In this document: positions 1 through 64,000 of the stretch, one piece after another
Layout of the letters: each line of letters opens with the position of its first letter
Position numbering within the stretch: position 1 is the first letter of the stretch
Assembly (NCBI RefSeq): GCF_027706745.1
Contig: NZ_JAQFWP010000003.1
Coordinates: forward strand, 124,001 to 188,000
From: Nocardiopsis suaedae
Lineage (GTDB): Bacteria > Actinomycetota > Actinomycetes > Streptosporangiales > Streptosporangiaceae
Direction: 5' to 3'
DNA length: 64,000 bases
The notes under the pieces: generated by a model
Databases searched by the model: none
Told to the model about the DNA's origin: nothing
Seen by the model: the letters and a program-made list of their open reading frames with translations, nothing else
Made by a program: the position numbers and the translations under genes

Positions 1-1
1 C

Positions 2-295
2 GCGGGCTTCCACGGAGCCGGACTCGCGACCGAGGACCCGGACAGCCCGCACCGGCTCGCGGACGGGATCACGGGCGAGCTGTACTTCGGCCACGCCGAC
101 GGCGACCCGGCCAACCCGCCCGAGCAGCAGGAGCGCCTCACCCGGGAGCTGGCCACGGCCGGGGTGCGCCACACGGCCGAGGTGTACACGGGCGCCGAGC
201 ACGGTTTCACGATGGCCGACACCGAGGCCTACGCCCCTGAGGCGACGGAACGCCACTGGAAGGCATTGCTGGACCTGTTCGCCCGCAACCTCTGA
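2..295 (+). CDS. dienelactone hydrolase family protein (C-terminal fragment)
   Basis: Only the last 97 residues are in the window; the start lies to the left. The reading frame is open from base 2 to a TGA. The segment GELYFGHADGD resembles the stretch around the acid residue of alpha/beta hydrolases, and YTGAEHGFTM matches the region around the catalytic His in the dienelactone hydrolase family. The nucleophile motif would be in the missing part. The family normally hydrolyses small esters or lactones in the cytoplasm, and the substrate cannot be told from this fragment. It precedes the CRISPR leader, and a GGAACC/GGTTCC hairpin (306-325) shortly after the stop may end its transcript. Confidence 0.7.
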   Translation, partial: AGFHGAGLATEDPDSPHRLADGITGELYFGHADGDPANPPEQQERLTRELATAGVRHTAEVYTGAEHGFTMADTEAYAPEATERHWKALLDLFARNL

Positions 296-399
296 AGGAG
301 GGCACGGAACCAGCCGAGCGGTTCCATGTGTGGGCCCCAGGGGATCGACCCCTGAACCCGTGGATGAGAAGACCGCTTCGACGATCGGTCGGTGGAGAG

Positions 400-548
400 G
401 CTATCGGGGGAGACGTTTGTGAAAGGCGAGATGATGAGCGAGCACCACCGTGGGGAATCCGGCCGGGGCCAAAGCGAGGTGTGCGTGGGGGAGAGCAAAG
501 TTGTCGAAAACAAGAGATTGCTTGGGTAGTCGCCCCAGGTCACCGAGC
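400..548 (+). promoter_or_regulatory. leader of CRISPR array 1
   Basis: This non-coding stretch lies immediately upstream of the first repeat and has a locally A-rich part (about 497-520), as leaders often do. Its last bases, CAGGTCACCGAG (536-547), are identical to bases 11447-11458 in front of array 2. A conserved leader-end motif is expected where Cas1-Cas2 inserts new spacers. I see no convincing -35/-10 pair, so the exact promoter position is unknown. Bases 296-399 hold only a weak hairpin. Confidence 0.6.
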
Positions 549-2102
549 CTGCTCCCCGCGCACGCGGGGCTGTTCCCGCCCCCGGCGTCGTCGGCGTCGT
601 GGTGCGCACCTGCTCCCCGCGCACGCGGGGCTGTTCCCCACGTCGCCGGCGAGCTCAAGAAGCTCCTCGACTGCTCCCCGCGCACGCGGGGCTGTTCCCT
701 TGGCGCCCTCCTCGCCCCCGTCCTCCTCCTTCTGCTCCCCGCGCACGCGGGGCTGTTCCCGCGTGCTGGCCGTCCATCCCGGCCGAAGACCACTGCTCCC
801 CGCGCACGCGGGGCTGTTCCCCCGCTGTCGTGGATCGAGGCCGCCGTCGACCCCTGCTCCCCGCGCACGCGGGGCTGTTCCCGAGGCGGTGACGGCGTGA
901 TGGGCCGCCACATCCTGCTCCCCGCGCACGCGGGGCTGTTCCCAGGTTCGCCCGGGACAGGGCGACGATGGCGTTCTGCTCCCCGCGCACGCGGGGCTGT
1001 TCCCCGGTAGTCCCGCTCGGGGATGAGCCAGTACCCCTGCTCCCCGCGCACGCGGGGCTGTTCCCACACCGTCGGCGACCTCCACCGCCACGTCCAGCTG
1101 CTCCCCGCGCACGCGGGGCTGTTCCCGCTGGGGGGTCGAAGGCGGCATTCAGAGAGCCTGCTCCCCGCGCACGCGGGGCTGTTCCCGAGTCGGTGCTCAC
1201 CGCCGGGTTCACCGGCGACTGCTCCCCGCGCACGCGGGGCTGTTCCCCCGCCGCCACGACGGCGAAGAGCTGAGCTTCACTGCTCCCCGCGCACGCGGGG
1301 CTGTTCCCTCCAGCTCCAGGGCGAAGGACTTGCTCAGGTCCTGCTCCCCGCGCACGCGGGGCTGTTCCCGTCGGCGGGCTTGGTCTCGACGACGCCGCCG
1401 GCTGCTCCCCGCGCACGCGGGGCTGTTCCCGCTCGGGCCCAACGAGGGCGCGATCGGGTGGCCTGCTCCCCGCGCACGCGGGGCTGTTCCCACCGCAGCC
1501 CTCGCCGCGATCACGCGCGCCCTCTGCTCCCCGCGCACGCGGGGCTGTTCCCTCGCGCTTGGTGCGCCTGCGGCCGGGGATGTCCTGCTCCCCGCGCACG
1601 CGGGGCTGTTCCCGACCGCAACGCGATCCGCCGCTGCTCCACCGACTGCTCCCCGCGCACGCGGGGCTGTTCCCCGCCTGAACCGGTCGCGGCGGTCGGC
1701 CACCTCCTGCTCCCCGCGCACGCGGGGCTGTTCCCCCAAACCTCAGAACGGAGAGCACCACATGTGCCTGCTCCCCGCGCACGCGGGGCTGTTCCCCCCA
1801 TCACCGCGCTTAAGTGGCGCAAGGGCTCCTGCCTCCCCGCGCACGCGGGGCTGTTCCCTCAACAGTGTGTGAGCTGCGAAAAAGCGTCCGCTGCTCCCCG
1901 CGCACGCGGGGCTGTTCCCAGCCGCACCGACTGCCGCACGAGGGCGTTGGGCTGCTCCCCGCGCACGCGGGGCTGTTCCCGACCTGGGGTGCCGATCAAC
2001 GGCCCAACCCTGCTGCTCCCCGCGCACGCGGGGCTGTTCCCTTCGCGACCCGCAGCCTGATCTCGGAGGCGAGCTGCTCCCCGCGCACGCGGGGCTACTA
2101 CG
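549..2102 (+). CRISPR. CRISPR array 1, type I-E, 26 repeats / 25 spacers
   Basis: A 29-nt repeat (starts CTGCTCCCC, ends GCTGTTCCC, with a CCCCGCG/CGCGGGG hairpin in the middle) recurs every 61 bp, giving 32-nt spacers. Repeats start at 549, 610, 671, 732, 793, 854, 915, 976, 1037, 1098, 1158, 1219, 1280, 1341, 1402, 1463, 1524, 1585, 1646, 1707, 1768, 1829, 1891, 1952, 2013 and 2074. The spacer before 1158 is 31 nt. The repeat at 1829 has one extra C and is 30 nt long. The last repeat (2074) is degenerate at its 3' end, so the leader is on the left and transcription is on the + strand. The first base of the repeat is always C. No two spacers looked alike by eye. Confidence 0.98.
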
Positions 2103-2210
2103 CCGATGCCATCGGGATGCCTCTCCGTGACGGGCTTGCGAGAGTGGCCGGATACGGACAGTCAGGACAACTGCGGCTTGTGGTGTGCCCCGGTGCGCTT
2201 GAATCTCCCC

Positions 2211-5108
2211 ATGCCCTACGAGGAGTACGCTCACGACCTAAGCGCTCCCCTGAGCGCTGCAGCACGGGCGGTGTGGGCCAAGCACGACTGGGACTCCGGC
2301 GGCTGGCTGCCACTGTGGCGGCACATGGGCGACAGCGCGGGAACGGCGGCCTACCTCTGGGACGAGTGGCTCCCACCCCAGGTGCGCGCCCGCATCAGTG
2401 AGGCCCTGCCCGGTGGTGAGGCCGACGGGCGGCGGCTGGCGGTCTGGCTCGCGATGGTGCACGACATCGGCAAGGCCACCCCGGCGTTCGCCTGCCAGGT
2501 CGAAGGGCTGGCCGAGGCCATGCGCTCGCACGGCCTGAAGATGCCTTCGGTCGCGCAGATGGGCAAAGACCGTTCACTCGCCCCCCACGGGATGGCCGGG
2601 CAACTCCTCCTCGTGGCCTGGCTCCAGGAGAACGGGTGGCCCAAGCGGGCCGCTCAGCAGTTCGGGGCTGTCGTCGGCGGCCACCACGGCGTGCCTCCCA
2701 GCGACGCAGACCTCCAAGACGCCCTGGCCCACCCGGAACTGCTGTTCGGGCCGACGGGCACCGACACGTGGCAGCGGGTCCAGCGCGAGCTCCTCGACAC
2801 GGCCGCATCCGCCTGCCAGATTCGCGAACACCTGGACGCCTGGTCGTCGGTGAAACTGCCGCAGCCGCCCCAGGTGCTGTTCAGCGCGCTGGTGATCGTC
2901 AGTGACTGGATCGCCTCCAACGCCGCCCTGTTCCCCTACTTCCAGCAGGCGGGCTCCGCTGCCGACGGACGCGTCTCCCGTGCCCTGCAGCGGCTTGGCC
3001 TGAGGGGGCGCTGGCGCCCCCAGCGTCCGCAGGGCAGTGCCCAGGAGGTGTTCGCCGCGCGCTTCTCCTGGGACGAGGGCACTCGGGTCCGGCCGGTCCA
3101 GGAGGCCGCGCTCGCTGCCGCGCGGGGCATGGACGAGCCGGGCATGCTCGTCATCGAAGCGCCGATGGGGGAGGGCAAGACCGAGGCCGCTCTGGTGGCC
3201 GCCGAGGACCTGGCCGCGGTGTCCGGAGCGGGCGGCTGCTTCGTCGCGCTCCCGACCATGGCGACCAGCAACGCCATGTTCTCGCGCCTGGCCGACTGGG
3301 CCGGCTCGCTGCAGGGCCTCGACGGTTCGGCGTCGGTGTTCCTGGCGCACTCGAAGGCGGCCCTCAACGACGACTACGCCGGCCTGCCGTTCGCCGGGGT
3401 GGAATCCGCCGACAACATCGAACGCGACGCCGCCGAGGGACCAGGCGGCGGACTGGCCGCCCACTGGTGGCTGCGGGGCCGCAAGAAGGGGATGCTCTCG
3501 GACTTCGCGGCCGGGACGATCGATCAGCTCCTCTTCGCGGGCCTGAAGAGCCGCCACCTGGCGCTGCGGCACCTGGCCGTGGCGGGCAAGGTCGTGGTGG
3601 TCGACGAGGCGCACGCCTACGACACCTACATGAACACCTACCTGGACACCGTCCTGTCCTGGTTGGGTGCCTACCGGGTCCCGGTGGTGGTCCTGTCGGC
3701 GACGCTTCCGGCGCGCCGCCGCAGGGAGCTGGCCGAGGCCTACTGCCAGGCCCGGCGCGGTTCGGCCGAGTTCGATGCGGTCGAGAAGGCGCAGGGGTAT
3801 CCGCTCCTGACCAGTGCCGTGCCCGGGAAGGCGCCGCGTGTGGAGGCCGTGGAGGCTTCGGGGCGCAGGACCGAGGTCCGGATCGAACTCCTCGACGATG
3901 ACCTGGACGTCCTGGCCCGTCGGCTTGAGAGCGAGCTGGCCGGGGGCGGCTGCGCGCTGGTCGTGTGCAACACCGTCAGGCGGGTCCATGCCGCCGCCCG
4001 GGTGCTGCGTGACCGGTTCGCCGGAACGGACGTCGGGGTCACCGTCGCGCACGCGCGCTTCGCCGACCTGGACCGGGCGGACAAGGACCGGGAGTTGCTG
4101 GCGGTCTTCGGGCCGCCGGCCAAGGTCGCCGAACTCGGCGGACGGCGCCCCGAACACCCCCGCATCGTGGTCGCCAGCCAGGTGGCCGAGCAGTCCCTGG
4201 ACATCGACTTCGACCTGCTGGTCACCGATCTGGCCCCTGTCGACCTGATGCTGCAGCGCATGGGCCGCCTGCACCGCCACCTGCGCGGTGAGGGCCAGTG
4301 CGAGCGCCCCGAGAGGCTGCGCACGGCCCGCTGCCTGATCACCGGAGCCGCCTGGGCGAAGCAGCCGCCCGAGCCGGATTCGGGGTCGCAGTTCGTCTAC
4401 CGCCCCTCCCCCTTGCTGCGTGCGGCCGCGGCGCTCGATCCCCTCCTCCAGGCCGGCGACGGCCAAGGCTCCGCTGGCGGGTCGGTGGTCCTGCCCGACG
4501 ACATCGACCGCCTGGTCCAGGGCGCCTACGGACCTGATCCGATCGGTCCCCCCGAGTGGCAAGAAGAGCTGGAACAGGCGCGGGAGTCGCACGAGGTCGA
4601 GCAGGCGGCCAAGGCCGAGGAGGCACGCGCGTTCCTGCTCGGCGCGCCCGCACGGGCGGGGCGCTCGCTCATCGGGTGGGTCCAGGCCGGGGTCGGGGAC
4701 GCCGACGACAGCCCGCGGGGCCGGGCGCAGGTGCGCGACGCGGGGGAGAGCCTGGAGGTGCTGCTGTTGCGGCGGCGTGCGGACGGCGTGCTCACGACCC
4801 TTCCCGGCCTGGGGGAGGGCAGGGGCGGCATCGAGCTTCCCACCGACTTCGCCCCGTCCGAGGAGGCCGGGCGCATCGCCGCCGCCAGCGCGGTGCGCCT
4901 GCCCTTCCCGCTGGTCGCCCCCTGGGTGATCGACCGGGTCATCGGGGAGCTGGAGCAGAACCTCTTCCCGGCCTGGCAGGACAAGGACGCCCACTGGGTG
5001 GCCGGAGAGCTCCTTCTCATCCTCGACGAGGACTGTCGGACCCGGTTGGCAGGCTTCGACGTGCACTACTCCCACGAGGACGGTCTCGAGGTGGCCGATG
5101 CCCACTGA
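2211..5108 (+). CDS. cas3: CRISPR-associated helicase/nuclease Cas3 (type I-E)
   Basis: A single-chain Cas3 of about 965 residues with an N-terminal HD nuclease and a C-terminal SF2 helicase. Visible motifs are HDIGK near residue 84, GGHHG and SDWIASN (HD domain), Walker A GEGKTEA near 320, DEAH near 464, SATLP, and the motif VI region QRMGRLHRH near 680. After Cascade forms an R-loop, Cas3 nicks and unwinds the target DNA. It is the first gene after array 1. I chose the ATG at 2211 (MPYEEYAHDL) because the frame upstream runs into the array and the 35 extra residues do not look like Cas3. No clear Shine-Dalgarno precedes it, and GTG 2193 is an alternative. It overlaps casA by 11 bp. Confidence 0.95.
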   Translation: MPYEEYAHDLSAPLSAAARAVWAKHDWDSGGWLPLWRHMGDSAGTAAYLWDEWLPPQVRARISEALPGGEADGRRLAVWLAMVHDIGKATPAFACQVEGLAEAMRSHGLKMPSVAQMGKDRSLAPHGMAGQLLLVAWLQENGWPKRAAQQFGAVVGGHHGVPPSDADLQDALAHPELLFGPTGTDTWQRVQRELLDTAASACQIREHLDAWSSVKLPQPPQVLFSALVIVSDWIASNAALFPYFQQAGSAADGRVSRALQRLGLRGRWRPQRPQGSAQEVFAARFSWDEGTRVRPVQEAALAAARGMDEPGMLVIEAPMGEGKTEAALVAAEDLAAVSGAGGCFVALPTMATSNAMFSRLADWAGSLQGLDGSASVFLAHSKAALNDDYAGLPFAGVESADNIERDAAEGPGGGLAAHWWLRGRKKGMLSDFAAGTIDQLLFAGLKSRHLALRHLAVAGKVVVVDEAHAYDTYMNTYLDTVLSWLGAYRVPVVVLSATLPARRRRELAEAYCQARRGSAEFDAVEKAQGYPLLTSAVPGKAPRVEAVEASGRRTEVRIELLDDDLDVLARRLESELAGGGCALVVCNTVRRVHAAARVLRDRFAGTDVGVTVAHARFADLDRADKDRELLAVFGPPAKVAELGGRRPEHPRIVVASQVAEQSLDIDFDLLVTDLAPVDLMLQRMGRLHRHLRGEGQCERPERLRTARCLITGAAWAKQPPEPDSGSQFVYRPSPLLRAAAALDPLLQAGDGQGSAGGSVVLPDDIDRLVQGAYGPDPIGPPEWQEELEQARESHEVEQAAKAEEARAFLLGAPARAGRSLIGWVQAGVGDADDSPRGRAQVRDAGESLEVLLLRRRADGVLTTLPGLGEGRGGIELPTDFAPSEEAGRIAAASAVRLPFPLVAPWVIDRVIGELEQNLFPAWQDKDAHWVAGELLLILDEDCRTRLAGFDVHYSHEDGLEVADAH

Positions 5109-6759
5109 CGGCGGCGCAACAGGCTTCGACCTGACCGAGCGCCCCTGGATCCCGGTGCGCAGGCGCGACGGCAGCGAAGCCGAGCTGACCTTGACCGAGG
5201 TCTTCGAGGGCGCCGACAGCGGCCCGAACGGCATCCGCCGCATCGTGGGCGACCTTCCCACCCAGGAATTCGCCCTGCTGCGCCTGCTGCTGGCCGTCCT
5301 GCACGACGCCCTCGACGGGCCCGCCGGCGTGGGGGAGTGGCAGGAGCTGTGGGAGGCCAAGGAGCTACCCGTCCAGCAGATCCGCGACTACCTCGGCCGA
5401 CACCGCGACCGATTCGACCTGCTGCACCCCAAGGCCCCCTTCATGCAGGTCGCCGACCTGCACACGGCCAAGAACGAGTTCTTTCCCCTGGACCGGATCG
5501 TCGCCGACGTGCCCAACGGGGCCCCGTTCTTCACCATGCGGGCCCGCGGCGCCCGGCGGCTGGGATTCGCCGAAGCGGCGCGCTGGCTCGTGCACGCCCA
5601 CGCCTACGACCCCTCCGGTATCAAGTCCGGAGCCGTGGGAGACGCGCGGGTGAAGAACGGCAAGGGCTATCCCCAGGGCGTCGGGTGGGCCGGGAACCTC
5701 GGCGGGGTCTTCCTGGAAGGCCGGGACCTGCGCGAGACGCTGCTGCTCAACCTCATCGCCTTCGACTCCGACATCCGCACCGACGACCAGGACCGCCCGG
5801 CGTGGGCCCTCCCGCCCACCGGGGCGGCGGCACTGCGCGGCGCCGAGCAGGTCTACCGCCCCTACGGCCTGCGCGACCTGTACACCTGGCAGGGCCGCCG
5901 CATCCGCCTCTTCGCCGACGACGACGGGGTCCACGGGGTCCTGCTGTGCTACGGCGACCCGCTGGACGCGCCCAACCAGCACCACCGCGAACCGATGACC
6001 GCCTGGCGGCGCAGCCCGGCCCAGGAGAAGAAGCTGGGAAAGAACCAGGTCTATATGCCTGCCGAGCACGACCCGGCCCGAAGCGCCTGGCGGGGCCTGG
6101 AATCGCTGCTGCAGGGCCGGGCCGGGCGCCAGCGGGGCGAGGCCGCCGAGCGCCTGCGCCCCGGCGTCGTGGAATGGGCCGCCCACCTGGCCAACGACGG
6201 GGCGCTCTCCGAGGACCATCCCGTGTCCGTGCGCACCGTAGGGGCCAAGTACGGGACCCAGCAGTCGGTCATCGACGAGGTGACCGACGACAGGGTCAAC
6301 CTGCGCATCACCCTGCTGGCCCGCCGCTCCGCGCAGCTGCGTCAGGCCGCCATCGACGCCGCTGCGGACGCCGATCAGGCGGTCTTCGCCCTGGGGAACC
6401 TGGCCACCGGTATCGCCCGTGCGGCGGGCCTGGACACCGAGGCCCCGCGCGCGCAGGCCCGGGACCGGGGCTTCGGCGAACTCGACCACCTGTTCCGGGT
6501 GTGGCTGGCGGGGCTGGCCTCCGATTCCTCTCCACAGGAGGAGCGGCGGAAATGGCAGCGCCAGGTGCGCCGAGCCATCGCCTCGGTCGGCCGCGAACTG
6601 GTCGACGCGGCCGGGGAGCGGGCGTGGAGCGGCCGGATCATCGAGACCGACAAGGGCGATGAGCTGTGGCTGACCGCCGGGCGTGCCGAGCGGCGGTTCC
6701 ACTACGAGCTCGCCACGGCCCTGCCCCTGACCCAGGAACCCGACGAGCCCGGAGACTGA
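5098..6759 (+). CDS. casA: Cascade large subunit Cas8e (CasA/Cse1)
   Basis: A 553-residue protein, close to the usual 500-560 for Cse1. It starts MPTDGGATGFDLTERPWIPV, and the FDLTERPWIPV opening is characteristic of the Cse1 family. Further family-like stretches are LLHPKAPFMQV near residue 110 and the GGVFLEGRDLRETLLLNL segment near 205. The large subunit recognises the PAM and recruits Cas3 to the target. The ATG lies inside the end of cas3 (ATGCCCACTGA), so translation is probably coupled. The gene order cas3-casA-casB-casC-casD-casE-cas1-cas2 is the standard I-E order. Confidence 0.95.
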   Translation: MPTDGGATGFDLTERPWIPVRRRDGSEAELTLTEVFEGADSGPNGIRRIVGDLPTQEFALLRLLLAVLHDALDGPAGVGEWQELWEAKELPVQQIRDYLGRHRDRFDLLHPKAPFMQVADLHTAKNEFFPLDRIVADVPNGAPFFTMRARGARRLGFAEAARWLVHAHAYDPSGIKSGAVGDARVKNGKGYPQGVGWAGNLGGVFLEGRDLRETLLLNLIAFDSDIRTDDQDRPAWALPPTGAAALRGAEQVYRPYGLRDLYTWQGRRIRLFADDDGVHGVLLCYGDPLDAPNQHHREPMTAWRRSPAQEKKLGKNQVYMPAEHDPARSAWRGLESLLQGRAGRQRGEAAERLRPGVVEWAAHLANDGALSEDHPVSVRTVGAKYGTQQSVIDEVTDDRVNLRITLLARRSAQLRQAAIDAAADADQAVFALGNLATGIARAAGLDTEAPRAQARDRGFGELDHLFRVWLAGLASDSSPQEERRKWQRQVRRAIASVGRELVDAAGERAWSGRIIETDKGDELWLTAGRAERRFHYELATALPLTQEPDEPGD

Positions 6760-6761
6760 TC

Positions 6762-7511
6762 GTGGAGCCCACGACCGAGACGACAGAACCAGCAGGAGGA
6801 GGCGTACCAGGGGCCGCGGAGCGGAAGGAGCTCACCGGCTTCGGCCAGGCCGTCCACGGCCAACTCCTATGGCTCCAGCGGGGCTATGTGAGCGACCCCG
6901 ACGACCCGATGGCCGTGCAGGTACTCGCCGGGCTGCGCCCCGGCGCGGGCCGCCTCCCCGAGGACCTCCCCCGGCTCCTGGGGTACGACTACGGCCTGCA
7001 CGAGGTGTGGCTCGACGACGACATTCCCATCCGCGCCGCGCACATCGCGCTGAGCCTGTACGCCGTGCACCAGCAGTCCCTTCGCAGCGCGGACCTGCGG
7101 ATGTACAAGTGGGCCGCCCCTAAGCCGGAGGGGCGCCCCACTGTCCGCCACAACCTTGGGTGGGCCGTGCGTGCGCTCATGGACCAGGCGCCCTCCGAGC
7201 CTGAGCCCGACGCCGGTGCCGACGGCCGGCAGCGGAAGGCAGGACCGGTCTCGATCCATGACCCGGTGCGCCAGCGCTTCGTCCAGGCGGGCAAGGCCAC
7301 CAGCGCCAGGACCATGGCCGACCGCCTTCGCGGCCTCGTGGATCTGCTCCACCGTCACCGGGTCCCCCTGGACTACGCGCTCCTGGCCGAGCACATCCAC
7401 AAGGCCCAGCAGCCCGGCGGTATCGCCGAGGTCCGCCGCGCATGGAACTTCGGGTTCAACTCCTACCGGGCACCCCGCACCACCGACGACACCGACAAGG
7501 ACGCCTCGTGA
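6762..7511 (+). CDS. casB: Cascade small subunit Cse2 (CasB)
   Basis: The predicted protein has 249 residues. The region LLWLQRGYVSDPDDPMAVQVLAGLRPGAG and the later AAHIALSLYAVHQQS block fit the helical Cse2 family, and position between casA and casC supports the call. The dimeric small subunit stabilises the displaced strand and the R-loop. I chose the GTG at 6762, two bases after the casA stop, because GGAG at 6751 gives a good ribosome-binding distance. The longer frame from 6666 would overlap casA with low-complexity Arg-rich sequence. The linker around residues 145-165 (EPEPDAGADGRQRK) is acidic and probably disordered. It overlaps casC by GTGA. Confidence 0.9.
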   Translation: MEPTTETTEPAGGGVPGAAERKELTGFGQAVHGQLLWLQRGYVSDPDDPMAVQVLAGLRPGAGRLPEDLPRLLGYDYGLHEVWLDDDIPIRAAHIALSLYAVHQQSLRSADLRMYKWAAPKPEGRPTVRHNLGWAVRALMDQAPSEPEPDAGADGRQRKAGPVSIHDPVRQRFVQAGKATSARTMADRLRGLVDLLHRHRVPLDYALLAEHIHKAQQPGGIAEVRRAWNFGFNSYRAPRTTDDTDKDAS

Positions 7512-8683
7512 GCCGAACCATCCTGGACGTGCACATTCTGCAGACCGTCCCGCCGAGCAACATCAACCGCGACGACACCGGCTCGCCCAAAGGGGCGGTC
7601 TACGGCGGTGTTCGCCGCGCAAGGGTCTCCAGCCAGGCATGGAAGCGCGCCACACGGGAGGCGTTCAACGGGGTCCTGCCCCCTGAGGAGCTGGGCACAC
7701 GCACCAAGCGCGTCGCCGAACTGGTCGCCGGGCGCATCGTGGAACTCGACGAGAGCATCGCCCAGGAGGAGGCCCTGGAGCTGGCCGCCGCGACGGTGAC
7801 CGCGGCCACCGTATCCAAGGTCGAGAAGCCCAAGCGCCGCAAGGGCGAGGAGGAGGACCGGGCCCCTGAATCCTCCTACCTGATGTTCCTCAGCGCGCGT
7901 CAGCGCGATGGCCTCGCCGAGCTGGCCGTGCAGGGGCGCGCCGACATCAAGGCCTTCCTCAAGGACGCGGAGAACAAGAAGCGCGCCAAGCAGATCGCCA
8001 ACACCGGCCATTCGGTCGACATCGCCCTGTTCGGCCGCATGGTCGCCGACTCCTCCGACATCAACGTCGATGCCTCGGCCCAGGTCGCCCACGCCATCAG
8101 CGTGCACGCCGCCGAGATCGAGGCCGACTACTACACCGCCGTCGACGACCGCCGCGAGGACGACGAGCCCGGCGCGGGAATGATCGGCACCGTCGAATTC
8201 AATGCCGCAACGCTCTACCGCTACGCCGCGGTCGACGTCGACCGGCTCGCCGCCAACCTCGGGGCCGGGATCCAGGAGGGCCGACCCGCCGCCGAACCGG
8301 TGCGCCGCGCGGTCGAGGCGTTCGTCCGCTGCTTCGTGGAGTCCATGCCCACCGGCAAGTCCAACACCTTCGCCAACCACAGCCTGCCGTCCGCTGTCAT
8401 CGTCAAGCTGCGCGACGCGCGCCCGATCAGCTTCGCCGGCGCGTTCGAGGACCCCGTCCCCCAGGACACCCCCGACGGGCAGGTCGGCCACGCCTGCGCC
8501 AAGCTCACCGAGCACATCGCCGAGATCGAGCGCGTCTACGGGGTGGCCGACGCCACGACCTGGCTCCTTCGCGTCGGAGAGGCCACCAAGCCCCTTGAGG
8601 CGCTGGGCACGGCATCCACGCTGGACCAGATGGTGGACGAGGTCGGACAGGCGGTGGCCGCCCGCATGGAGAACCCGGCATGA
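7508..8683 (+). CDS. casC: Cascade backbone subunit Cas7e (CasC/Cse4)
   Basis: A 391-residue protein starting MSRTILDVHILQTVPPSNIN, followed by GAVYGGVRRARVSSQAWKRATR, which is the hallmark N-terminus of Cas7e. Six copies normally coat the crRNA spacer. The segment SSYLMFLSARQRDGLAEL and the later GMIGTVEFNAATLYRYAAVDV also match the family. An insert rich in Lys and Glu (KPKRRKGEEEDRAPE, about residues 107-121) may be a flexible loop. The GTG at 7508 overlaps the casB stop (GTGA), and its own stop overlaps casD by ATGA, so translational coupling runs through the operon. Confidence 0.95.
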   Translation: MSRTILDVHILQTVPPSNINRDDTGSPKGAVYGGVRRARVSSQAWKRATREAFNGVLPPEELGTRTKRVAELVAGRIVELDESIAQEEALELAAATVTAATVSKVEKPKRRKGEEEDRAPESSYLMFLSARQRDGLAELAVQGRADIKAFLKDAENKKRAKQIANTGHSVDIALFGRMVADSSDINVDASAQVAHAISVHAAEIEADYYTAVDDRREDDEPGAGMIGTVEFNAATLYRYAAVDVDRLAANLGAGIQEGRPAAEPVRRAVEAFVRCFVESMPTGKSNTFANHSLPSAVIVKLRDARPISFAGAFEDPVPQDTPDGQVGHACAKLTEHIAEIERVYGVADATTWLLRVGEATKPLEALGTASTLDQMVDEVGQAVAARMENPA

Positions 8684-9405
8684 GCGTGCTCCTGCTGCAG
8701 CTCGCCGGTCCACTGCAGTCATGGGGTGCCGCGTCCCGCTTCGCCCGCCGCTCGACCGAGAACGCCCCCACCAAGAGCGGGCTTGTCGGTCTGCTCGCCG
8801 CCGCCCAGGGCCGCGAGCGCAGCGACGACGTCAGCGACCTGGCCGCCCTGCGCTTCGGGGTGCGCGTCGACCAGCCGGGTGTGCGGCTGCGCGACTTCCA
8901 GACCGCCCACCACGGCGACACCGGCGAGGCCATGCCGGTCTCCGACCGCTTCTACCTGGCCGACGCGGTCTTCCTCGCCGCGTTCGAAGGCGACCGGGCC
9001 CTGGTCGAGGAGCTGCACCAAACCCTTCGGGCACCGGTCTACCTGCCCTACCTGGGCCGCAGGTCGTGCCCCCCGGCACGCCCCATCCCCCAGGGCGCCG
9101 TCGAGGAGGACCTGGAGTCGGCCCTGGAGGCGCACCCGTGGCTGGCGGGCGAGTGGTACCAGCGTAAGCGCAAGAGGGAAGCGGAGGTGGAGCTGGGCGT
9201 GTGGACCGACGTGCGCAAAGGGCACACCGCCGACCACGAACAGCGCGACGTGCCCCTCAGCTTCGACCAGGACCACCGCCGCTACTCGATGCGCGGCGTG
9301 GAGTACACGACGGTTACCGTGCCCAACCCCCAGGCCACGCAGGCCGCGCCGCTCCAGGCCGCCCCCCTTGTCCACGAGCCCATGGACGCGTTGGGAGACG
9401 AGTGA
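8680..9405 (+). CDS. casD: Cascade subunit Cas5e (CasD)
   Basis: A 241-residue protein beginning MSVLLLQLAGPLQSWG, then TENAPTKSGLVGLLAAAQGRER, the typical Cas5e start with its Gly-rich turn. Cas5e binds the 5' handle of the crRNA and contacts Cas8e. The C-terminal half contains the RYSMRGVEYTTVTV strand region seen in the family. The ATG overlaps the casC stop by 4 bp. The casE start overlaps its TGA by one base. Confidence 0.93.
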   Translation: MSVLLLQLAGPLQSWGAASRFARRSTENAPTKSGLVGLLAAAQGRERSDDVSDLAALRFGVRVDQPGVRLRDFQTAHHGDTGEAMPVSDRFYLADAVFLAAFEGDRALVEELHQTLRAPVYLPYLGRRSCPPARPIPQGAVEEDLESALEAHPWLAGEWYQRKRKREAEVELGVWTDVRKGHTADHEQRDVPLSFDQDHRRYSMRGVEYTTVTVPNPQATQAAPLQAAPLVHEPMDALGDE

Positions 9406-10103
9406 TGTTCCTGTCCAGGGTCCGACTGAACCCCGCCCGCGCCGGGGCACGCAAGCTCCTGCTCTCCCCCCGCGCGATGCACGGGGCGGTCACGGCCGCC
9501 TTCGTCGATGGGGTGCCCGAGCCCGGAGGAGGGCCGCGGGTGCTGTGGAGGCTCGACCACAACGCCCGCAACGAGGTCTACTGCTACATCGTCAGCCCGG
9601 ACCGCCCCGACCTGACCCACGTGGTGGAGCAGGCCGGGTGGCCCACCACGCAGACCTGGGAGACCCGCGACTACACGCCCCTGCTGTCCCGGCTCCAGAC
9701 CGGGCAGAAGTGGGCGTTCGGCCTGACGGCCAACCCGGTGCACAGCATCCGCCGCAAGGACGGCGAGCCGACCAAGGTCACCGCGCACCGCACGCCCAGG
9801 CACCAGCTGTCCTGGCTGCTGCAGCGCCAGGAGGCCAACGGCTTCGAGATCGTCGCCAAACCCCAAGAGCAGCAGAGGGGGCCGGACGACGCCTACGAGG
9901 TGATCGTGCACGACCGGCACGCCCGCCGGTTCGGCAAGGTCGAACCGGACGGGAAGCAGAACCGGGTCCCGCTGGTCACAGCGACCTTCGACGGGCGCCT
10001 GAAGGTCACCGACCCCGAGGCGCTGCGCCGGATGCTCGTCATAGGCCTGGGGCGGGCCAAGGCCTACGGGTGCGGGCTGATGACGCTGGCTCCGGCGGAC
10101 TGA
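9405..10103 (+). CDS. casE: crRNA-processing endoribonuclease Cas6e (CasE/Cse3)
   Basis: A 232-residue protein starting MFLSRVRLNPARAGARKLLLSPRAMHGAV. The His in RAMHGAV occupies the place of the catalytic His of Cas6e. The C-terminal glycine-rich segment MLVIGLGRAKAYGCGLMTLAP is the signature G-loop that grips the repeat hairpin. The protein cuts pre-crRNA inside each repeat and stays on the 3' hairpin in Cascade. The CCCCGCG/CGCGGGG stem in the repeats of this locus is the expected substrate. The start codon overlaps the last base of the casD stop (TGATG). Confidence 0.94.
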   Translation: MFLSRVRLNPARAGARKLLLSPRAMHGAVTAAFVDGVPEPGGGPRVLWRLDHNARNEVYCYIVSPDRPDLTHVVEQAGWPTTQTWETRDYTPLLSRLQTGQKWAFGLTANPVHSIRRKDGEPTKVTAHRTPRHQLSWLLQRQEANGFEIVAKPQEQQRGPDDAYEVIVHDRHARRFGKVEPDGKQNRVPLVTATFDGRLKVTDPEALRRMLVIGLGRAKAYGCGLMTLAPAD

Positions 10104-10104
10104 C

Positions 10105-11049
10105 GTGAGCGGTATCGGAGCGCGCAAGGCCCTGACCCCGAGGGAGCTGACGCGGGTGGGGGAGCGCCTGTCCTTCGTCTACCTGGAGCGGTGCACCGTC
10201 CACCGGGAGGACAACGCCATCACCGCCGAGGACGCCGAAGGCACCCGCTTCATCCCGGCGGCCACCATCGGCACCCTGCTGCTGGGGCCGGGGACCCGCG
10301 TCACGCACAAGGCGATGAGCCTGCTGGGGGAGTGCGGCGCCGGGGTGGTGTGGGTGGGCGAGCACGGGGTGCGCTACTACGCCGGCGGCCGGGCCCTGTC
10401 GCGCTCGGCGGCACTGGCCGAGGCCCAGGCCCGGGTGTGGGCGAACCGGCGCACCCGCCTGGAGGTGGCCCGCGCCATGTACCGCATGCGCTTCCCCGAC
10501 GAGGACCCGGCGAAGGCCACCCGTCGTCAGCTGCTGGGCATGGAGGGCGACCGCCTCAAGATCTTCTACCGGGAGGAGTCGGCCCGGACGGGGGTGCCCT
10601 GGCACGGCCGCAAGTACACCCCGGGCGACTTCGACTCCGGCGATCCGCCGAACCAGGGGATCACCTCGGCCGCCCAGTGCATGTACGGGGTGGCCCACGC
10701 GGTGGTGGCCGCGCTGGGCTGCTCTCCTGCGCTGGGGTTCGTCCACTCCGGGCACGAGCTGTCGTTCGTGCTGGACGTCGCCGACCTGTACAAGACCGAC
10801 GTGGGCATCCCGGCGGCCTTCGACGCCGCCGCTGAGGGGCCCATCGATGTGGGCGGACGCACCCGGCGCCTGCTACGTGAGCGGATCAATGACACCGGCC
10901 TTCTGGACCGCTGTGTCAAGGACATCAAGAGCCTGCTGCTTGCCGAGGGTGGGGACGCCGAGGTCGAGGATGCCGCGGACCAGGTCAACCTCCAGGGCGA
11001 CGGCGAAGCGGAGTTCGAGTCGGGGATCAACCACGGGGTGATCTGGTGA
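10105..11049 (+). CDS. cas1: CRISPR integrase Cas1 (type I-E)
   Basis: A 314-residue protein of typical Cas1e length. The N-terminal half has LSFVYLERCTVHREDNAI and IPAATIGTLLLGPGTRVTHKAM, then the metal-binding core with GCSPALGFVHSGHELSFVLDVADLYKTDV, which carries the conserved His and Asp. With Cas2 it captures protospacers and inserts them at the leader-proximal repeat. The GTG start lies one base after the casE stop. It overlaps cas2 by GTGA. The C-terminus (AEFESGINHGVIW) is complete. Confidence 0.95.
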   Translation: MSGIGARKALTPRELTRVGERLSFVYLERCTVHREDNAITAEDAEGTRFIPAATIGTLLLGPGTRVTHKAMSLLGECGAGVVWVGEHGVRYYAGGRALSRSAALAEAQARVWANRRTRLEVARAMYRMRFPDEDPAKATRRQLLGMEGDRLKIFYREESARTGVPWHGRKYTPGDFDSGDPPNQGITSAAQCMYGVAHAVVAALGCSPALGFVHSGHELSFVLDVADLYKTDVGIPAAFDAAAEGPIDVGGRTRRLLRERINDTGLLDRCVKDIKSLLLAEGGDAEVEDAADQVNLQGDGEAEFESGINHGVIW

Positions 11050-11405
11050 CGGTGATCGTGCTGACCACCTGCCCGGCGGGGCTGCGGGGGTTCTTGACGC
11101 GGTGGCTGATGGAGATCTCGGCCGGGGTGTTCATCGGCAACCCCTCGGCGCGGATCCGAGAGGTCCTGTGGGACGAGGTGCGGGCGTATGCGGGGGCCGG
11201 GCGGGCGCTGCTGGCCTACAGCACCGACAACGAGCAGGGGTTCACCTTCGAGACCTTCGACCATAAGTGGCGGCCGGTGGACCACGAGGGTTTGACCCTG
11301 CTCATGCGTCCGCACTGGCAGGAGCGGGAGCAAGGCTCTCAGCCGCAGCCGCCTTCCAAGGGCTGGAGCAAGGCATCCAAGCGCCGCCGGTTCGGAGGCC
11401 GGTGA
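11046..11405 (+). CDS. cas2: CRISPR adaptation protein Cas2 (type I-E)
   Basis: A 119-residue protein starting MTVIVLTTCPAGLRGFLTRWLMEISAGVFIG, the characteristic I-E Cas2 opening. It forms the central dimer that bridges two Cas1 dimers. The core ends near residue 95. The last 25 residues (QEREQGSQPQPPSKGWSKAS and a basic RRR tail) are low complexity, and similar tails are common in actinobacterial Cas2e. The stop is only 54 bp upstream of the first repeat of array 2. Confidence 0.93.
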   Translation: MTVIVLTTCPAGLRGFLTRWLMEISAGVFIGNPSARIREVLWDEVRAYAGAGRALLAYSTDNEQGFTFETFDHKWRPVDHEGLTLLMRPHWQEREQGSQPQPPSKGWSKASKRRRFGGR

Positions 11406-11459
11406 GGCGAAGTGGTACGACACGCCGTTGTGCGCTTGTGAAAGCGCAGGTCACCGAGT
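11406..11459 (+). promoter_or_regulatory. short leader of CRISPR array 2
   Basis: There are only 54 bp between the cas2 stop and the first repeat. They contain a GCGCTT-gtga-AAGCGC hairpin (11432-11447) directly followed by CAGGTCACCGAG (11447-11458), the same 12-mer that abuts array 1. Such a short leader suggests transcription either by readthrough from the cas operon or from a promoter inside cas2. Confidence 0.6.
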
Positions 11460-11732
11460 CTGCTCCCCGCGCACGCGGGGCTGTTCCCCACAAGGCCATG
11501 AAGCTCTTGGCACCTTTCAGCTGCTCCCCGCGCACGCGGGGCTGTTCCCACGGCCTCGCGGACGTGCGCCGGGATCGGCGTCTGCTCCCCGCGCACGCGG
11601 GGCTGTTCCCACGCTCGGTGGTACCGCGTGGCCAAGCGTGGGCTGCTCCCCGCGCACGCGGGGCTGTTCCCGACACGGTCGGCACGTTCGTGTCGCTCGA
11701 CGCCTGCTCCCCGCGCACGCGGGGCTGTGCCC
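11460..11732 (+). CRISPR. CRISPR array 2, type I-E, 5 repeats / 4 spacers
   Basis: The same 29-nt repeat as array 1 starts at 11460, 11521, 11582, 11643 and 11704, with 32-nt spacers. The last repeat differs by a T-to-G change near its 3' end (GCTGTGCCC instead of GCTGTTCCC), marking the trailer end. The orientation is the same as array 1 and the cas operon. The small size suggests a less active or recently reduced array. Confidence 0.97.
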
Positions 11733-11811
11733 TTGTGCTCGGCTGTGCATCCACATCAGCGCTCCGGTAAAGTGACCTCCGGAGTAGTGCGCCCGCAGAG
11801 GGCCACGCTCG

Positions 11812-11884
11812 GGGCCATTAGCTCAACTGGCAGAGCAGCGGACTTTTAATCCGCGGGTTCAGGGTTCGATCCCCTGGTGGCCCA
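11812..11884 (+). tRNA. tRNA-Lys (anticodon TTT)
   Basis: A 73-nt cloverleaf. The acceptor GGGCCAT pairs with GTGGCCC, the anticodon stem GCGGA/TCCGC carries loop CTTTTAA (anticodon TTT), and the T arm is CAGGG-TTCGATC-CCCTG. Discriminator base is A, and the CCA end is not encoded. It starts 79 bp after the end of CRISPR array 2. Confidence 0.96.
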
Positions 11885-12031
11885 CCCACAGAAGTGCGGG
11901 TCGGATATCCCTCTGGTGCTGATCAGGGTAGGTGGGCTCCGCCTCGGCTCAGCGGCTCAGGGGTCGGGGTCAGGGGACGGCCAGGGGACTACCTGATGTG
12001 CTCCGGCCCTCTCAGCGGGCAGGCTGGAAGC

Positions 12032-12292
12032 ATGGACAACGACTTCGGGAAGAAGCGCCTCCGGCGGAGTACCGACCAGCGCATGCTGACGGGCGTCTGC
12101 GGGGGCATCGGCCAGTTCGTCGGGATCGACGCCAACATCGTCCGCCTCGCGTTCGCGGTGTTCACGCTCCTGGGCGGCAGCGGGATCCTGCTCTACATCA
12201 TCGCCTGGATCATCATCCCGGAGGAGGGCACCGACACCTCCGTCCTGGAGCACATCATCCGCAACTTCCAAGGCAAGCAGTCGAACCTGTGA
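12032..12292 (+). CDS. PspC domain-containing small membrane protein
   Basis: An 86-residue protein. KKRLRRSTDQRMLTGVCGGIGQFVGID followed by a hydrophobic stretch (LAFAVFTLLGGSGILLYIIAWIIIPEE) is the PspC family pattern, linked to envelope stress. It is probably a single-pass or hairpin membrane protein. I chose the ATG at 12032 (MDNDFGKK) because GGAAG lies at a good distance upstream and the 46 residues before it are unlike PspC. Confidence 0.88.
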   Translation: MDNDFGKKRLRRSTDQRMLTGVCGGIGQFVGIDANIVRLAFAVFTLLGGSGILLYIIAWIIIPEEGTDTSVLEHIIRNFQGKQSNL

Positions 12293-12309
12293 CCCCGCGC
12301 CGCGCGGGG
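12293..12309. terminator. weak hairpin between convergent genes
   Basis: CCCCGCG and CGCGGGG pair with a 3-nt loop just after the PspC stop. The next gene on the opposite strand ends at 12336. There is no T-run, so termination is uncertain. Confidence 0.35.
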
Positions 12310-12335
12310 GCACGGGCGGTCGGGGGAGGCGGCCC

Positions 12336-13619
12336 TCAGGCGGTGGGCTCGGGGGCGCGCATCAGGGTGGTCGTCTCCCGTGACAGCCGTCCCCAGGGTG
12401 CGGCCAGGGCCAGCGCCCCCGCCACGCCCAGCAGGCCCGCGCCGGTGATCACGGTGTTCATGTCGGCCACCTCCACCAGCAGGCTCGCCACCGCGATGCC
12501 CACGCCCTGGGCCGCCTGCAGCCCCGCCGCGACCAGGCCGAACGCCAGCCCGCGGCCCTCGTCGGGGACGCACAGCACGAACGCGGCGTTGGCCACCAGC
12601 TGGTAGGCGGCCAGCGCCCCGGAGGCCACCAGGAGCGCCGCCATCAGCCACAGCGGCGGGTCGGCCCACCAGGCCAGCAGCGGCAGCGACCCGCCCACCG
12701 CCAGCGGCCCGATCAGCCGGACGCGGGTGCGCGGGCCGATCAGCCGGGTCAGCACGAACCCGCCGACCAGCGCCCCCAGCGACGGCGCCGCCATCAGCAG
12801 CCCCGCGGCCCCGGGGCCCGCCCCGGCCGCGTCGGCCAGCGGCCCCGCCAGCCCGTAGGGGACCATGTAGAACCCCGCCAGCCAGGCGAACAGCGCCAGC
12901 GTGCGCAGCCGCGGGTCGCCGAAGACCAGCCGCGCCCCGTCCCGGGTCGTGCGCCACAGCCCCGGCCCCGGCCGGCCGGGCGCCGCCACCGGGGCCGGGC
13001 GCGCCCGCACCCCCAGCCGGATGAGCAGCGCGGACAGCAGGAAGGTGCCGGCGTTGACCATCACCGCCGCGTTCGGCCCCACCGTGGCCACCACCCAGCC
13101 GCCCGCGATCAGCCCCGCCAGGGTGCCCACGTGCGAGGTGAGGTTGATGATCGCCGAGGCGGCCACGAACCGTTCGCCCTGCAGCACCTCGGCCATCAGC
13201 GCGGCCCGCGCGGCGCCGAACGGCACCATCGGCAGGATCGAGCAGAACAGCAGCCCCCAGATCGCCCACAGCGGCAGCCCTGGCAGCCCGATGCCGAACA
13301 CCAGGCCCGCCCGGGCCAGGTCGGCGGCGAGCATCACGCGGCGGCGCGGCAGCAGGTCGGACAGCCCCGACAGCAGCGGCCCGGCCAGCACCTGCGGGAT
13401 GAAGGTCAGGGCGATGGTGACGCCCGCGGCCAGGGGGGAGGCGGTCTGCTGGTAGACCAGCAGCACGACGGAGATGCTGAGCAGGTAGCCGCCCGCCATG
13501 GACAGGGCGTGGGCGAGCCACAGGGTGCGGAACTCGGGGACTCTGACGACCTCGGCGTAGGCGCTCTTCCACTCGGACGGCCCGTCGGGCCGGTCGCGGC
13601 CCGTGCGCGGATCACCCAC
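12336..13619 (-). CDS. MFS transporter (EntS/MFS_3-like)
   Basis: A 427-residue protein with about 12 hydrophobic segments and the loop motif GLSDLLPRRRVMLAADLARAG after helix 2, typical of the Major Facilitator Superfamily. The overall pattern (VRVPEFRTLWLAHALSMAGGYLL at the N-terminus) fits the MFS_3 group that includes the enterobactin exporter EntS. The substrate is unknown. The N-terminus (MGDPRTGRDRPDGPSEWKSAY) is hydrophilic and cytoplasmic. The start is GTG at 13619. It is a single gene, convergent with the PspC gene. Confidence 0.85.
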   Translation of the reverse strand: MGDPRTGRDRPDGPSEWKSAYAEVVRVPEFRTLWLAHALSMAGGYLLSISVVLLVYQQTASPLAAGVTIALTFIPQVLAGPLLSGLSDLLPRRRVMLAADLARAGLVFGIGLPGLPLWAIWGLLFCSILPMVPFGAARAALMAEVLQGERFVAASAIINLTSHVGTLAGLIAGGWVVATVGPNAAVMVNAGTFLLSALLIRLGVRARPAPVAAPGRPGPGLWRTTRDGARLVFGDPRLRTLALFAWLAGFYMVPYGLAGPLADAAGAGPGAAGLLMAAPSLGALVGGFVLTRLIGPRTRVRLIGPLAVGGSLPLLAWWADPPLWLMAALLVASGALAAYQLVANAAFVLCVPDEGRGLAFGLVAAGLQAAQGVGIAVASLLVEVADMNTVITGAGLLGVAGALALAAPWGRLSRETTTLMRAPEPTA

Positions 13620-13754
13620 CGGCGACTCCCTCGTGGTGCGCAGTGTGCGTCACTCTCGGTCGCTATTCGATGACCTACAGTCCCTGATGTGGGCCGGATT
13701 CCGCAAGCGGTTCGCCGGAATTCGTAGCGTATTCGTTGCCGCGGCCCGGCCCGT

Positions 13755-14120
13755 TCACCCCCACCCGAGCTCGTGCAGGCGCGCGTCGTCGATCCCGAAG
13801 TAGTGCGCGACCTCGTGCACCACGGTCACCCGCACCTCCTCGACGACCTGCTCGGGCGTCTCGCACATCGCGCAGATCTCCCGCCAGTAGATGGAGATCC
13901 GGTCCGGGAGCACCCCGGCGTAGGCGTCGCCGCGCTCGGTCAGCGGCACGCCCTCGTAGAGCCCGAGCAGCCCGGGCTCGGGCGGTTCGTCCTCCACGGT
14001 CACGACCACGTTGTCGATCAGGCTGGTCAGCTCCTCGGGGATGGAGTCCAGGGCGTCGGCGACGAGTTCTTCGAAACGGCGGCGGCTGAGTTCGACCACG
14101 CCCCGTATTCTGCGCGACAT
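13755..14120 (-). CDS. metallopeptidase family protein (zincin-like, DUF1025)
   Basis: The predicted protein has 121 residues. VVHEVAHYFGIDDARLHELGW near the C-terminus contains the HExxH zinc site, with downstream residues typical of the small zincin_1 family. Family members are soluble and their substrates are not known. LYEGVPLTERG and PDRISIYWREICAMCETPEQ also match the family. I used ATG 14120 (MSRRIRGVVELS). GTG or later starts are possible because family members often begin at the equivalent of LSRRRFEELV. It is divergent from the phosphoesterase gene, 45 bp away. Confidence 0.85.
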   Translation of the reverse strand: MSRRIRGVVELSRRRFEELVADALDSIPEELTSLIDNVVVTVEDEPPEPGLLGLYEGVPLTERGDAYAGVLPDRISIYWREICAMCETPEQVVEEVRVTVVHEVAHYFGIDDARLHELGWG

Positions 14121-14165
14121 CGGCCGCACCGCGCGCAGGGCGTTGCCTCTCACGGGTGCGAGGGC

Positions 14166-15734
14166 ATGATGGATACCGTGTTGCCTCGCTTGGGAAGGGC
14201 CCTCGCGGCGCTCCGGGACCGCCTCGCCGCGAGGCGGCAGGGGCTGTTGAAGGCCGGGCGGGTGGCCGCCGTGGTCCTCGCCGGGCTGGGCGGGGGGTGG
14301 CTGGGCCTGGTGGTCGGGGGCCAGGTGCTCACCCCGGTCGGCCCGGCCGACGTGAGCCTGTCGGTCGGCCCGAGCTGGGACGGCGAGACCGTGGTGGACG
14401 TGGCCCCGCTGGGCACCCTGGCGTTCGACACCCACTCCGCGCCGCTGCGCTTCGAGGCCTCCATCGACGAGATCCGCTTGGCGGCCGCCGAGGAGATGTT
14501 CGAGAACCCCGAGGCGATCGACCGGATGGGCCGCACCATCGTCGGCGAGGTCAAGGCCGGCGTCATCCGGCTCATGGCGCAGTCGGCGGCCGCCGCCGCG
14601 CTCGGGGCCGGGCTGGTGGGCCTGGCCCTCTTCCGGAGCTGGCGCCGCGCCGGGCTGAGCGCCGCGACCGCCCTGGCCGCCTTCGCCGCGGCGGGCGGCG
14701 CCGCGGCGGCGACGTTCAACCCGTCCGCGATCGCCGAGCCGCGCTATTCGGGGCTGCTGGCCGGCGCGCCCCAGGTGGTGGGCAGTGCCGAGGCCGTGGT
14801 GAGCCGCTTCGACCAGTACCGCGAGCAGCTGGCCTCGCTGGTCGGCAACGTCTCCCGGCTCTACGAGGTCACCTCCACCCTCCCCGTCTACGAGGGGGAC
14901 GAGTCCACGGTGCGGGTGCTCCACGTGTCCGACATCCACCTCAACCCGGCCTCCTGGAATGTGATCTCGTCCATACAGGAGCAGTTCCAGGTCGACCTCA
15001 TCGTGGACTCGGGCGACCTGACCGACCGGGGGAGCGCCGCCGAGGACGCCTTCGCCGACGAGATCGCCGACCTGGAGGTGCCGTACGTGTGGGTGCGCGG
15101 CAACCACGACTCCATGGGCACCCAGCGCGCGGTGGAGGCCCAGCCCAACGCCGTCGTCCTGGACGGCCGGGCCGAAGAGGTGGGCGGCATCGTCTTCTAC
15201 GGGGCGGGCGACCCGCGCTTCACCCCCGACAAGACCGCCGCGAACCCCGGCGCCGAGGAGTTGCGGCGGATCGGCGAGGGGCAGGCGGCGGAGGCGGCCG
15301 CGGAGGAACCGCCGGTGGACGTGGCGGTCCTGCACGACCCCGCCCAGGCCGAGGGGTTCGACGGGCGGGTGCCGCTGGTGCTCTCCGGGCACGGGCACCG
15401 GCGCTGGACCGAGCTGACGGAGTCGGGCACCCGGTACCTGGTCCAGGGCTCGACGGGCGGCGCCGGGCTGCGCGGCCTGGAGGGCGGCGTCGACCGCCCC
15501 AAGCCGTACGAGGCCTCGGTGCTCTACATCGACACCGAGACCAAGCGCCTGCAGGCGTGGGACGACATCACCCTGGGCGGCCTGGGGCTGACCTCGGCCC
15601 AGATCGAACGGCACATCGAGGAGGAGCCCGACCGCGAGCTGGTGCCCCCGTCGCCGACGCCGTCGCCCCCCGTAGGGCCCACCCCTTCCGCCACGCCCAG
15701 CCGGGAGGCGGACTCACCTGCGGGGACGCCCTAG
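14166..15734 (+). CDS. membrane-anchored metallophosphoesterase
   Basis: A 522-residue protein. A hydrophobic helix near residues 30-55 and another pair near 140-185 anchor it. The calcineurin-like domain starts near residue 250 with VRVLHVSDIHLN, SGDLTDRG, VWVRGNHD and LSGHGHRRW, which supply the metal ligands. The C-terminal 25 residues are Pro/Ser/Thr-rich. The catalytic domain probably faces outward, as in related actinobacterial phosphoesterases. ATG 14166 or the adjacent ATG 14169 is the likely start, with GAGGG a few bases upstream. The substrate cannot be predicted. Confidence 0.85.
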   Translation: MMDTVLPRLGRALAALRDRLAARRQGLLKAGRVAAVVLAGLGGGWLGLVVGGQVLTPVGPADVSLSVGPSWDGETVVDVAPLGTLAFDTHSAPLRFEASIDEIRLAAAEEMFENPEAIDRMGRTIVGEVKAGVIRLMAQSAAAAALGAGLVGLALFRSWRRAGLSAATALAAFAAAGGAAAATFNPSAIAEPRYSGLLAGAPQVVGSAEAVVSRFDQYREQLASLVGNVSRLYEVTSTLPVYEGDESTVRVLHVSDIHLNPASWNVISSIQEQFQVDLIVDSGDLTDRGSAAEDAFADEIADLEVPYVWVRGNHDSMGTQRAVEAQPNAVVLDGRAEEVGGIVFYGAGDPRFTPDKTAANPGAEELRRIGEGQAAEAAAEEPPVDVAVLHDPAQAEGFDGRVPLVLSGHGHRRWTELTESGTRYLVQGSTGGAGLRGLEGGVDRPKPYEASVLYIDTETKRLQAWDDITLGGLGLTSAQIERHIEEEPDRELVPPSPTPSPPVGPTPSATPSREADSPAGTP

Positions 15735-15757
15735 GGTGAAGGGGCGGGGCAAACGCT

Positions 15758-15787
15758 TTGGCACTGGGGGTGAATCTCCCCTATGCT
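15758..15787 (+). promoter_or_regulatory. promoter candidate for the tRNA cluster
   Basis: TTGGCA (15758-15763) and TATGCT (15782-15787) are separated by 18 bp and sit about 58 bp upstream of tRNA-Glu, in the only long gap before the cluster. Confidence 0.5.
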
Positions 15788-15844
15788 TGACGCGTCCCCG
15801 ACGACAGGCGACGCGGGCGGTTGGCGACCACGTTCGTCGTCGAG

Positions 15845-15917
15845 GCCCCCATCGTCTAGTGGCCTAGGACGCCGCCCTTTCAAGGCGGTAACGCCGGTTC
15901 GAATCCGGTTGGGGGTA
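15845..15917 (+). tRNA. tRNA-Glu (anticodon TTC)
   Basis: A 73-nt cloverleaf. The acceptor GCCCCCA pairs with TGGGGGT (one G-T pair), anticodon stem CCGCC/GGCGG carries loop CTTTCAA, and the T arm contains GGTTCGAATCC. No CCA is encoded. First gene of a Glu-Asp-Phe cluster. Confidence 0.95.
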
Positions 15918-16004
15918 CGGCTCCGGTCGAAGCAGTGCCGAAGGTCTGGCACAATGGAGGACACGGAGATCGGCCGCCTCGGCGGCCGTAAAAATTGGAT
16001 ACAA

Positions 16005-16079
16005 GGTCCTGTGGAGCAGTTAGGAGTGCTCGCCACCCTGTCAAGGTGGAGGCCGCGGGTTCAAATCCCGTCAGGACCG
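16005..16079 (+). tRNA. tRNA-Asp (anticodon GTC), copy 1
   Basis: A 75-nt cloverleaf. Acceptor GGTCCTG/CAGGACC, anticodon loop CTGTCAA on stem CCACC/GGTGG, and T arm with GGTTCAAATCC. Discriminator is G. It is identical in sequence to the tRNA at 36978-37052. Confidence 0.97.
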
Positions 16080-16099
16080 CGCGCCACGTCAGTGGCGGG

Positions 16100-16173
16100 G
16101 GCCAGGTAGCTCAGTTGGTACGAGCGTCCGCCTGAAAAGCGGAAGGTCGGCGGTTCGACCCCGTCCCTGGCCA
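16100..16173 (+). tRNA. tRNA-Phe (anticodon GAA)
   Basis: A 74-nt cloverleaf. Acceptor GGCCAGG/CCTGGCC, anticodon loop CTGAAAA on stem TCCGC/GCGGA, T arm GGCGG-TTCGACC-CCGTC with one G-T pair, and discriminator A. Confidence 0.95.
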
Positions 16174-16188
16174 CGTTCGTACGGATGA

Positions 16189-16219
16189 CCCCATCGCCGG
16201 AACAGGCGGTGGGGTTTTT
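16189..16219 (+). terminator. intrinsic terminator of the tRNA cluster
   Basis: A 10-bp stem (16189-16198 with 16205-16214, one G-T pair) has a 6-nt loop and is followed directly by TTTTT. It ends the Glu-Asp-Phe cluster and lies just before the convergent histidine kinase gene. Confidence 0.9.
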
Positions 16220-16233
16220 CGTGCGTTCGGCCC

Positions 16234-17469
16234 TCACGGCGGGCCGTCCTCCGCCGCACCCTCCTGCACCAGCGGCAGGCGCACCGTGGCCACCAGGCCT
16301 CCGCCCGGCCGCGGCGCCGCCCCGGCGGTGCCGCCGTGGGCCTGCGCGATCGACCGGACGATCGACAGCCCGAGACCGCTGCCGCCGGGGCCGTGCAGGC
16401 GGTCGCGGTCGCCGCGGTGGAACGGCTCGAACAGCCGCTCGGGGTCGGCGACGTCCGGACCGGTGTTGGCGACCCGCAGGACCGCCTCCCCGCCCTCGGC
16501 ATCCACCTCGACACGGACGGACGCGGCGCCGTCCTCCGGAAGGTTGTAGCGGATCGCGTTCTCCACCAGGTTGCCGACCATCTGCTCCAGGAGCAGCCCG
16601 TCGCCGTCGACGACGGCCGGCCGCAGCGTCGACCGCAGGTCCGCCCCGGCCTCGTCCGCCGCCTCGGCGAAGGTCTCCAGCACCCGGCGGGCGGCACCGG
16701 CCAGGTCGACGGGCTCGGCCTCCATGAGCTCCCGCTCGGAGCGGGCGAGGAGCAGCAGACCGGAGATGAGGCGCTCACTGCGGTCCGCCGACTCCAGCAC
16801 GCGTTCCATCATGGGGCGCAGGTCCTCGGGCACCCGCCCCTGCTCCAGCGCCACCTCGACCGCGGTGCGCTGCCCGGCCAGCGGCGTGCGCAGCTCGTGC
16901 GAGGCGTTGGCGACGAACCGGCGCCGGCTCTCGAACGCGGACTCCAGCCGCGCCAGCATCCCGTTGAAGGTGGAGCTGAGCTCGCGGAACTCGTCGGGCG
17001 GCCCCGACACCTCCAGGCGGTCGCCGAGGTCGTGTTCGGACAGCCGCCGCGCCGCGTCGGTCACCCGGTGCAGGCGGCGCAGCGGGCGCCCCGCGACGAG
17101 CCATCCGGCGAGCGCCGCCAGCGCGGTGACGGCGGCCAGCCCGAGCCCCGACCGCAGCAGCAGGTCGTCGAGGACGCCGCTCTGGTAGCGGGCGATGCTC
17201 GCGGCGGGCACGCTCTCGGCCCGGTCCGGGCTCTCGGGCGCGGGGGAGGCGGTGGGCGGGGCGGAGGGGCGCGCCTCCGCCCCGCCGGAGGCCCCGGGCT
17301 CCCAGGGCATGGTCGTCGCCCACTCGGACGCCTGGATGAGGAGCACGTCGCCCCGGTCGGACAGGCTGGCCGACACGACCGCGTAGTTCAGCGCGAGCAG
17401 CAGCACCCCGCCCGCCAGGAAGACGCCCGTGTAGATCAGCGCGAGCTTGGTGCGCACGGTCAGGGCCAT
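16234..17469 (-). CDS. sensor histidine kinase
   Basis: A 411-residue protein. There are membrane helices near residues 10-30 and 115-137, and the extracytoplasmic loop between them is Pro/Ala/Ser-rich. A HAMP domain follows (GRPLRRLHRVTDAARRLSEHDL). The H-box is SHELRTPLAGQR near residue 190, and the ATPase domain has the N-box NLVENAIRYNLP and G-box GGSGLGLSIVRSIAQAHGG. It autophosphorylates on the H-box His and passes phosphate to the regulator encoded just upstream. It starts at ATG 17469, one base after the regulator stop. Neighbours suggest it controls the divergent ABC operon. Confidence 0.93.
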   Translation of the reverse strand: MALTVRTKLALIYTGVFLAGGVLLLALNYAVVSASLSDRGDVLLIQASEWATTMPWEPGASGGAEARPSAPPTASPAPESPDRAESVPAASIARYQSGVLDDLLLRSGLGLAAVTALAALAGWLVAGRPLRRLHRVTDAARRLSEHDLGDRLEVSGPPDEFRELSSTFNGMLARLESAFESRRRFVANASHELRTPLAGQRTAVEVALEQGRVPEDLRPMMERVLESADRSERLISGLLLLARSERELMEAEPVDLAGAARRVLETFAEAADEAGADLRSTLRPAVVDGDGLLLEQMVGNLVENAIRYNLPEDGAASVRVEVDAEGGEAVLRVANTGPDVADPERLFEPFHRGDRDRLHGPGGSGLGLSIVRSIAQAHGGTAGAAPRPGGGLVATVRLPLVQEGAAEDGPP

Positions 17470-17470
17470 G

Positions 17471-18127
17471 TCAGATCCGGTATCCGTGTCCGGGGACGGT
17501 CTCGATCAGCGGCGGGTCGCCGAGCTTGCGGCGCAGCCGGTGCACCACCACCTTCAGCACCCCGCTGGAGGGGTCCAGGTGCTCGTCCCACACCTTCTCG
17601 GTCAGGTGCACGGGGGAGACGGGCGCACCGGCGGCCCGCACCAGCTCTTCCAGGACGCCCAGCTCCTTGGCGGTCAGGGCCAGCGGGCGGCCGTCGCGTT
17701 CGGCCGTCCGGCGCATCGGGTCGAGGCGCACGCCGCGGCGCTCCAGCGTCGGCGGCGGTGCCGGGCGGCTGCGCCGGGCCAGCGCATGCACGCGCGCGAC
17801 CAGTTCCCGGTAGGCGAAGGGCTTGGCCAGGTAGTCGTCGGCGCCCAGGCCGAGACCGGCCACGCGGTCGTCGATGCCCCCGGCGGCGGTGAGCATCAGC
17901 ACCCGGGCGTCGGTCCCCGGGTCGGCGGCGATGCGGCGGCAGACCTCGTCGCCGTGCAGCAGGGGGAGGTCGCGGTCCAGGACGACGACGTCGTACCCGT
18001 GGACGGCCGCCATCTCCGACCCCGCGGCGCCGTCCTCGGCGACGTCCACGGCCATGCCCTCGCCGCGCAGCCCCTCGGCGATGGAGGCGGTGAGCGAGGG
18101 GTCGTCCTCGACGATCAGGACGCGCAT
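17471..18127 (-). CDS. OmpR-family response regulator
   Basis: A 218-residue protein with a receiver domain (MRVLIVEDDPSLTASIAEGL, phospho-acceptor Asp in YDVVVLDRDLPLLHGDE, Lys in DDYLAKPFAYREL) and a C-terminal winged helix (ELGVLEELVRAAGAPVSP through VVHRLRRKLGDPPLIETVPGHGYRI). It is co-transcribed with the histidine kinase. The promoter must lie in 18128-18320, shared with the divergent lipoprotein operon. Confidence 0.95.
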   Translation of the reverse strand: MRVLIVEDDPSLTASIAEGLRGEGMAVDVAEDGAAGSEMAAVHGYDVVVLDRDLPLLHGDEVCRRIAADPGTDARVLMLTAAGGIDDRVAGLGLGADDYLAKPFAYRELVARVHALARRSRPAPPPTLERRGVRLDPMRRTAERDGRPLALTAKELGVLEELVRAAGAPVSPVHLTEKVWDEHLDPSSGVLKVVVHRLRRKLGDPPLIETVPGHGYRI

Positions 18128-18207
18128 GCCAAGGCCCTTCCGTGCATCGGTGCGCGCCCCGGCCGGGGCCGCGCCCGGCCAGGCTTATCGCGGGACCGGT
18201 GACACCA

Positions 18208-18235
18208 GGGTTACCACCCGCCGCCGGAGTAACCC
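18208..18235. promoter_or_regulatory. inverted repeat in the divergent promoter region (candidate operator)
   Basis: GGGTTAC (18208-18214) and GTAACCC (18229-18235) are perfect inverted repeats, 14 bp apart and 21 bp centre to centre. They sit between the response regulator and the lipoprotein/ABC operon. Two helical turns of spacing fits a dimeric regulator, but OmpR-type proteins more often use direct repeats. Confidence 0.45.
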
Positions 18236-18320
18236 GGGCGAAACCGGGGGGCTGGTCGCATGTCCAGGTGCGGCCGCCGACCGGCGTCCGCGAACCGGAC
18301 CGATGGAGGTCGAGGAACCC

Positions 18321-18800
18321 ATGGCGGCGACGTACGGCAGGGCGGCCCTCGGGGCCGCCGCGCTCTTGTCGGCCCTGCTGCTCGGCGGCTGCGCGGGCCA
18401 AGGCGGCGGCGCGGCCGCGCCGGACGGCTCCCCCTCGCCGGGGGAGGGCGCGGAGGCCGACGGGGTGGAGTTCGCCCAGTGCATGCGGGACAACGGCATC
18501 GACGTCGAGGACCCGAAGGGGGACGGGATGATGCCCGCCCTGCCGGCCGGGGACGGCGCCGTGGAGAAGGCGCTGGAGGAGTGCGAGGACCTGCTGCCCT
18601 CGTCGGACGACGAGCGCTCCGAGGAGGAGGTCTTCCAGGAGAACCTCGAAATGGCCGAGTGCCTGCGCGAGCACGGCATGGACATCGAGGACCCCGAGCG
18701 GGGCGAAGGGCTCGCCATCCCGCTCACGGACGATGAGGAGTCGCAAGCGGCCCTGGAGGAATGCGGCCAGGAGGTCACGGTCGGCGGGGGCGGCGAGTGA
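18321..18800 (+). CDS. secreted lipoprotein with a duplicated CxxxxGxxxxDP motif
   Basis: A 159-residue protein. The N-terminus (AALGAAALLSALLLGGCAG) is a lipoprotein signal with lipobox LLGGC. Two copies of one module follow: EFAQCMRDNGIDVEDP and EMAECLREHGMDIEDP, each followed further on by a second Cys (ALEECEDLL, ALEECGQEV). The paired Cys suggest two small disulphide-bonded modules on the cell surface. It is first in an operon with an adaptor and a MacB-type ABC transporter (GTGA overlap with the next gene). Similar lipoproteins near such transporters are common in actinomycetes, and their role is not known. ATG 18321 has GAGGA upstream; ATG 18303 is the alternative. Confidence 0.8.
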   Translation: MAATYGRAALGAAALLSALLLGGCAGQGGGAAAPDGSPSPGEGAEADGVEFAQCMRDNGIDVEDPKGDGMMPALPAGDGAVEKALEECEDLLPSSDDERSEEEVFQENLEMAECLREHGMDIEDPERGEGLAIPLTDDEESQAALEECGQEVTVGGGGE

Positions 18801-19897
18801 GCGTCGGCACACCACGGCCGCGACGGCGCGGACCCGGCACGAGGACCGCCATCGTCGTACTGGTCCTCCTGCTGCTGGCGGCCGCGGGCGCCATGGCGGC
18901 GGTGTGGGCCCGGGAGGCTCCGGAGGAGGGCGGCGGCGCGGCGGAGGCGCCCGGTGCCACCGCCCGGGTCGAGCGCACCACGCTGGAGGAGCGGGTCGCC
19001 CTCGACGGGGAGCTGGGCTACGGGGGCGGCGGCTCCGTCGTCTCCGCGGGCGAGGGCGTCCTCACCTGGATGCCGGAGAGCGGCGCGGTGATCGCCCCCG
19101 GAAGCCGGCTCTACGAAGTCGACGGCGACCCCGTCGTCCTCCTGCGCGGTGACAAGCCCGCCTTCCGCGTGCTGGCCGCCGGGGACGAGGGCGAGGACGT
19201 GCGGCGGCTCGAACAGGCGCTGAGCGAGCTCGGATACGGCGGATTCACCGTCGACCGCGCGTACACCGGGCTGACCGCCTACGCCGTCAAGCGCTGGCAG
19301 AGGGATGCGGGGCTGCCGCAGACCGGGGAGGTCGACCCCGCCGACGTCTGGTTCGCGCCCGGGCCGCTGCGGATCTCCGGCACGGAGGCCGCCGTCGGCG
19401 AGCGCACCGCACCGTCGTCCCCGGTGCTGTCGGCCACCTCGGGCGACCGGGTGGTCCGGCTGCCGCTGGAGGTCGGGGACCGCGCCCTGGTCGACGAGGG
19501 CGACGAGGTCGGCGTCACGCTGCCCGGGGGAGAGGAGACCACCGGCGAGGTCCTCTCCGTCGGCTCGGTCGCCGAGGAGGACGGCGGGGAGGACGAGGAC
19601 GGCGGCGGCGACCCCGTGGTCGACGTCCTCATCGGGCTCGGCGAGGTGCCGGAGGGCGCCTTCCTCGACAAGGGGACGGCCGAGGTCGCGCTGGTCGGCG
19701 ACACCGCGGAGGACGTGCTCGCGGTGCCGGTCGGCGCGCTCATCCCGATGCCGGGCGACGGCTACGGCGTCTCGGCCGTCGGGGCGGACGGGCAGGTCGA
19801 CGACGTCGCGGTCACGACCGGGATGTTCGCCGACGGCAAGGTCGAGGTCTCCGGCGACGGGATCGAGGAGGGCACCGAGGTGGTGGTTCCGGAATGA
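18797..19897 (+). CDS. efflux adaptor (membrane fusion-type) with peptidoglycan-binding domain
   Basis: A 366-residue protein. A membrane anchor lies near residues 16-38 (TAIVVLVLLLLAAAGAMAAV). An adaptor-like beta-barrel segment is interrupted by a peptidoglycan-binding domain (EGEDVRRLEQALSELGYGGF ... AYAVKRWQRDAGLPQTGEV, about residues 130-175). An HlyD-like C-terminal part contains VGDRALVDEGDEVGVTLPGG and AVPVGALIPMPGDGYGVSAV. It probably couples the ABC transporter to the cell wall. The GTG start overlaps the lipoprotein stop, and its own stop overlaps the ATPase gene by ATGA. An acidic run (AEEDGGEDEDGGGD) lies near residue 265. Confidence 0.85.
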   Translation: MSVGTPRPRRRGPGTRTAIVVLVLLLLAAAGAMAAVWAREAPEEGGGAAEAPGATARVERTTLEERVALDGELGYGGGGSVVSAGEGVLTWMPESGAVIAPGSRLYEVDGDPVVLLRGDKPAFRVLAAGDEGEDVRRLEQALSELGYGGFTVDRAYTGLTAYAVKRWQRDAGLPQTGEVDPADVWFAPGPLRISGTEAAVGERTAPSSPVLSATSGDRVVRLPLEVGDRALVDEGDEVGVTLPGGEETTGEVLSVGSVAEEDGGEDEDGGGDPVVDVLIGLGEVPEGAFLDKGTAEVALVGDTAEDVLAVPVGALIPMPGDGYGVSAVGADGQVDDVAVTTGMFADGKVEVSGDGIEEGTEVVVPE

Positions 19898-20634
19898 CCC
19901 GGACGAATACGGCAGGGGCGGACGACGACGGTGCCCCCGCGGCCGAGCTGTTCGACGTGGAGCGCCACTACCCCGGGGGTGTACGCGCCCTCGACGGCGT
20001 CTCCTTCCGGATCGGGCGGGGAGAGCTGGTCGGCATCGTCGGGCCCTCCGGCTCGGGCAAGTCCACCCTGCTCAACCTGCTCGGCATGCTCGACACACCG
20101 ACCGGCGGGAGTGTGCGGATCACCGGCTTCGACACCGCCGGACTCGACGACGACGGGGCCTCCGCGCTGAGGGCCCGGTCCGTCGGGTTCGTGTTCCAGC
20201 AGTTCCACCTGGCGCACAATGTCGCCGCGCTGGACAACGTGGCCGACGGCCTGCTCTACACCGGGGCGCCGCTGCGGCGCAGGCGCGCCCGCGCCCGCGG
20301 CGCCCTTGAGCGGGTCGGGCTCGGCGACCGGCTCCACCACCGGCCGCACGAGCTGTCCGGGGGCCAGAGGCAGCGGGTGGCCATCGCCCGCGCGGTCGTC
20401 GGCGACCCCGGTCTGGTCCTCGCCGACGAACCCACGGGGGCGCTCGACACGGCCTCGGGGACGGCCGTGATGGAGCTGCTGCAGGAGCTCAACGCGGCCG
20501 GGGCCACGGTCGTGGTCATCACGCACGACAGGGAGCTGGCGGGCGGCCTGCCCCGCCGGATCCGGGTGCGGGACGGGCAGGTCGAGTCCGACGAGCGGGC
20601 CGGCGGGGACGGGGGCGGACATGTCCAGGGGTAG
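19894..20634 (+). CDS. ABC transporter ATP-binding protein (MacB/LolD type)
   Basis: A 246-residue protein with Walker A GPSGSGKST, Q-loop VFQQFHL, signature LSGGQRQRVAIARA, Walker B LVLADEPTGALD and switch ITHDREL. This matches the ATPases that partner FtsX-type permeases. It hydrolyses ATP to drive the permease encoded next. The start overlaps the adaptor by ATGA, and the permease start lies inside its last 14 bases. Confidence 0.95.
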   Translation: MTRTNTAGADDDGAPAAELFDVERHYPGGVRALDGVSFRIGRGELVGIVGPSGSGKSTLLNLLGMLDTPTGGSVRITGFDTAGLDDDGASALRARSVGFVFQQFHLAHNVAALDNVADGLLYTGAPLRRRRARARGALERVGLGDRLHHRPHELSGGQRQRVAIARAVVGDPGLVLADEPTGALDTASGTAVMELLQELNAAGATVVVITHDRELAGGLPRRIRVRDGQVESDERAGGDGGGHVQG

Positions 20635-21835
20635 CGGGCGCGGCCCGCGCCCGGCCCGGCTCTCCCCGGCCGACCTGGTGCGGACCGGCGCGAGCGGGCT
20701 GCGCGCCCGCCCCTTGCGGGTGGTCCTCTCGGCGCTGGGGATCGCCATCGGGGTCGCGGCGATGGTCGCGGTCGTCGGCATCTCCGCGTCGAGCAGGGCC
20801 GACCTGGACGCCCGCCTCGCGAGCCTGGGGACCAACCTGGTCACGGCCGCGCCGGGCGAGTCCCTGCTCGGGGAGGCGGCGACGCTGCCGAAGGGGGCGG
20901 AGGACCGGGTCCGGCGCCTGCCCGGTGTGCGGGGCGTCGCCCAGGTGGGGCAGGTGGAGGGGGCCTCCGTCTACCGCAGCGACCGCATCCCCGAGGAGGC
21001 GTCCGGCGGGATCACGGTCTACGGCGCGTCCCTGGACCTGCCGGAGACGCTGCGGGCCCACGTGCGCACGGGGGAGTGGCTGAACCGGGCCACCTCCGGG
21101 TACCCGGCCGTCGTCCTCGGCGCCACGGCCGCCGAACGCCTCGGGATCGCCCGCATCGGCCCGGGGACCCGCGTGCTCATCGGTGAGGAGTACTTCTCCG
21201 TCGTCGGGATCCTCGACCCGGTCGCGCTCGCTCCGGAGATGGACAGCGCCGCGCTGGTGGGGCGGGACGCGGCGGCCGGACGGCTGGGCGCGGACGGCCA
21301 TCCGACGCGGGTGTACGTGCGCGCCGCCCCCGAGCGGGTCGCCGAGGTGCGGGAGGTGCTGGCGCGTGCGGCCGACCCGGAGGAGCCGTTCGGGGTCGAG
21401 GTCTCCCGGCCTTCCGACGCGCTGGAGGCCAAGGAGGCCGCCGACCGGGCGTTCTCCGGGCTGCTGCTCGGGCTGGGCGGGGTGGCGCTGCTGGTCGGTG
21501 GTGTGGGGGTGGCCAACACGATGGTCATCTCGGTGCTGGAGCGCCGGGGTGAGATCGGGCTGCGCCGGGCCCTCGGGGCGACGCGGCGGCAGATCCGGGG
21601 CCAGTTCCTGGTGGAGGCGATGGCGCTGTCGGCGCTCGGCGGGGTCGCCGGGGCGGTGCTGGGGGCGCTGGTGACCGCCGGGTACGCGGTGACGCGGGGA
21701 TGGATGGTGGCGATCCCCGTCTGGGCGCCGACGGCGGGTGTCCTGGCGACGCTCGGGATCGGGGCCGTCGCGGGGCTGCTCCCGGCCGTGCGCGCGGCCC
21801 GCACGGCGCCGACGGAGGCGCTCGGATCCGGCTGA
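20621..21835 (+). CDS. ABC transporter permease (MacB/FtsX type)
   Basis: A 404-residue protein. It has one N-terminal helix (PLRVVLSALGIAIGVAAMVAVVGIS), a large extracytoplasmic MacB-like domain (about residues 60-275), and three C-terminal helices. The motif NTMVISVLERRGEIGLRRALGATRRQIRGQFLVE is typical of the FtsX domain. With the adaptor and ATPase it forms a mechanotransmission-type export system, possibly for peptides, lipoproteins or antibiotics. The divergent two-component system probably controls it. Confidence 0.93.
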   Translation: MSRGSGRGPRPARLSPADLVRTGASGLRARPLRVVLSALGIAIGVAAMVAVVGISASSRADLDARLASLGTNLVTAAPGESLLGEAATLPKGAEDRVRRLPGVRGVAQVGQVEGASVYRSDRIPEEASGGITVYGASLDLPETLRAHVRTGEWLNRATSGYPAVVLGATAAERLGIARIGPGTRVLIGEEYFSVVGILDPVALAPEMDSAALVGRDAAAGRLGADGHPTRVYVRAAPERVAEVREVLARAADPEEPFGVEVSRPSDALEAKEAADRAFSGLLLGLGGVALLVGGVGVANTMVISVLERRGEIGLRRALGATRRQIRGQFLVEAMALSALGGVAGAVLGALVTAGYAVTRGWMVAIPVWAPTAGVLATLGIGAVAGLLPAVRAARTAPTEALGSG

Positions 21836-21860
21836 CCCCGCCGGCTCCCTGCGGCCGGTG

Positions 21861-22172
21861 TCACACGGTCAGTCCCGGGATCGGGAGCTGTCCCTCGGGG
21901 ACGCGGTGCGGGCCCTGGAGGTGCAGGCACCTCCGGCACGTCACCGGGCCCGTGTTGCGCTCCAGACGGAGCGGGTCCGCGGTGGCGCCGCAGGCGGGCA
22001 CCGCCACCAGCACGCCGCCGCGGTGCAGGTCCACCAGGCCGTGCACCACGTCCGACCCGCCCACGGTCGCGTTCACGCCGATGAGGGCCGCGCGCCTGCC
22101 GTGCAGGCGGGCGGCCCTGCGCTCCTCGCCGTCGTCGGGGAAGAGCGACAGCGGCGGCTGCGGGTCCCGCAT
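21861..22172 (-). CDS. hypothetical protein with a Cys-rich C-terminal half
   Basis: A 103-residue protein. VPACGATADPLRLERNTGPVTCRRCLHL carries C..C..CxxC spaced as in a small zinc-binding unit, and similar short Cys motifs are frequent in actinomycete proteins of unknown role. I chose ATG 22172 (MRDPQPPLSLF). The longer frame upstream would run through the promoter region of the next gene. It is convergent with the ABC operon and divergent from the beta-helix gene. Confidence 0.5.
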   Translation of the reverse strand: MRDPQPPLSLFPDDGEERRAARLHGRRAALIGVNATVGGSDVVHGLVDLHRGGVLVAVPACGATADPLRLERNTGPVTCRRCLHLQGPHRVPEGQLPIPGLTV

Positions 22173-22318
22173 GGGACCGCACCCTACCGAGGGGGCCCCA
22201 CACCCCGCGGGCGCGGCGCGGGGCCCCTTTTGGGAATGCGCTTTCCGTGCTAGGTTCCGACCTCCCTCCGGGGTGGGAGCGATTCCACCCCAACCCCCGC
22301 TCACCAGGAGGAACCCCC

Positions 22319-23545
22319 ATGCACACCGAACCGCGAAGGCCGCTGCGCCGCGGCCTGCTCCCTGTCCTCGGCGCCGTCGCGCTCCTCGGGGCGGGCGCCG
22401 TCACCGCCGTACAGGCGACCGGCGCCTCCCCCGCGCAGCCGACCGCCGCGACCGCCGCGACCGCCGCGACCGCCGACGGCGCCCAGGCGGCCGCCTGCGG
22501 CGACGGCTCGTACCACGTCGAGGCCGTGCGCGACGGCGGCACCTGGACGTCCCGCAACGGCGGCGACGTCGTCTACGAGGGCGGCGACATGCTGGAGGCC
22601 ATGCGCGCCGCCGTGGACAGCCTCGACCCCGGCCGCACCGAGCAGCAGCGCGTCGTCGTCCACGGCTCCGGGAGCATCCCCGCGAACGCCTCCCTGGACC
22701 TGCCCAGCCACACCTCCCTGGAGTCCTGCGGCACCATCGACGTCACCGGGACGCCGTCGGGGAACAACGCCGCCGTGCGCATCCGGCACGCCCAGGACGT
22801 GTCCGTCCCCCACCTGTCCGTGACCGGCACCCCCTACTTCGGCGTGTGGGTCCGCACGTCGCAGAACGTGCACTTCGGCCAGGTCGACCTGCGCCTGTCC
22901 GGCGGCCTGGGGATGCGCATCGACAGCCGCGACGACGACTCGGTCCGCGAGGCCCGCGACATCAGCATCGACGACGTCCACGTGTCCGGGACCGACAACC
23001 ACGGCGTGGAGACCTACGGGGTCGACGGCATCGACATCGGCACCGTCACCGCCCGCGACACCGCCTACTCCGGGCTCCTGCTCAACGACACCGTCAACGC
23101 CTCGGTCGACCTGGTCGACGCCGAGAACGCGGGGACCGGCACCGGCTACGCCGCCTTCCGGATGGCCAACCGCAACGGCCGGCTCGACGGCGGCTACCCC
23201 GAGAACGTGCGCGTGGGCGAGGTCCGCGCGCGCGGCGGCGGCCGGGGGATCTTCTGCGTGTCGGAGAGCGGCGGCGCCGTCATCGAGCGGGTGGACATCG
23301 CCGACACCGGCAACAACGCCGCCCTGATCGAGAACTGCCACAACGTCACCGTCGGCTCCTCCGGCGGCACCATCGCCGGTCCCGGGACGGTGCGCCTGGC
23401 CGCCCGGAGCGAGTTCGCCAACACCTCCGACATCACCTTCGAGAACCTGACCTTCCGCGACACCGAGTTCAACGAGAGGCCGTGCGCCGTGAACACGGTC
23501 CTGCGCAACATCACGTGGGACAACAGCGCGAACAACGCCTGCTGA
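22319..23545 (+). CDS. secreted right-handed parallel beta-helix protein
   Basis: A 408-residue protein. The N-terminal signal (LRRGLLPVLGAVALLGAGAVTAV) is followed by an Ala/Thr-rich linker. The rest shows regular strand repeats with Asn/Asp turns (DVSVPHLSVTGTPYFGVWV, ISIDDVHVSGTDNHGVETYG, VTVGSSGGTIAGPGTV), as in pectate-lyase-like beta-helices. This suggests a secreted polysaccharide-binding or -cleaving enzyme. No catalytic triad could be assigned. AGGAGG precedes the ATG at a good distance. It stands alone and is followed by a strong hairpin. Confidence 0.8.
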   Translation: MHTEPRRPLRRGLLPVLGAVALLGAGAVTAVQATGASPAQPTAATAATAATADGAQAAACGDGSYHVEAVRDGGTWTSRNGGDVVYEGGDMLEAMRAAVDSLDPGRTEQQRVVVHGSGSIPANASLDLPSHTSLESCGTIDVTGTPSGNNAAVRIRHAQDVSVPHLSVTGTPYFGVWVRTSQNVHFGQVDLRLSGGLGMRIDSRDDDSVREARDISIDDVHVSGTDNHGVETYGVDGIDIGTVTARDTAYSGLLLNDTVNASVDLVDAENAGTGTGYAAFRMANRNGRLDGGYPENVRVGEVRARGGGRGIFCVSESGGAVIERVDIADTGNNAALIENCHNVTVGSSGGTIAGPGTVRLAARSEFANTSDITFENLTFRDTEFNERPCAVNTVLRNITWDNSANNAC

Positions 23546-23571
23546 CGCGCGGGCCGCACCGCGCATGAGGC

Positions 23572-23613
23572 GGGGCGCCCCGCACCTGAGGGGGGAAAGG
23601 TGCGGGGCGCCCC
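23572..23613. terminator. strong hairpin between convergent genes
   Basis: A perfect 16-bp stem (23572-23587 with 23598-23613) with a 10-nt loop is followed by TTGTT. It lies between the beta-helix gene and the convergent carboxypeptidase gene, and probably serves both. Confidence 0.8.
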
Positions 23614-23640
23614 TTGTTCACCGGGTGCTCGCGGGGCCGG

Positions 23641-24972
23641 TCAGCAGTACTGGTCCTCCTTGTCGATCACCCGGTACGGGCAGTCGGCGTAGCCCAGCAG
23701 GTCCAGGACGGCCTCCCGGTTGCGGTCGGTCTCCCGGTCGATGATCTCGTCACCGGGGTAGAAGCCGCCGCCCCCGGAGCCCGACGGGTACATCTCGAAG
23801 GTGTAGTTGAAGATCCTCTGCTCGCCCCACAGCCAGTCGTTGATCGTCCCGTCGGTGACGTACAGGTCGCTCGACTGCTGGGGCGTGTAGCCGTTCGACC
23901 CGGCCATCAGGCGGCCCAGCTCGGCGTGGGTGTCGTATTCGTCGCGGCTCATCCCCGGGCCGGTCTCGTCGTAGGTGTAGCCGTAGGGCCACAGGATGAG
24001 CTCTCCGTAGGTGTGGAAGTCGATGGCGGCGGTGATCTGCTGCTCGCCGCCGACGACGCGGCTGCGCACGAAGTCGGCCACCTGGCGCACCTCGGGCGCC
24101 GACTCGGGGGCGGTGCCGCGGTAGGTCTGCGACCACGGGCTCCCCGAGGAGCCGCCGCAGCAGCCCCAGTTGTAGTCCCAGTTGCGGTTCAGGTCGGTGC
24201 CCACGGCCCATCCGCCGGGGGCGGGCTGGCGGTTCTTGCGCCAGCTCTTGTAGGAGCCGCCGGCGATGTCGTGCTCGCTGCCGTCGGGGTTGACGTTGGG
24301 CAGGATCCAGATCTCGCGGGTGTCCACCATCTCGGTGACCCGCGGGTCGGTCCCGTAGTCCTCGGTGAGCATGCGCAGCAGGTAGACCGCCATCTCCACG
24401 GTCAGGTGCTCGCGCGCGTGCTGGGAGTGGGTGAACAGCACCTCGGGCCGGTCGTGGTCGGTGCCCACGTCCGAGGTGATCTTCACGGCCATCAGGTCGC
24501 GCCCCTCATAGGAGGAGCCGACGCCGACCTTGGCCGCGAGGTCGGGGTTGTCGGCCACGACCTTGTCCACGACATCGGTCAGCTCGTCGTAGTCGTGGTA
24601 CCCGGAGTCGGACGGCGGGAAGTCGAGGGTGCCGGGCCCCTCCTGTTCGGGGCCGGGCAGCGGCGTGACCTCGTACCCGAGGTCGGCCACGGCGTCGGCC
24701 TGGCGGGGTAGGGCGGTCACCACGACGGAGTCGTCGCCGACCTCGTCGATGGCCGCCCCGGTGGCGGCGACCTCGGTGCGCTCGGGGGCCGAGTCCGGCC
24801 CGGCGACCCGGTACTGGCCGGGGGAGGCGGCGGGGGCGGGGGAGTCCGGTGCGGGGTCGGCCGCCGCCGTTCCGGCGGCGACGGCGGTCAGCAGGAGGGC
24901 GGCCGATGCGGCCGCCGCGAGGGGTCTGCGCGCGTGCACGGTGCGGGGCCTCCTGACGGGCGTGGGGGACAT
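23641..24972 (-). CDS. secreted zinc carboxypeptidase (peptidase M14)
   Basis: A 443-residue protein. The N-terminal signal ([24 protein letters not shown]) is followed by a propeptide-like region. The M14 domain has [13 protein letters not shown] (zinc His and Glu), the substrate-binding region [10 protein letters not shown] and [24 protein letters not shown] (third zinc ligand) and [10 protein letters not shown] (catalytic Glu). It removes C-terminal residues from peptides outside the cell. Several Cys (CCGG, CPY, YC at the end) suggest disulphides. I chose ATG 24972 ([11 protein letters not shown]) over TTG 24996. Confidence 0.93.
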
Positions 24973-25110
24973 GCGACGGCGGAGTCCACCCGTCAATTGG
25001 AGGTGGGCGGGGGCACGGGGGTCAACGATCGGGAACGGAAACCGTTCAACGGTTGAACAGTCGTCTCGCCCGCCCCCGGACGACGTGCCCGTGTGCCCGC
25101 GCCGGGCGGC

Positions 25111-25138
25111 GCCGGGTGGCCGGTTCCGGCCACCCGGC
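25111..25138. terminator. perfect palindromic hairpin after the AIM24 gene
   Basis: A 13-bp perfect stem (25111-25123 with 25126-25138) closes on a 2-nt loop, so it would form either a hairpin with strained loop or a cruciform. It lies 5 bp past the end of the AIM24 gene on the minus strand. There is no T-run. The rest of 24973-25110 shows nothing further. Confidence 0.55.
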
Positions 25139-25143
25139 GGCGG

Positions 25144-25809
25144 TCAGCCGGAGGCCGGCTGCGCCACCGGCGCCCCCTCGGAGGCCTGCACGAGGACGAA
25201 CCCCTGCCCCTCGAAGGAGAGCTGGAAGGCCTCGCCGCTGCCGCGCCCGATGAGCGCCCCGGCCTTGGCGGTGCGCCGCACCCCGGTCCGCAGCGAGCTG
25301 GACCAGGCCACCGCGGCGTCGGTGTCGGCGAAGGTCGGCTGGTCGACGTTGAGCAGCACGGGGGAGCCGTGGCAGGCGATGGCGATGCGCCCGTGCCCGG
25401 TGAAGACGGTGTTGAACAGCCCCCCGGCGGCCATGCCCGCCCCCTGGACCCGCTGGATGTCCCAGTTCAGGCCCGGTTCGAAGGCGAGGACGTTCTCCCC
25501 GTTGACGGTCAGCGAGTCGCCTTCGAGGTCGATCAGGTGCACGTCCCAGGCGTCCCGGGCGAGGAACACGTCGCCCTGCCCGGTCACCGACATCAGCGGG
25601 GCGCCCTCGCCGGTCACGGCCTTCTTCAGGAACTTGCCGATGCCGCCCGAGCCCTTGTAGGCGAAGTCGACGTCGCCCTGGTAGGCGACCATCGACCCCT
25701 GCCGGGCGAGGAACTCCCCGTTGAACCGGACCCGGAGCATCTTCCCGTTCTGGAGGGACATGCCCGGGACGTCGTTCTCCCGTGCGGCCTCGAACAGCGG
25801 ACTGCGCAT
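25144..25809 (-). CDS. AIM24 family protein
   Basis: A 221-residue protein. The stretches SMVAYQGDVDFAYKGSGGIGKFLKKAVTGEG, SVTGQGDVFLARD and AFEPGLNWDIQRVQGAGM are characteristic of the AIM24/DUF124 beta-rich family. Bacterial members are soluble and of uncertain role. ATG 25809 (MRSPLFEAARENDVPG) has AGGAG at a good distance. The next gene is divergent, 120 bp away. Confidence 0.88.
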   Translation of the reverse strand: MRSPLFEAARENDVPGMSLQNGKMLRVRFNGEFLARQGSMVAYQGDVDFAYKGSGGIGKFLKKAVTGEGAPLMSVTGQGDVFLARDAWDVHLIDLEGDSLTVNGENVLAFEPGLNWDIQRVQGAGMAAGGLFNTVFTGHGRIAIACHGSPVLLNVDQPTFADTDAAVAWSSSLRTGVRRTAKAGALIGRGSGEAFQLSFEGQGFVLVQASEGAPVAQPASG

Positions 25810-25929
25810 GGCTGACCTCGTCTCCTGCGTTCTGCCGTGGACGCCTGACCGTACCAACCGGAGCGTACGGGCGCCGCGGGTGCACGCAGGGTACGATGTG
25901 CGCAGTTTTGACTACGGAGAGTGGTCGAT

Positions 25930-28179
25930 GTGGGTCCGTTCCCGCCGTCTCGCGAAAATCCGCCGCGGAGGTCCTCCGCGGCGGCCGCGGCCGTGCTGCT
26001 GGCCGCCGTTTCCATCGTTCCCGGCGTGCCCGCCGCGTCCGCCGCACCCGCCCCGGCGCCGCCCGCACGCACCGTGCCCGTGGCCCCCGGCGTCGACCTG
26101 GAGGTGCGCGCGCAGCCCGGCCGGTCGCGCCCCACTCTCACCGCGCTCACCGTGGACCTGGGCTCCGGCGCGCGGGCCGACTACATCGACGGCGGGTCGG
26201 TCGCCTCCGCGGCGGAGCCGGCCGACATGGCCGCCGCGCACCCCCGGCCGGAGGGGCGGGCCGCCGTCGCCGCGGTCAACGGGGACTTCTTCGACGCCGG
26301 GGCCTCCCAGGCGCCCCTGGGCGCGGCCGTGCGGGACGGCGAGGTGCTCTCCTCGCCCGCGCCCGGCCGCCCCTACGCGGCCGTCATCGGGGAGGACGGC
26401 CGCGGGTCGGTGCGGCGGGTGCGTTTCGAGGGGACCGTGCGCACCCCGTCCGGAACGGCCCGCCTCGACGCGCTCAACGCCCCCGGGATCCCCGCGGACG
26501 GCCTCGGCCTGTTCACCGACGACTGGGGAAGCGCCTCGCGTGCGCGGGCCGTGCACGGCGCCGAGCGGGTCGCCGAGGCGGTGCTCGCCGACGGCGCCGT
26601 GCGCACGGTGCGCGACCGCGCCGGTGAGGGGCCCATCGCACCGGGAACGCGCGTCCTGGTGGGCCGGGGCGCCGGGGCCGACCTCGTCGCGGAGCTGGAG
26701 GACGGCGCGCGGGTCGGCACCGAGTACCGGATCGACGCCGGAGGCGTGCGGCCCCGGACCGTCCTCGGCGGCCGCCGTGTGCTGCTCCGCGACGGCCGTC
26801 CCACCGGCGCCGCCGACGGCGCCCGCCAGCCGCGCACCGTCCTGGGGTTCGGGGCCGGCGGCACCCGGATGGTGGCGCTGGCCGTCGACGGCCGGGTGCC
26901 CGGCGCGCCCGGCGCCACCCTGGGCGAAGCGGCCGAAGCGGTCAAGGAGGCCGGGGCCGTGGAGGCGATCGAGCTGGACGGCGGCGGCTCGTCGGCGCTG
27001 CTCGCCCGCGACCCCGGCGGCCGTGGCCTCTCCGCGCGCAACCGCACCGGCGAGGGCCCCCGCGAGGTCCCCAACGGGCTGCTGGTCACCGCCCCCGCCG
27101 GGGACGGCGCGCCGTCCGGCCTGTGGCTGCGCCCGCGGCTCGACCCGCGCCCCGGCCACGGTGCCGAGGCGCCCGCCCAGGACGACCCGTACTTCCTGTT
27201 CACCGGAATGCGCCGCACCCTGGAGGCCGACCTGCACGACGCCGCGTACGGGCCTGCGGCGGCCGACAGGGGCGGCGGGGACGGCGGCCGCGTCCCCGAC
27301 CTGCGGCTGACCGCACCGCGGGGGTCGGTGCAGGGGAACGCGTTCCGGGGCGGCGCCCCCGGGCGCGTCGAGGTGACGGGCGCGGCCTCCGGTGCGGAGG
27401 GCACGGTCGGGCTCCGGGTCCTGCCGGGCCCTGACCGCCTGGCGCCCGAACCCGAACGGCTCTTCTTCCCCGGCGACGGGGACTCGGCCTCGTTCGTCGT
27501 CTCGGGCGTGGCGCCGGACGGCACGCGCGCCCCCGTGGAGCCGGAGGACGCCCGGGTCGAGGCCGACCCGGACCTGGTGAAGGTCGAGCGCCACGGCGAC
27601 GGCCGGTTCGAGGTGCACCCGGTGGCGGTGAAGGGCACCGGCGCGGTGACCGTCGAGGCGGGCGGGGTGCGCGCCGAGGTCCCTGTCGCGATCGGGACGG
27701 AGACCGTGCGCCTGGCCGCCTTCGAGGACGGCGGCGCGTGGACGGCCGACGGCACGCGGGCGGAGGCCGGGCTACGGCCCGTCCAGGGCCGGTACGGCGC
27801 GGGCATCGCCGTCCGGTACGACTTCACCGGTGCCGTGCGCACCAGGGCGGCCACGGCGCGGCCGCCCGAGCCGCTTCCCGCGCGCCCGGCGGCGTTCGGC
27901 TTCGGCCTGCAGGTGAAGGGCGACGGCGAAGGCGCCACGGTCGCGCTCTCCCTGGAGGATGACGCGGGCATCCGCCACGCCGTGTACGGGCCGCGGGTCG
28001 CCTGGGAGGGGTGGCGGCCCGTGGAGTTCACGGTGCCGGACGACGCCGTGCAGCCGGTGTCGGTGACGTCGGTGTACCTGGTGGAGACGGACGGGGCCCG
28101 CACGTACAAGGGCGAGGTGGCCTTCTCCGACCTCACGGGGGAGCTGGGACGCGATCCGGAGCGGCCGTCACGGCGGTGA
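25930..28179 (+). CDS. secreted phosphodiester glycosidase family protein (NAGPA-like)
   Basis: A protein of about 749 residues. The N-terminal signal (AAAAAVLLAAVSIVPGVPAASAAP) leads to a phosphodiester glycosidase domain with AAVNGDFFDAG and IELDGGGSSALLA, both conserved in the NAGPA/DUF2233 family. The C-terminal third is beta-rich with a carbohydrate-binding-like module (FGFGLQVKGDGEGATVALSLED). It probably cleaves sugar phosphodiesters in wall polymers. GTG 25930 is 9 bp from GGAGA; GTG 25921 in the same frame is too close to it. The stop overlaps the convergent kinase-like gene by 12 bp. Confidence 0.85.
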   Translation: MGPFPPSRENPPRRSSAAAAAVLLAAVSIVPGVPAASAAPAPAPPARTVPVAPGVDLEVRAQPGRSRPTLTALTVDLGSGARADYIDGGSVASAAEPADMAAAHPRPEGRAAVAAVNGDFFDAGASQAPLGAAVRDGEVLSSPAPGRPYAAVIGEDGRGSVRRVRFEGTVRTPSGTARLDALNAPGIPADGLGLFTDDWGSASRARAVHGAERVAEAVLADGAVRTVRDRAGEGPIAPGTRVLVGRGAGADLVAELEDGARVGTEYRIDAGGVRPRTVLGGRRVLLRDGRPTGAADGARQPRTVLGFGAGGTRMVALAVDGRVPGAPGATLGEAAEAVKEAGAVEAIELDGGGSSALLARDPGGRGLSARNRTGEGPREVPNGLLVTAPAGDGAPSGLWLRPRLDPRPGHGAEAPAQDDPYFLFTGMRRTLEADLHDAAYGPAAADRGGGDGGRVPDLRLTAPRGSVQGNAFRGGAPGRVEVTGAASGAEGTVGLRVLPGPDRLAPEPERLFFPGDGDSASFVVSGVAPDGTRAPVEPEDARVEADPDLVKVERHGDGRFEVHPVAVKGTGAVTVEAGGVRAEVPVAIGTETVRLAAFEDGGAWTADGTRAEAGLRPVQGRYGAGIAVRYDFTGAVRTRAATARPPEPLPARPAAFGFGLQVKGDGEGATVALSLEDDAGIRHAVYGPRVAWEGWRPVEFTVPDDAVQPVSVTSVYLVETDGARTYKGEVAFSDLTGELGRDPERPSRR

Positions 28180-29574
28180 CGGCAGCGGCAGGTCGATCGG
28201 CGGAAGCACCGGTGACGAGGTCGGCGCCTGAGTCGGGCCGCCCGTCGGGCCGCTTGTCGGGGCCTCGGACGGGGGATCCGTAGGCGGGCCGGTCGGAGGG
28301 CCGGTCGGCGGGTCCGTGGGCGGATCGGTGGGTGGATCCGTCGGCGGGTCCGTGGGCGGGTCGGGCGGAGGATCCGTCGGAGGATCCTCAGGGGGATCGT
28401 CCGGGGAGGAGGTCGGGCCCGTCGACGGGGACGGGCTCGGCGAAGGGCTCGGAGACGCGCTGGGGGCGGGCTCCTCGCGCTCCACGGGCTCCCCGCGCGC
28501 GGTCGCCGTGCCGCTCTGCTCCGTGGCGGCGGGTGAGGTGCTGGGCGAGGGGTCGGGCGACCCCTCGGGGATGACAGGGCTCGCCCGCTCAGGTGTGGCC
28601 TCGGGGGTGAGCGCGCCGTTCACCAGCGCCCACCCGGCCAGGCCGCCCATGCCGAGCAGCCACACGGCGGCCACGGTGAGCAGGAGCCGCTGCCGTCTTC
28701 GCGCGCGCTCGCTATGGGTGGGACCGGCGGCCTCGGCGACCGGACCGGCGGACACCGCGTGCGCCGCTTCCTCGTGCGCCGCTTCCTCGTGCGCCGCCTC
28801 TTCGTGCACCGCCTCCTCGTGTGCCGCCTCCGTTCCCGGGCGCCGGGGGACGCTCGGCGGATCGGGGACGTACGGGCGCTCCGGGGAGTCCACCACCCGG
28901 ACGCGCGCGGCCCCGTCGGGCTCCCCGTCCCCCTCCGGCTCCGGCCCGTCGACCGCCCGCGCGGCCGCGGCGAGCAGCTCCTCCTCGCCGCAGTAGGGCA
29001 GGCCGAGCAGCGCCCGCAGCACCTCCACGGCGCTGGGCCGTTGAGCGGGGTCGGGGACCAGGCAGGCGTCGGCCACCCCGCGCAGCGGCTCGGGGACGCC
29101 CGACGTGTCCGCCGGTCCGCGCAGCCGCTCGGGCACCGCGAGCAGGTCGTCGGTGTCGACCGGGTAGCGCCCGCGCGCGGCGAACGCGACCACCTCGGCC
29201 CAGGCGTACACGTCGGCGGCGTACATGTCGGAGGTGGGCCCGGCGTGCTCGGGCGCACCGGCGCCCGCCACGCGCGGCCCGTCCGGGCCGAGCACGACAT
29301 CGGCCGGGGTGAGGCGGCCGTGCGCCGTGCCCGCCCGGTGCAGCGCGGCCAGTGCGGCTGCGGCGGCGACGGCGACCCGGTCCAGGTCGGCGCCGTGCAG
29401 CGGCCCGTCCCGCGCGACGGCGGAGGCCAGGTCGGGTCCGTTCCGCTCCGGTCCGGGACCGGTGCCCTCCACGGGGACCACCTCCACTCCGTCCGGTTCG
29501 TCCGACTCCTCCACGTCTTCCCCTCTATGGGACGCACTCGAACCCCCCACCGCCGTGTCGCCCGGCGGCGACAT
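28168..29574 (-). CDS. Ser/Thr kinase-like membrane protein lacking the N-lobe (probable pseudokinase)
   Basis: A 468-residue protein. Only C-lobe sequence is present. HGRLTPADVVL (near residue 84) stands where kinases have HRDxKPxNxLL, so the catalytic Asp is lost, and VAGAG replaces DFG. There is no P-loop or VAVK lysine. C-lobe features such as SDMYAADVYAWAEVVAFAARGRYP and DPAQRPSAVEVLRALL remain. A transmembrane helix lies near 296-318, followed by a long Pro/Asp/Thr-rich extracytoplasmic tail. The kinase at 31070-32587 is a close relative with intact motifs. No kinase N-lobe is encoded just upstream in any frame I could read. GGAAGGGG precedes ATG 29574. Confidence 0.75.
   Translation of the reverse strand: MSPPGDTAVGGSSASHRGEDVEESDEPDGVEVVPVEGTGPGPERNGPDLASAVARDGPLHGADLDRVAVAAAAALAALHRAGTAHGRLTPADVVLGPDGPRVAGAGAPEHAGPTSDMYAADVYAWAEVVAFAARGRYPVDTDDLLAVPERLRGPADTSGVPEPLRGVADACLVPDPAQRPSAVEVLRALLGLPYCGEEELLAAAARAVDGPEPEGDGEPDGAARVRVVDSPERPYVPDPPSVPRRPGTEAAHEEAVHEEAAHEEAAHEEAAHAVSAGPVAEAAGPTHSERARRRQRLLLTVAAVWLLGMGGLAGWALVNGALTPEATPERASPVIPEGSPDPSPSTSPAATEQSGTATARGEPVEREEPAPSASPSPSPSPSPSTGPTSSPDDPPEDPPTDPPPDPPTDPPTDPPTDPPTDPPTGPPTGPPTDPPSEAPTSGPTGGPTQAPTSSPVLPPIDLPLPSPP
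28269..28404. repeat. 12-bp imperfect tandem repeat encoding DPPT units
   Basis: Within the kinase-like gene, about ten imperfect 12-bp units encode (D/G)PPT runs in the extracytoplasmic tail. Such tails usually span the cell wall. The length is likely to vary between strains. Confidence 0.75.
28759..28818. repeat. 15-bp tandem repeat (4 units) encoding EEAAH
   Basis: Units start at 28759, 28774, 28789 and 28804; the first two are identical and the others differ by a few bases. They encode repeated HEEA(A/V) units in the juxtamembrane linker of the kinase-like protein. Confidence 0.85.
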
Positions 29575-29652
29575 TCCCCTTCCGTTCCTGACAGAAGACG
29601 GCAGGAAAGCGCCGTAGAACGGAGGGGACGACGATGAAGGGAGGCGCGGGAC

Positions 29653-30579
29653 ATGGGGGACGACCGACCGCTGGAGGGCCGGGTCGCGCTGGTCGCCGGG
29701 GCCACGCGCGGAGCGGGCCGGGCGATCGCGGTGGAGCTGGGGCGCAAGGGGGCGACGGTGTACGCCACCGGGCGGACCACGCGCAGCGCGCGCTCGGAGA
29801 TGGGGCGCCCGGAGACCATCGAGGAGACCGCCGAGCTGGTGGAGGCCGCCGGAGGCGCCGGCATCGCCGTCCAGGTGGACCACCTGGAGCCGGAGCGGGT
29901 GAAGGCGCTGGTCGAGCGGATCGACACCGAGCAGGGGCGGCTCGACGTGCTGGTGAACGACATCTGGGGCGGCGACGTCTACCTCACCGAATTCGGGCGC
30001 CGCCTGTGGGAGCACGACCTGGAGCAGGGCATGCGCATGCTCCGGCTGGGCATCGACACGCACGTGACCACCAGCCACTTCGCGCTGCCGCTGATGATCC
30101 GCCGCCCGGGGGCGCTGGTGGTGGAGATGACCGACGGCACCACCGAGTTCAACGCCGGGTACCGCGCCGACGCCGGGCTGTTCTACGACCTGGTCAAGAC
30201 GTCGGTGCAGCGCTTGGCCAAGGCCCAGGCGCACGAGCTGCGCGACCACGGGGGCGCGGCGGTCGCGGTCACCCCCGGCTGGCTGCGCTCGGAGGCGATG
30301 CTGGAGGTGTTCGGCGTGACCGAGGAGAACTGGCGGGACGCGGTGGACAAGGAGCCGCACTTCGCCATCTCCGAATCGCCGGCCCTGGTCGGGCGGGGCG
30401 TGGCGGCCCTGGCGGCCGACCCGCGGGCCGGGCTGTGGACCGGGCGGACGGTGTCCAGCGGCCACCTGGCCAAGGTGTACGGCCTCACCGACGCCGACGG
30501 GAGCCGCCCCGACGCCTGGCGGTACATCTCCGAGGTCCAGTATCCCGGGCGGGAGGCCGACACCACCGGCTACCGGTGA
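29653..30579 (+). CDS. SDR family oxidoreductase
   Basis: A 308-residue protein. The Rossmann motif is VALVAGATRGAGRAIAVELGRKG, and ATGRTTRS after strand 2 suggests NADP(H). LDVLVNDIWGG replaces the common NNAG motif. YDLVKTS supplies the catalytic Tyr and Lys. This belongs to the SDR group that carries NDIWG. The substrate is unknown. It is divergent from the kinase-like gene and convergent with the S4 protein gene (13 bp gap). Confidence 0.88.
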   Translation: MGDDRPLEGRVALVAGATRGAGRAIAVELGRKGATVYATGRTTRSARSEMGRPETIEETAELVEAAGGAGIAVQVDHLEPERVKALVERIDTEQGRLDVLVNDIWGGDVYLTEFGRRLWEHDLEQGMRMLRLGIDTHVTTSHFALPLMIRRPGALVVEMTDGTTEFNAGYRADAGLFYDLVKTSVQRLAKAQAHELRDHGGAAVAVTPGWLRSEAMLEVFGVTEENWRDAVDKEPHFAISESPALVGRGVAALAADPRAGLWTGRTVSSGHLAKVYGLTDADGSRPDAWRYISEVQYPGREADTTGYR

Positions 30580-30592
30580 CGGCCCCGCCGGG

Positions 30593-31018
30593 TCAGAACG
30601 GGCCCTCGCGCCGCAGGCGCTCCATCTGGCGGCGGTCCCGCTTGGTGGGGCGCCCGGCGCCCCGGTCCCGGCGCGGCGGGGCGGCGAACGCCTGCGGCGG
30701 CGCGGCCGTGGTCGGCGCGGGCGTGTTGTCGGTGTAGCACCGCTGGGCGATCGGCGCGCCCACCCGCTTCTCGATGACGTGCGCGACCTCCACGACGCGG
30801 GTGGTGCCGTGCAGCCGCACCCGCACCTCGTCGCCGGGGGAGACCGCCGCGGCGGGTTTGGCGGGCTTGTCGTTCAGGCGCACGTGCCCGCCGCGGCACG
30901 CCTGCGCCGCGTCGGACCGGGTCTTGACCAGCCGGACCGCCCAGAGCCACTTGTCGATCCGGGTGCTCGGCGGCCCCTGCGGCAGCGGAGGTCCAGCGGC
31001 GGCGGGCTGGTCGGTCAC
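30593..31018 (-). CDS. RNA-binding S4 domain protein (Hsp15-like)
   Basis: A 141-residue protein. STRIDKWLWAVRLVKTRSDAAQACRGGHVRLN is the S4 RNA-binding fold as in HslR/Hsp15, which rescues stalled 50S subunits with peptidyl-tRNA. The C-terminus is basic (RRDRGAGRPTKRDRRQMERLRREG). The start is GTG 31018; no ATG is available before the S4 domain. Confidence 0.88.
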   Translation of the reverse strand: MTDQPAAAGPPLPQGPPSTRIDKWLWAVRLVKTRSDAAQACRGGHVRLNDKPAKPAAAVSPGDEVRVRLHGTTRVVEVAHVIEKRVGAPIAQRCYTDNTPAPTTAAPPQAFAAPPRRDRGAGRPTKRDRRQMERLRREGPF

Positions 31019-31069
31019 GTGCGCACCTTCCTGCTCGGCGGTCCCGGGCGGCTCGCCCTCCTTCGAACT

Positions 31070-32587
31070 CTAGGCGCTCCCCTCCCCGTCCGGCCACGTC
31101 TGATCGGAGTCCTCGCCGGCGGGGGAGGGGGCCCCGCCCCCGCCGTGGTCCGCCGACGGCTCGGGGGCGGGGCCGGTCGGGTCGCCGGTCCCCTCGTGCC
31201 CCCCGTCCGGCGTCTCCTCCGGCGTCTCCTCCGGCGTCTCCTCGGGTGTGTACTCCGGGGTGTGCTCCGAGGGCTGATCCGAGGGCCCCTCGGGCGTCGG
31301 TTCAGGTGTGGGCTGAGGGACGGCCTCCGGATTCTGCCCGGTCTCCTGCGCGGTCTCCTGTCCGTCCTGCCCGGTCTCCTGTTCGGCCGGGGCGGTCTGG
31401 CGCGCGGGAACGGCGTCGGGCAGAGTCAACCACCCGGCCCGCGGGACGCCCTCGAGCAGCAGCCACGCCGCGCCGCCGGCCAGGAGCACCGCCAGGACGG
31501 CCAGGAGCACCGCGCCCGTCGGCCGCCTCCGGCGCTTCCCGCGCGCGAGCGGTGCCGTCCCAGGTGGCGTCGTCCCAGGCGGTACCGGCGCGGGCGGTGT
31601 TTTCGTCGGCGGTGGCGCCGCAGGCGGGGCCCCTGCGGGGGGAGCCTCCGCGCCCGCCGCCGGGGCGGCGGGCGCCAACGGGGCCGTCGCCACCACCGTG
31701 CGGCCCGCCGCCGCCGACGCCCCCTGCCGGAGGACCTCCGTGACCGCGTCGGACGACGCATCGTCCCCCGGCTCCGGGTCGCGGCCCACCAGCGCCCCCA
31801 GGACGCGCACCGCGGTGGGCCTCCGCGCCGGGTCCTTGTCCAGGCACGCCCCCAGCAGCGGCCGCAGCCGCTCGGGAACCGCCTCCAGATCCGGCTCGTC
31901 CGAGACGACCCGGTGCAGCACCTCGTGCACGCTGTCCCCGTCGAACGGACCCCGGCCCGAGGCGGCGAAGGCGATGACCGCCGCCCACGCGAACACGTCC
32001 GCCTCCGGTCCGACGCGCGCGCCCCGGATCTGCTCGGGCGCCATGTAGGCGGGCGTGCCGGTCACCGATCCGGTCTGGGTGAGGGTCGCGTCGCCGGTCC
32101 GGGCGATCCCGAAGTCGATGACCCGCGGCCCGTCCGGGCCCAGCAGCACGTTGGCCGGTTTGAAGTCCCGATGCACCACGCCCGCGCTGTGGATGGCCAC
32201 CAGCGCGGTCGCCGTGGCCACCGCGAGCCGGTCCAGGGAGGCCCCGGTGCGCGGCCCCTCCCTGTGCACCGCCGCGCGCAGCGTGGGGCCGTGCACGAAC
32301 TCGCTGGCGATGTAGGGGGGATCGCCCTCCACGTCGGCTTCCACGACGGCGGCGGTGCAGAACGGCGCCACCCGCCGTACCGACTCCAGCTCCCGCGCGA
32401 AGCGCGCGCGCTGCAGCGCGCCCCCCTCCCACGAACCGGACAGGACCTTGACCGCCACCTCGACCCCGTCGGGGCCGGTTCCCAGGTACACGGTCCCCTG
32501 GCCGCCGCGTCCGATCTGCTCCGTGATCCGGTAGGGCCCGATCCGCTCGGGCATCCCACCGCCTTCCCCTCCGGCCGGTGTCGTCAT
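31070..32587 (-). CDS. membrane Ser/Thr protein kinase
   Basis: A 505-residue protein with an intact kinase domain. It has GRGGQGTVYLG (P-loop, near residue 24), VAVKVL (Lys near 45), VHRDFKPANVLL (near 137), DFGIA (near 158) and the APE region GTPAYMAPEQIRG. A Pro-rich linker leads to a transmembrane helix near 358-378 (GAVLLAVLAVLLAGGAAWLLL) and a Glu/Thr/Pro-rich outer tail with EETP repeats. It phosphorylates Ser/Thr on cytoplasmic partners, which are not known here. ATG 32587 has GGGAAGG upstream. Confidence 0.92.
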   Translation of the reverse strand: MTTPAGGEGGGMPERIGPYRITEQIGRGGQGTVYLGTGPDGVEVAVKVLSGSWEGGALQRARFARELESVRRVAPFCTAAVVEADVEGDPPYIASEFVHGPTLRAAVHREGPRTGASLDRLAVATATALVAIHSAGVVHRDFKPANVLLGPDGPRVIDFGIARTGDATLTQTGSVTGTPAYMAPEQIRGARVGPEADVFAWAAVIAFAASGRGPFDGDSVHEVLHRVVSDEPDLEAVPERLRPLLGACLDKDPARRPTAVRVLGALVGRDPEPGDDASSDAVTEVLRQGASAAAGRTVVATAPLAPAAPAAGAEAPPAGAPPAAPPPTKTPPAPVPPGTTPPGTAPLARGKRRRRPTGAVLLAVLAVLLAGGAAWLLLEGVPRAGWLTLPDAVPARQTAPAEQETGQDGQETAQETGQNPEAVPQPTPEPTPEGPSDQPSEHTPEYTPEETPEETPEETPDGGHEGTGDPTGPAPEPSADHGGGGAPSPAGEDSDQTWPDGEGSA

Positions 32588-32773
32588 CGCGCCTTCCCCT
32601 CGCTCCGCGTCTGCCTCCATAGGACGTCGGGTGCGGCCCACTCCCTCTGGGCCGGAGGGGGACAAATGCCTTACCCGGAGGTCTGTCACCTCCCCCGCGC
32701 GGGGGAGGCGGCGCCCCGGGATCGCTCCGCAGAGGGTGAACCGGGACCGGTGCCGGGGGCGAGGATCGGTGCC

Positions 32774-33805
32774 ATGGCGACGACAGGGCCGACGACAGGG
32801 CAGGCGGCAGGGCCGGTGACCGGACCGCGGTGGGCGGTGTGGGCGGCACCGGCCGCCCTGGGATGGGCGGCCGCCTATGGTGCGCTCCGCCTCTCCTGGA
32901 CCCTGGCCGGGCGGCCCGACCTGCCGCCGGTCGGCGACGATCTGGGCCCGTTCTCGGACTGGCCGATCGTGCTGCTGTGCGCGGGCACCGCGGTGATCGC
33001 GGGGGCGATCGCGGTGCCCGCGCTCCGGCCGCGCAGCCGGTTCGGGCACCGGGCGCTCATGGCCGCGGGCGCCGCCGTGGCCGCCGGTACGGCGCTCTCC
33101 TCCTTCCTCCTCATCCTCGACGTCGTCGGCCTGCTGCTCCTCGGGATCGGCGGCATCCCGCTGCACGCGGGGGCGGTGGCGAGCCGCGCCGCGTGCGCCT
33201 TCGGCGCGGTGGCGCTGGCGTCCGCGGTGGTGGCCGAGCACCGCCGGGTGCAGGGCGGGTGCCCGTCCTGCGGCCGCGCCCCGGGCGCGGCCCCGGCCCC
33301 CGAACGGGCGCCCCGGTGGGCGTTCGCGGCGGCCTACACGGTCATCGCCGCCGTCGCCGTGCGCACACTGGCCGAGGTCCTTGCGGGCGGTCAGGAGAAC
33401 CCGCTGTTCCCCGACGGCGTCGACGGCCCGGCCGCCGCCTTCGCCGCGGGGGCCTTCATCGCCGTCTTCGCCCTGGCCGGGGTCGTCCTGCCGCTGGCGC
33501 TGGTGCACCGGTGGGGGAGGGTGTGGCCGCGCTGGGTGCTCCCCCTGGCCGGGCGGAGGGTGCCCCGGCCGCTCGTGCTGGTGCCCGGCGCCTTCGCCTC
33601 GGCCGGGATGGTGTGCTACTTCCTGATGGGCCTGGGGGCGCTGATCGTCGAGGGCCCCGACGCGTGGGGCGTCCCGGGGTACCCGGCCTGGTTCTTCTGG
33701 GCGGCGATCCCCGCCTATGTGGTGTGGGGACTGGGACTGGGCGTCGCCACGGTGTCCTACCACCGCACCGGGAGGCCCCGGTGCGGGCGCTGCGGCCGGG
33801 GGTGA
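32774..33805 (+). CDS. hypothetical polytopic membrane protein
   Basis: A 343-residue protein with about eight hydrophobic helices and no recognised domain. A cytoplasmic or extracellular loop carries CPSCGRAPG near residue 170, and the C-terminus ends RCGRCGRG, so paired Cys could bind metal. It is divergent from the kinase gene. GAGGA lies upstream of ATG 32774. The intergenic region 32588-32773 holds no further gene. Confidence 0.75.
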   Translation: MATTGPTTGQAAGPVTGPRWAVWAAPAALGWAAAYGALRLSWTLAGRPDLPPVGDDLGPFSDWPIVLLCAGTAVIAGAIAVPALRPRSRFGHRALMAAGAAVAAGTALSSFLLILDVVGLLLLGIGGIPLHAGAVASRAACAFGAVALASAVVAEHRRVQGGCPSCGRAPGAAPAPERAPRWAFAAAYTVIAAVAVRTLAEVLAGGQENPLFPDGVDGPAAAFAAGAFIAVFALAGVVLPLALVHRWGRVWPRWVLPLAGRRVPRPLVLVPGAFASAGMVCYFLMGLGALIVEGPDAWGVPGYPAWFFWAAIPAYVVWGLGLGVATVSYHRTGRPRCGRCGRG

Positions 33806-33811
33806 GCGGCC

Positions 33812-34723
33812 CTACCCGCGGCCGTCCCGGAGCGTGTCGACCAGCGCCGAGACGTCGTCCGATGGGCCCGCCCCCGCGGACAGGGCCCGCTCCATCAGCG
33901 CGTGGAAGGGGGCGATCAGGTCGGTGCGCACTCCCCGCGCGCGGCTGGCGGACAGGAAGTTCTCATAGGCCCGGAGCTGCATCGCCAGTCCGGAGCCCTC
34001 GGTACGGAAGTCGCCGGAGTCGACCTGGCGGGCCAGCGCGGGCAGGATGCCCGTCATCGCGGTCAGCCAGGGCAGGAGCCGGTTCTCGGTGAACTCCGTG
34101 ACGGATCCGCCCTCCGACCCGTCCGCAGCCCCCTCCGACCGGATGAGCGCCGCGGCGTGCACGAACCCGCCGAGCAGGCCGTACATGCCGGTGAGCAGCG
34201 CGATGTCGTTGAGCGCGGCGGTCCCGTCGGCCGGGCCGAGGAACGACGCCGGGCCGAGCACGCGCAGAGCGGCCTCGTGCCGTCCGAACGCGGACGCGTC
34301 GCCGCTGTAGAGCACCGCGGCGTCCGGTGTCCCGATCATCGCGGGCACCGCCATGATGCCCCCGTCGATGTAGGCGGCCCCCAGCCCGCGCGCCCAGGCG
34401 CCGGTCTCCTGGGCCTCCTCCGGGGTGCCGTTGGTGAGGTTCACCAGGGTGCGGCCGTCCAGGCGGCTCTCCGCGGAGCCGAGCGCCTCGCGCAGCGCGG
34501 GGTAGTCCAGTACGCAGGCGACGACCAGGGGGCTCGCCTCGACGGCGGCGGCGGGGGAGGCGGCGCGCACCGCGCCCTCGGCGACGAGCGGGTCGGCCTT
34601 GGCGGCCGACCGGTTCCAGACGGTGACCGGGTGCCCGGCCGTCAGGAAGGCCCGGGCCAGGGCGGTGCCCATGTCGCCGAGGCCGACGACGGTCACCGGG
34701 GCGGGGGAGGCGGAAGCAGGCAT
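33812..34723 (-). CDS. NAD(P)-binding protein, imine reductase-like (6PGDH/HIBADH superfamily)
   Basis: A 303-residue protein. The Rossmann motif VTVVGLGDMGTALARAFLTAGH and WNRSAAKAD indicate NADPH binding. Conserved stretches are LVNLTNGTPEEAQE, GAAYIDGGIMAVPAMIG and the C-terminal helical dimerisation domain, as in imine reductases and beta-hydroxyacid dehydrogenases. It probably reduces an imine or aldehyde. It is divergent from an HxlR regulator, which likely controls it. ATG 34723 with GAGGA upstream is preferred to ATG 34744. Confidence 0.83.
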   Translation of the reverse strand: MPASASPAPVTVVGLGDMGTALARAFLTAGHPVTVWNRSAAKADPLVAEGAVRAASPAAAVEASPLVVACVLDYPALREALGSAESRLDGRTLVNLTNGTPEEAQETGAWARGLGAAYIDGGIMAVPAMIGTPDAAVLYSGDASAFGRHEAALRVLGPASFLGPADGTAALNDIALLTGMYGLLGGFVHAAALIRSEGAADGSEGGSVTEFTENRLLPWLTAMTGILPALARQVDSGDFRTEGSGLAMQLRAYENFLSASRARGVRTDLIAPFHALMERALSAGAGPSDDVSALVDTLRDGRG

Positions 34724-34793
34724 GGCGTCCTCATTCGAAATCATGTTCGTGGTGGACGTCCGCCATCCTCGGCCGCACACTGGAGCTGAAACA

Positions 34794-34818
34794 AGTACCT
34801 ACTTTTTTGTCGGGTACT
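34794..34818. promoter_or_regulatory. candidate HxlR operator
   Basis: AGTACC (34794-34799) and GGTACT (34813-34818) form an inverted repeat 13 bp apart in the divergent promoter region between the reductase and the HxlR gene. The spacer contains TTTTTT. HxlR-type regulators often bind such TAC-containing repeats near their own promoter. Confidence 0.45.
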
Positions 34819-34845
34819 CACCGAAAGGTAAGAATCGGAGGGGCC

Positions 34846-35181
34846 ATGGGGCGGCAGCGCACCTTCGTCTGCGGGCTCGACGCGGCGTTCGCCGTCGTCG
34901 GGGGCAAGTGGAAGGCGCTCCTGCTCTGGGAGCTGGCCCAGGGGGTCCGCCGCTTCGGCGAGCTGCGCCGGGCCCTGGAGGGCATCAGCGAGAAGATGCT
35001 CATCCAGCAGCTCCGGGAGATGGAGCACGACGGCCTCGTGCACCGCGAGGTGTACCGGGAGGTCCCGCCCCGTGTGGAGTACTCCCTGACCGCGTTCGGC
35101 CGCTCCCTGAACGCGGCGATGGAGCCCCTGGGCGCCTGGGGCGACGAGCACAAGGCGCGCATCGAAGAGCTGCACTCCTGA
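34846..35181 (+). CDS. HxlR family transcriptional regulator
   Basis: A 111-residue winged-helix protein. It has CGLDAAFAVVGGKWKALLLWEL, RRFGELRRALEGISEKMLIQQLREME and REVPPRVEYSLTAFGRSL, the defining HxlR/MarR-like segments. The Cys near the N-terminus (FVCGLD) may sense electrophiles or redox, as in YodB-type members. ATG 34846 has CGGAGGGG at a good distance. It probably controls itself and the divergent reductase. Confidence 0.92.
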   Translation: MGRQRTFVCGLDAAFAVVGGKWKALLLWELAQGVRRFGELRRALEGISEKMLIQQLREMEHDGLVHREVYREVPPRVEYSLTAFGRSLNAAMEPLGAWGDEHKARIEELHS

Positions 35182-35254
35182 CCCGGCGCCCCTGACGGAG
35201 CGCCCCCGGAAAAACCTTTCGACGCGCGGTGGGCCCGGTGGCAGGCTGGCCGCC

Positions 35255-36898
35255 ATGGGCCATATCGATGTCGCGGGCGTGTCCTACCGGCTCCCCGACG
35301 GGGGGACGCTGCTGGACGAGGTCTCCTTCCGCGTGGGCGACGGCATGAAGGCGGTGCTCGTCGGCGCCAACGGCAGCGGGAAGACCACCCTTCTGCGCAT
35401 CATCGCCGGGGACGCCGAGGCCCATGAGGGCGCCGTCACCCGAAGCGGGCGCATCGGCGTGATGCGCCAGTTCATCGGCTCCCAGGCGTCCGGTGCGCTG
35501 CCCGCCGAGGCGACCGTGCGCGACCTGCTGCTGTCGGTGTCCGCGCCCCCGGTGCGGCGGGCCGGGCAGGAGCTGGACGCCGCCGAACTGGCCATGATGG
35601 AGAGCGACTCCGAGGCGGTGCAGCTCCGCTACGCCCAGGCCCTGTCGGACTGGTCCGACGCCGGGGGCTACGACGCCGAGGTGCTGTGGGACGTGTGCAC
35701 CGTCGAGGCCATCGGCGTGCCCTACGCCCGCGCGCACTTCCGGGAGCTGGGCACCCTCTCCGGCGGCGAGCAGAAGCGCCTGGTGCTGGAGGCGCTGCTG
35801 CGCGGCCCCGATGACGTGCTCCTGCTGGACGAGCCCGACAACTACCTGGATGTTCAGGGAAAACGATGGTTGGAGGAGCGGCTCCAGAGCACCCCGAAGA
35901 CCGTCCTGTTCATCAGCCACGACCGCGAACTGCTGGCGGCCACCGCCACCCACGTGGTCACCCTGGAGGGCGGCAAGGGGGCCGGGGCGTCGGCGTGGGT
36001 GCACGGCGGCGGCTTCGAGAGCTACCACCGCGCCCGCGAGGACCGCCACGCCCGCTTCGCCGAGCTGCGCCGCCGCTGGGACGAACGCCACACCCGGCTG
36101 CGCGAGCTGGTCAAGCGGCTGCGCCAGAAGGCGGCCAACAACGACGACATGGCCAGCCGCTACCGGGCCGCGCTGACCCGGCTGGCCCGGTTCGAGGACG
36201 AGGGGCCGCCGCCCGAGCCGCCCAAGGCGCAGCGCATCGACATGCGCCTGCGCGGCGGCCGCACCGGTGTGCGCGCCCTCACCTGCACGGACCTGGAGCT
36301 GACCGGCCTGATGCGGCCGTTCTCGGCCGAGGTGTTCTACGGGGAGCGGGTCGGGGTGCTCGGCTCCAACGGCTCGGGCAAGTCGCACTTCCTGCGGCTG
36401 CTGGGCGACCCGGAGTCGGTGGCGCACACCGGGACGGCCAGGCTGGGGGCGCGCGTGGTGCCCGGGCACTTCGCCCAGACCCACCACCACCCGGAGTGGA
36501 ACGGGCGCACCCTCGCGGCGATCCTCGAAGAGGACCACGCCATGCCGCTGGACCTGGCCGCACCGGCCCTGCAGCGCTACGAGCTGGTGCACCGGCGCGA
36601 CACCCGGTTCGACTCCCTGTCCGGGGGCCAGCAGGCGCGCTTCCAGGTGCTCCTGCTGGAGCTGTCCGGCGCCACCATGCTGCTGCTGGACGAGCCCACG
36701 GACAACCTGGACGTCGAGTCGGCCGAGGCCTTGGAGGCGGCCCTCGAAGGGTTCGAGGGGACCGTGCTGGCCGTCACGCACGACCGGTGGTTCGCGCGCT
36801 CCTTCGACCGGTTCCTGGTGTTCGGCGAGGACGGCGGCGTCTACCCTTCCGATGATCCCGTGTGGGACGAGGGGCGCGTCCGCCGGGCCCGGGCCTGA
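35255..36898 (+). CDS. ABC-F family ATP-binding protein
   Basis: A 547-residue protein with two ATPase domains and no membrane segments. Walker A motifs are GANGSGKTT and GSNGSGKSH, signatures are LSGGEQKRL and LSGGQQARF, and Walker B motifs are LLLDEPDNYLD and LLLDEPTDNLD. The basic linker between domains (RRRWDERHTRLRELVKRLRQKAAN, about residues 260-290) would reach the ribosome. ABC-F proteins act on translating ribosomes, and several protect against antibiotics. Whether this one is a resistance or housekeeping type is not clear. Confidence 0.9.
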   Translation: MGHIDVAGVSYRLPDGGTLLDEVSFRVGDGMKAVLVGANGSGKTTLLRIIAGDAEAHEGAVTRSGRIGVMRQFIGSQASGALPAEATVRDLLLSVSAPPVRRAGQELDAAELAMMESDSEAVQLRYAQALSDWSDAGGYDAEVLWDVCTVEAIGVPYARAHFRELGTLSGGEQKRLVLEALLRGPDDVLLLDEPDNYLDVQGKRWLEERLQSTPKTVLFISHDRELLAATATHVVTLEGGKGAGASAWVHGGGFESYHRAREDRHARFAELRRRWDERHTRLRELVKRLRQKAANNDDMASRYRAALTRLARFEDEGPPPEPPKAQRIDMRLRGGRTGVRALTCTDLELTGLMRPFSAEVFYGERVGVLGSNGSGKSHFLRLLGDPESVAHTGTARLGARVVPGHFAQTHHHPEWNGRTLAAILEEDHAMPLDLAAPALQRYELVHRRDTRFDSLSGGQQARFQVLLLELSGATMLLLDEPTDNLDVESAEALEAALEGFEGTVLAVTHDRWFARSFDRFLVFGEDGGVYPSDDPVWDEGRVRRARA

Positions 36899-36977
36899 GG
36901 CCGACGGGACAGAGCACTGCAAAACCCCGCTAGAGTAGTGGTGGAGCGGGTCGCCCGGAAGGGCGGAACGCGGTGAT

Positions 36978-37052
36978 GGTCCTGTGGAGCAGTTAGGAGT
37001 GCTCGCCACCCTGTCAAGGTGGAGGCCGCGGGTTCAAATCCCGTCAGGACCG
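36978..37052 (+). tRNA. tRNA-Asp (anticodon GTC), copy 2
   Basis: Base-for-base identical to the tRNA-Asp at 16005-16079, with different flanks. Acceptor GGTCCTG/CAGGACC and anticodon loop CTGTCAA. It stands alone and is followed by a hairpin. Confidence 0.97.
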
Positions 37053-37059
37053 CAGGTGG

Positions 37060-37087
37060 GGCCCGGAACCGGTACGGTTCCGGGCCT
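37060..37087. terminator. hairpin terminator after tRNA-Asp and narK
   Basis: A perfect 12-bp stem (37060-37071 with 37075-37086) with loop GTA is followed by TTCGT. It lies between tRNA-Asp and the convergent narK gene. Confidence 0.75.
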
Positions 37088-37104
37088 TCGTCGTGCGCGG
37101 GGGG

Positions 37105-38307
37105 CTATTCGGCGGTGCGGAACGCCCGGGACGTGTACAGCGCCACCGCCAGGGCCACGGCCGCCAGCAGCACGAACCCGATCGTGTAGGCCCCCGTGGC
37201 CTGGTAGACCCCGCCCATCACCAGCGGCGGGAAGTACCCGCCCAGGCCGCCGGCCGCGCCGACCAGCCCGGTCACCGTGCCCACCCGGGAGGGCTCGACC
37301 AGCTTGGCCAGGAGCGCGAACACCCCGCCCGTTCCCAGCCCCAGCGCCAGGGCGATGAGCACGAAGGACGCCCCGGCCGGGAACTCGGCCGGCGGGTGGA
37401 AGGCCAGCACCACCGCGAACACGCAGGTGCCGATGAACGAGGCCAGGCAGATCCGCACCGGCCCGAAGCGGTCCGACAGCGTGCCCCCGATCGGCCGCGC
37501 GATGACCGCGACCAGCGCGAACCCGGCGGTGCGCAGCCCGGCCTCGGTCTGGGCGAAGGCGTAGGCGGTGGTCAGCAGCGTCGGCAGGTAGGTGGTGAAG
37601 GCCACGAAGCCGCCGAAGGCCAGCGCGTACAGCAGCGCCATCTGCCAGGTCTCCTTGAGGCGCAGCGCGTCGCGCATGCGGGGCAGCGCCGGTGCGGAGC
37701 TCGGCCTCCAGTCCGGGGCGTTGCGGCTGAACACCCACATGACCGCGCCCATCACCGCCAGGGCGGCGCACATCGCCAGGTGGGTGGCCAACAGCCCCCA
37801 GGCCTGCACCAGCACCGGGGTCAGGAGCGCGGACAGCGCGGTGCCGCCCATCCCGGCCCCGAACACCCCGGTGGCGAACCCCCGGCGGGCGGGCGGGTGC
37901 CAGGCGTTGACGAACGGGATGCCCACCGCGAACGAGGTGCCCGCGACGCCCAGGAAGAAGCCCCACAGCAGCAGCATCGGGTAGGAGCCGCCGGAGAGGC
38001 CGACCAGGAGCGTCGGCACGATGCTGATGAAGCACAGCGCGGTGAACATCACCCGCCCGCCCAGGCGGTCGGTCAGCGCCCCGACCGGGATCCGGCCCAG
38101 CGAGCCCACCAGCACCGGCACCGCCACCAGCAGCGACGTCTGCGACGGGGAGAGCGAGAGCTGCTCGGAGTAGGTCTTGGACAGCGGCCCCACCAGGTTC
38201 CACGCCCAGAAGGTGAGCGCGAACGCGGCCGTGGCCAGGGCCAGGTTGCCGCCCGCGGTGCCGCGGGCGGCGGCACGCCCTTCGGTGCTGTGCACGGTTC
38301 CGCCCAT
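37105..38307 (-). CDS. narK: nitrate/nitrite transporter NarK
   Basis: A 400-residue MFS protein with 12 hydrophobic helices. FWAWNLVGPLSKTYSEQLSLSPSQTSLLVAVPVLVGSLGRIPVGALTDRLGGR is typical of the NNP family of nitrate/nitrite porters, and GAAGGLGGYFPPLVMGGVY is the second nitrate signature-like region. It imports nitrate or exports nitrite for the reductase encoded divergently. The start is ATG 38307, 180 bp from narG. Confidence 0.9.
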   Translation of the reverse strand: MGGTVHSTEGRAAARGTAGGNLALATAAFALTFWAWNLVGPLSKTYSEQLSLSPSQTSLLVAVPVLVGSLGRIPVGALTDRLGGRVMFTALCFISIVPTLLVGLSGGSYPMLLLWGFFLGVAGTSFAVGIPFVNAWHPPARRGFATGVFGAGMGGTALSALLTPVLVQAWGLLATHLAMCAALAVMGAVMWVFSRNAPDWRPSSAPALPRMRDALRLKETWQMALLYALAFGGFVAFTTYLPTLLTTAYAFAQTEAGLRTAGFALVAVIARPIGGTLSDRFGPVRICLASFIGTCVFAVVLAFHPPAEFPAGASFVLIALALGLGTGGVFALLAKLVEPSRVGTVTGLVGAAGGLGGYFPPLVMGGVYQATGAYTIGFVLLAAVALAVALYTSRAFRTAE

Positions 38308-38366
38308 CTGGACGCCTCCCTCGACGCGCTCCGAATGCCTTCAGGCTAGGACGATTCCCCGGAGTT

Positions 38367-38383
38367 TCCCGTGAAGAACGGGA
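38367..38383. promoter_or_regulatory. inverted repeat in the narK-narG intergenic region
   Basis: TCCCGT (38367-38372) and ACGGGA (38378-38383) flank 5 bp in the divergent region. The gap is otherwise less GC-rich than its surroundings. It could be an operator for a nitrate- or oxygen-responsive regulator, none of which is encoded in this window. Confidence 0.4.
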
Positions 38384-38487
38384 CCTGTGCCCCTGGTGTG
38401 TCGCGCAAATGCTTTGAGATCTTCACCCGAGGTGATTGCATTCTCCAAGGGCGTTCGCACGGGGAATCCGGGCGGAGTAAACGGCGG

Positions 38488-41400
38488 GTGGTATTCGTGT
38501 CCAATAACGGTAAATCCGCTGGTGGCGCCGGTTCGGCGGGGGATTTCCTGCTGCGCCTGGGAACACACCTGACGCGCACACCGACCACCGCGGACCTGCG
38601 GGCCGGGTTCAAGGAGGGCGGCCGTGATGCGGACGTGTTCTACCGTGACCGGTGGAGCCACGACAAGGTGGTCCGCTCGACCCACGGCGTGAATTGCACC
38701 GGGTCGTGCTCGTGGAACGTCTACGTCAAGGACGGGATCATCACCTGGGAGACCCAGGCCACCGACTACCCCTCGGTGGGACCCGACCGCCCCGAGTACG
38801 AGCCGCGCGGCTGCCCGCGCGGCGCCGCGTTCTCCTGGTACACCTACTCGCCCACCCGGGTCCGCCACCCCTACGCCCGCGCCGTGCTGGTCGGCATGTA
38901 CCGGGAGGCCCGCGAGCGGCTGGGCGACCCGGTCGCCGCGTGGGCGGAGATCACCACCGACCCCGACAAGCGCCGCCGCTACCAGTCGGCCCGCGGCAAG
39001 GGCGGCCTGGTCCGCGTCACCTGGGACGAGGCCCTGGAGATCGCCGCCGCCGCGCACGTGCACACCATCGCCGCCCACGGGCCGGACCGCGTCGCCGGGT
39101 TCTCGCCCATCCCCGCCATGTCGCAGGTCTCGCACGGCGTCGGGGCCCGGTTCGTCAACCTGCTCGGCGGCTCCATGCTCTCCTTCTACGACTGGTACGC
39201 CGACCTGCCGGTGGCCTCCCCGCACGTCTTCGGCGACCAGACCGACGTGCCCGAGTCGGGCGACTGGTGGGACGCCGCCTACCTGGTGCTGTGGGGCTCC
39301 AACGTGCCGGTGACCCGCACCCCCGACGCCCACTGGATGGCCGAGGCCCGCTACCGGGGGCAGAAGGTCGTGGTGGTCGCGCCGGACTACAACGACGCCG
39401 CCAAGTTCGCCGACGAGTGGGTGGCCCCCCACCCCGGGACCGACGGCGCGCTCGCCATGGCCATGGGCCACGTGGTGCTGCGCGAGCACTTCGCCGACCG
39501 GCGCACCCCCGCCTTCGACTCCTACGTGCGCACCTATACCGATCTGCCGTTCCTGGTCCGCCTGGAGGAGCGGGACGGGGCGTGGGTCCCCGGCAAGTTC
39601 CTCACCGCCGCCGACCTGGAGGCCGCCGCGGGCGAGGAGAACGCCGCCTGGAAGCCGCTGCTGGTGGACGAGGGCACCGGGGAGGCCTACGCCCCGAACG
39701 GCACCCTGGGCCACCGGTGGGGCGAGTCCGGGGCCGGCCGGTGGAACCTGGAGCGCGGGGGGCGCACCCCGCTGCTCACCTTCCACGAACCGGACGGACC
39801 CGCCGCCGAGGTGGCGCTCCCCCGGTTCGACACCCCCGAGGGGCGCGGGCGCGAGCTGCGCCGCGGCGTCCCGGTGCGCACCGTCGGCGGGCACACCGTC
39901 ACCACCGTCTTCGACCTGATGATGGCCCAGTACGGGGTGGAGCGGGAGGGGCTGCCGGGCACCTGGCCGGTCGGCTACAACGACCCCACCCAGCCGGCCA
40001 CCCCGGCCTGGCAGGAGACCGCCACCGGGGTCCCGGCCGAGCGGGCGGTGCGCATCGCCCGCGAGTTCGCCGCCACCGCCGAGGCCAGCGGCGGCCGGGC
40101 GATGATCGTGCTGGGCGCCGGGACCAACCAGTGGTTCCACGGCGACACCATGTACCGCGCCTTCCTGGGCCTGCTGCTGCTCACCGGCTGCCAGGGGGTC
40201 AACGGGGGCGGCTGGGCGCACTACGTGGGCCAGGAGAAGTGCCGCACCAACGCCGGGTGGGCCGCCTACGCCTCGGCGATGGACTGGACCCGGCCCGCGC
40301 GCTTCATGGCGGGCACCGCCTACTGGTACACCCACACCGACCAGTGGCGCTACGACACCTACGGCGCCGACGCCCTGGCCTCGCCGACGGGCGGCGGCTC
40401 GATGGCCGGGCGGCACACCGCCGACCTGGTCGCCGCATCCGCCCGCATGGGGTGGATGCCCTCCTACCCGACGTTCGACCGCAACCCGCTGCGCCTGGCC
40501 CGGCAGGCCCGGGACGCCGGGAAGGACCCCGCCGAGTACGTCGTGGACGAGCTGGAGGCCGGGCGCCTGCGCTTCGCCGCCGAGGATCCCGACGCGCCGG
40601 AGAACTGGCCGCGCGTGCTCACCGTGTGGCGGTCCAACCTGCTCGGCTCCTCGGCCAAGGGCAGCGAGTACTTCTCCCGCCACCTGCTGGGCACCGACTC
40701 CTCGGTGCAGGGGGAGCAGGCCCGCGACAGCCACCGCCCCAAGGAGGTGGAGTGGCGCGAGGACGCCCCGGTGGGCAAACTCGACCTGCTGCTCAGCCTG
40801 GACTTCCGGATGACCAGCACCACGCTGATGTCCGACATCGTGCTCCCGGCCGCCACCTGGTACGAGAAGCACGACCTGTCCACCACGGACATGCACCCGT
40901 TCGTGCACGCCTTCACCCCCGCCATCGACCCGCCGTGGGAGGCGCGCACCGACTTCGACGCCTTCCACGGGCTGGCGCGGGTGTTCAGCGCGCTCGCCGA
41001 GGACCGCCTGGGCGCCGCCGAGGACGTCGTGGCCGTTCCGCACGCCCACGACACCCCCGGGGAGATGGCCCAGCCCGGCGGCACCGCCCCGGACTTCCGG
41101 CGCACCGGAGAGCGCCCGGTCCCCGGGCGCACCATGCCGAACCTGGTGGTGGTCGAGCGCGACTACCCGGCCGTGGCCGAGCGCATGGCGGCGCTGGGCC
41201 CACTCGCCGAGCGGCTGGGGCTGCCCGTCAAGGGCGTCTCCTTCACCCCCGACCGCGAGGTGGAGTGGCTGCGCGAACGCAACGGGGCGGTGCGCGGCGG
41301 CGTCGCCGACGGGCGGCCGCTGCTGGACACCGACGTCAAGGCCTGCGAGATGATCCTGGCGCTGTCCGGCACCTCCAACGGGCGCCTGGCCGCCCAGGGG

Positions 41401-42192
41401 TTCGAGCGGCTCGCCGAGCGCACCGGCACCGACTTCTCCGAGCTGATCCACGACGGGGCCGAGCGCCGGGTCGTCTTCTCCGACACCCAGGCCCGCCCCA
41501 CCCCGGTGGGCGCCAGCCCCGAGTGGTCGGGCAAGGAGGCCCCGGACCGCCGCTACGCGCCGTTCACGGTGAACGTGGAGAACCACAAGCCCTGGCACAC
41601 CCTCACCGGCCGCCAGCACTTCTACGTCGACCACGACTGGATGCTGGAGTTCGGCGAGGCCCTGCCGGTGTACCGGCCGCCGCTGGACATGCACCGGCTC
41701 TTCGGTGAGCCGCGACTGGGCCCGGACGGGGAGAAGGCGGTGGCGGTGCGCTACCTGACCCCGCACTCCAAGTGGTCCATCCACTCCGAGTACCAGGACA
41801 ACCTGCTGATGCTCACGCTCTCCCGCGGCGGACCGGCCCTGTGGATGAGCCCCGCCGACGCCGAGGCCATCGGCGCCCGCGACAACGACTGGGTCGAGGC
41901 GGTCAACCGCAACGGGGTGATCGCCGCCCGCCTGGTGGTCTCGCACCGCATGCCGGCCGGGACCGTGTACATCTACCACGCCCAGGAGCGGGTGGTGGAC
42001 ATGCCCAAGACCGAGACGACCGGGCGGCGCGGCGGCATCCACAACTCGCTCACCCGGCTGCTGGTCAAGCCCACCCACCTCATCGGCGGCTACGCCCAGT
42101 TCAGCTACGCCTTCAACTACATCGGACCGACCGGCAACCAGCGCGACGAGGTCACCGTCGTGCGCAAGCGCACCGGGGAGGTGCGGTACTGA
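38488..42192 (+). CDS. narG: respiratory nitrate reductase alpha subunit NarG
   Basis: A protein of about 1234 residues, full length for NarG. It carries the FS0 iron-sulphur ligands (HGVNCTGSCSW plus GCPRGA) and the active-site segment NLLGGSMLSFYDWYADLPVASP with the Asp that ligates molybdenum. Further molybdopterin-binding stretches follow (GAGTNQWFHGDTMYRAFLGLLLLTGCQGVNGGGWAHYVGQEK). It reduces nitrate to nitrite at the inner face of the membrane. Start is GTG 38488 or GTG 38497; GGCGGAG upstream favours the first slightly. No Tat signal is expected. narH overlaps its stop by one base. Confidence 0.95.
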   Translation: MVFVSNNGKSAGGAGSAGDFLLRLGTHLTRTPTTADLRAGFKEGGRDADVFYRDRWSHDKVVRSTHGVNCTGSCSWNVYVKDGIITWETQATDYPSVGPDRPEYEPRGCPRGAAFSWYTYSPTRVRHPYARAVLVGMYREARERLGDPVAAWAEITTDPDKRRRYQSARGKGGLVRVTWDEALEIAAAAHVHTIAAHGPDRVAGFSPIPAMSQVSHGVGARFVNLLGGSMLSFYDWYADLPVASPHVFGDQTDVPESGDWWDAAYLVLWGSNVPVTRTPDAHWMAEARYRGQKVVVVAPDYNDAAKFADEWVAPHPGTDGALAMAMGHVVLREHFADRRTPAFDSYVRTYTDLPFLVRLEERDGAWVPGKFLTAADLEAAAGEENAAWKPLLVDEGTGEAYAPNGTLGHRWGESGAGRWNLERGGRTPLLTFHEPDGPAAEVALPRFDTPEGRGRELRRGVPVRTVGGHTVTTVFDLMMAQYGVEREGLPGTWPVGYNDPTQPATPAWQETATGVPAERAVRIAREFAATAEASGGRAMIVLGAGTNQWFHGDTMYRAFLGLLLLTGCQGVNGGGWAHYVGQEKCRTNAGWAAYASAMDWTRPARFMAGTAYWYTHTDQWRYDTYGADALASPTGGGSMAGRHTADLVAASARMGWMPSYPTFDRNPLRLARQARDAGKDPAEYVVDELEAGRLRFAAEDPDAPENWPRVLTVWRSNLLGSSAKGSEYFSRHLLGTDSSVQGEQARDSHRPKEVEWREDAPVGKLDLLLSLDFRMTSTTLMSDIVLPAATWYEKHDLSTTDMHPFVHAFTPAIDPPWEARTDFDAFHGLARVFSALAEDRLGAAEDVVAVPHAHDTPGEMAQPGGTAPDFRRTGERPVPGRTMPNLVVVERDYPAVAERMAALGPLAERLGLPVKGVSFTPDREVEWLRERNGAVRGGVADGRPLLDTDVKACEMILALSGTSNGRLAAQGFERLAERTGTDFSELIHDGAERRVVFSDTQARPTPVGASPEWSGKEAPDRRYAPFTVNVENHKPWHTLTGRQHFYVDHDWMLEFGEALPVYRPPLDMHRLFGEPRLGPDGEKAVAVRYLTPHSKWSIHSEYQDNLLMLTLSRGGPALWMSPADAEAIGARDNDWVEAVNRNGVIAARLVVSHRMPAGTVYIYHAQERVVDMPKTETTGRRGGIHNSLTRLLVKPTHLIGGYAQFSYAFNYIGPTGNQRDEVTVVRKRTGEVRY

Positions 42193-43880
42193 TGGGGCGC
42201 GTGATGGCCCAGGTGGCCATGGTGATGAACCTGGACAAGTGCATCGGCTGCCACACCTGCTCGGTCACCTGCAAGCAGGCCTGGACCAACCGCAGCGGGG
42301 TCGAGTACGCCTGGTTCAACAACGTGGAGACCCGGCCGGGGCAGGGCTACCCGCGCCGCTGGGAGGACCAGGGGCGGTGGAAGGGCGGCTGGACCCGCAC
42401 CCGCGGGGGCCGCCTCACGCTGCGGGCCGGGGGGCGGCTGAAGAAGCTGGCCACGCTCTTCGCCAACCCGCTCATGCCCTCCATCCACGACTACTACGAG
42501 CCCTGGACCTACGACTACGGACACCTCATCACCGCGCCGCTGGGCGATGACATCCCGGTGGCGCGGCCGCGCTCCCTGCTCACCGGCGAGCCGATGCAGG
42601 TCACCTGGAGCGCCAACTGGGACGACGACCTGGCGGGCGGCCCCGAGCTGGCCGCGCAGGACCCGATCGTGCAGCAGGTGGGCGACCGCGTCCGGCTCGA
42701 ATTCGAGCAGACGTTCATGTTCTACCTGCCGCGCATCTGCGAGCACTGCCTCAACCCGTCGTGCGTGGCGTCCTGCCCGAGCGGGGCGATGTACAAGCGC
42801 GCGGAGGACGGCATCGTCCTGGTCGACCAGGACAGGTGCCGCGGCTGGCGGATGTGCGTCACCGGCTGCCCGTACAAGAAGGTCTACTTCAACCACAAGA
42901 CCGGCAAGGCCGAGAAGTGCACGCTGTGCTATCCGAGGATCGAGGTGGGCATGCCCACCATCTGCTCGGAGACCTGCGTGGGGCGCCTGCGCTACCTCGG
43001 GGTGGTCCTCTACGACGCCGAAAGGGTGGGCGCGGCCGCCGCCGTCGAGGACGAGCACGAGCTCTACCCGGCGCAGCTCGACCTCCTCCTCGACCCGGAC
43101 GACCCCGACGTGCAGGAGGCCGCCCGGCGCGACGGCATCCCCGACGCGTGGCTCGCCGCGGCCCGGCGGTCGCCCGTCTACACACTGATCAAGCGCCACC
43201 GTGTGGCCCTGCCGCTGCACCCGGAGTACCGGACCATGCCCATGGTCTGGTACATCCCGCCCCTGTCCCCCGTGGTCGACGCCGTCAGCGGGACCGGCCA
43301 CGACGGCGAGGACGCCGACAACCTCTTCGGCGCCATCGACGCCCTGCGCATCCCCGTCGAATACCTCGCCGGACTCTTCACCGCCGGAGACCCCGCACCC
43401 GTGGAGAACTCCCTGCGCACTCTGGCCGCCCTGCGCTCCCACATGCGCCGCGTCAACCTGGGCCAGGAGCGCGATCCGTCCATCGCCGAGGCCGCCGGGA
43501 CCACCGGCGACCGCCTGGAGGATCTGTACCGGCTGCTCGCGCTCGCCAAGTACGACGACCGCTACGTCATCCCCACCGCATACGGCGTCGACGACGCCGA
43601 CCGCGGGGTGATCGAGGAGATCGGCTGCAGCCTCGACTTCGAATCCGGTCCGGGCATGGGCGGCATGGGCGCGGCGCACGGCCGCGCCCCCGCGCCGCCG
43701 TTCGGGGAGGCGTCGGGGCGGCCCGACCCGGCGAGCGTGGAGACCTTCCACGCCCTGCGTACGCGCCAGACCAGCGACGCCCCCGCGGACCGCGCCGACC
43801 TGAAAGGACGGGTGAACCTGTTGAACTGGGACGGCAACGGCAGGCCGGAAGGGCTCTTCCCGCCGAAGGAGGAGCCGTGA
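42192..43880 (+). CDS. narH: respiratory nitrate reductase beta subunit NarH
   Basis: A 562-residue protein. The Cys clusters are CIGCHTCSVTCKQAW, CEHCLNPSCVASCPSG, CRGWRMCVTGCPYKK and CTLCYPRIEVGMPTICSETC. The Trp in CRGWRMC replaces a ligand, so one centre is [3Fe-4S], as known for NarH. It passes electrons from NarI to NarG. The ATG overlaps the narG stop (TGATG pattern). It overlaps narJ by GTGA. Confidence 0.95.
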   Translation: MGRVMAQVAMVMNLDKCIGCHTCSVTCKQAWTNRSGVEYAWFNNVETRPGQGYPRRWEDQGRWKGGWTRTRGGRLTLRAGGRLKKLATLFANPLMPSIHDYYEPWTYDYGHLITAPLGDDIPVARPRSLLTGEPMQVTWSANWDDDLAGGPELAAQDPIVQQVGDRVRLEFEQTFMFYLPRICEHCLNPSCVASCPSGAMYKRAEDGIVLVDQDRCRGWRMCVTGCPYKKVYFNHKTGKAEKCTLCYPRIEVGMPTICSETCVGRLRYLGVVLYDAERVGAAAAVEDEHELYPAQLDLLLDPDDPDVQEAARRDGIPDAWLAAARRSPVYTLIKRHRVALPLHPEYRTMPMVWYIPPLSPVVDAVSGTGHDGEDADNLFGAIDALRIPVEYLAGLFTAGDPAPVENSLRTLAALRSHMRRVNLGQERDPSIAEAAGTTGDRLEDLYRLLALAKYDDRYVIPTAYGVDDADRGVIEEIGCSLDFESGPGMGGMGAAHGRAPAPPFGEASGRPDPASVETFHALRTRQTSDAPADRADLKGRVNLLNWDGNGRPEGLFPPKEEP

Positions 43881-44518
43881 AGCGCGCGCGGCACGCCGCG
43901 GTGGTGCGGCGCGCCGCCGCTCTGCTGCTCGACTACCCCGACCGGGGCATGCTGGAGCGCCTGCCCGCCGTGCGCGCGGCCGTCGACGAGCTGCCCGGGG
44001 GGTCGGCCCGCGACGGCCTCGCCGCGTTCTGCGACCACGCCGCCGGAACGGACGAGCTGGAGCTGGGCGCCCACTACGTCCAGACCTTCGACATGCGCCG
44101 CCGCCGGGCGCTGCACCTGACCTTCTACACCGACGGCGACACCCGCAGGCGCGGCCACGCCCTGGCCCGGCTGAAGGAGGTCTACGCGGCGCACGGCTGG
44201 CGTCCCGGACCGCACGAGCTGCCCGACCACCTGTGCGTGCTGCTGGAGTTCGCCTCCCGCGGCGACGCCGGGCAGGGGGAGGCACTGCTCCGCCGCTTCC
44301 AGCCCGGCCTGGAGCTGCTGCGGTCGGCGCTTCACCGGTTCGGCACGCCCTACGCCGGGGTGCTCGACGCGGTCGCGGCGACCCTGCCGCCCCCGGCCGC
44401 CGCCCAGCGCGACGCGGCGCGGCGCCTGGCCGCGCAGGGACCGCCCGCCGAGGACGTGGGCCTGGAGCCCTACGGCGGCCGGGCGCCGGGCAAGGAGGCG
44501 CTGCCGTGGCCGACATGA
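43877..44518 (+). CDS. narJ: nitrate reductase assembly chaperone NarJ
   Basis: A 213-residue protein. AALLLDYPDRGMLERLPAVRAAVDELP, YVQTFDMRRRRALHLTFYTDGDTRRRGHAL and ELPDHLCVLLEFAS match the NarJ/TorD chaperone family, which helps insert the molybdenum cofactor into NarG. It starts at GTG 43877 overlapping narH, and narI begins inside its last 13 bases. Confidence 0.92.
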   Translation: MKRARHAAVVRRAAALLLDYPDRGMLERLPAVRAAVDELPGGSARDGLAAFCDHAAGTDELELGAHYVQTFDMRRRRALHLTFYTDGDTRRRGHALARLKEVYAAHGWRPGPHELPDHLCVLLEFASRGDAGQGEALLRRFQPGLELLRSALHRFGTPYAGVLDAVAATLPPPAAAQRDAARRLAAQGPPAEDVGLEPYGGRAPGKEALPWPT

Positions 44519-45237
44519 TGCTGTGGGGCGTCCTGCCCTATGTGGTGCTGGTGCTCTTCGTCGGCGGGGCGGTCTGGCGCTACCGCTACGACCAGTTCGG
44601 GTGGACGACTCGCTCCTCGGAGCTGTACGAGTCACGGCTGCTGCGCATCGGCAGCCCGCTGTTCCACTTCGGGCTGCTGGTCGTGATCATCGGTCATGCG
44701 GTGGGGCTGGTCGTCCCCCGGGACTGGACGCGCGCCGCGGGCGTCTCGGACGCCGCCTACCACGCGGTGGCCCTGGGCCTGGGCGCCGTCGCCGGGGTGT
44801 GCACGCTGGCCGGGGTGGCGCTGCTCATCTGGCGGCGCCGCACCACCGGCCCGGTGTTCAGCGCTACGACCGGCAACGACAAGCTCATGTACGCGGTGCT
44901 GGTGCTGGCGATCGTGGCCGGGCTGGCCACCACCCTGGTCTCCACCGCCGCCGAGTTCACCGGGGCGCACGAGCCGGACTACCGCACGACCGTCTCGGTG
45001 TGGTGGCGGAGCATCTGGGTGCTCTCCCCGGACGTGCCGGCCATGGCGGCCGCCGGGGCGGCGTTCAAGGTCCACGTCCTGGTGGGCATGGCGCTGTTCG
45101 CCGTCTTCCCCTTCACCCGGCTGGTGCACGCCTTCAGCGCGCCGTGGTTCTACCTGTTCCGGCCCTATGTCGTCTACCGCTCCCGGAGCGGCCGTACGGT
45201 GCCGGCGACCCGCCCGGCGCGGAGGGGATGGAGCTGA
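44506..45237 (+). CDS. narI: respiratory nitrate reductase gamma subunit NarI
   Basis: A 243-residue cytochrome b subunit with five hydrophobic helices. Conserved His that may ligand the two haems are in SPLFHFGLLVVIIGHAVGL and KVHVLVGMALFAVFPFTRLVHAFSAPW. It oxidises menaquinol at the outer side and sends electrons to NarH. GTG 44506 has AGGAGG at a 6-bp distance. ATG 44515 is the alternative. Confidence 0.93.
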   Translation: MADMMLWGVLPYVVLVLFVGGAVWRYRYDQFGWTTRSSELYESRLLRIGSPLFHFGLLVVIIGHAVGLVVPRDWTRAAGVSDAAYHAVALGLGAVAGVCTLAGVALLIWRRRTTGPVFSATTGNDKLMYAVLVLAIVAGLATTLVSTAAEFTGAHEPDYRTTVSVWWRSIWVLSPDVPAMAAAGAAFKVHVLVGMALFAVFPFTRLVHAFSAPWFYLFRPYVVYRSRSGRTVPATRPARRGWS

Positions 45238-46208
45238 TGGAACAGGCCGCGGCGCCGACGGTGCTGCCGTCGATGCCCCTGCAGGAGTGGGCCCGGACCA
45301 AGGAGACGCTGCACCGCTACGAGCAGATCGTGGGCAAGGTGCGCCTGGCCGCGAGCCCGCGGCGCAACCACTGGTGGAACGTGCCGTTCCACCTCACCGG
45401 GACGGGTCTGACCACGCGCCCGATGGGGGTGGTGGACGGCAACCCGCTGTTCACCGTCGACTTCGACTTCGTGCGGCACCTGCTGGTCGCCTCCACCGAG
45501 GAGGGGCGCACCGCGGCCTTCCCGCTGGCCGGGCACAGCGTCGCCTCGTTCTACCGGGAGCTGCTGAGCGTCCTGGACGGGCTGGGCGTGCACGTGGAGA
45601 TCGCCCACCCCTACCCCTACGACCTGCCCGACGCGGGCCGCCCCTTCGCCGAGGACACCGAGCACGCGGCCTACGACCCGTCCTGGGCGAACCGGTACTG
45701 GAGGGTGCTGGGCCGGGTGGGGGAGATCCTGGAGGAGTTCGCCGCCGGGTACTCGGGAAAGACCAGCCCCGTGCACCATTTCTGGCACACCTTCGACATC
45801 GCGGTGACGCGCATCGGGGGAGTCCCCGTCCACCAGCCGGAGGAGGCGGGGCCGCTCATCCGCGAGGCCTACTCCGAAGAGGTGGTCAGCTTCGGCTTCT
45901 GGTTCGGCGACGACCGGGTCCCCGAGCCCGCGTTCTACTCCTACACCGCGCCCGAACCCGAGGGGCTGGACACGGCGCCCCTCCCCGAGGGGGCGGTGTG
46001 GGCCGAGAGCGGGCACGGGCACCTGGCGCTGCTGCCCTACGGCCGGGCGCGTGAGGCCGATGACCCGCGGGCGGCGGTGCTCGCCTTCTACCAGGCCGCC
46101 TACGAGGCCGGGGCGCCCCTGCTCGGGTGGGACACCGACCGGCTGGCCTGCCCCGGCGGCGTGACCGACCCGCACGACAAGCTGAGGAGCGACTGGTGGC
46201 AGATGTGA
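45237..46208 (+). CDS. DUF5996 family protein
   Basis: A 323-residue protein. The opening LPSMPLQEWARTKETLHRYEQIVGKVRLA and NHWWNVPFHLTGTGLTT, then HHFWHTFDIAVTRIGG and the C-terminal DPHDKLRSDWWQM, match the DUF5996 family as I know it. The function is unknown. Its ATG overlaps the narI stop, so it is probably translated from the nar transcript. ATG 45228 is an alternative start. No membrane segment or signal peptide is seen. Confidence 0.75.
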   Translation: MEQAAAPTVLPSMPLQEWARTKETLHRYEQIVGKVRLAASPRRNHWWNVPFHLTGTGLTTRPMGVVDGNPLFTVDFDFVRHLLVASTEEGRTAAFPLAGHSVASFYRELLSVLDGLGVHVEIAHPYPYDLPDAGRPFAEDTEHAAYDPSWANRYWRVLGRVGEILEEFAAGYSGKTSPVHHFWHTFDIAVTRIGGVPVHQPEEAGPLIREAYSEEVVSFGFWFGDDRVPEPAFYSYTAPEPEGLDTAPLPEGAVWAESGHGHLALLPYGRAREADDPRAAVLAFYQAAYEAGAPLLGWDTDRLACPGGVTDPHDKLRSDWWQM

Positions 46209-46519
46209 GCCCCACGGTGACCGACGTCCCGGCGCGGCGGCGGTACGAGGCCCGCGACGCCGGGGCGGAGGGGACGGTCGCCGGGTTCGCCGAGTACCTG
46301 CTCGCGGGGGAGATGGTGGTCTTCACCCACACCGAGGTCGACCCGTCCTACGAGGGCAGGGGGATCGGCAGCGCGCTCGTCCGCGCGTCCCTGGACGACG
46401 TCCGTTCGCGCGGGATGGTGGTGCTGCCGCTGTGCCCCTTTTACAAGGGGTGGATCCAGCGCCACCCTGAGTACGAGGACCTCGTCTACCGGCGGCCGCC
46501 GAGCAGTGTGACCGACTAG
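46196..46519 (+). CDS. small GNAT-like N-acetyltransferase (YidJ/CG type)
   Basis: A 107-residue protein. YEARDAGAEGTVAGFAEYLLAGEMVVFTHTEVDPSYEGRGIGSALVRASLDDVRSRGMVVLPLCPFYKGWIQRHPEY fits the short acetyltransferase-like family with the acetyl-CoA loop GRGIGSAL and the conserved CPFYKGWIQRHPEY end. The substrate is unknown. GTG 46196 follows GAGGAG. It overlaps the DUF5996 gene, making it the likely last gene of the nar transcript. Confidence 0.82.
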   Translation: MADVSPTVTDVPARRRYEARDAGAEGTVAGFAEYLLAGEMVVFTHTEVDPSYEGRGIGSALVRASLDDVRSRGMVVLPLCPFYKGWIQRHPEYEDLVYRRPPSSVTD

Positions 46520-46655
46520 CGGCGGGGAAGGGCGCAGGTCACAGAACGGTTGTCATCCGACAACGGGTGGCGGAATCCGGTGTCCCGAGCGCATGCGGGG
46601 GTACTGAGGGGTCTTGCCCTCATTCCTCCCCCTGAAGCAAAGGAGCACCAGGGTC

Positions 46656-48113
46656 TTGGAGACCTTAAACGACCTCCTGGTCACCTCTACGGACGCGTTC
46701 TGGCAGTTCCTGCTCATCCCGGTGCTGGCCGGGCTGAGCCTGTACTTCACCGTGCGGCTCGCCGGGGTGCAGATCCGCATGGTCCCCGACATGGTGCGCC
46801 AGCTGCGGGGCACGCCCGAGACGGCGCCCGACGGCAAGAAGGCCATCTCGCCGTTCCAGGCGTTCTCGATCTCCGCGGCGGCGCGCGTGGGCACCGGGAA
46901 CATCGTCGGCGTCGCCGGCGCGATCGCCGTCGGCGGCCCCGGCGCCGTGTTCTGGATGTGGATCATGGCCCTGCTCGTGGGCTCCGCGAGCTTCGTGGAG
47001 TCCACCCTCGCGCAGCTGTACAAGGTGCGCGACGCGACCGGGTTCCGCGGCGGCCCCGCCTACTACATGCAGCACGGGCTCGGAGCCCGCTGGATGGGCG
47101 TGGTCTTCGCCGTGCTCATCACGGTCACCTTCGGGTTCGTCTTCAACGCGGTGCAGTCCAACACCATCTCCGGTGCCGTGGCGAACTCGGTCGAGGTGGC
47201 CGGAGCGTCCGCCCCCGGCTGGCTGGCCCCGGCCGTCGGGGTGGCCCTGGTCGCGGTCACCGCGCTCGTCGTCTTCGGCGGCGTGCGCCGCATCGCGCAC
47301 GTCACCCAGGGGCTGGTGCCGTTCATGGCGCTGCTCTACATCCTGATGGCGCTGCTCGTCGTCGTGCTCAACGCCGACCAGATCGGCCCGGTGTTCACGC
47401 TGATCTTCGAGAGCGCCTTCGGCCTGCGCGAGGTGGCCGGGGCCGCCCTGTGGACCGTCATCATCCAGGGCGTGCGGCGGGGCATGTTCTCCAACGAGGC
47501 CGGGCTGGGCTCGGCGCCCAACGCGGGAGCCACCGCCTCGGTCAGCCACCCGGTCAAGCAGGGGCTGGTGCAGACCCTGGGCGTCTACTTCGACACCCTG
47601 GTCATCTGCACCATGACGGCCTTCCTGATCCTGGTCTCCAACCCGGTCTACGGCGAGGAGCGCGGGCCGGAGATGACGCAGGACGCGCTGCAGGCGGGCC
47701 TGGGCGCGTGGTCGGTGCACGCGCTGACCTTCGTCCTGCTGCTGCTGTGCTTCAGCTCCGTGCTGGGCAACTACTACTACGGCGAGGCCAACGTCCGCTT
47801 CCTCAGCCAGAAGAAGGGCGTGATGGCCGGCTTCCAGGTCGTCTTCCTGATCGCCACCTTCCTGGGCTCGATCGGCCAGGTGGCGCTGGTGTGGAGCCTG
47901 GCCGACACCACGATGGGCCTGATGGCGCTGGTCAACCTGCTGGCGATCGCGCCGTTGGGCGGGGTGGCCGTGCGGCTGCTGCGCGACTACCGCGACCAGA
48001 GCAGCAGGGGCGCCGACCCGGTGTTCACCCGGGACCGGGTCCCGGGGATCACCGGGATCCAGTGCTGGGAGGGCGAGGAGGACGCCCGCGAGGACGCCGC
48101 GGCGCGGTCCTGA
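46656..48113 (+). CDS. alanine/glycine:cation symporter (AGCS family)
   Basis: A protein of about 485 residues with 10-11 hydrophobic helices. ISPFQAFSISAAARVGTGNIVGVAGAIAVGGPGAVFWMW and FRGGPAYYMQHGLG are AGCS signatures. FSNEAGLGSAPNAGATA is also conserved. It imports alanine or glycine with Na+ or H+. I chose TTG 46656 because AGGAG lies 10 bp upstream; upstream TTG 46614 is less well supported. The preceding gap 46520-46655 shows nothing else. Confidence 0.92.
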   Translation: METLNDLLVTSTDAFWQFLLIPVLAGLSLYFTVRLAGVQIRMVPDMVRQLRGTPETAPDGKKAISPFQAFSISAAARVGTGNIVGVAGAIAVGGPGAVFWMWIMALLVGSASFVESTLAQLYKVRDATGFRGGPAYYMQHGLGARWMGVVFAVLITVTFGFVFNAVQSNTISGAVANSVEVAGASAPGWLAPAVGVALVAVTALVVFGGVRRIAHVTQGLVPFMALLYILMALLVVVLNADQIGPVFTLIFESAFGLREVAGAALWTVIIQGVRRGMFSNEAGLGSAPNAGATASVSHPVKQGLVQTLGVYFDTLVICTMTAFLILVSNPVYGEERGPEMTQDALQAGLGAWSVHALTFVLLLLCFSSVLGNYYYGEANVRFLSQKKGVMAGFQVVFLIATFLGSIGQVALVWSLADTTMGLMALVNLLAIAPLGGVAVRLLRDYRDQSSRGADPVFTRDRVPGITGIQCWEGEEDAREDAAARS

Positions 48114-48119
48114 CCCCGC

Positions 48120-48156
48120 CGGTCCCCGGCGCCCGGAGGCGGGGCGCCGGGGACCG
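48120..48156. terminator. hairpin terminator after the symporter gene
   Basis: A perfect 15-bp stem (48120-48134 with 48142-48156) with a 7-nt loop begins 6 bp past the stop. There is no T-run, as is common in high-GC actinomycetes. Confidence 0.7.
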
Positions 48157-48290
48157 CTGCGCGAGGGAACCCGGCAAACCACGGATAAGGCGACGAACCA
48201 CCGCAATGCGGGCGACGGGATGATGCCGGAACCGTCCCGACTCGCTAGTGTTCTACCTCACATCTGTGTGCCTGTTCCCAGGGGGACTGG

Positions 48291-48890
48291 ATGACCATCG
48301 TCTCGATCGAGCCCGCGACCCCGGACCGCTGGAACGACCTGGAACGGATGTTCGGCCCCACAGGCGCCTACGGGCACTGCTGGTGCGCCTTCTTCCGGCG
48401 CCGGGCCAAGGACTACACCGAGAGCGTCTCCTGCGCGCCCCCCGAACGCGGCCGTACCAACAAGGAGACCCTGCGCCGCATCACCCTCGACGGCAGGATC
48501 CCGGGCCTCATCGCCTACGACGGTGCAGAGCCGTGCGGGTGGGTCGCCGTCTCGCCCCGCAGCGAGTTCGTCCGCCTCACCCGCTCGCGCGCGCTGCGCC
48601 CCGTCGACCCCGACGAGTCCGGGGTCTGGTCGGTGGTGTGCTTCTGGCTCCCTCCGCGCGGCCGCCGCAAAGGACTGGGCACCCGCCTGCTCGACGCCGC
48701 GATCGAGTACGCGCGCGCCGAAGGCGGCCGTGTGCTGGAGGCCTATCCCGTGGACACCGCGGGCGGCCGCGCACCCAGTGCGGAGGTGTACACCGGCACC
48801 GTCCGCATGTTCCGCAAGGCGGGCTTCACCTGTGGCGCCCACCCCGTGAGCGGGCGCCCCGTCGCACGCCTGGACCTCAAGGAGGCCTGA
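48291..48890 (+). CDS. GNAT family N-acetyltransferase
   Basis: A 199-residue protein. The acetyl-CoA loop RRKGLGTRLLDAAIEYARAEG and the FRKAGF end motif mark the GNAT fold. HCWCAFFRRR near residue 28 and VWSVVCFWLPPRGR are typical of the subfamily with this Trp/Cys-rich N-terminus. The substrate is unknown. It stands alone behind a 134-bp gap without other genes. Confidence 0.85.
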   Translation: MTIVSIEPATPDRWNDLERMFGPTGAYGHCWCAFFRRRAKDYTESVSCAPPERGRTNKETLRRITLDGRIPGLIAYDGAEPCGWVAVSPRSEFVRLTRSRALRPVDPDESGVWSVVCFWLPPRGRRKGLGTRLLDAAIEYARAEGGRVLEAYPVDTAGGRAPSAEVYTGTVRMFRKAGFTCGAHPVSGRPVARLDLKEA

Positions 48891-48896
48891 CGGCCG

Positions 48897-49391
48897 TCAG
48901 GCCTCGGCGAGGCCGCGGATCCCCTCGACGGTGGCCCGCATGCCCTCCTCCAGCATGGTCAGGCGCTTCGTCACGATGCGGTCCGCGTCATGCGGCCGCT
49001 TCACGGCGATCTCGTCCATCGGGCTGGGGTCGGGGCCGACGGCCATCGACTGGCGGAGCACGGTCCCTCCGTCCTCCGCGCGCAGGTCGAAACGCCAGGT
49101 GGCGACCCGCCGCCCGTCGGGCAGCAGGACGTGCCAGGCGAACGCGTGCGGCTCGTCGACCTCCACCACCTCGCTGGTGGTGGTCCATTCGCCCATGTAG
49201 TCGTTGCGGTTGCGGCCCGAGAAGCGCGCCCCGACCCGGGGGCCGTCGGCGCCGTCGATCCACTCGGCGCCCCGCAGCTCGCCGCTGAACCGCGGCGGAA
49301 CGGTGATGTCCGAGGCCAGGGACCATACTTGCGCGGGTACGGCCCGGATGCGCGTCTCCACCTCGACGGTGCGGTCCTCAAGGGAGTACAT
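48897..49391 (-). CDS. SRPBCC family protein
   Basis: A 164-residue protein. [39 protein letters not shown] and [20 protein letters not shown] fit the polyketide-cyclase/START-like SRPBCC fold that binds hydrophobic ligands. The ligand is unknown. ATG 49391 is the start. It is convergent with the GNAT gene and divergent from the copper ATPase gene. Confidence 0.85.
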
Positions 49392-49451
49392 GCGCCGAAT
49401 GTAGCCGGGGGCCGCGCGCTCCAGGCGGGTGGGCCGTCCTCGCTCTCTTGA

Positions 49452-49468
49452 ATACCCTAGGGGGGTAT
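49452..49468. promoter_or_regulatory. CsoR-type copper-responsive operator
   Basis: ATACCCTAGGGGGGTAT has ATACCC and GGGTAT arms around a 5-bp centre, matching the TACCC...GGGTA pattern of CsoR operators. It lies 43 bp upstream of the copper ATPase start, where a repressor would block the promoter. No csoR gene is in the window. Confidence 0.75.
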
Positions 49469-49510
49469 GGTACCTATAGAGTGGTGGACGACGGACGAGA
49501 GGAACGCGGC

Positions 49511-51796
<2,286 letters not shown>

Positions 51797-51845
51797 TTGC
51801 GGTCGGGGTTGCGGTCCGACCGGAAAACCGAATGCCCAGCGCAGT

Positions 51846-51876
51846 GCGCCCCCGCGGTCACGGACCGTGGGGGCGC
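51846..51876. terminator. hairpin terminator after copA
   Basis: A 14-bp stem (51846-51859 with 51863-51876) has one G-T pair and a 3-nt loop, 50 bp after the copA stop. No T-run. Confidence 0.65.
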
Positions 51877-51977
51877 CCCTGTCGCCGTGGGCCCCGGGCC
51901 GCTACCGTTACCCGGCGTACCCCCCGGATCCGGGGCATTCCCGAACGTCCCGGCGAGCGACGAGAACGGAATCGGCA

Positions 51978-53315
51978 TTGGCGACCGGCCACCCCCCTCT
52001 GGAGCTGTACGACCCCGGCTTCCACGCCGACCACCACGCGGCCTACGCGCGGATGCGCAAAGAGCACGGACCCGTCGTCCCCGTGATGCTGGAGCCCGGC
52101 GTCGAGGGGCGCCTGGTGGTCGACTACGCACTGATCACCGCCTGGTGCCGGGACGAGCGCACCTTCAGCCGGGACGCGCGCCGGTGGAGGGACTGGCGCG
52201 AGGGGCGCATCCCCGACGACTCCTCCCTGCTGGGGATGATGGGCCACCGGCCCAACGCCCTGTTCTCCGACGGCGAGGAGCACCGCCGGGTGCGGCGCGC
52301 CATGGTCGACTCCCTCAGCCCGTTCGAGCCCGGGCGGGTCGGCGCCGAGGCGCGGTCGGTCGCCGAGCGGCTCGTCGACGGCTTCTGCGAGCGCGGCGAG
52401 GCCGAGCTCATGGAGGAGTTCGCGCGGCCCCTGCCGCTGCTCGTCATGAACGGCATGTTCGGCATGGACCAGGAGTCCGGCCGCCGCTTCTTCACCGCCC
52501 TGCGCGACATGTGGGACGGCGTGGACGCCGAACGGGCCAACGCCGAGCTGGAGCGGGTGCTCTCGGCCCACATCGACCGCAAGCGCGACCACCCCGGCGA
52601 CGACATCACCAGCACGCTCATGCGGCACCGGGCCGGGCTCACCGACGAGGAGGTCCTGCAGCACCTGGTGCTCATGGTCGGGGCCGGGCACGAGCCCAGC
52701 GCCGCCCTGCTGTCCAACTCGGTCCGGGTGCTGCTCACCGACCGCGCGCTCGGCGACGACCTGGCCGGGGCGCGCACCGGCATCGACGAGGCGATCGAGC
52801 GGGTCATGTGGAGCGCGCCGCCGGTCACCAACTACCCGGTGATGTACCCGGTGCGGGACGTGGAGGTGCCCGGCGGGTCCGTGGTGCCCGAGGGCACGCC
52901 GGTGCTGCTGGGCTTCGCCGCGGCCAACCGCTTCCTCTCCGAGGAGTACGCCGACCGCATGGACGACGCTCCCAACCGGGCCCACCTGGCCTGGGGCGTG
53001 GGCGCGCACCGCTGCCCGGCCAAGGACATCGCCACCGCCATCGCCGTCGCGGGGATCGAGGTGCTCGTCCGGCGCCTTCCCGGGCTGCGGCTCGGCGTCG
53101 CCCCCGACGAGCTCTCCTGGCGCGTCTCACCGTTCGCCCATGCGCTCACGCGGCTGCCCGTCGCGTTCACCCCCCAGGACCCGGAAGAGGAAGGAACGCC
53201 GTGGACCCCGTCCGACTCGGTACCGGAGACCTCCACCCCCAAGCGGCCGAGCTCCGAGAGGCCGGCGCAGTCGTCCCTGTCGAACTTCCTGGTGAGGTTG
53301 CTGCGTGGGCGGTGA
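51978..53315 (+). CDS. cytochrome P450, CYP157-like, lacking the K-helix ExxR motif
   Basis: A 445-residue P450. The haem loop is WGVGAHRCPAK, with Cys as haem ligand, and the I-helix has MVGAGHEPSA. In the K-helix, where other P450s have ExxR, the sequence is EAIERVMWSAPP (E274 to W278), so the Arg is replaced. CYP157 proteins of Streptomyces are known, as I recall, for exactly such an E-x-x-x-W motif. The last 38 residues (PWTPSDSVPETSTPKRPSSE onward) extend beyond the usual P450 end and overlap the start of the next P450 by 115 bp. The start is probably TTG 51978, with a weak ribosome-binding site. Confidence 0.85.
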   Translation: MATGHPPLELYDPGFHADHHAAYARMRKEHGPVVPVMLEPGVEGRLVVDYALITAWCRDERTFSRDARRWRDWREGRIPDDSSLLGMMGHRPNALFSDGEEHRRVRRAMVDSLSPFEPGRVGAEARSVAERLVDGFCERGEAELMEEFARPLPLLVMNGMFGMDQESGRRFFTALRDMWDGVDAERANAELERVLSAHIDRKRDHPGDDITSTLMRHRAGLTDEEVLQHLVLMVGAGHEPSAALLSNSVRVLLTDRALGDDLAGARTGIDEAIERVMWSAPPVTNYPVMYPVRDVEVPGGSVVPEGTPVLLGFAAANRFLSEEYADRMDDAPNRAHLAWGVGAHRCPAKDIATAIAVAGIEVLVRRLPGLRLGVAPDELSWRVSPFAHALTRLPVAFTPQDPEEEGTPWTPSDSVPETSTPKRPSSERPAQSSLSNFLVRLLRGR

Positions 53316-54409
53316 CCCGCTACGAGACCGTGCGTGAGGTGGTCACCCGCCCGGACGTCAAGAAGAACCCGGTGCACTGGCGGGCCTGGCGGGAGGGGCG
53401 CATCCGCCCCGACTGGCAGCTCATCTCCTGGGTCGCCGCCGAGAACATGCTGGCCCGGGACGACGAGGACCACACCCGGCTGCGCAAGCTGGTGTCCAAG
53501 GCGTTCACCCCGCGCCGGGTGGAGGGCATGCGCGCCCGCATCGAGGAGCTGGTGGAGGGCCTGCTGGACCGGATGGCCGCCGGCGGCCCGGTCGCCGACG
53601 TCAAGGCCGACTACGCCTACCCGCTGCCGATGACGGTGATCAGCGACCTGTTCGGGGTGGACGACGACGGCTCCCGCGACGAGCTGCACCGGCGCATCGG
53701 GATGATGTTCGACCAGACCATCACCCCCGAGCAGGCGCTGGAGAACCACGAGGGCACCCAGCGGTTCCTCGCCGGGCTGATCGAGCGCAAGCGGGCGGCC
53801 CCGGCCGACGACATGACCAGCGCGCTCATCGCCGCGCGCGATGAGGACAACGACCGGCTCAGCGAGTCCGAGCTGGTCTGGACGCTCATCCTGATCATCG
53901 GCGCCGGGTTCGAGACCACCATGAACCTGCTGACCAACGCGGTGCAGGCGCTGCTGACCCACCGCGACCAGCTCGACCTGGTGGTGCGCGGGGAGCGCCC
54001 CTGGAGCGACGCGGTCGAGGAGACGCTGCGCTGGAACACCTCGATCCAGAACGTGCCGCTGCGGTTCGCCGCCGAGGACCTGGTGATCGACGGCACGACC
54101 GTTCCCGCGGGCGACGCGCTGCTGGTCTCCTACGGGTCGGCCGGGCGCGACCCCCGGGCCCACGGGGACACCGCCGACCGCTTCGACCTCACGCGCGAGG
54201 ACAAGGCGCACGTGTCCTTCTCGCACGGGCCGCACTACTGCCTGGGCGCCAACCTGGCCCGGATGGAGCTGAACACCGCGCTGCCCGCGCTCTTCCGGCG
54301 CTTCCCGGACATGGAGCTGGTGGACACCGAGCCCGAGCAGGTGCCCTCCATCGTCTCCAACGGCGTGGTCGCGCTGCGGGTGCGCCTCGGCGGGGAGCAC
54401 ACGGGCTGA
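53201..54409 (+). CDS. cytochrome P450, CYP154-like
   Basis: A 402-residue P450 with full motifs: I-helix IIGAGFETTMN, K-helix ETLRW (ExxR intact) and haem loop FSHGPHYCLGANLAR. It directly follows the CYP157-like gene, which is the known pairing in actinomycetes. Starting at GTG 53201 (MDPVRLGTGDLHPQ), it has GAGGAAGGA upstream and begins inside the previous gene in another frame. It probably hydroxylates a small hydrophobic substrate. No ferredoxin or reductase gene is adjacent. Confidence 0.92.
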   Translation: MDPVRLGTGDLHPQAAELREAGAVVPVELPGEVAAWAVTRYETVREVVTRPDVKKNPVHWRAWREGRIRPDWQLISWVAAENMLARDDEDHTRLRKLVSKAFTPRRVEGMRARIEELVEGLLDRMAAGGPVADVKADYAYPLPMTVISDLFGVDDDGSRDELHRRIGMMFDQTITPEQALENHEGTQRFLAGLIERKRAAPADDMTSALIAARDEDNDRLSESELVWTLILIIGAGFETTMNLLTNAVQALLTHRDQLDLVVRGERPWSDAVEETLRWNTSIQNVPLRFAAEDLVIDGTTVPAGDALLVSYGSAGRDPRAHGDTADRFDLTREDKAHVSFSHGPHYCLGANLARMELNTALPALFRRFPDMELVDTEPEQVPSIVSNGVVALRVRLGGEHTG

Positions 54410-54421
54410 GCCGGGCCGTCC

Positions 54422-54451
54422 GAGGGCGTGTCCGATTCCGGACACGCCCTC
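54422..54451. terminator. hairpin after the P450 pair
   Basis: A perfect 13-bp stem (54422-54434 with 54439-54451) with loop ATTC starts 12 bp after the stop. No T-run. Confidence 0.7.
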
Positions 54452-54538
54452 AGATTCGGCGCGTCGGCGGGCATTTAGACTCGCTGACGGCGCGGCCGCG
54501 GCGGCCGGGCCGCCCCAGGACCCGAGGAAGCCCCACCC

Positions 54539-56149
54539 ATGAGTACAGAGCAGACCGCGCCGGGCCACCTGCTGGCCGGGCGCTACCGGCTCACCGAGCT
54601 GATCGGTGCGGGCGGCATGGGCCGCGTCTGGCGCGGCACCGACGAGCTGCTGGACCGCCCCGTCGCGGTCAAGGAGCTCACCATCCCGCCGCACCTGCCC
54701 GACACCGAGGTGGAGGTGCTGCGCACCCGGATGCTGCGGGAGGCGCGCAGCGCGGCGCGGCTGGGCCACCCCTCCATCATCACCGTCTTCGACGTGGTGG
54801 ACAGCGACGAGCGGCCGTGGATCGTGATGGAGCTGGTGCGCGGGCGCTCGCTGGGCACGGTCATCAAGGAGGACGGCGTCCTCGACCCCGGCCGGGCCGC
54901 CGCCATCGGGGTGCAGACGGCCACCGCGCTGTCCATCGCGCACGACCGGGGCATCGTGCACCGCGACATCAAGCCCGGCAACGTGCTGATCGCGCCGGGG
55001 GACCGGGCGGTCCTCACGGACTTCGGCATCGCCCGGCTGGAGGGGACCTCCGGGCTCACCCGCACCGGGCTGCTCGTCGGCTCCCCCGGCTACCTCTCGC
55101 CCGAGCAGGCGCAGGGCGGCCCGGCCACCCCGGCCTCCGACATCTGGTCGCTGGGGGTGACCCTCTACCAGGCGGTGGAGGGGCGGGTGCCGTTCGCCCG
55201 GGAGGCGGCGGTGGGGACGCTGACGGCCATCGTCACCGAGGAGGTGCCGCCGCCGCAGAACGCGGGCGTGCTCGCCCCGGTGCTGACGGCGCTGCTGGAC
55301 AAGGACCCGGAGCGGCGCCCGGACATCGCCGGGGTGCACCGGATGCTGGCCGAGGCGGCCGAGAAGGCGAAGAAGAAGGGGAGGAAGGCGCAGGCGGCGG
55401 CCCCCGCGGCCAGCGCCGCCACGACCCCCGCCTCCCCGCCCCCGTACCTGCCGCCCGGTGCCGGGGACGGGCCCTCCACCGGCGGGGACGGGCGCGGCCG
55501 CAGGCTGCTCCTCCTGGGAAGCGCCGCCGCCGTTGTGGCGGCCGCCGCCGTCGGCCTGGCCTTCTGGCTGGGCAACGGCGGCCTTGACGGGGCCGACCCG
55601 GCCTCGCAGACGCCCCCGCAGGCCGCGGCGACGCCGTCGGAGGACGCGTCCGACGGCGGCTCCGACGGGGACGCTGAGCCCTCGTCGTCGCCGTCGCCGT
55701 CCGACTCGCCCTCGCCCGGGACCGAGATGGCCACCTACGAGGACGAGACCGGCTTCTCCGTGGACCTGCCCGAGGGGTGGGAACTGCGCGAGCGGCAGGG
55801 GACCAGCGTCTTCTTCGACATCCCCGGGGGCGGCTACCTTCAGATCGACCAGACCGACGACCCCGGCGACGACGCCAAGGCGGACTGGGAACAGCAGGAG
55901 GGGGCCATCTCCGGCAACTTCTCGGGATACGAGAAGCAGAGCATCGAGGTGTTGGAGGAGCCCTTCGTCGACCGCTACGTCAGCGCGGCCGACTGGGAGT
56001 TCACCTTCGACGGACGGCACGCGGTGAACCGGGCGTTCCACACCGAGGAGAAGGGGTACGCGCTGTTCCTGGTCTCCCCGCCGGAGACCTGGGAGGAGAA
56101 CCGGGAGCTGTTGGACCCCATCACCGCGTCCTTCGAACCCGCCGCCTAG
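54539..56149 (+). CDS. membrane Ser/Thr protein kinase with extracytoplasmic domain
   Basis: A 536-residue protein. Kinase motifs are GAGGMGRVWRG, VAVKEL, VHRDIKPGNVLI and DFGIARLEG, with SPEQAQGG in the activation segment. A basic juxtamembrane stretch (AEKAKKKGRKAQ), a transmembrane helix near 322-345 and an acidic Ser/Pro linker follow. The outer domain (about 400-536) has YEDETGFSVDLPEGWELRERQG, a small beta-rich sensor-like fold. The stop codon TAG is part of the MITE-like end described next. It is encoded just after the P450 pair, with no functional link shown. Confidence 0.92.
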   Translation: MSTEQTAPGHLLAGRYRLTELIGAGGMGRVWRGTDELLDRPVAVKELTIPPHLPDTEVEVLRTRMLREARSAARLGHPSIITVFDVVDSDERPWIVMELVRGRSLGTVIKEDGVLDPGRAAAIGVQTATALSIAHDRGIVHRDIKPGNVLIAPGDRAVLTDFGIARLEGTSGLTRTGLLVGSPGYLSPEQAQGGPATPASDIWSLGVTLYQAVEGRVPFAREAAVGTLTAIVTEEVPPPQNAGVLAPVLTALLDKDPERRPDIAGVHRMLAEAAEKAKKKGRKAQAAAPAASAATTPASPPPYLPPGAGDGPSTGGDGRGRRLLLLGSAAAVVAAAAVGLAFWLGNGGLDGADPASQTPPQAAATPSEDASDGGSDGDAEPSSSPSPSDSPSPGTEMATYEDETGFSVDLPEGWELRERQGTSVFFDIPGGGYLQIDQTDDPGDDAKADWEQQEGAISGNFSGYEKQSIEVLEEPFVDRYVSAADWEFTFDGRHAVNRAFHTEEKGYALFLVSPPETWEENRELLDPITASFEPAA

Positions 56150-56313
56150 GTCCTGTCCGGAGTCCTGTGGCGTCCCGCCGGTACGGGCCCCTCCGGCCCG
56201 GGTTCCCGTTGTTGATCTCGGGGAAGTCGGGCTTAAGGTGTCCGTTTTTACCCCGGGTTCCCCGAGATCAACAACGGGGGCGGCCAGGTGAAGGGGGAAC
56301 TCCGGACAGGACC
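56149..56313. mobile_element. MITE-like element, 165 bp, with 15-bp terminal inverted repeats
   Basis: The ends are GGTCCTGTCCGGAGT (56149-56163) and its exact reverse complement (56299-56313). Inside is a 21-bp perfect inverted repeat (56205-56225 and 56258-56278). No protein is encoded. The left end fused to CTAG (56146-56149) supplies the TAG stop of the kinase gene. The same 18-mer, CTAGGTCCTGTCCGGAGT, occurs again at 59068-59085 on the minus strand. This is what a non-autonomous transposable element looks like, but a terminator role is also possible. Confidence 0.65.
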
Positions 56314-56427
56314 GAGTGCTTCGGGCTCGGGAAGGCGTCTCCACCGTCCGATGCTTGTGGTCCTTGCTGCTTGGCGGACCCACCCCCGGTTCGCGGTGCC
56401 GGGGTGTGTGGGCCCGTTGCTGTCGTC

Positions 56428-56910
56428 TCAGCCCAGGAGCCCGATGGCGTAGGCGGTCAGGAGCATGCCGAGCACCGTGCATGCGTGCCGGGTGCTCTCC
56501 CAGCGGCGGGCGGACTCGGTCAGGGCACGGGAGCGCTGGAGGCGCCCTCTCGGGAAGAGTCTTTTCCGCTTCTGGGCCATGGGGGACGGGCCAGCGGGTG
56601 CGTTCGCCGGGGCGAGGGGGCTGCGGTGTCTGGTCTCGGGCGGGGGCGGGGCCGCGTTCTGCTCCTGGGGGGCGAGTTCGGTGTGCAGGCGGGCCAGCCA
56701 GGGCGGGAGTGCCCGGTCCTGGCTTTGGTCGTCGGCCGGGAGGCGCAGGTTGGTCGCTGGGCGGGGCCCAGCGGGCCGGGGGAGTTCGGCGTAGGGGCGG
56801 GCGCGGTTGAACCGTCGCCCCTTGGGGGCGTCCAGGACGGAGCGGATGCGCGGGTTGGGCTGGGTGGTGGGCCCGGTGGCCGTGGGGGCAGGGGCCTGGT
56901 CGGTGGTCAT
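56428..56910 (-). CDS. hypothetical protein with C-terminal membrane helix
   Basis: A 160-residue protein, not recognised. It is Pro/Ala/Arg-rich and mostly disordered by composition, ending in a hydrophobic helix (HACTVLGMLLTAYAIGLLG), so it may be tail-anchored. ATG 56910 has AAGGAA upstream. Codon use fits the surroundings. Bases 56314-56427 and 56911-57130 show no gene. Confidence 0.5.
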   Translation of the reverse strand: MTTDQAPAPTATGPTTQPNPRIRSVLDAPKGRRFNRARPYAELPRPAGPRPATNLRLPADDQSQDRALPPWLARLHTELAPQEQNAAPPPPETRHRSPLAPANAPAGPSPMAQKRKRLFPRGRLQRSRALTESARRWESTRHACTVLGMLLTAYAIGLLG

Positions 56911-57130
56911 GGCACCGGTGGTTCCTTGCGTTCGATGTGAGCGGACGTGGGGAAGCGCGGGCGGCGGGGTCGTGGCCGCCCTCCGGTGGTGAGCGGGGTG
57001 GGGTGCTGCGGCCGCCCTGGTGTTCGGCGGGGCCCCCGGCGTGCGGTGCCGCCCCCTCGTTTCGCGGCACCGGACCCTCGGGCGGAACCCCTTCCGGGGC
57101 GGCCGCAGCGGTCTATTCGGTGGCGCCGGG

Positions 57131-57646
57131 TCAAGCGGTGAAGATGAAGGGTTCCAGGCCCCGGGGGACCTGTGCGGGGTCGACGGGCAGGTCCGCCCAC
57201 ACGCACAGGCCCAGGTTCAGGCTCGGGTGGGGCAGGACGGGGAAATAGCCCCACCGGCGGGCGAGGGAATCGATGAGCAGAAGGCCGCGCTGGCCTTCGG
57301 CCTCGGCCCAGTCGTGGGCGGTCCGGTCAGTGGGCACGGCGGGCCGGGCGCTGGTCCACCCGGAGTCGGTGACGTGCAATCGGAGGGTGTCGGGCCGGTG
57401 CAGGCACAGGCGGCGGACCACCTCCCCGCCCTCGGTGCCGGAGGCGGTGTAGGAAACCGCGTTGGCGAACAGCTCGGAGCAGCACAGCTCCACGCTGTCG
57501 ACGGCGTCGTCGGGGAAGCCCTTCAGGTCGGTGCGCACGTGGGTGCGCACCCGCGAGGCCTGGGAGAGCGTGCCGGGGTAGATGCGCGGTTCCCACCGCA
57601 CCGACCGGAAGGTGGGCGGGCGCGGCGTGCGGGACGAGGCGGACAT
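57131..57646 (-). CDS. ATP-binding protein, SpoIIAB/RsbW-like (HATPase_c_2)
   Basis: A 171-residue protein. ELCCSELFANAVSYTASGTEGGEVVRRLCL is the N-box region and LHVTDSGWTSARP with GQRGLLLIDSLARRWGY the G-boxes of the anti-sigma-factor-type HATPase fold. Such proteins are typical companions of WhiJ/Scr1 HTH and DUF397 genes in actinomycetes. It is divergent from the HTH gene, 170 bp away. Confidence 0.87.
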   Translation of the reverse strand: MSASSRTPRPPTFRSVRWEPRIYPGTLSQASRVRTHVRTDLKGFPDDAVDSVELCCSELFANAVSYTASGTEGGEVVRRLCLHRPDTLRLHVTDSGWTSARPAVPTDRTAHDWAEAEGQRGLLLIDSLARRWGYFPVLPHPSLNLGLCVWADLPVDPAQVPRGLEPFIFTA

Positions 57647-57715
57647 GGAGCCTCCAGGAGTGAACGACCACGGGTCATGCGGTCACCTGTTGTGATCGGG
57701 CCCACACTGAAACAC

Positions 57716-57731
57716 AATGCGTGCATGCATT
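57716..57731. promoter_or_regulatory. near-palindromic box in the HATPase-HTH divergent region
   Basis: AATGCGTGCATGCATT (57716-57731) is palindromic except for one base pair, and GCATTGCA occurs at 57728-57735 and again at 57765-57772. This region is clearly richer in A and T than its surroundings. The boxes could bind the XRE regulator encoded next. Confidence 0.5.
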
Positions 57732-57816
57732 GCAACACGCTTTGAGAAAATGCTTTGCGGGCACGCATTGCATACTCGACTTGTAGGAAACCCCTGGAGA
57801 GAGGCAGTCTTGGGCC

Positions 57817-58671
57817 ATGGCCGCAGACGAGAACCCGACCATTGCGCAGTGGCAGCTCGCCCGCGCATTGACGGACCTGCGCGGACGCATCGCGCAGCGG
57901 CGACTTGCGAAGGACCTCGACATCGATGCGAGCACGCTGGTCCGTTGGGAGAAGGGAGAGACCGTCCCCCGCGAGCGCCAGCTGCGCAAGGTGCTGGCCT
58001 ACTTCGGGGTTCCGGGGGACGAGGTCGAACGCCTGGTCGCCCTTCGAGCCGAGGCCGCCGCCCCTGTCTGGTGGCAGGAGACCGAGGTCGCCAGGGCGTA
58101 CGGCCAGTACATCGACTTGGAGAACTCGGCGTCGCAGATATCGACATACCAGGACCGTCTTGTGCCAGGGCTGCTCCAGACGGCCGACTACGCGCGTGCC
58201 ATCCTCGCGGCCGGGCATCCTCGGGCGACCGACGACGAGATCGACGGCCTGCTGCAGGTGCGGATGAGGCGTCAGGATGACTGGGAGGAGGGCGGGGCGC
58301 TGCTGTGGGCGATCATCGACCAGGCGGCACTGGAGAAGCACATCGGTGGCTCCGCCGTCATGCACGCGCAGGTGCAGCACCTGATCTCCATGACGAAGCA
58401 CCCGCGGATCGACCTACAGGTGCTGCCCAACTCGGCGGGGGCGCACGCCGCCCTTCAGACGGGGTCATTCGTGCTGTTGGAGCTTGAGATGCCGTCGATG
58501 CAGGTCATCTACATCGAATCGCATACCCGGAACCTCCTGCTGGACGACCAGAAGGAGGTCACCGCGCATTGTCGGCTCCTCGATCACCTGCGTGCGGCAG
58601 GGACCAACACGCCACAGACACGCGACCTTTTGAACGACCTGATGAAGCGGTACGAAGGGAGATCCTCATGA
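57817..58671 (+). CDS. XRE-family HTH regulator with DUF5753 domain (WhiJ/Scr1-like)
   Basis: A 284-residue protein. The N-terminal HTH covers about residues 12-65 (LRGRIAQRRLAKDLDIDASTLVRWEKGE), and DUF5753 starts with WWQETEVARAYGQYIDLENSASQISTYQDRLVPGLLQTADYARAI. This pair is the standard layout of WhiJ/Scr1-like regulators in filamentous actinomycetes. It probably represses or activates its own cluster. The stop overlaps the DUF397 gene by ATGA. Confidence 0.92.
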   Translation: MAADENPTIAQWQLARALTDLRGRIAQRRLAKDLDIDASTLVRWEKGETVPRERQLRKVLAYFGVPGDEVERLVALRAEAAAPVWWQETEVARAYGQYIDLENSASQISTYQDRLVPGLLQTADYARAILAAGHPRATDDEIDGLLQVRMRRQDDWEEGGALLWAIIDQAALEKHIGGSAVMHAQVQHLISMTKHPRIDLQVLPNSAGAHAALQTGSFVLLELEMPSMQVIYIESHTRNLLLDDQKEVTAHCRLLDHLRAAGTNTPQTRDLLNDLMKRYEGRSS

Positions 58672-58859
58672 GTCAGGGGTACTGGAGAGAGTGGTTCACT
58701 TCGAGTTACAGCGGCTCGCACGGTGAATGCGTCGAGGTAGCCGACTCCCCCGGTGCCAGCGCCGTGCGCGACACCAAGCACCGTGAACTCGGCGCACTGC
58801 TCTTCAGATCCCCCGAGTGGCGCGCTTTCATCGACGCCGCCAAGCGGGACGCCTTCTAA
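58668..58859 (+). CDS. DUF397 domain-containing protein
   Basis: A 63-residue protein. WREWFTSSYSGSHGECVEVAD and VRDTKHRELGALLFRSPEWRAFI define DUF397. Genes of this type nearly always follow a DUF5753 regulator, as here (ATGA overlap). They have been discussed as toxin-like or regulator partners; the function is not settled. Confidence 0.93.
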   Translation: MSQGYWREWFTSSYSGSHGECVEVADSPGASAVRDTKHRELGALLFRSPEWRAFIDAAKRDAF

Positions 58860-58866
58860 CCCCCCA

Positions 58867-59085
58867 GTGCCTCCCCATCACTCCGTCTCCGTCGCCGGTG
58901 CGGTCGTCCGCGAGGACGGCCGCATCCTGGCCATCCGCCGTGCCGACAACGGGCATTGGGAACCGCCGGGCGGCGTCCTGGAGCCCGACGAGGACTTCGG
59001 GGCCGGTGTCCGCCGCGAGATCCGCGAGGAGACCGGCCTCCACGTGCACCCGGGGGGACACCGCAGAACTCCGGACAGGACCTAG
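58867..59085 (+). pseudogene. truncated Nudix hydrolase
   Basis: A 72-residue fragment with an intact Nudix box (GVLEPDEDFGAGVRREIREETGL) and the first strand SVSVAGAVVREDGRILAIRR. A functional Nudix protein is usually 130-160 residues. The frame stops within the 18-mer repeat at 59068-59085, so the 3' half is missing, probably lost through that repeat. Start GTG 58867 is the only reasonable one. The fragment probably does not fold correctly. Confidence 0.8.
59068..59085 (-). repeat. solo copy of the MITE-like end
   Basis: Read on the minus strand, this is CTAGGTCCTGTCCGGAGT, identical to 56146-56163 on the plus strand and one base different from the right end at 56299-56316. The palindromic CTAG gives TAG stops to the Nudix fragment on one strand and the quinone reductase gene on the other. 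Confidence 0.75.
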
Positions 59086-59852
59086 CGCACCAGGTGGGCG
59101 GCGTTCCCCTCCTCGCCGGGCGCCAGTTCCGGGCGCAGCACCAGGGCGTCGTCGTAGTCGCCGCCGTTCTGGGAGCGGAACGGGATCGGGTCGGTCCGCC
59201 AGGCCGCCAGGACGCGCTCGGCCAGGTGCTTGCCCGCGCGCTCGGCGTCCTCGGCCGAGGAGCGATCGGCGCTGTGCACGACCACCGGCGGCAGCACGTC
59301 CATGCCCGTGTACCAGAAGGTGCCGTGGTTGAGCGGGAAGAGGATGTCCTCGATGGCGCCGTTGACGCCGCGCGGCCCGATCGAGGTCTCCCGGGCGCCG
59401 ACGGTGGTCACCGCGAGCGCGCGCCTGCCGGACAGCGGACCCTCGCCGTAGCGCAGGGCGCGCCCGGTGCCGGGGTCGTACACCCCGTACCCGAACCCCA
59501 GGGTGAGGACGCGGTCGAACCAGCCCTTGAGGATCGCCGGGACGCCGTACCACCACAGGGGGAACTGGACGACGACCGTGTCGGCCCACAGCAGCTTCTC
59601 CTGCTCGGCGACGATCTCCGGGGCGAGGGTCCCGTTCTCCCGGGCGTCCCTGGAGGCGGCGGGGACCCGCAGCCGGTCGGCGGGGTCGCGGCCGAAGTCG
59701 GCGGGCGTCACGACCGGGTTCCACTCCATCGCGTACAGGTCGGACTCCCGCACGGAGTGCCCCTCCTCGGCGAGGGCGCGCAGCGCGGTGTCCCGCAGCG
59801 CGCCGTTGAGGGAGCGGGCGTCGGGGTGGGCGAAGACCCAGAGGACGTTCAT
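59082..59852 (-). CDS. NAD(P)H-dependent quinone reductase (flavodoxin-like, NQO1/KefF type)
   Basis: A 256-residue protein. MNVLWVFAHPDARSLNGAL, DTVVVQFPLWWYGVPAILKGWFDRVLTLGFGYG and ALAVTTVGARE match the flavodoxin_2 NAD(P)H dehydrogenase family that reduces quinones with FMN or FAD. AGGAGAG precedes ATG 59852. It is divergent from a GlxA-type regulator. Its last codons come from the repeat-derived sequence, but the catalytic domain is complete. Confidence 0.9.
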   Translation of the reverse strand: MNVLWVFAHPDARSLNGALRDTALRALAEEGHSVRESDLYAMEWNPVVTPADFGRDPADRLRVPAASRDARENGTLAPEIVAEQEKLLWADTVVVQFPLWWYGVPAILKGWFDRVLTLGFGYGVYDPGTGRALRYGEGPLSGRRALAVTTVGARETSIGPRGVNGAIEDILFPLNHGTFWYTGMDVLPPVVVHSADRSSAEDAERAGKHLAERVLAAWRTDPIPFRSQNGGDYDDALVLRPELAPGEEGNAAHLVR

Positions 59853-59867
59853 CGGAGCTCTCCTAGG

Positions 59868-59906
59868 CGTGTCTCGTAGCCGTGTCTTGTAGCCGTGTCC
59901 CGGGAA
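59868..59906. repeat. 13-bp tandem repeat in the quinone reductase/GlxA divergent region
   Basis: CGTGTCTCGTAGC (59868-59880) is followed by CGTGTCTTGTAGC (59881-59893) and a degenerate third unit (59894-59906). The position right upstream of the reductase start makes it an operator candidate. Confidence 0.5.
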
Positions 59907-59978
59907 CATGACGATCCTGCGGCCCGGGGGCGCACCCCGGCGAGTGGCCCGTCGGCCGACATGCGCAAGAATCGGGCC

Positions 59979-60974
59979 ATGGACACGTTCGCTCCCGACA
60001 CCCGGCACCGCGTCGCCCTGCTCGTCCGGGACGGGGCGCTGGCGATGGAGACCGGGATCGTCCACCGGATCTTCGGCGAGGCGCGCTCCGCCGACGGGGC
60101 CCCGCTGTACTCCGTCGTCACCTGCGCCGTGCGCCCCGGTGCGGTCCGCACCGACGCCGACTTCACGTTCAACGTCGACCACGGGCCCGAGGCCCTGGCC
60201 GAGGCCGACACCGTCGTGGTGCCCGCCTCCGACGTCGACTACGAACCGCGCGGCGGCCCGCTGGAGGGGGAGCTGGCCGAGGCCTTCGCCCGCATCCCGT
60301 CCGGGACGCGGTACGCCTCGGTCTGCACCGGCTCGTTCGTGCTCGCCGCCGCCGGGTTGCTCGACGGGCGGCGGGCCACCACGCACTGGCGGTCGGCGGG
60401 GCTGCTGGCGCGGCTCTACCCGGCCGTGCACGTCGAACCGGACGTGCTCTACACCGATGAGGGCGACGTGCTCACCGCCGCGGGAGTGGCCGCCGGGATC
60501 GACCTCTGCCTGCACATGGTCCGACAGGACCACGGGGCCGCGGTCGCGGCCGAGGTCGCCCGCCGCACGGTCGTTCCGCCGCACCGCGACGGCGGGCAGG
60601 CCCAGTACATCGAGCGGCCGGTGCCGCGCCCCGCTGAGGGCGGGGCCACGGCGGCGGCGCGGGCCTGGGCGGAGGCCGACCTGGCCCGTCCCATGCGGCT
60701 GGCCGCGATGGCCGAGCGGGCGTCGATGAGCGTGCGCACCTTCACCCGGCGCTTCCGGGAGGAGACCGGCGAGTCGCCCGCGCGCTGGCTGCACCGGCAG
60801 CGCCTGGCCTACGCACGCGAGCTGCTGGAGCGGACGGACCTGCCGGTCGACCGGGTGGCCGAGAAGGCGGGACTGGGCACGGCGGCGTCGCTGCGCGCGC
60901 ACATGAAGGCCGACGCGGGGGTGTCGCCCACCGGGTACCGCCGGACCTTCCGCGGGACTACCCCGCCCCGGTGA
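59979..60974 (+). CDS. GlxA-type transcriptional regulator (DJ-1/PfpI + AraC)
   Basis: A 331-residue protein. The N-terminal DJ-1/PfpI-like domain has YASVCTGSFVLAAAGLLDGRRATTHW with the nucleophile-elbow Cys. The C-terminal AraC domain has LAAMAERASMSVRTFTRRFREETGESPARWL and DRVAEKAGLGTAASLRAHMKADAGVSPTGYRR. It probably controls the divergent quinone reductase. ATG 59979 is preferred; ATG 59961 in the same frame is possible. The stop overlaps the convergent TetR gene by 17 bp. Confidence 0.9.
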   Translation: MDTFAPDTRHRVALLVRDGALAMETGIVHRIFGEARSADGAPLYSVVTCAVRPGAVRTDADFTFNVDHGPEALAEADTVVVPASDVDYEPRGGPLEGELAEAFARIPSGTRYASVCTGSFVLAAAGLLDGRRATTHWRSAGLLARLYPAVHVEPDVLYTDEGDVLTAAGVAAGIDLCLHMVRQDHGAAVAAEVARRTVVPPHRDGGQAQYIERPVPRPAEGGATAAARAWAEADLARPMRLAAMAERASMSVRTFTRRFREETGESPARWLHRQRLAYARELLERTDLPVDRVAEKAGLGTAASLRAHMKADAGVSPTGYRRTFRGTTPPR

Positions 60975-61524
60975 GGCGGTACAGCGCCGCCACGAGCGCC
61001 TCGGTGCCCGGCAGCCCGTCCGGGTCGATCAGCTCCTGGAGGATGATCCCCGAGAACAGCGCGTAGGCGGCGGCGCCCAGCGCGCGGCCCTGGGGGGTGT
61101 CCTGGGCGCCGGGGTCGAGCAGCGCCGCGAATTCGCGGTGGGCCTCCTGGTAGGCCTCGCCCAGCGCCGTCCGCAGGTCGGGGGAGAACTGCGCCTCGGC
61201 GTAGGCCTGGACGCTCGCGAGCAGCAGGTCGCGGTCCCCGGGCAGGCGCATGCGCGCCCGCATCCGCTCCAGCAGGGCGGCCAGCCGCGTCCGCGGGTCC
61301 GGCGCCTCGACCGACTCCAGCGCCTCGGCGAGGGTGTCGCCCCACTCGCTGGTCGCCGCGATGACCGCGGCGTTCATCAGCGCGTCCTTCGATCCGTAGT
61401 GGTAGCCGATGGAGGCCAGGTGCGCGCCGGAGGCGGCGGCGATGTCGCGCGCCGTGGTGTGCGCGTACCCCTTCTCCACCAGGCACTTCTTGGCGCCTTC
61501 GAGCAGGTCGTCGCGGTGGTTCAT
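60958..61524 (-). CDS. TetR family transcriptional regulator
   Basis: A 188-residue protein. The HTH is DLLEGAKKCLVEKGYAHTTARDIAAASGAHLASIGYHYGSKDALM. The ligand domain is helical and unspecific to the eye. It is divergent from an MFS exporter with two identical palindromic boxes between them, so it is likely the local repressor. Confidence 0.93.
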   Translation of the reverse strand: MNHRDDLLEGAKKCLVEKGYAHTTARDIAAASGAHLASIGYHYGSKDALMNAAVIAATSEWGDTLAEALESVEAPDPRTRLAALLERMRARMRLPGDRDLLLASVQAYAEAQFSPDLRTALGEAYQEAHREFAALLDPGAQDTPQGRALGAAAYALFSGIILQELIDPDGLPGTEALVAALYRLTGAG

Positions 61525-61548
61525 GGCGGCATCCTACCGCGCCTCTTG

Positions 61549-61591
61549 GACGTACGTACATATTGACGGGTGTCTTTGACGTACGTACGAT
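61549..61591. promoter_or_regulatory. TetR operator pair and MFS promoter
   Basis: GACGTACGTAC occurs at 61549-61559 and 61578-61588. A promoter TTGACG (61563-61568), 17 bp, TACGAT (61586-61591) reads towards the MFS gene, with the second box over its -10. Transcription would begin about 7 bp further, at the ATG 61599, so the mRNA may be leaderless. Repressor on the second box would block RNA polymerase. Confidence 0.75.
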
Positions 61592-61598
61592 CCGATGC

Positions 61599-63131
61599 AT
61601 GGCGACGTCACCCACACCACCGACACCCACCCCGCCGACGACCGAACCCGAAGCGCCCCGCGCCGGTGCCCGCGCCTGGGCCGGGCTGGCCGTCCTGCTG
61701 CTTCCGGCACTGCTCGTCTCGATGGACATCTCGGTCCTGTTCGTGGCGGCGCCCGCGCTGGCCGCCGCCTTCGACCCCACCGCCGCCCAATGGGTGTGGA
61801 TGATGGACGTCTACGGCTTCGTCATGGCGTCCCTGCTCATCGCCATGGGCGGGCTGGGCGACCGGATCGGCCGCAGGCGCCTGCTGCTGGCCGGGGGAGC
61901 CGCCTTCGGCGCGGCCTCGGCGCTGGTGGCCCTCGCCCCCACCGCCGAGCTGCTCATCGCCGGGCGCGTGCTGCTGGGCGTCGGCGCGGCGACGCTCGCC
62001 CCCTCCACGCTGGCCCTGATCCGCGGGCTCTTCGCGCACCCCGGACAGCGCCGCGCGGCGGTGGGCGCCTGGACGGCCGCCTTCAGCGGCGGCGCGGTGG
62101 CCGGGCCGGTCATCGGCGGCCTGCTGCTGGAGCACTTCTGGTGGGGCTCGGTCTTCCTGATCAACGTGCCCGTCATGGCGGTGCTGCTGATCGCGGCGCC
62201 GCTCCTGGGCCCCGAGTCCCGGGCGCCCGAGGGCGGGTCCTTCGACCTGCCGGGGGCGCTGCTGTGCCTGGCGGCACTGCTGGGCGCCGTCTTCGCGGTC
62301 AAGCACGCCGCCGAGCACGGCCCGGACGCGGCCGCGGTGCTCGCCCTGGCCGGCGGCCTGGCCTGCGGGGCGCTGTTCGTGCTCCGCCAGCGGCGGGCCG
62401 CGCACCCGCTGATCGACCTCGGCCTGTTCGGCAACCCCGCGTTCAGCGCCGCCGTCGCCGCCAACGGGTCGGTGTCCCTGGCCGCGGCCGGGATGGGGTT
62501 CCTCGCCTTCACCTACCTGCAGGTGGTGCAGGGTCTGAGCCCGTTCGCGGCGGCCCTGTGGGCGCTGCCCACCTTCCTCGGCACGGTCGCCGGGGTCGCG
62601 GCCGCGGGGGCGGCCACCGCCCGGGTCTCCCGCGGGACGGTGATCGCCACGGGCCTGGCCGTCAGCGCGCTCGGGTTCGCCGGGATCGGGACGGTGGGGC
62701 CCACCTCGCCGGTGCCGCTGTTCATCGGCTCCTACATCGTGGTCACCCTGGGCGCCGGGATGACGGCCGCCCTGGCCAACGACCTGGTCCTGGGCTCGGC
62801 TCCGCGCGAGCGCGCGGGGGCGGCGTCCGGGGTGTCGGAGACCGCCGTCGAACTGGGCAACGCGCTGGGGATCGCGGTCCTGGGCACCATCGCCGCCGCG
62901 GTGTACCGGGAGACCATGCGCGGCGAGGCCTCGGCGGCCGCGGACGGGGCGGCCGGTCAGACGGTCGCCGCGGCCGCCGAGCAGGCGGCGGGAATGGGCG
63001 AGGCCGGCAGGGGCCTACTCGACACCGCCTTCGCGGCGTTCACCGAGGGAATGAACGCCGCGGCCCTGACGGGGGCGGGCGTGATGGCGGCGGTTGCGGT
63101 GTTCGCGGCCCTCGCCCTGCGGGGGAGGTGA
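61599..63131 (+). CDS. MFS drug-exporter-like transporter (DHA2/14-TMS)
   Basis: A 510-residue protein with about 14 hydrophobic helices. WVWMMDVYGFVMASLLIAMGGLGDRIGRRRLLLAG is the DHA2 loop 2-3 motif A, and TLAPSTLALIRGLF and AVGAWTAAFSGGAVAGPVIGGLLLEHFWWGSVFLINVPV are the motif C region of drug:H+ antiporters. Substrate is unknown. It lies behind the TetR-controlled promoter. ATG 61599 is chosen because it matches the predicted start of transcription. Confidence 0.93.
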   Translation: MATSPTPPTPTPPTTEPEAPRAGARAWAGLAVLLLPALLVSMDISVLFVAAPALAAAFDPTAAQWVWMMDVYGFVMASLLIAMGGLGDRIGRRRLLLAGGAAFGAASALVALAPTAELLIAGRVLLGVGAATLAPSTLALIRGLFAHPGQRRAAVGAWTAAFSGGAVAGPVIGGLLLEHFWWGSVFLINVPVMAVLLIAAPLLGPESRAPEGGSFDLPGALLCLAALLGAVFAVKHAAEHGPDAAAVLALAGGLACGALFVLRQRRAAHPLIDLGLFGNPAFSAAVAANGSVSLAAAGMGFLAFTYLQVVQGLSPFAAALWALPTFLGTVAGVAAAGAATARVSRGTVIATGLAVSALGFAGIGTVGPTSPVPLFIGSYIVVTLGAGMTAALANDLVLGSAPRERAGAASGVSETAVELGNALGIAVLGTIAAAVYRETMRGEASAAADGAAGQTVAAAAEQAAGMGEAGRGLLDTAFAAFTEGMNAAALTGAGVMAAVAVFAALALRGR

Positions 63132-63248
63132 GGCGCTTGCTCCTCAGGTAGCAATCCGGTTGGGCACCCGCGCACGATGTGCCCGGGCCCCCTGCTCCGC
63201 GAGGCTCGTCACGGCAACCGACGACCGGAGCGGAGCAGGAGAGAAGCG

Positions 63249-64000
63249 ATGCCCCCCGTACCGACCCCCCGTACCCGCCCGGCGGCGAAGGGCCTGGCCG
63301 CCCTCGCCGCCGCGGCCCTTCTCGCGGCCGGGCCCGCCCCCACCGCCGCCGCCGCCGCCCCCGCCGGCACTGCCGTGGCCGCCACGACCGCCGCCCCCGA
63401 GCTCACCGCCGACGACGTCGACGCCTGGCTCGACGACGTGGTGCCGGAGTCGCTGGGCGAGGCCGGGATCCCCGGCGCGGCGGTCAGCGTCGTCGCCGAC
63501 GGCGAACTCCTCACCGCCCGCGGCTACGGCGACGCCCGCACCGGGGCCGACGGCGGCCGGGCGGTCCCGGTCGACCCCGAGGAGACGCTCTTCCGGCCGG
63601 GGTCGGTCTCCAAGCTGTTCACCGCGACCGCCGTGATGCGGCTGGTCGAGGAGGGAGAGGCGGACCTGGACGCCGACGTTCGGGAGTACCTGGACTTCGA
63701 CCTGCCCACCCGGTTCGACGAACCGGTCACCCTGCGCCACCTGCTCTCGCACACCGCCGGCTTCGAGGACCGGTTCGCCGGGATGATGCTCCCCGAGGGC
63801 CGGGAGCCCGACCTGCGCGCCTACCTGTCCACCGACCCTCCCGAGCAGGTCTATGAGCCCGGCACGGTGCCCTCCTACTCCAACTACGGCAACGCCCTGG
63901 CCGGCTACGTCGTGGAGAACGTCAGCGGCACCGCCTTCGAGGACTACGTCGCCGAGGAGGTCCTGGAACCGCTGGGCATGGACTCCTCCACCTTCGCGCA
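63249..64000 (+). CDS. secreted serine hydrolase (class C beta-lactamase-like), 5' part
   Basis: The first 250 residues are present; the gene runs off the window. It has an N-terminal signal (AAKGLAALAAAALLAAGPAPTAAAAAP). The SxxK motif is RPGSVSKLFT near residue 121, and YSNYGN is the Tyr-x-Asn motif near 213. LRHLLSHTAGFED is also typical. Members are penicillin-binding-like esterases or D-aminopeptidases on the cell surface. ATG 63249 is the start. Confidence 0.88.
   Translation, partial: MPPVPTPRTRPAAKGLAALAAAALLAAGPAPTAAAAAPAGTAVAATTAAPELTADDVDAWLDDVVPESLGEAGIPGAAVSVVADGELLTARGYGDARTGADGGRAVPVDPEETLFRPGSVSKLFTATAVMRLVEEGEADLDADVREYLDFDLPTRFDEPVTLRHLLSHTAGFEDRFAGMMLPEGREPDLRAYLSTDPPEQVYEPGTVPSYSNYGNALAGYVVENVSGTAFEDYVAEEVLEPLGMDSSTFA

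Follow-up and report, generated by a model that had tools for sequence, protein, structure and literature searches.

The P450 gene pair in the window

We analysed a 64,000-nucleotide stretch of the Nocardiopsis suaedae genome (the window), in which the gene of a cytochrome P450 lacking the ExxR motif of the K-helix overlaps the start of a second P450 gene. The features considered here all lie on the + strand:

51978..53315 (+): CYP157-like P450 lacking ExxR, 445 aa, TTG start (P450 homology from phmmer against PDB)
52683..52700 (+): I-helix A236-G-H-E239-P240-S241, with Pro replacing the conserved Thr (translation and family alignment)
52797..52811 (+): K-helix E274-R-V-M-W278 at the ExxR site (translation and alignments)
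53013..53015 (+): haem-ligand Cys346 in the context HRCPA, with Ala348 for the Gly of CxG (translation and family alignment)
53201..53315 (+): 115-nt overlap, dual-coding as judged from codon usage, of the CYP157-like C-terminal tail and the CYP154-like N-terminus, in different frames
53271..53312 (+): C-terminal hydrophobic-cationic peptide SSLSNFLVRLLRGR of the CYP157-like protein
53201..54409 (+): CYP154-like partner P450, GTG start, EETLR intact (best named match CYP154C1, 347 bits)
49448..51796 (+): copper-type P-type ATPase, upstream neighbour, for which no functional link is claimed
54539..56149 (+): Ser/Thr protein kinase, downstream neighbour, syntenic in near relatives only

The CYP157-like protein (hereafter the window protein) matched 349 distinct PDB sequences in a phmmer search at E<=0.001, with a best E of 1.1e-37 over residues 24-395. 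Pfam PF00067 gave no match to it at E<=0.001, and since this model misses 51978-53315 entirely, Pfam-based P450 counts may omit copies of this kind. The start position is conserved among the orthologues, which are 97% (N. endophytica), 96% (N. chromatogenes) and 90% (N. halophila) identical to the window protein. The partner retains EETLR and AGFETT, and its GTG start is preceded by AGGAAGG; among named structures it scored 347 bits with CYP154C1 (1gwi) and 312 bits with CYP154A1, with some unnamed P450 chains scoring alike. A scan for promoters and terminators found none. A functional tie of the pair to the Cu-ATPase or the Ser/Thr kinase was considered and rejected: the arrangement is lineage synteny in close relatives only, and no match was found in five other loci (L186, L187, L173, L171 and L175). 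In another locus (L181, 9634-10002, - strand), residues 275-397 of the CYP154-like partner recur beyond the Ser/Thr kinase in a second stretch, at 76% identity.

Hallmark residues of the window protein and its family

The original prediction held that Trp replaces the ExxR Arg in E274-R-V-M-W278, while the I-helix and the Cys ligand are intact. Translation of nt 52797-52811 confirmed the Trp, and all 44 genus- and family-level loci extracted have it at this position; its TGG codon is a single T-to-C transition from the Arg codon CGG, so that its retention points to selection. Ungapped alignments with PikC (EEMLR against ERVMW) and with P450s of the same genome place W278 at the Arg site and R275 at the Glu site, with E274 one residue ahead of the Glu position, a reading in which both ExxR residues are replaced. 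A second phmmer alignment (6a7i) has a gap beside W278; we preferred the ungapped reading because of the downstream PP/DPP anchor, as family members such as DEVLWTDPP share the DPP register with partners such as EEVLRYDPP. An intact ExxR elsewhere in the protein was looked for. All other E..R matches (EEHR, EPGR, EFAR, ESGR and ELER) lie ahead of the K-helix, and therefore no intact motif was overlooked; the alignments to PikC and to the own-genome P450s likewise rule out a misplaced motif. Chance or a sequencing artefact is ruled out by the presence of the substitution in the orthologues and in the paralogues.

The I-helix is altered as well, contrary to the original prediction: P240 replaces the Thr (AGHE-P240-S, against the usual AG-x-[DE]-T-T), and A348 occupies the position of the CxG Gly. 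Cys346 is in place, as claimed, and the HxR of the C-helix is retained. A structure prediction of the window protein from five sequences reached a pLDDT of 49.5, which is too poor to show the packing of Trp278. Another P450 of the same genome (L017; G000 C3, near 85633-85890), which from its motifs we take to be CYP152-like, has Arg-Pro in the I-helix (LRPTTA) and an intact QEVRR, and its Pro appears to coincide in position with P240.

Of the 20 P450-like loci judged in the N. suaedae genome, 17 have ExxR in the K-helix. The motif is missing from the other three, namely the window protein and two paralogues on contigs C51 (39% identity) and C18 (36%), so a single family accounts for its loss. 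All six genus genomes searched contain three family members each. At E<=1e-60, 53 of 120 genomes gave a match in the family-level search and 36 of 148 in the class-level search, the latter an upper bound for the family because matches at this threshold also take in ordinary P450s. From loci fetched at the genus, family and class levels (the matches of the latter two in part), we assembled 110 distinct actinobacterial members with profile scores >295 bits, ordinary P450 neighbours reaching <=282 bits. The controls were 53 P450s, of which 14 came from the same genome and the rest were neighbours of members.

The Arg position is R in 53/53 controls; in the members it is W in 81, F in 13, R, L and M in 3 each, Y and H in 2 each, and Q, A and K in 1 each. 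The ExxR Glu was found in 56/110 members and 53/53 controls, the I-helix Thr in 9/110 (Pro in 77) against 52/53, and the CxG Gly in 15/110 against 53/53. The C-helix His, in turn, is kept in 101/110 members and the haem Cys in 109/110 aligned members; the row of the remaining one (L164) was clipped, and its ORF does contain the Cys. W, Cys and other columns are invariant among 29 diverse members, and E..R together with the I-helix Thr occurred in 0/110. Judged by these counts, the family has thus evidently lost the catalytic accessories of a monooxygenase and kept haem ligation. The original prediction had also called the loss stable and the protein conserved. The second part is supported by a dN/dS of the gene body of 0.12, 0.16 and 0.21 for three orthologues (the L039 partner comparison, which looks misaligned, was ignored, and the values for L040 and L041 were too diverged for use), and the gene is not decaying; the first needs the qualification that Trp is not universal in the family. 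The three members with Arg (L139, L165 and L143) are nested in the tree and are most simply read as reversions.

Two other groups of members depart from the common pattern. A deep branch scoring 310-316 bits (L107, L112, L122, L128, L166 and L167) carries Leu or Met in place of the Arg and no longer shows the AGxET pattern in the I-helix, with the Cys still present. Two genomes from another family (G222 and G151; loci L151 and L158) yielded 10-11 matches apiece. Most of these are members in which Phe or Tyr occupies the Arg position, and some stand in tandem, three of them clustered around a single ExxR P450.

The original prediction also pointed to CYP157. Motif and relatives agree with this, and on their basis we are highly confident that the window protein is a degenerate P450 of the CYP157/CvnE type. 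It is 33-40% identical to members with published CYP157 motifs and 44-46% identical to conservon-linked members with DEVLW (Trp), and all of these fall into one clade (FastTree). The window copy itself is not a member of a conservon: a search of window positions 45001-60000 for cvnA-D genes gave no GTPase, DUF742, roadblock or kinase match, and all DUF742 matches of the genome are on other contigs. The paralogue on C18 (L033, 7889-13818 of G000 C18) lies in a complete conservon with kinase, roadblock, DUF742 and GTPase genes, and faces a convergent ExxR P450 from a different clade.

The CYP154-like partner and the overlapping tail

A FastTree tree was built without the K-helix columns; it was made quickly and includes few outgroups. 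All members group together in it (support 100), and their sister group consists of 33 CYP154-like neighbours (support 98; 99 for the two groups jointly). From 37 adjacent pairs we removed 2 upstream duplicates as well as 4 pairs in which the neighbour does not belong to the CYP154-like clade. In the remaining 31 pairs, the distances among members and among partners were correlated with a Mantel r of 0.82, which was reached by 0/5000 free permutations, and the nearest pair agreed in 20/31 member-partner pairs. When swaps were limited to pairs of the same genome, again 0/5000 reached r 0.82 (mean 0.35), so co-inheritance exceeds mere species history. In a wide-context set of 90 members with about 5 kb on each side (window excluded), an ExxR P450 lay directly downstream on the same strand in 29 cases and was convergent in 6; none was present within 400 nt downstream in 55. 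The CYP154-like partner is therefore common and co-inherited, yet not obligatory for the family. In the same set, 46 members were linked to a conservon and 44 were not, and seven relatives resemble the window copy in that they lack a conservon and overlap with their partner.

The overlap is exactly 115 nt long in eight window-type loci, namely the window, three close orthologues, L040, L041, L052 and L053. In the window, 13/36 partner codons (36%) inside the overlap end in A or T, compared with 3/345 (0.9%) after it (Fisher p 2.3e-12); the other seven loci gave a Fisher p of 1e-6 or below, although the loci are related and not independent. For 25 non-overlapping partners, the corresponding counts were 44/474 in the matching segment and 600/8833 elsewhere. 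The wobble base of the partner is the second codon base of the member frame, which sets hydrophobicity. When the partner was recoded synonymously according to its own codon preferences, 0/2000 trials yielded a tail as hydrophobic as SSLSNFLVRLLRGR. Locus L185 has no partner gene, yet its tail still ends TLSDLLSMLRRKR.

Among five window-type orthologues, 8-14 of the last 14 residues are identical, as are 9-21 of the preceding 24. The dN/dS of the member frame over the whole overlap was above 1 in comparison with the two closest orthologues (1.6 and 2.8, from few changes), so the linker part looks free, with constraint apparently confined to the last residues. Amphipathicity by itself makes no strong case for the tail, as the helical moment is only moderate: 11-26 of 200 shuffles of the same residues were as high for the window protein and orthologues at 71-97% identity, and 44-52 of 200 for L052. 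In 5/15 overlap loci (L057, L062, L067, L065 and L075), either the codon shift or the hydrophobic character of the tail is less pronounced, and the final RGR is the shadow of the partner's AWAVT. Apart from this RGR, the codon usage, the outcome of the recoding and the locus without a partner argue that the tail did not arise simply by reading on into the partner gene. We conclude that the overlap is genuinely dual-coding and that the terminal peptide has been under selection in this lineage. In the literature, as far as its text was available, our search found nothing on a C-terminal tail or a dual-coding overlap of CYP157, on which the 2006 CYP157 paper may say more.

Possible function and relation to known systems

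A stripped P450 that keeps its haem is more readily understood as a sensor or modulator than as an enzyme, and the overlap of its gene with that of a normal P450 suggests that it is no ordinary enzyme but an accessory partner. The window copy is conservon-free and the CYP154-like P450 is its only evident candidate partner, so we propose, tentatively, that the window protein is a haem-thiolate accessory subunit of the CYP154-like P450, in which the tail would serve for docking or for contact with the membrane. In such a history, an old duplication would have left one copy, the CYP154-like one, as the oxygen-activating enzyme, while the CYP157-like copy would have turned into an accessory subunit that binds haem, sensing a ligand or the redox state and either modulating its partner or holding it in position. 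The Pro/Ser-rich linker and the short hydrophobic-cationic C-terminal peptide could dock the CYP157-like protein on the partner or on a membrane. Conservon-linked relatives would act on the CvnA kinase, as proposed for CvnE, and the window copy would have kept only the P450 partner. The wider generalization is possible but rather unlikely to hold in full: that the CYP157-like/CYP154-like pair is a two-subunit P450 system of a stripped, haem-loaded regulatory or scaffolding subunit and a normal P450, and that one conservon-free lineage gained a dual-coded hydrophobic-cationic C-terminal anchor over the start of the partner, locking the two subunits together genetically and functionally.

The main rival is that the window protein is an active but unusual P450, peroxide-using or redox-neutral (isomerase- or cyclase-like), which needs no O2-activating Thr; Trp and other packing would replace the stabilisation by ExxR, and the protein would convert what its CYP154-like neighbour produces or uses. 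We consider this unlikely on balance. The retained Cys and C-helix HxR agree with it, as does the Pro at the Thr position of the own-genome CYP152-like P450 (RPTT), and co-inheritance with CYP154-like enzymes is compatible with a two-step pathway no less than with a complex. However, this CYP152-like copy keeps its ExxR, and peroxygenase- or isomerase-type P450s are not known to share the loss of the motif; the drift of residues at the Arg position across the family fits relaxed catalysis better, and no biosynthetic genes were found beside the pair among the annotated neighbours. A title in the reference list of PMC7369989 points the other way, as it cites CYP154A1 for a cyclisation without oxidation or reduction.

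More doubtful is an ordinary O2-dependent monooxygenase in which Trp replaces Arg structurally, as the CYP157 literature has been taken to imply. PMC3990721 states that such P450s are functional, and 9/110 members do have the I-helix Thr, but none of the 110 combines it with E..R, and in the window copy the Thr, the ExxR Glu and Arg and the CxG Gly are all replaced. A decaying gene that lost these residues together because the protein was no longer needed is highly improbable and already contradicted, as the gene is intact in 6/6 genus genomes, has a low dN/dS, keeps its invariant columns among 29 members and is under a dual-coding constraint.

The more informative features, namely the co-inherited CYP154-like neighbour, the conservon-free setting and the dual-coded tail, are absent from the original prediction. 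The loss itself, with Trp in its place, was already published for CYP157 (PMC3599690, PMC3990721); new here are the finding that Thr, Glu and Gly are lost jointly, a co-inheritance statistic for CYP157-like/CYP154-like pairs, and a conservon-free lineage with a dual-coded tail. Joint residue losses, a shared history with CYP154-like P450s and a selected overlapping-frame tail may turn a 'P450 without ExxR' into a testable two-protein hypothesis. In Streptomyces, CYP157 and CYP154 are two of the P450 families with the highest abundance, with 525 and 510 members, respectively, in 203 species (PMC7369989).

Like CYP157A and CYP157C of Streptomyces, for which the motifs EVLW and EQSLW/EQILW are given in PMC3599690, the window protein has no ExxR, has Trp at the Arg position and keeps the haem Cys; it differs from them in the motif ERVMW, the lack of a conservon and the long tail encoded in the overlap. 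With the CvnE accessory P450s of conservons, the G-protein systems of actinobacteria, it shares the family, and the C18 paralogue lies directly behind a CvnD-type GTPase, whereas cvnA-D genes are missing from the surroundings of the window copy. In S. coelicolor, P450 genes belong to conservons 9-12 (PMC8510531). A 2026 paper treats CvnE P450s as accessory to CvnA kinases lacking sensory domains, proposes CvnE as a sensor or modulator of CvnA, with an AlphaFold-predicted kinase contact, and describes CvnE-type proteins as not yet assessed biochemically (PMC13343842). Because the window copy has no conservon, this model is not directly applicable to it. The CYP154 P450s (CYP154A1, CYP154C1) are the sister clade and supply the neighbour gene; unlike the window protein, the CYP154-like neighbours retain ExxR, the I-helix Thr and CxG. 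A precedent for an accessory subunit with a P450 fold is provided by the P450-derived glycosyltransferase activators (TIGR04515) such as DesVIII and EryCII. The window protein scored 70.6 bits with TIGR04515, against a cut-off of 343, and is not a member; these activators are described as having lost the Cys, whereas the window protein retains it.
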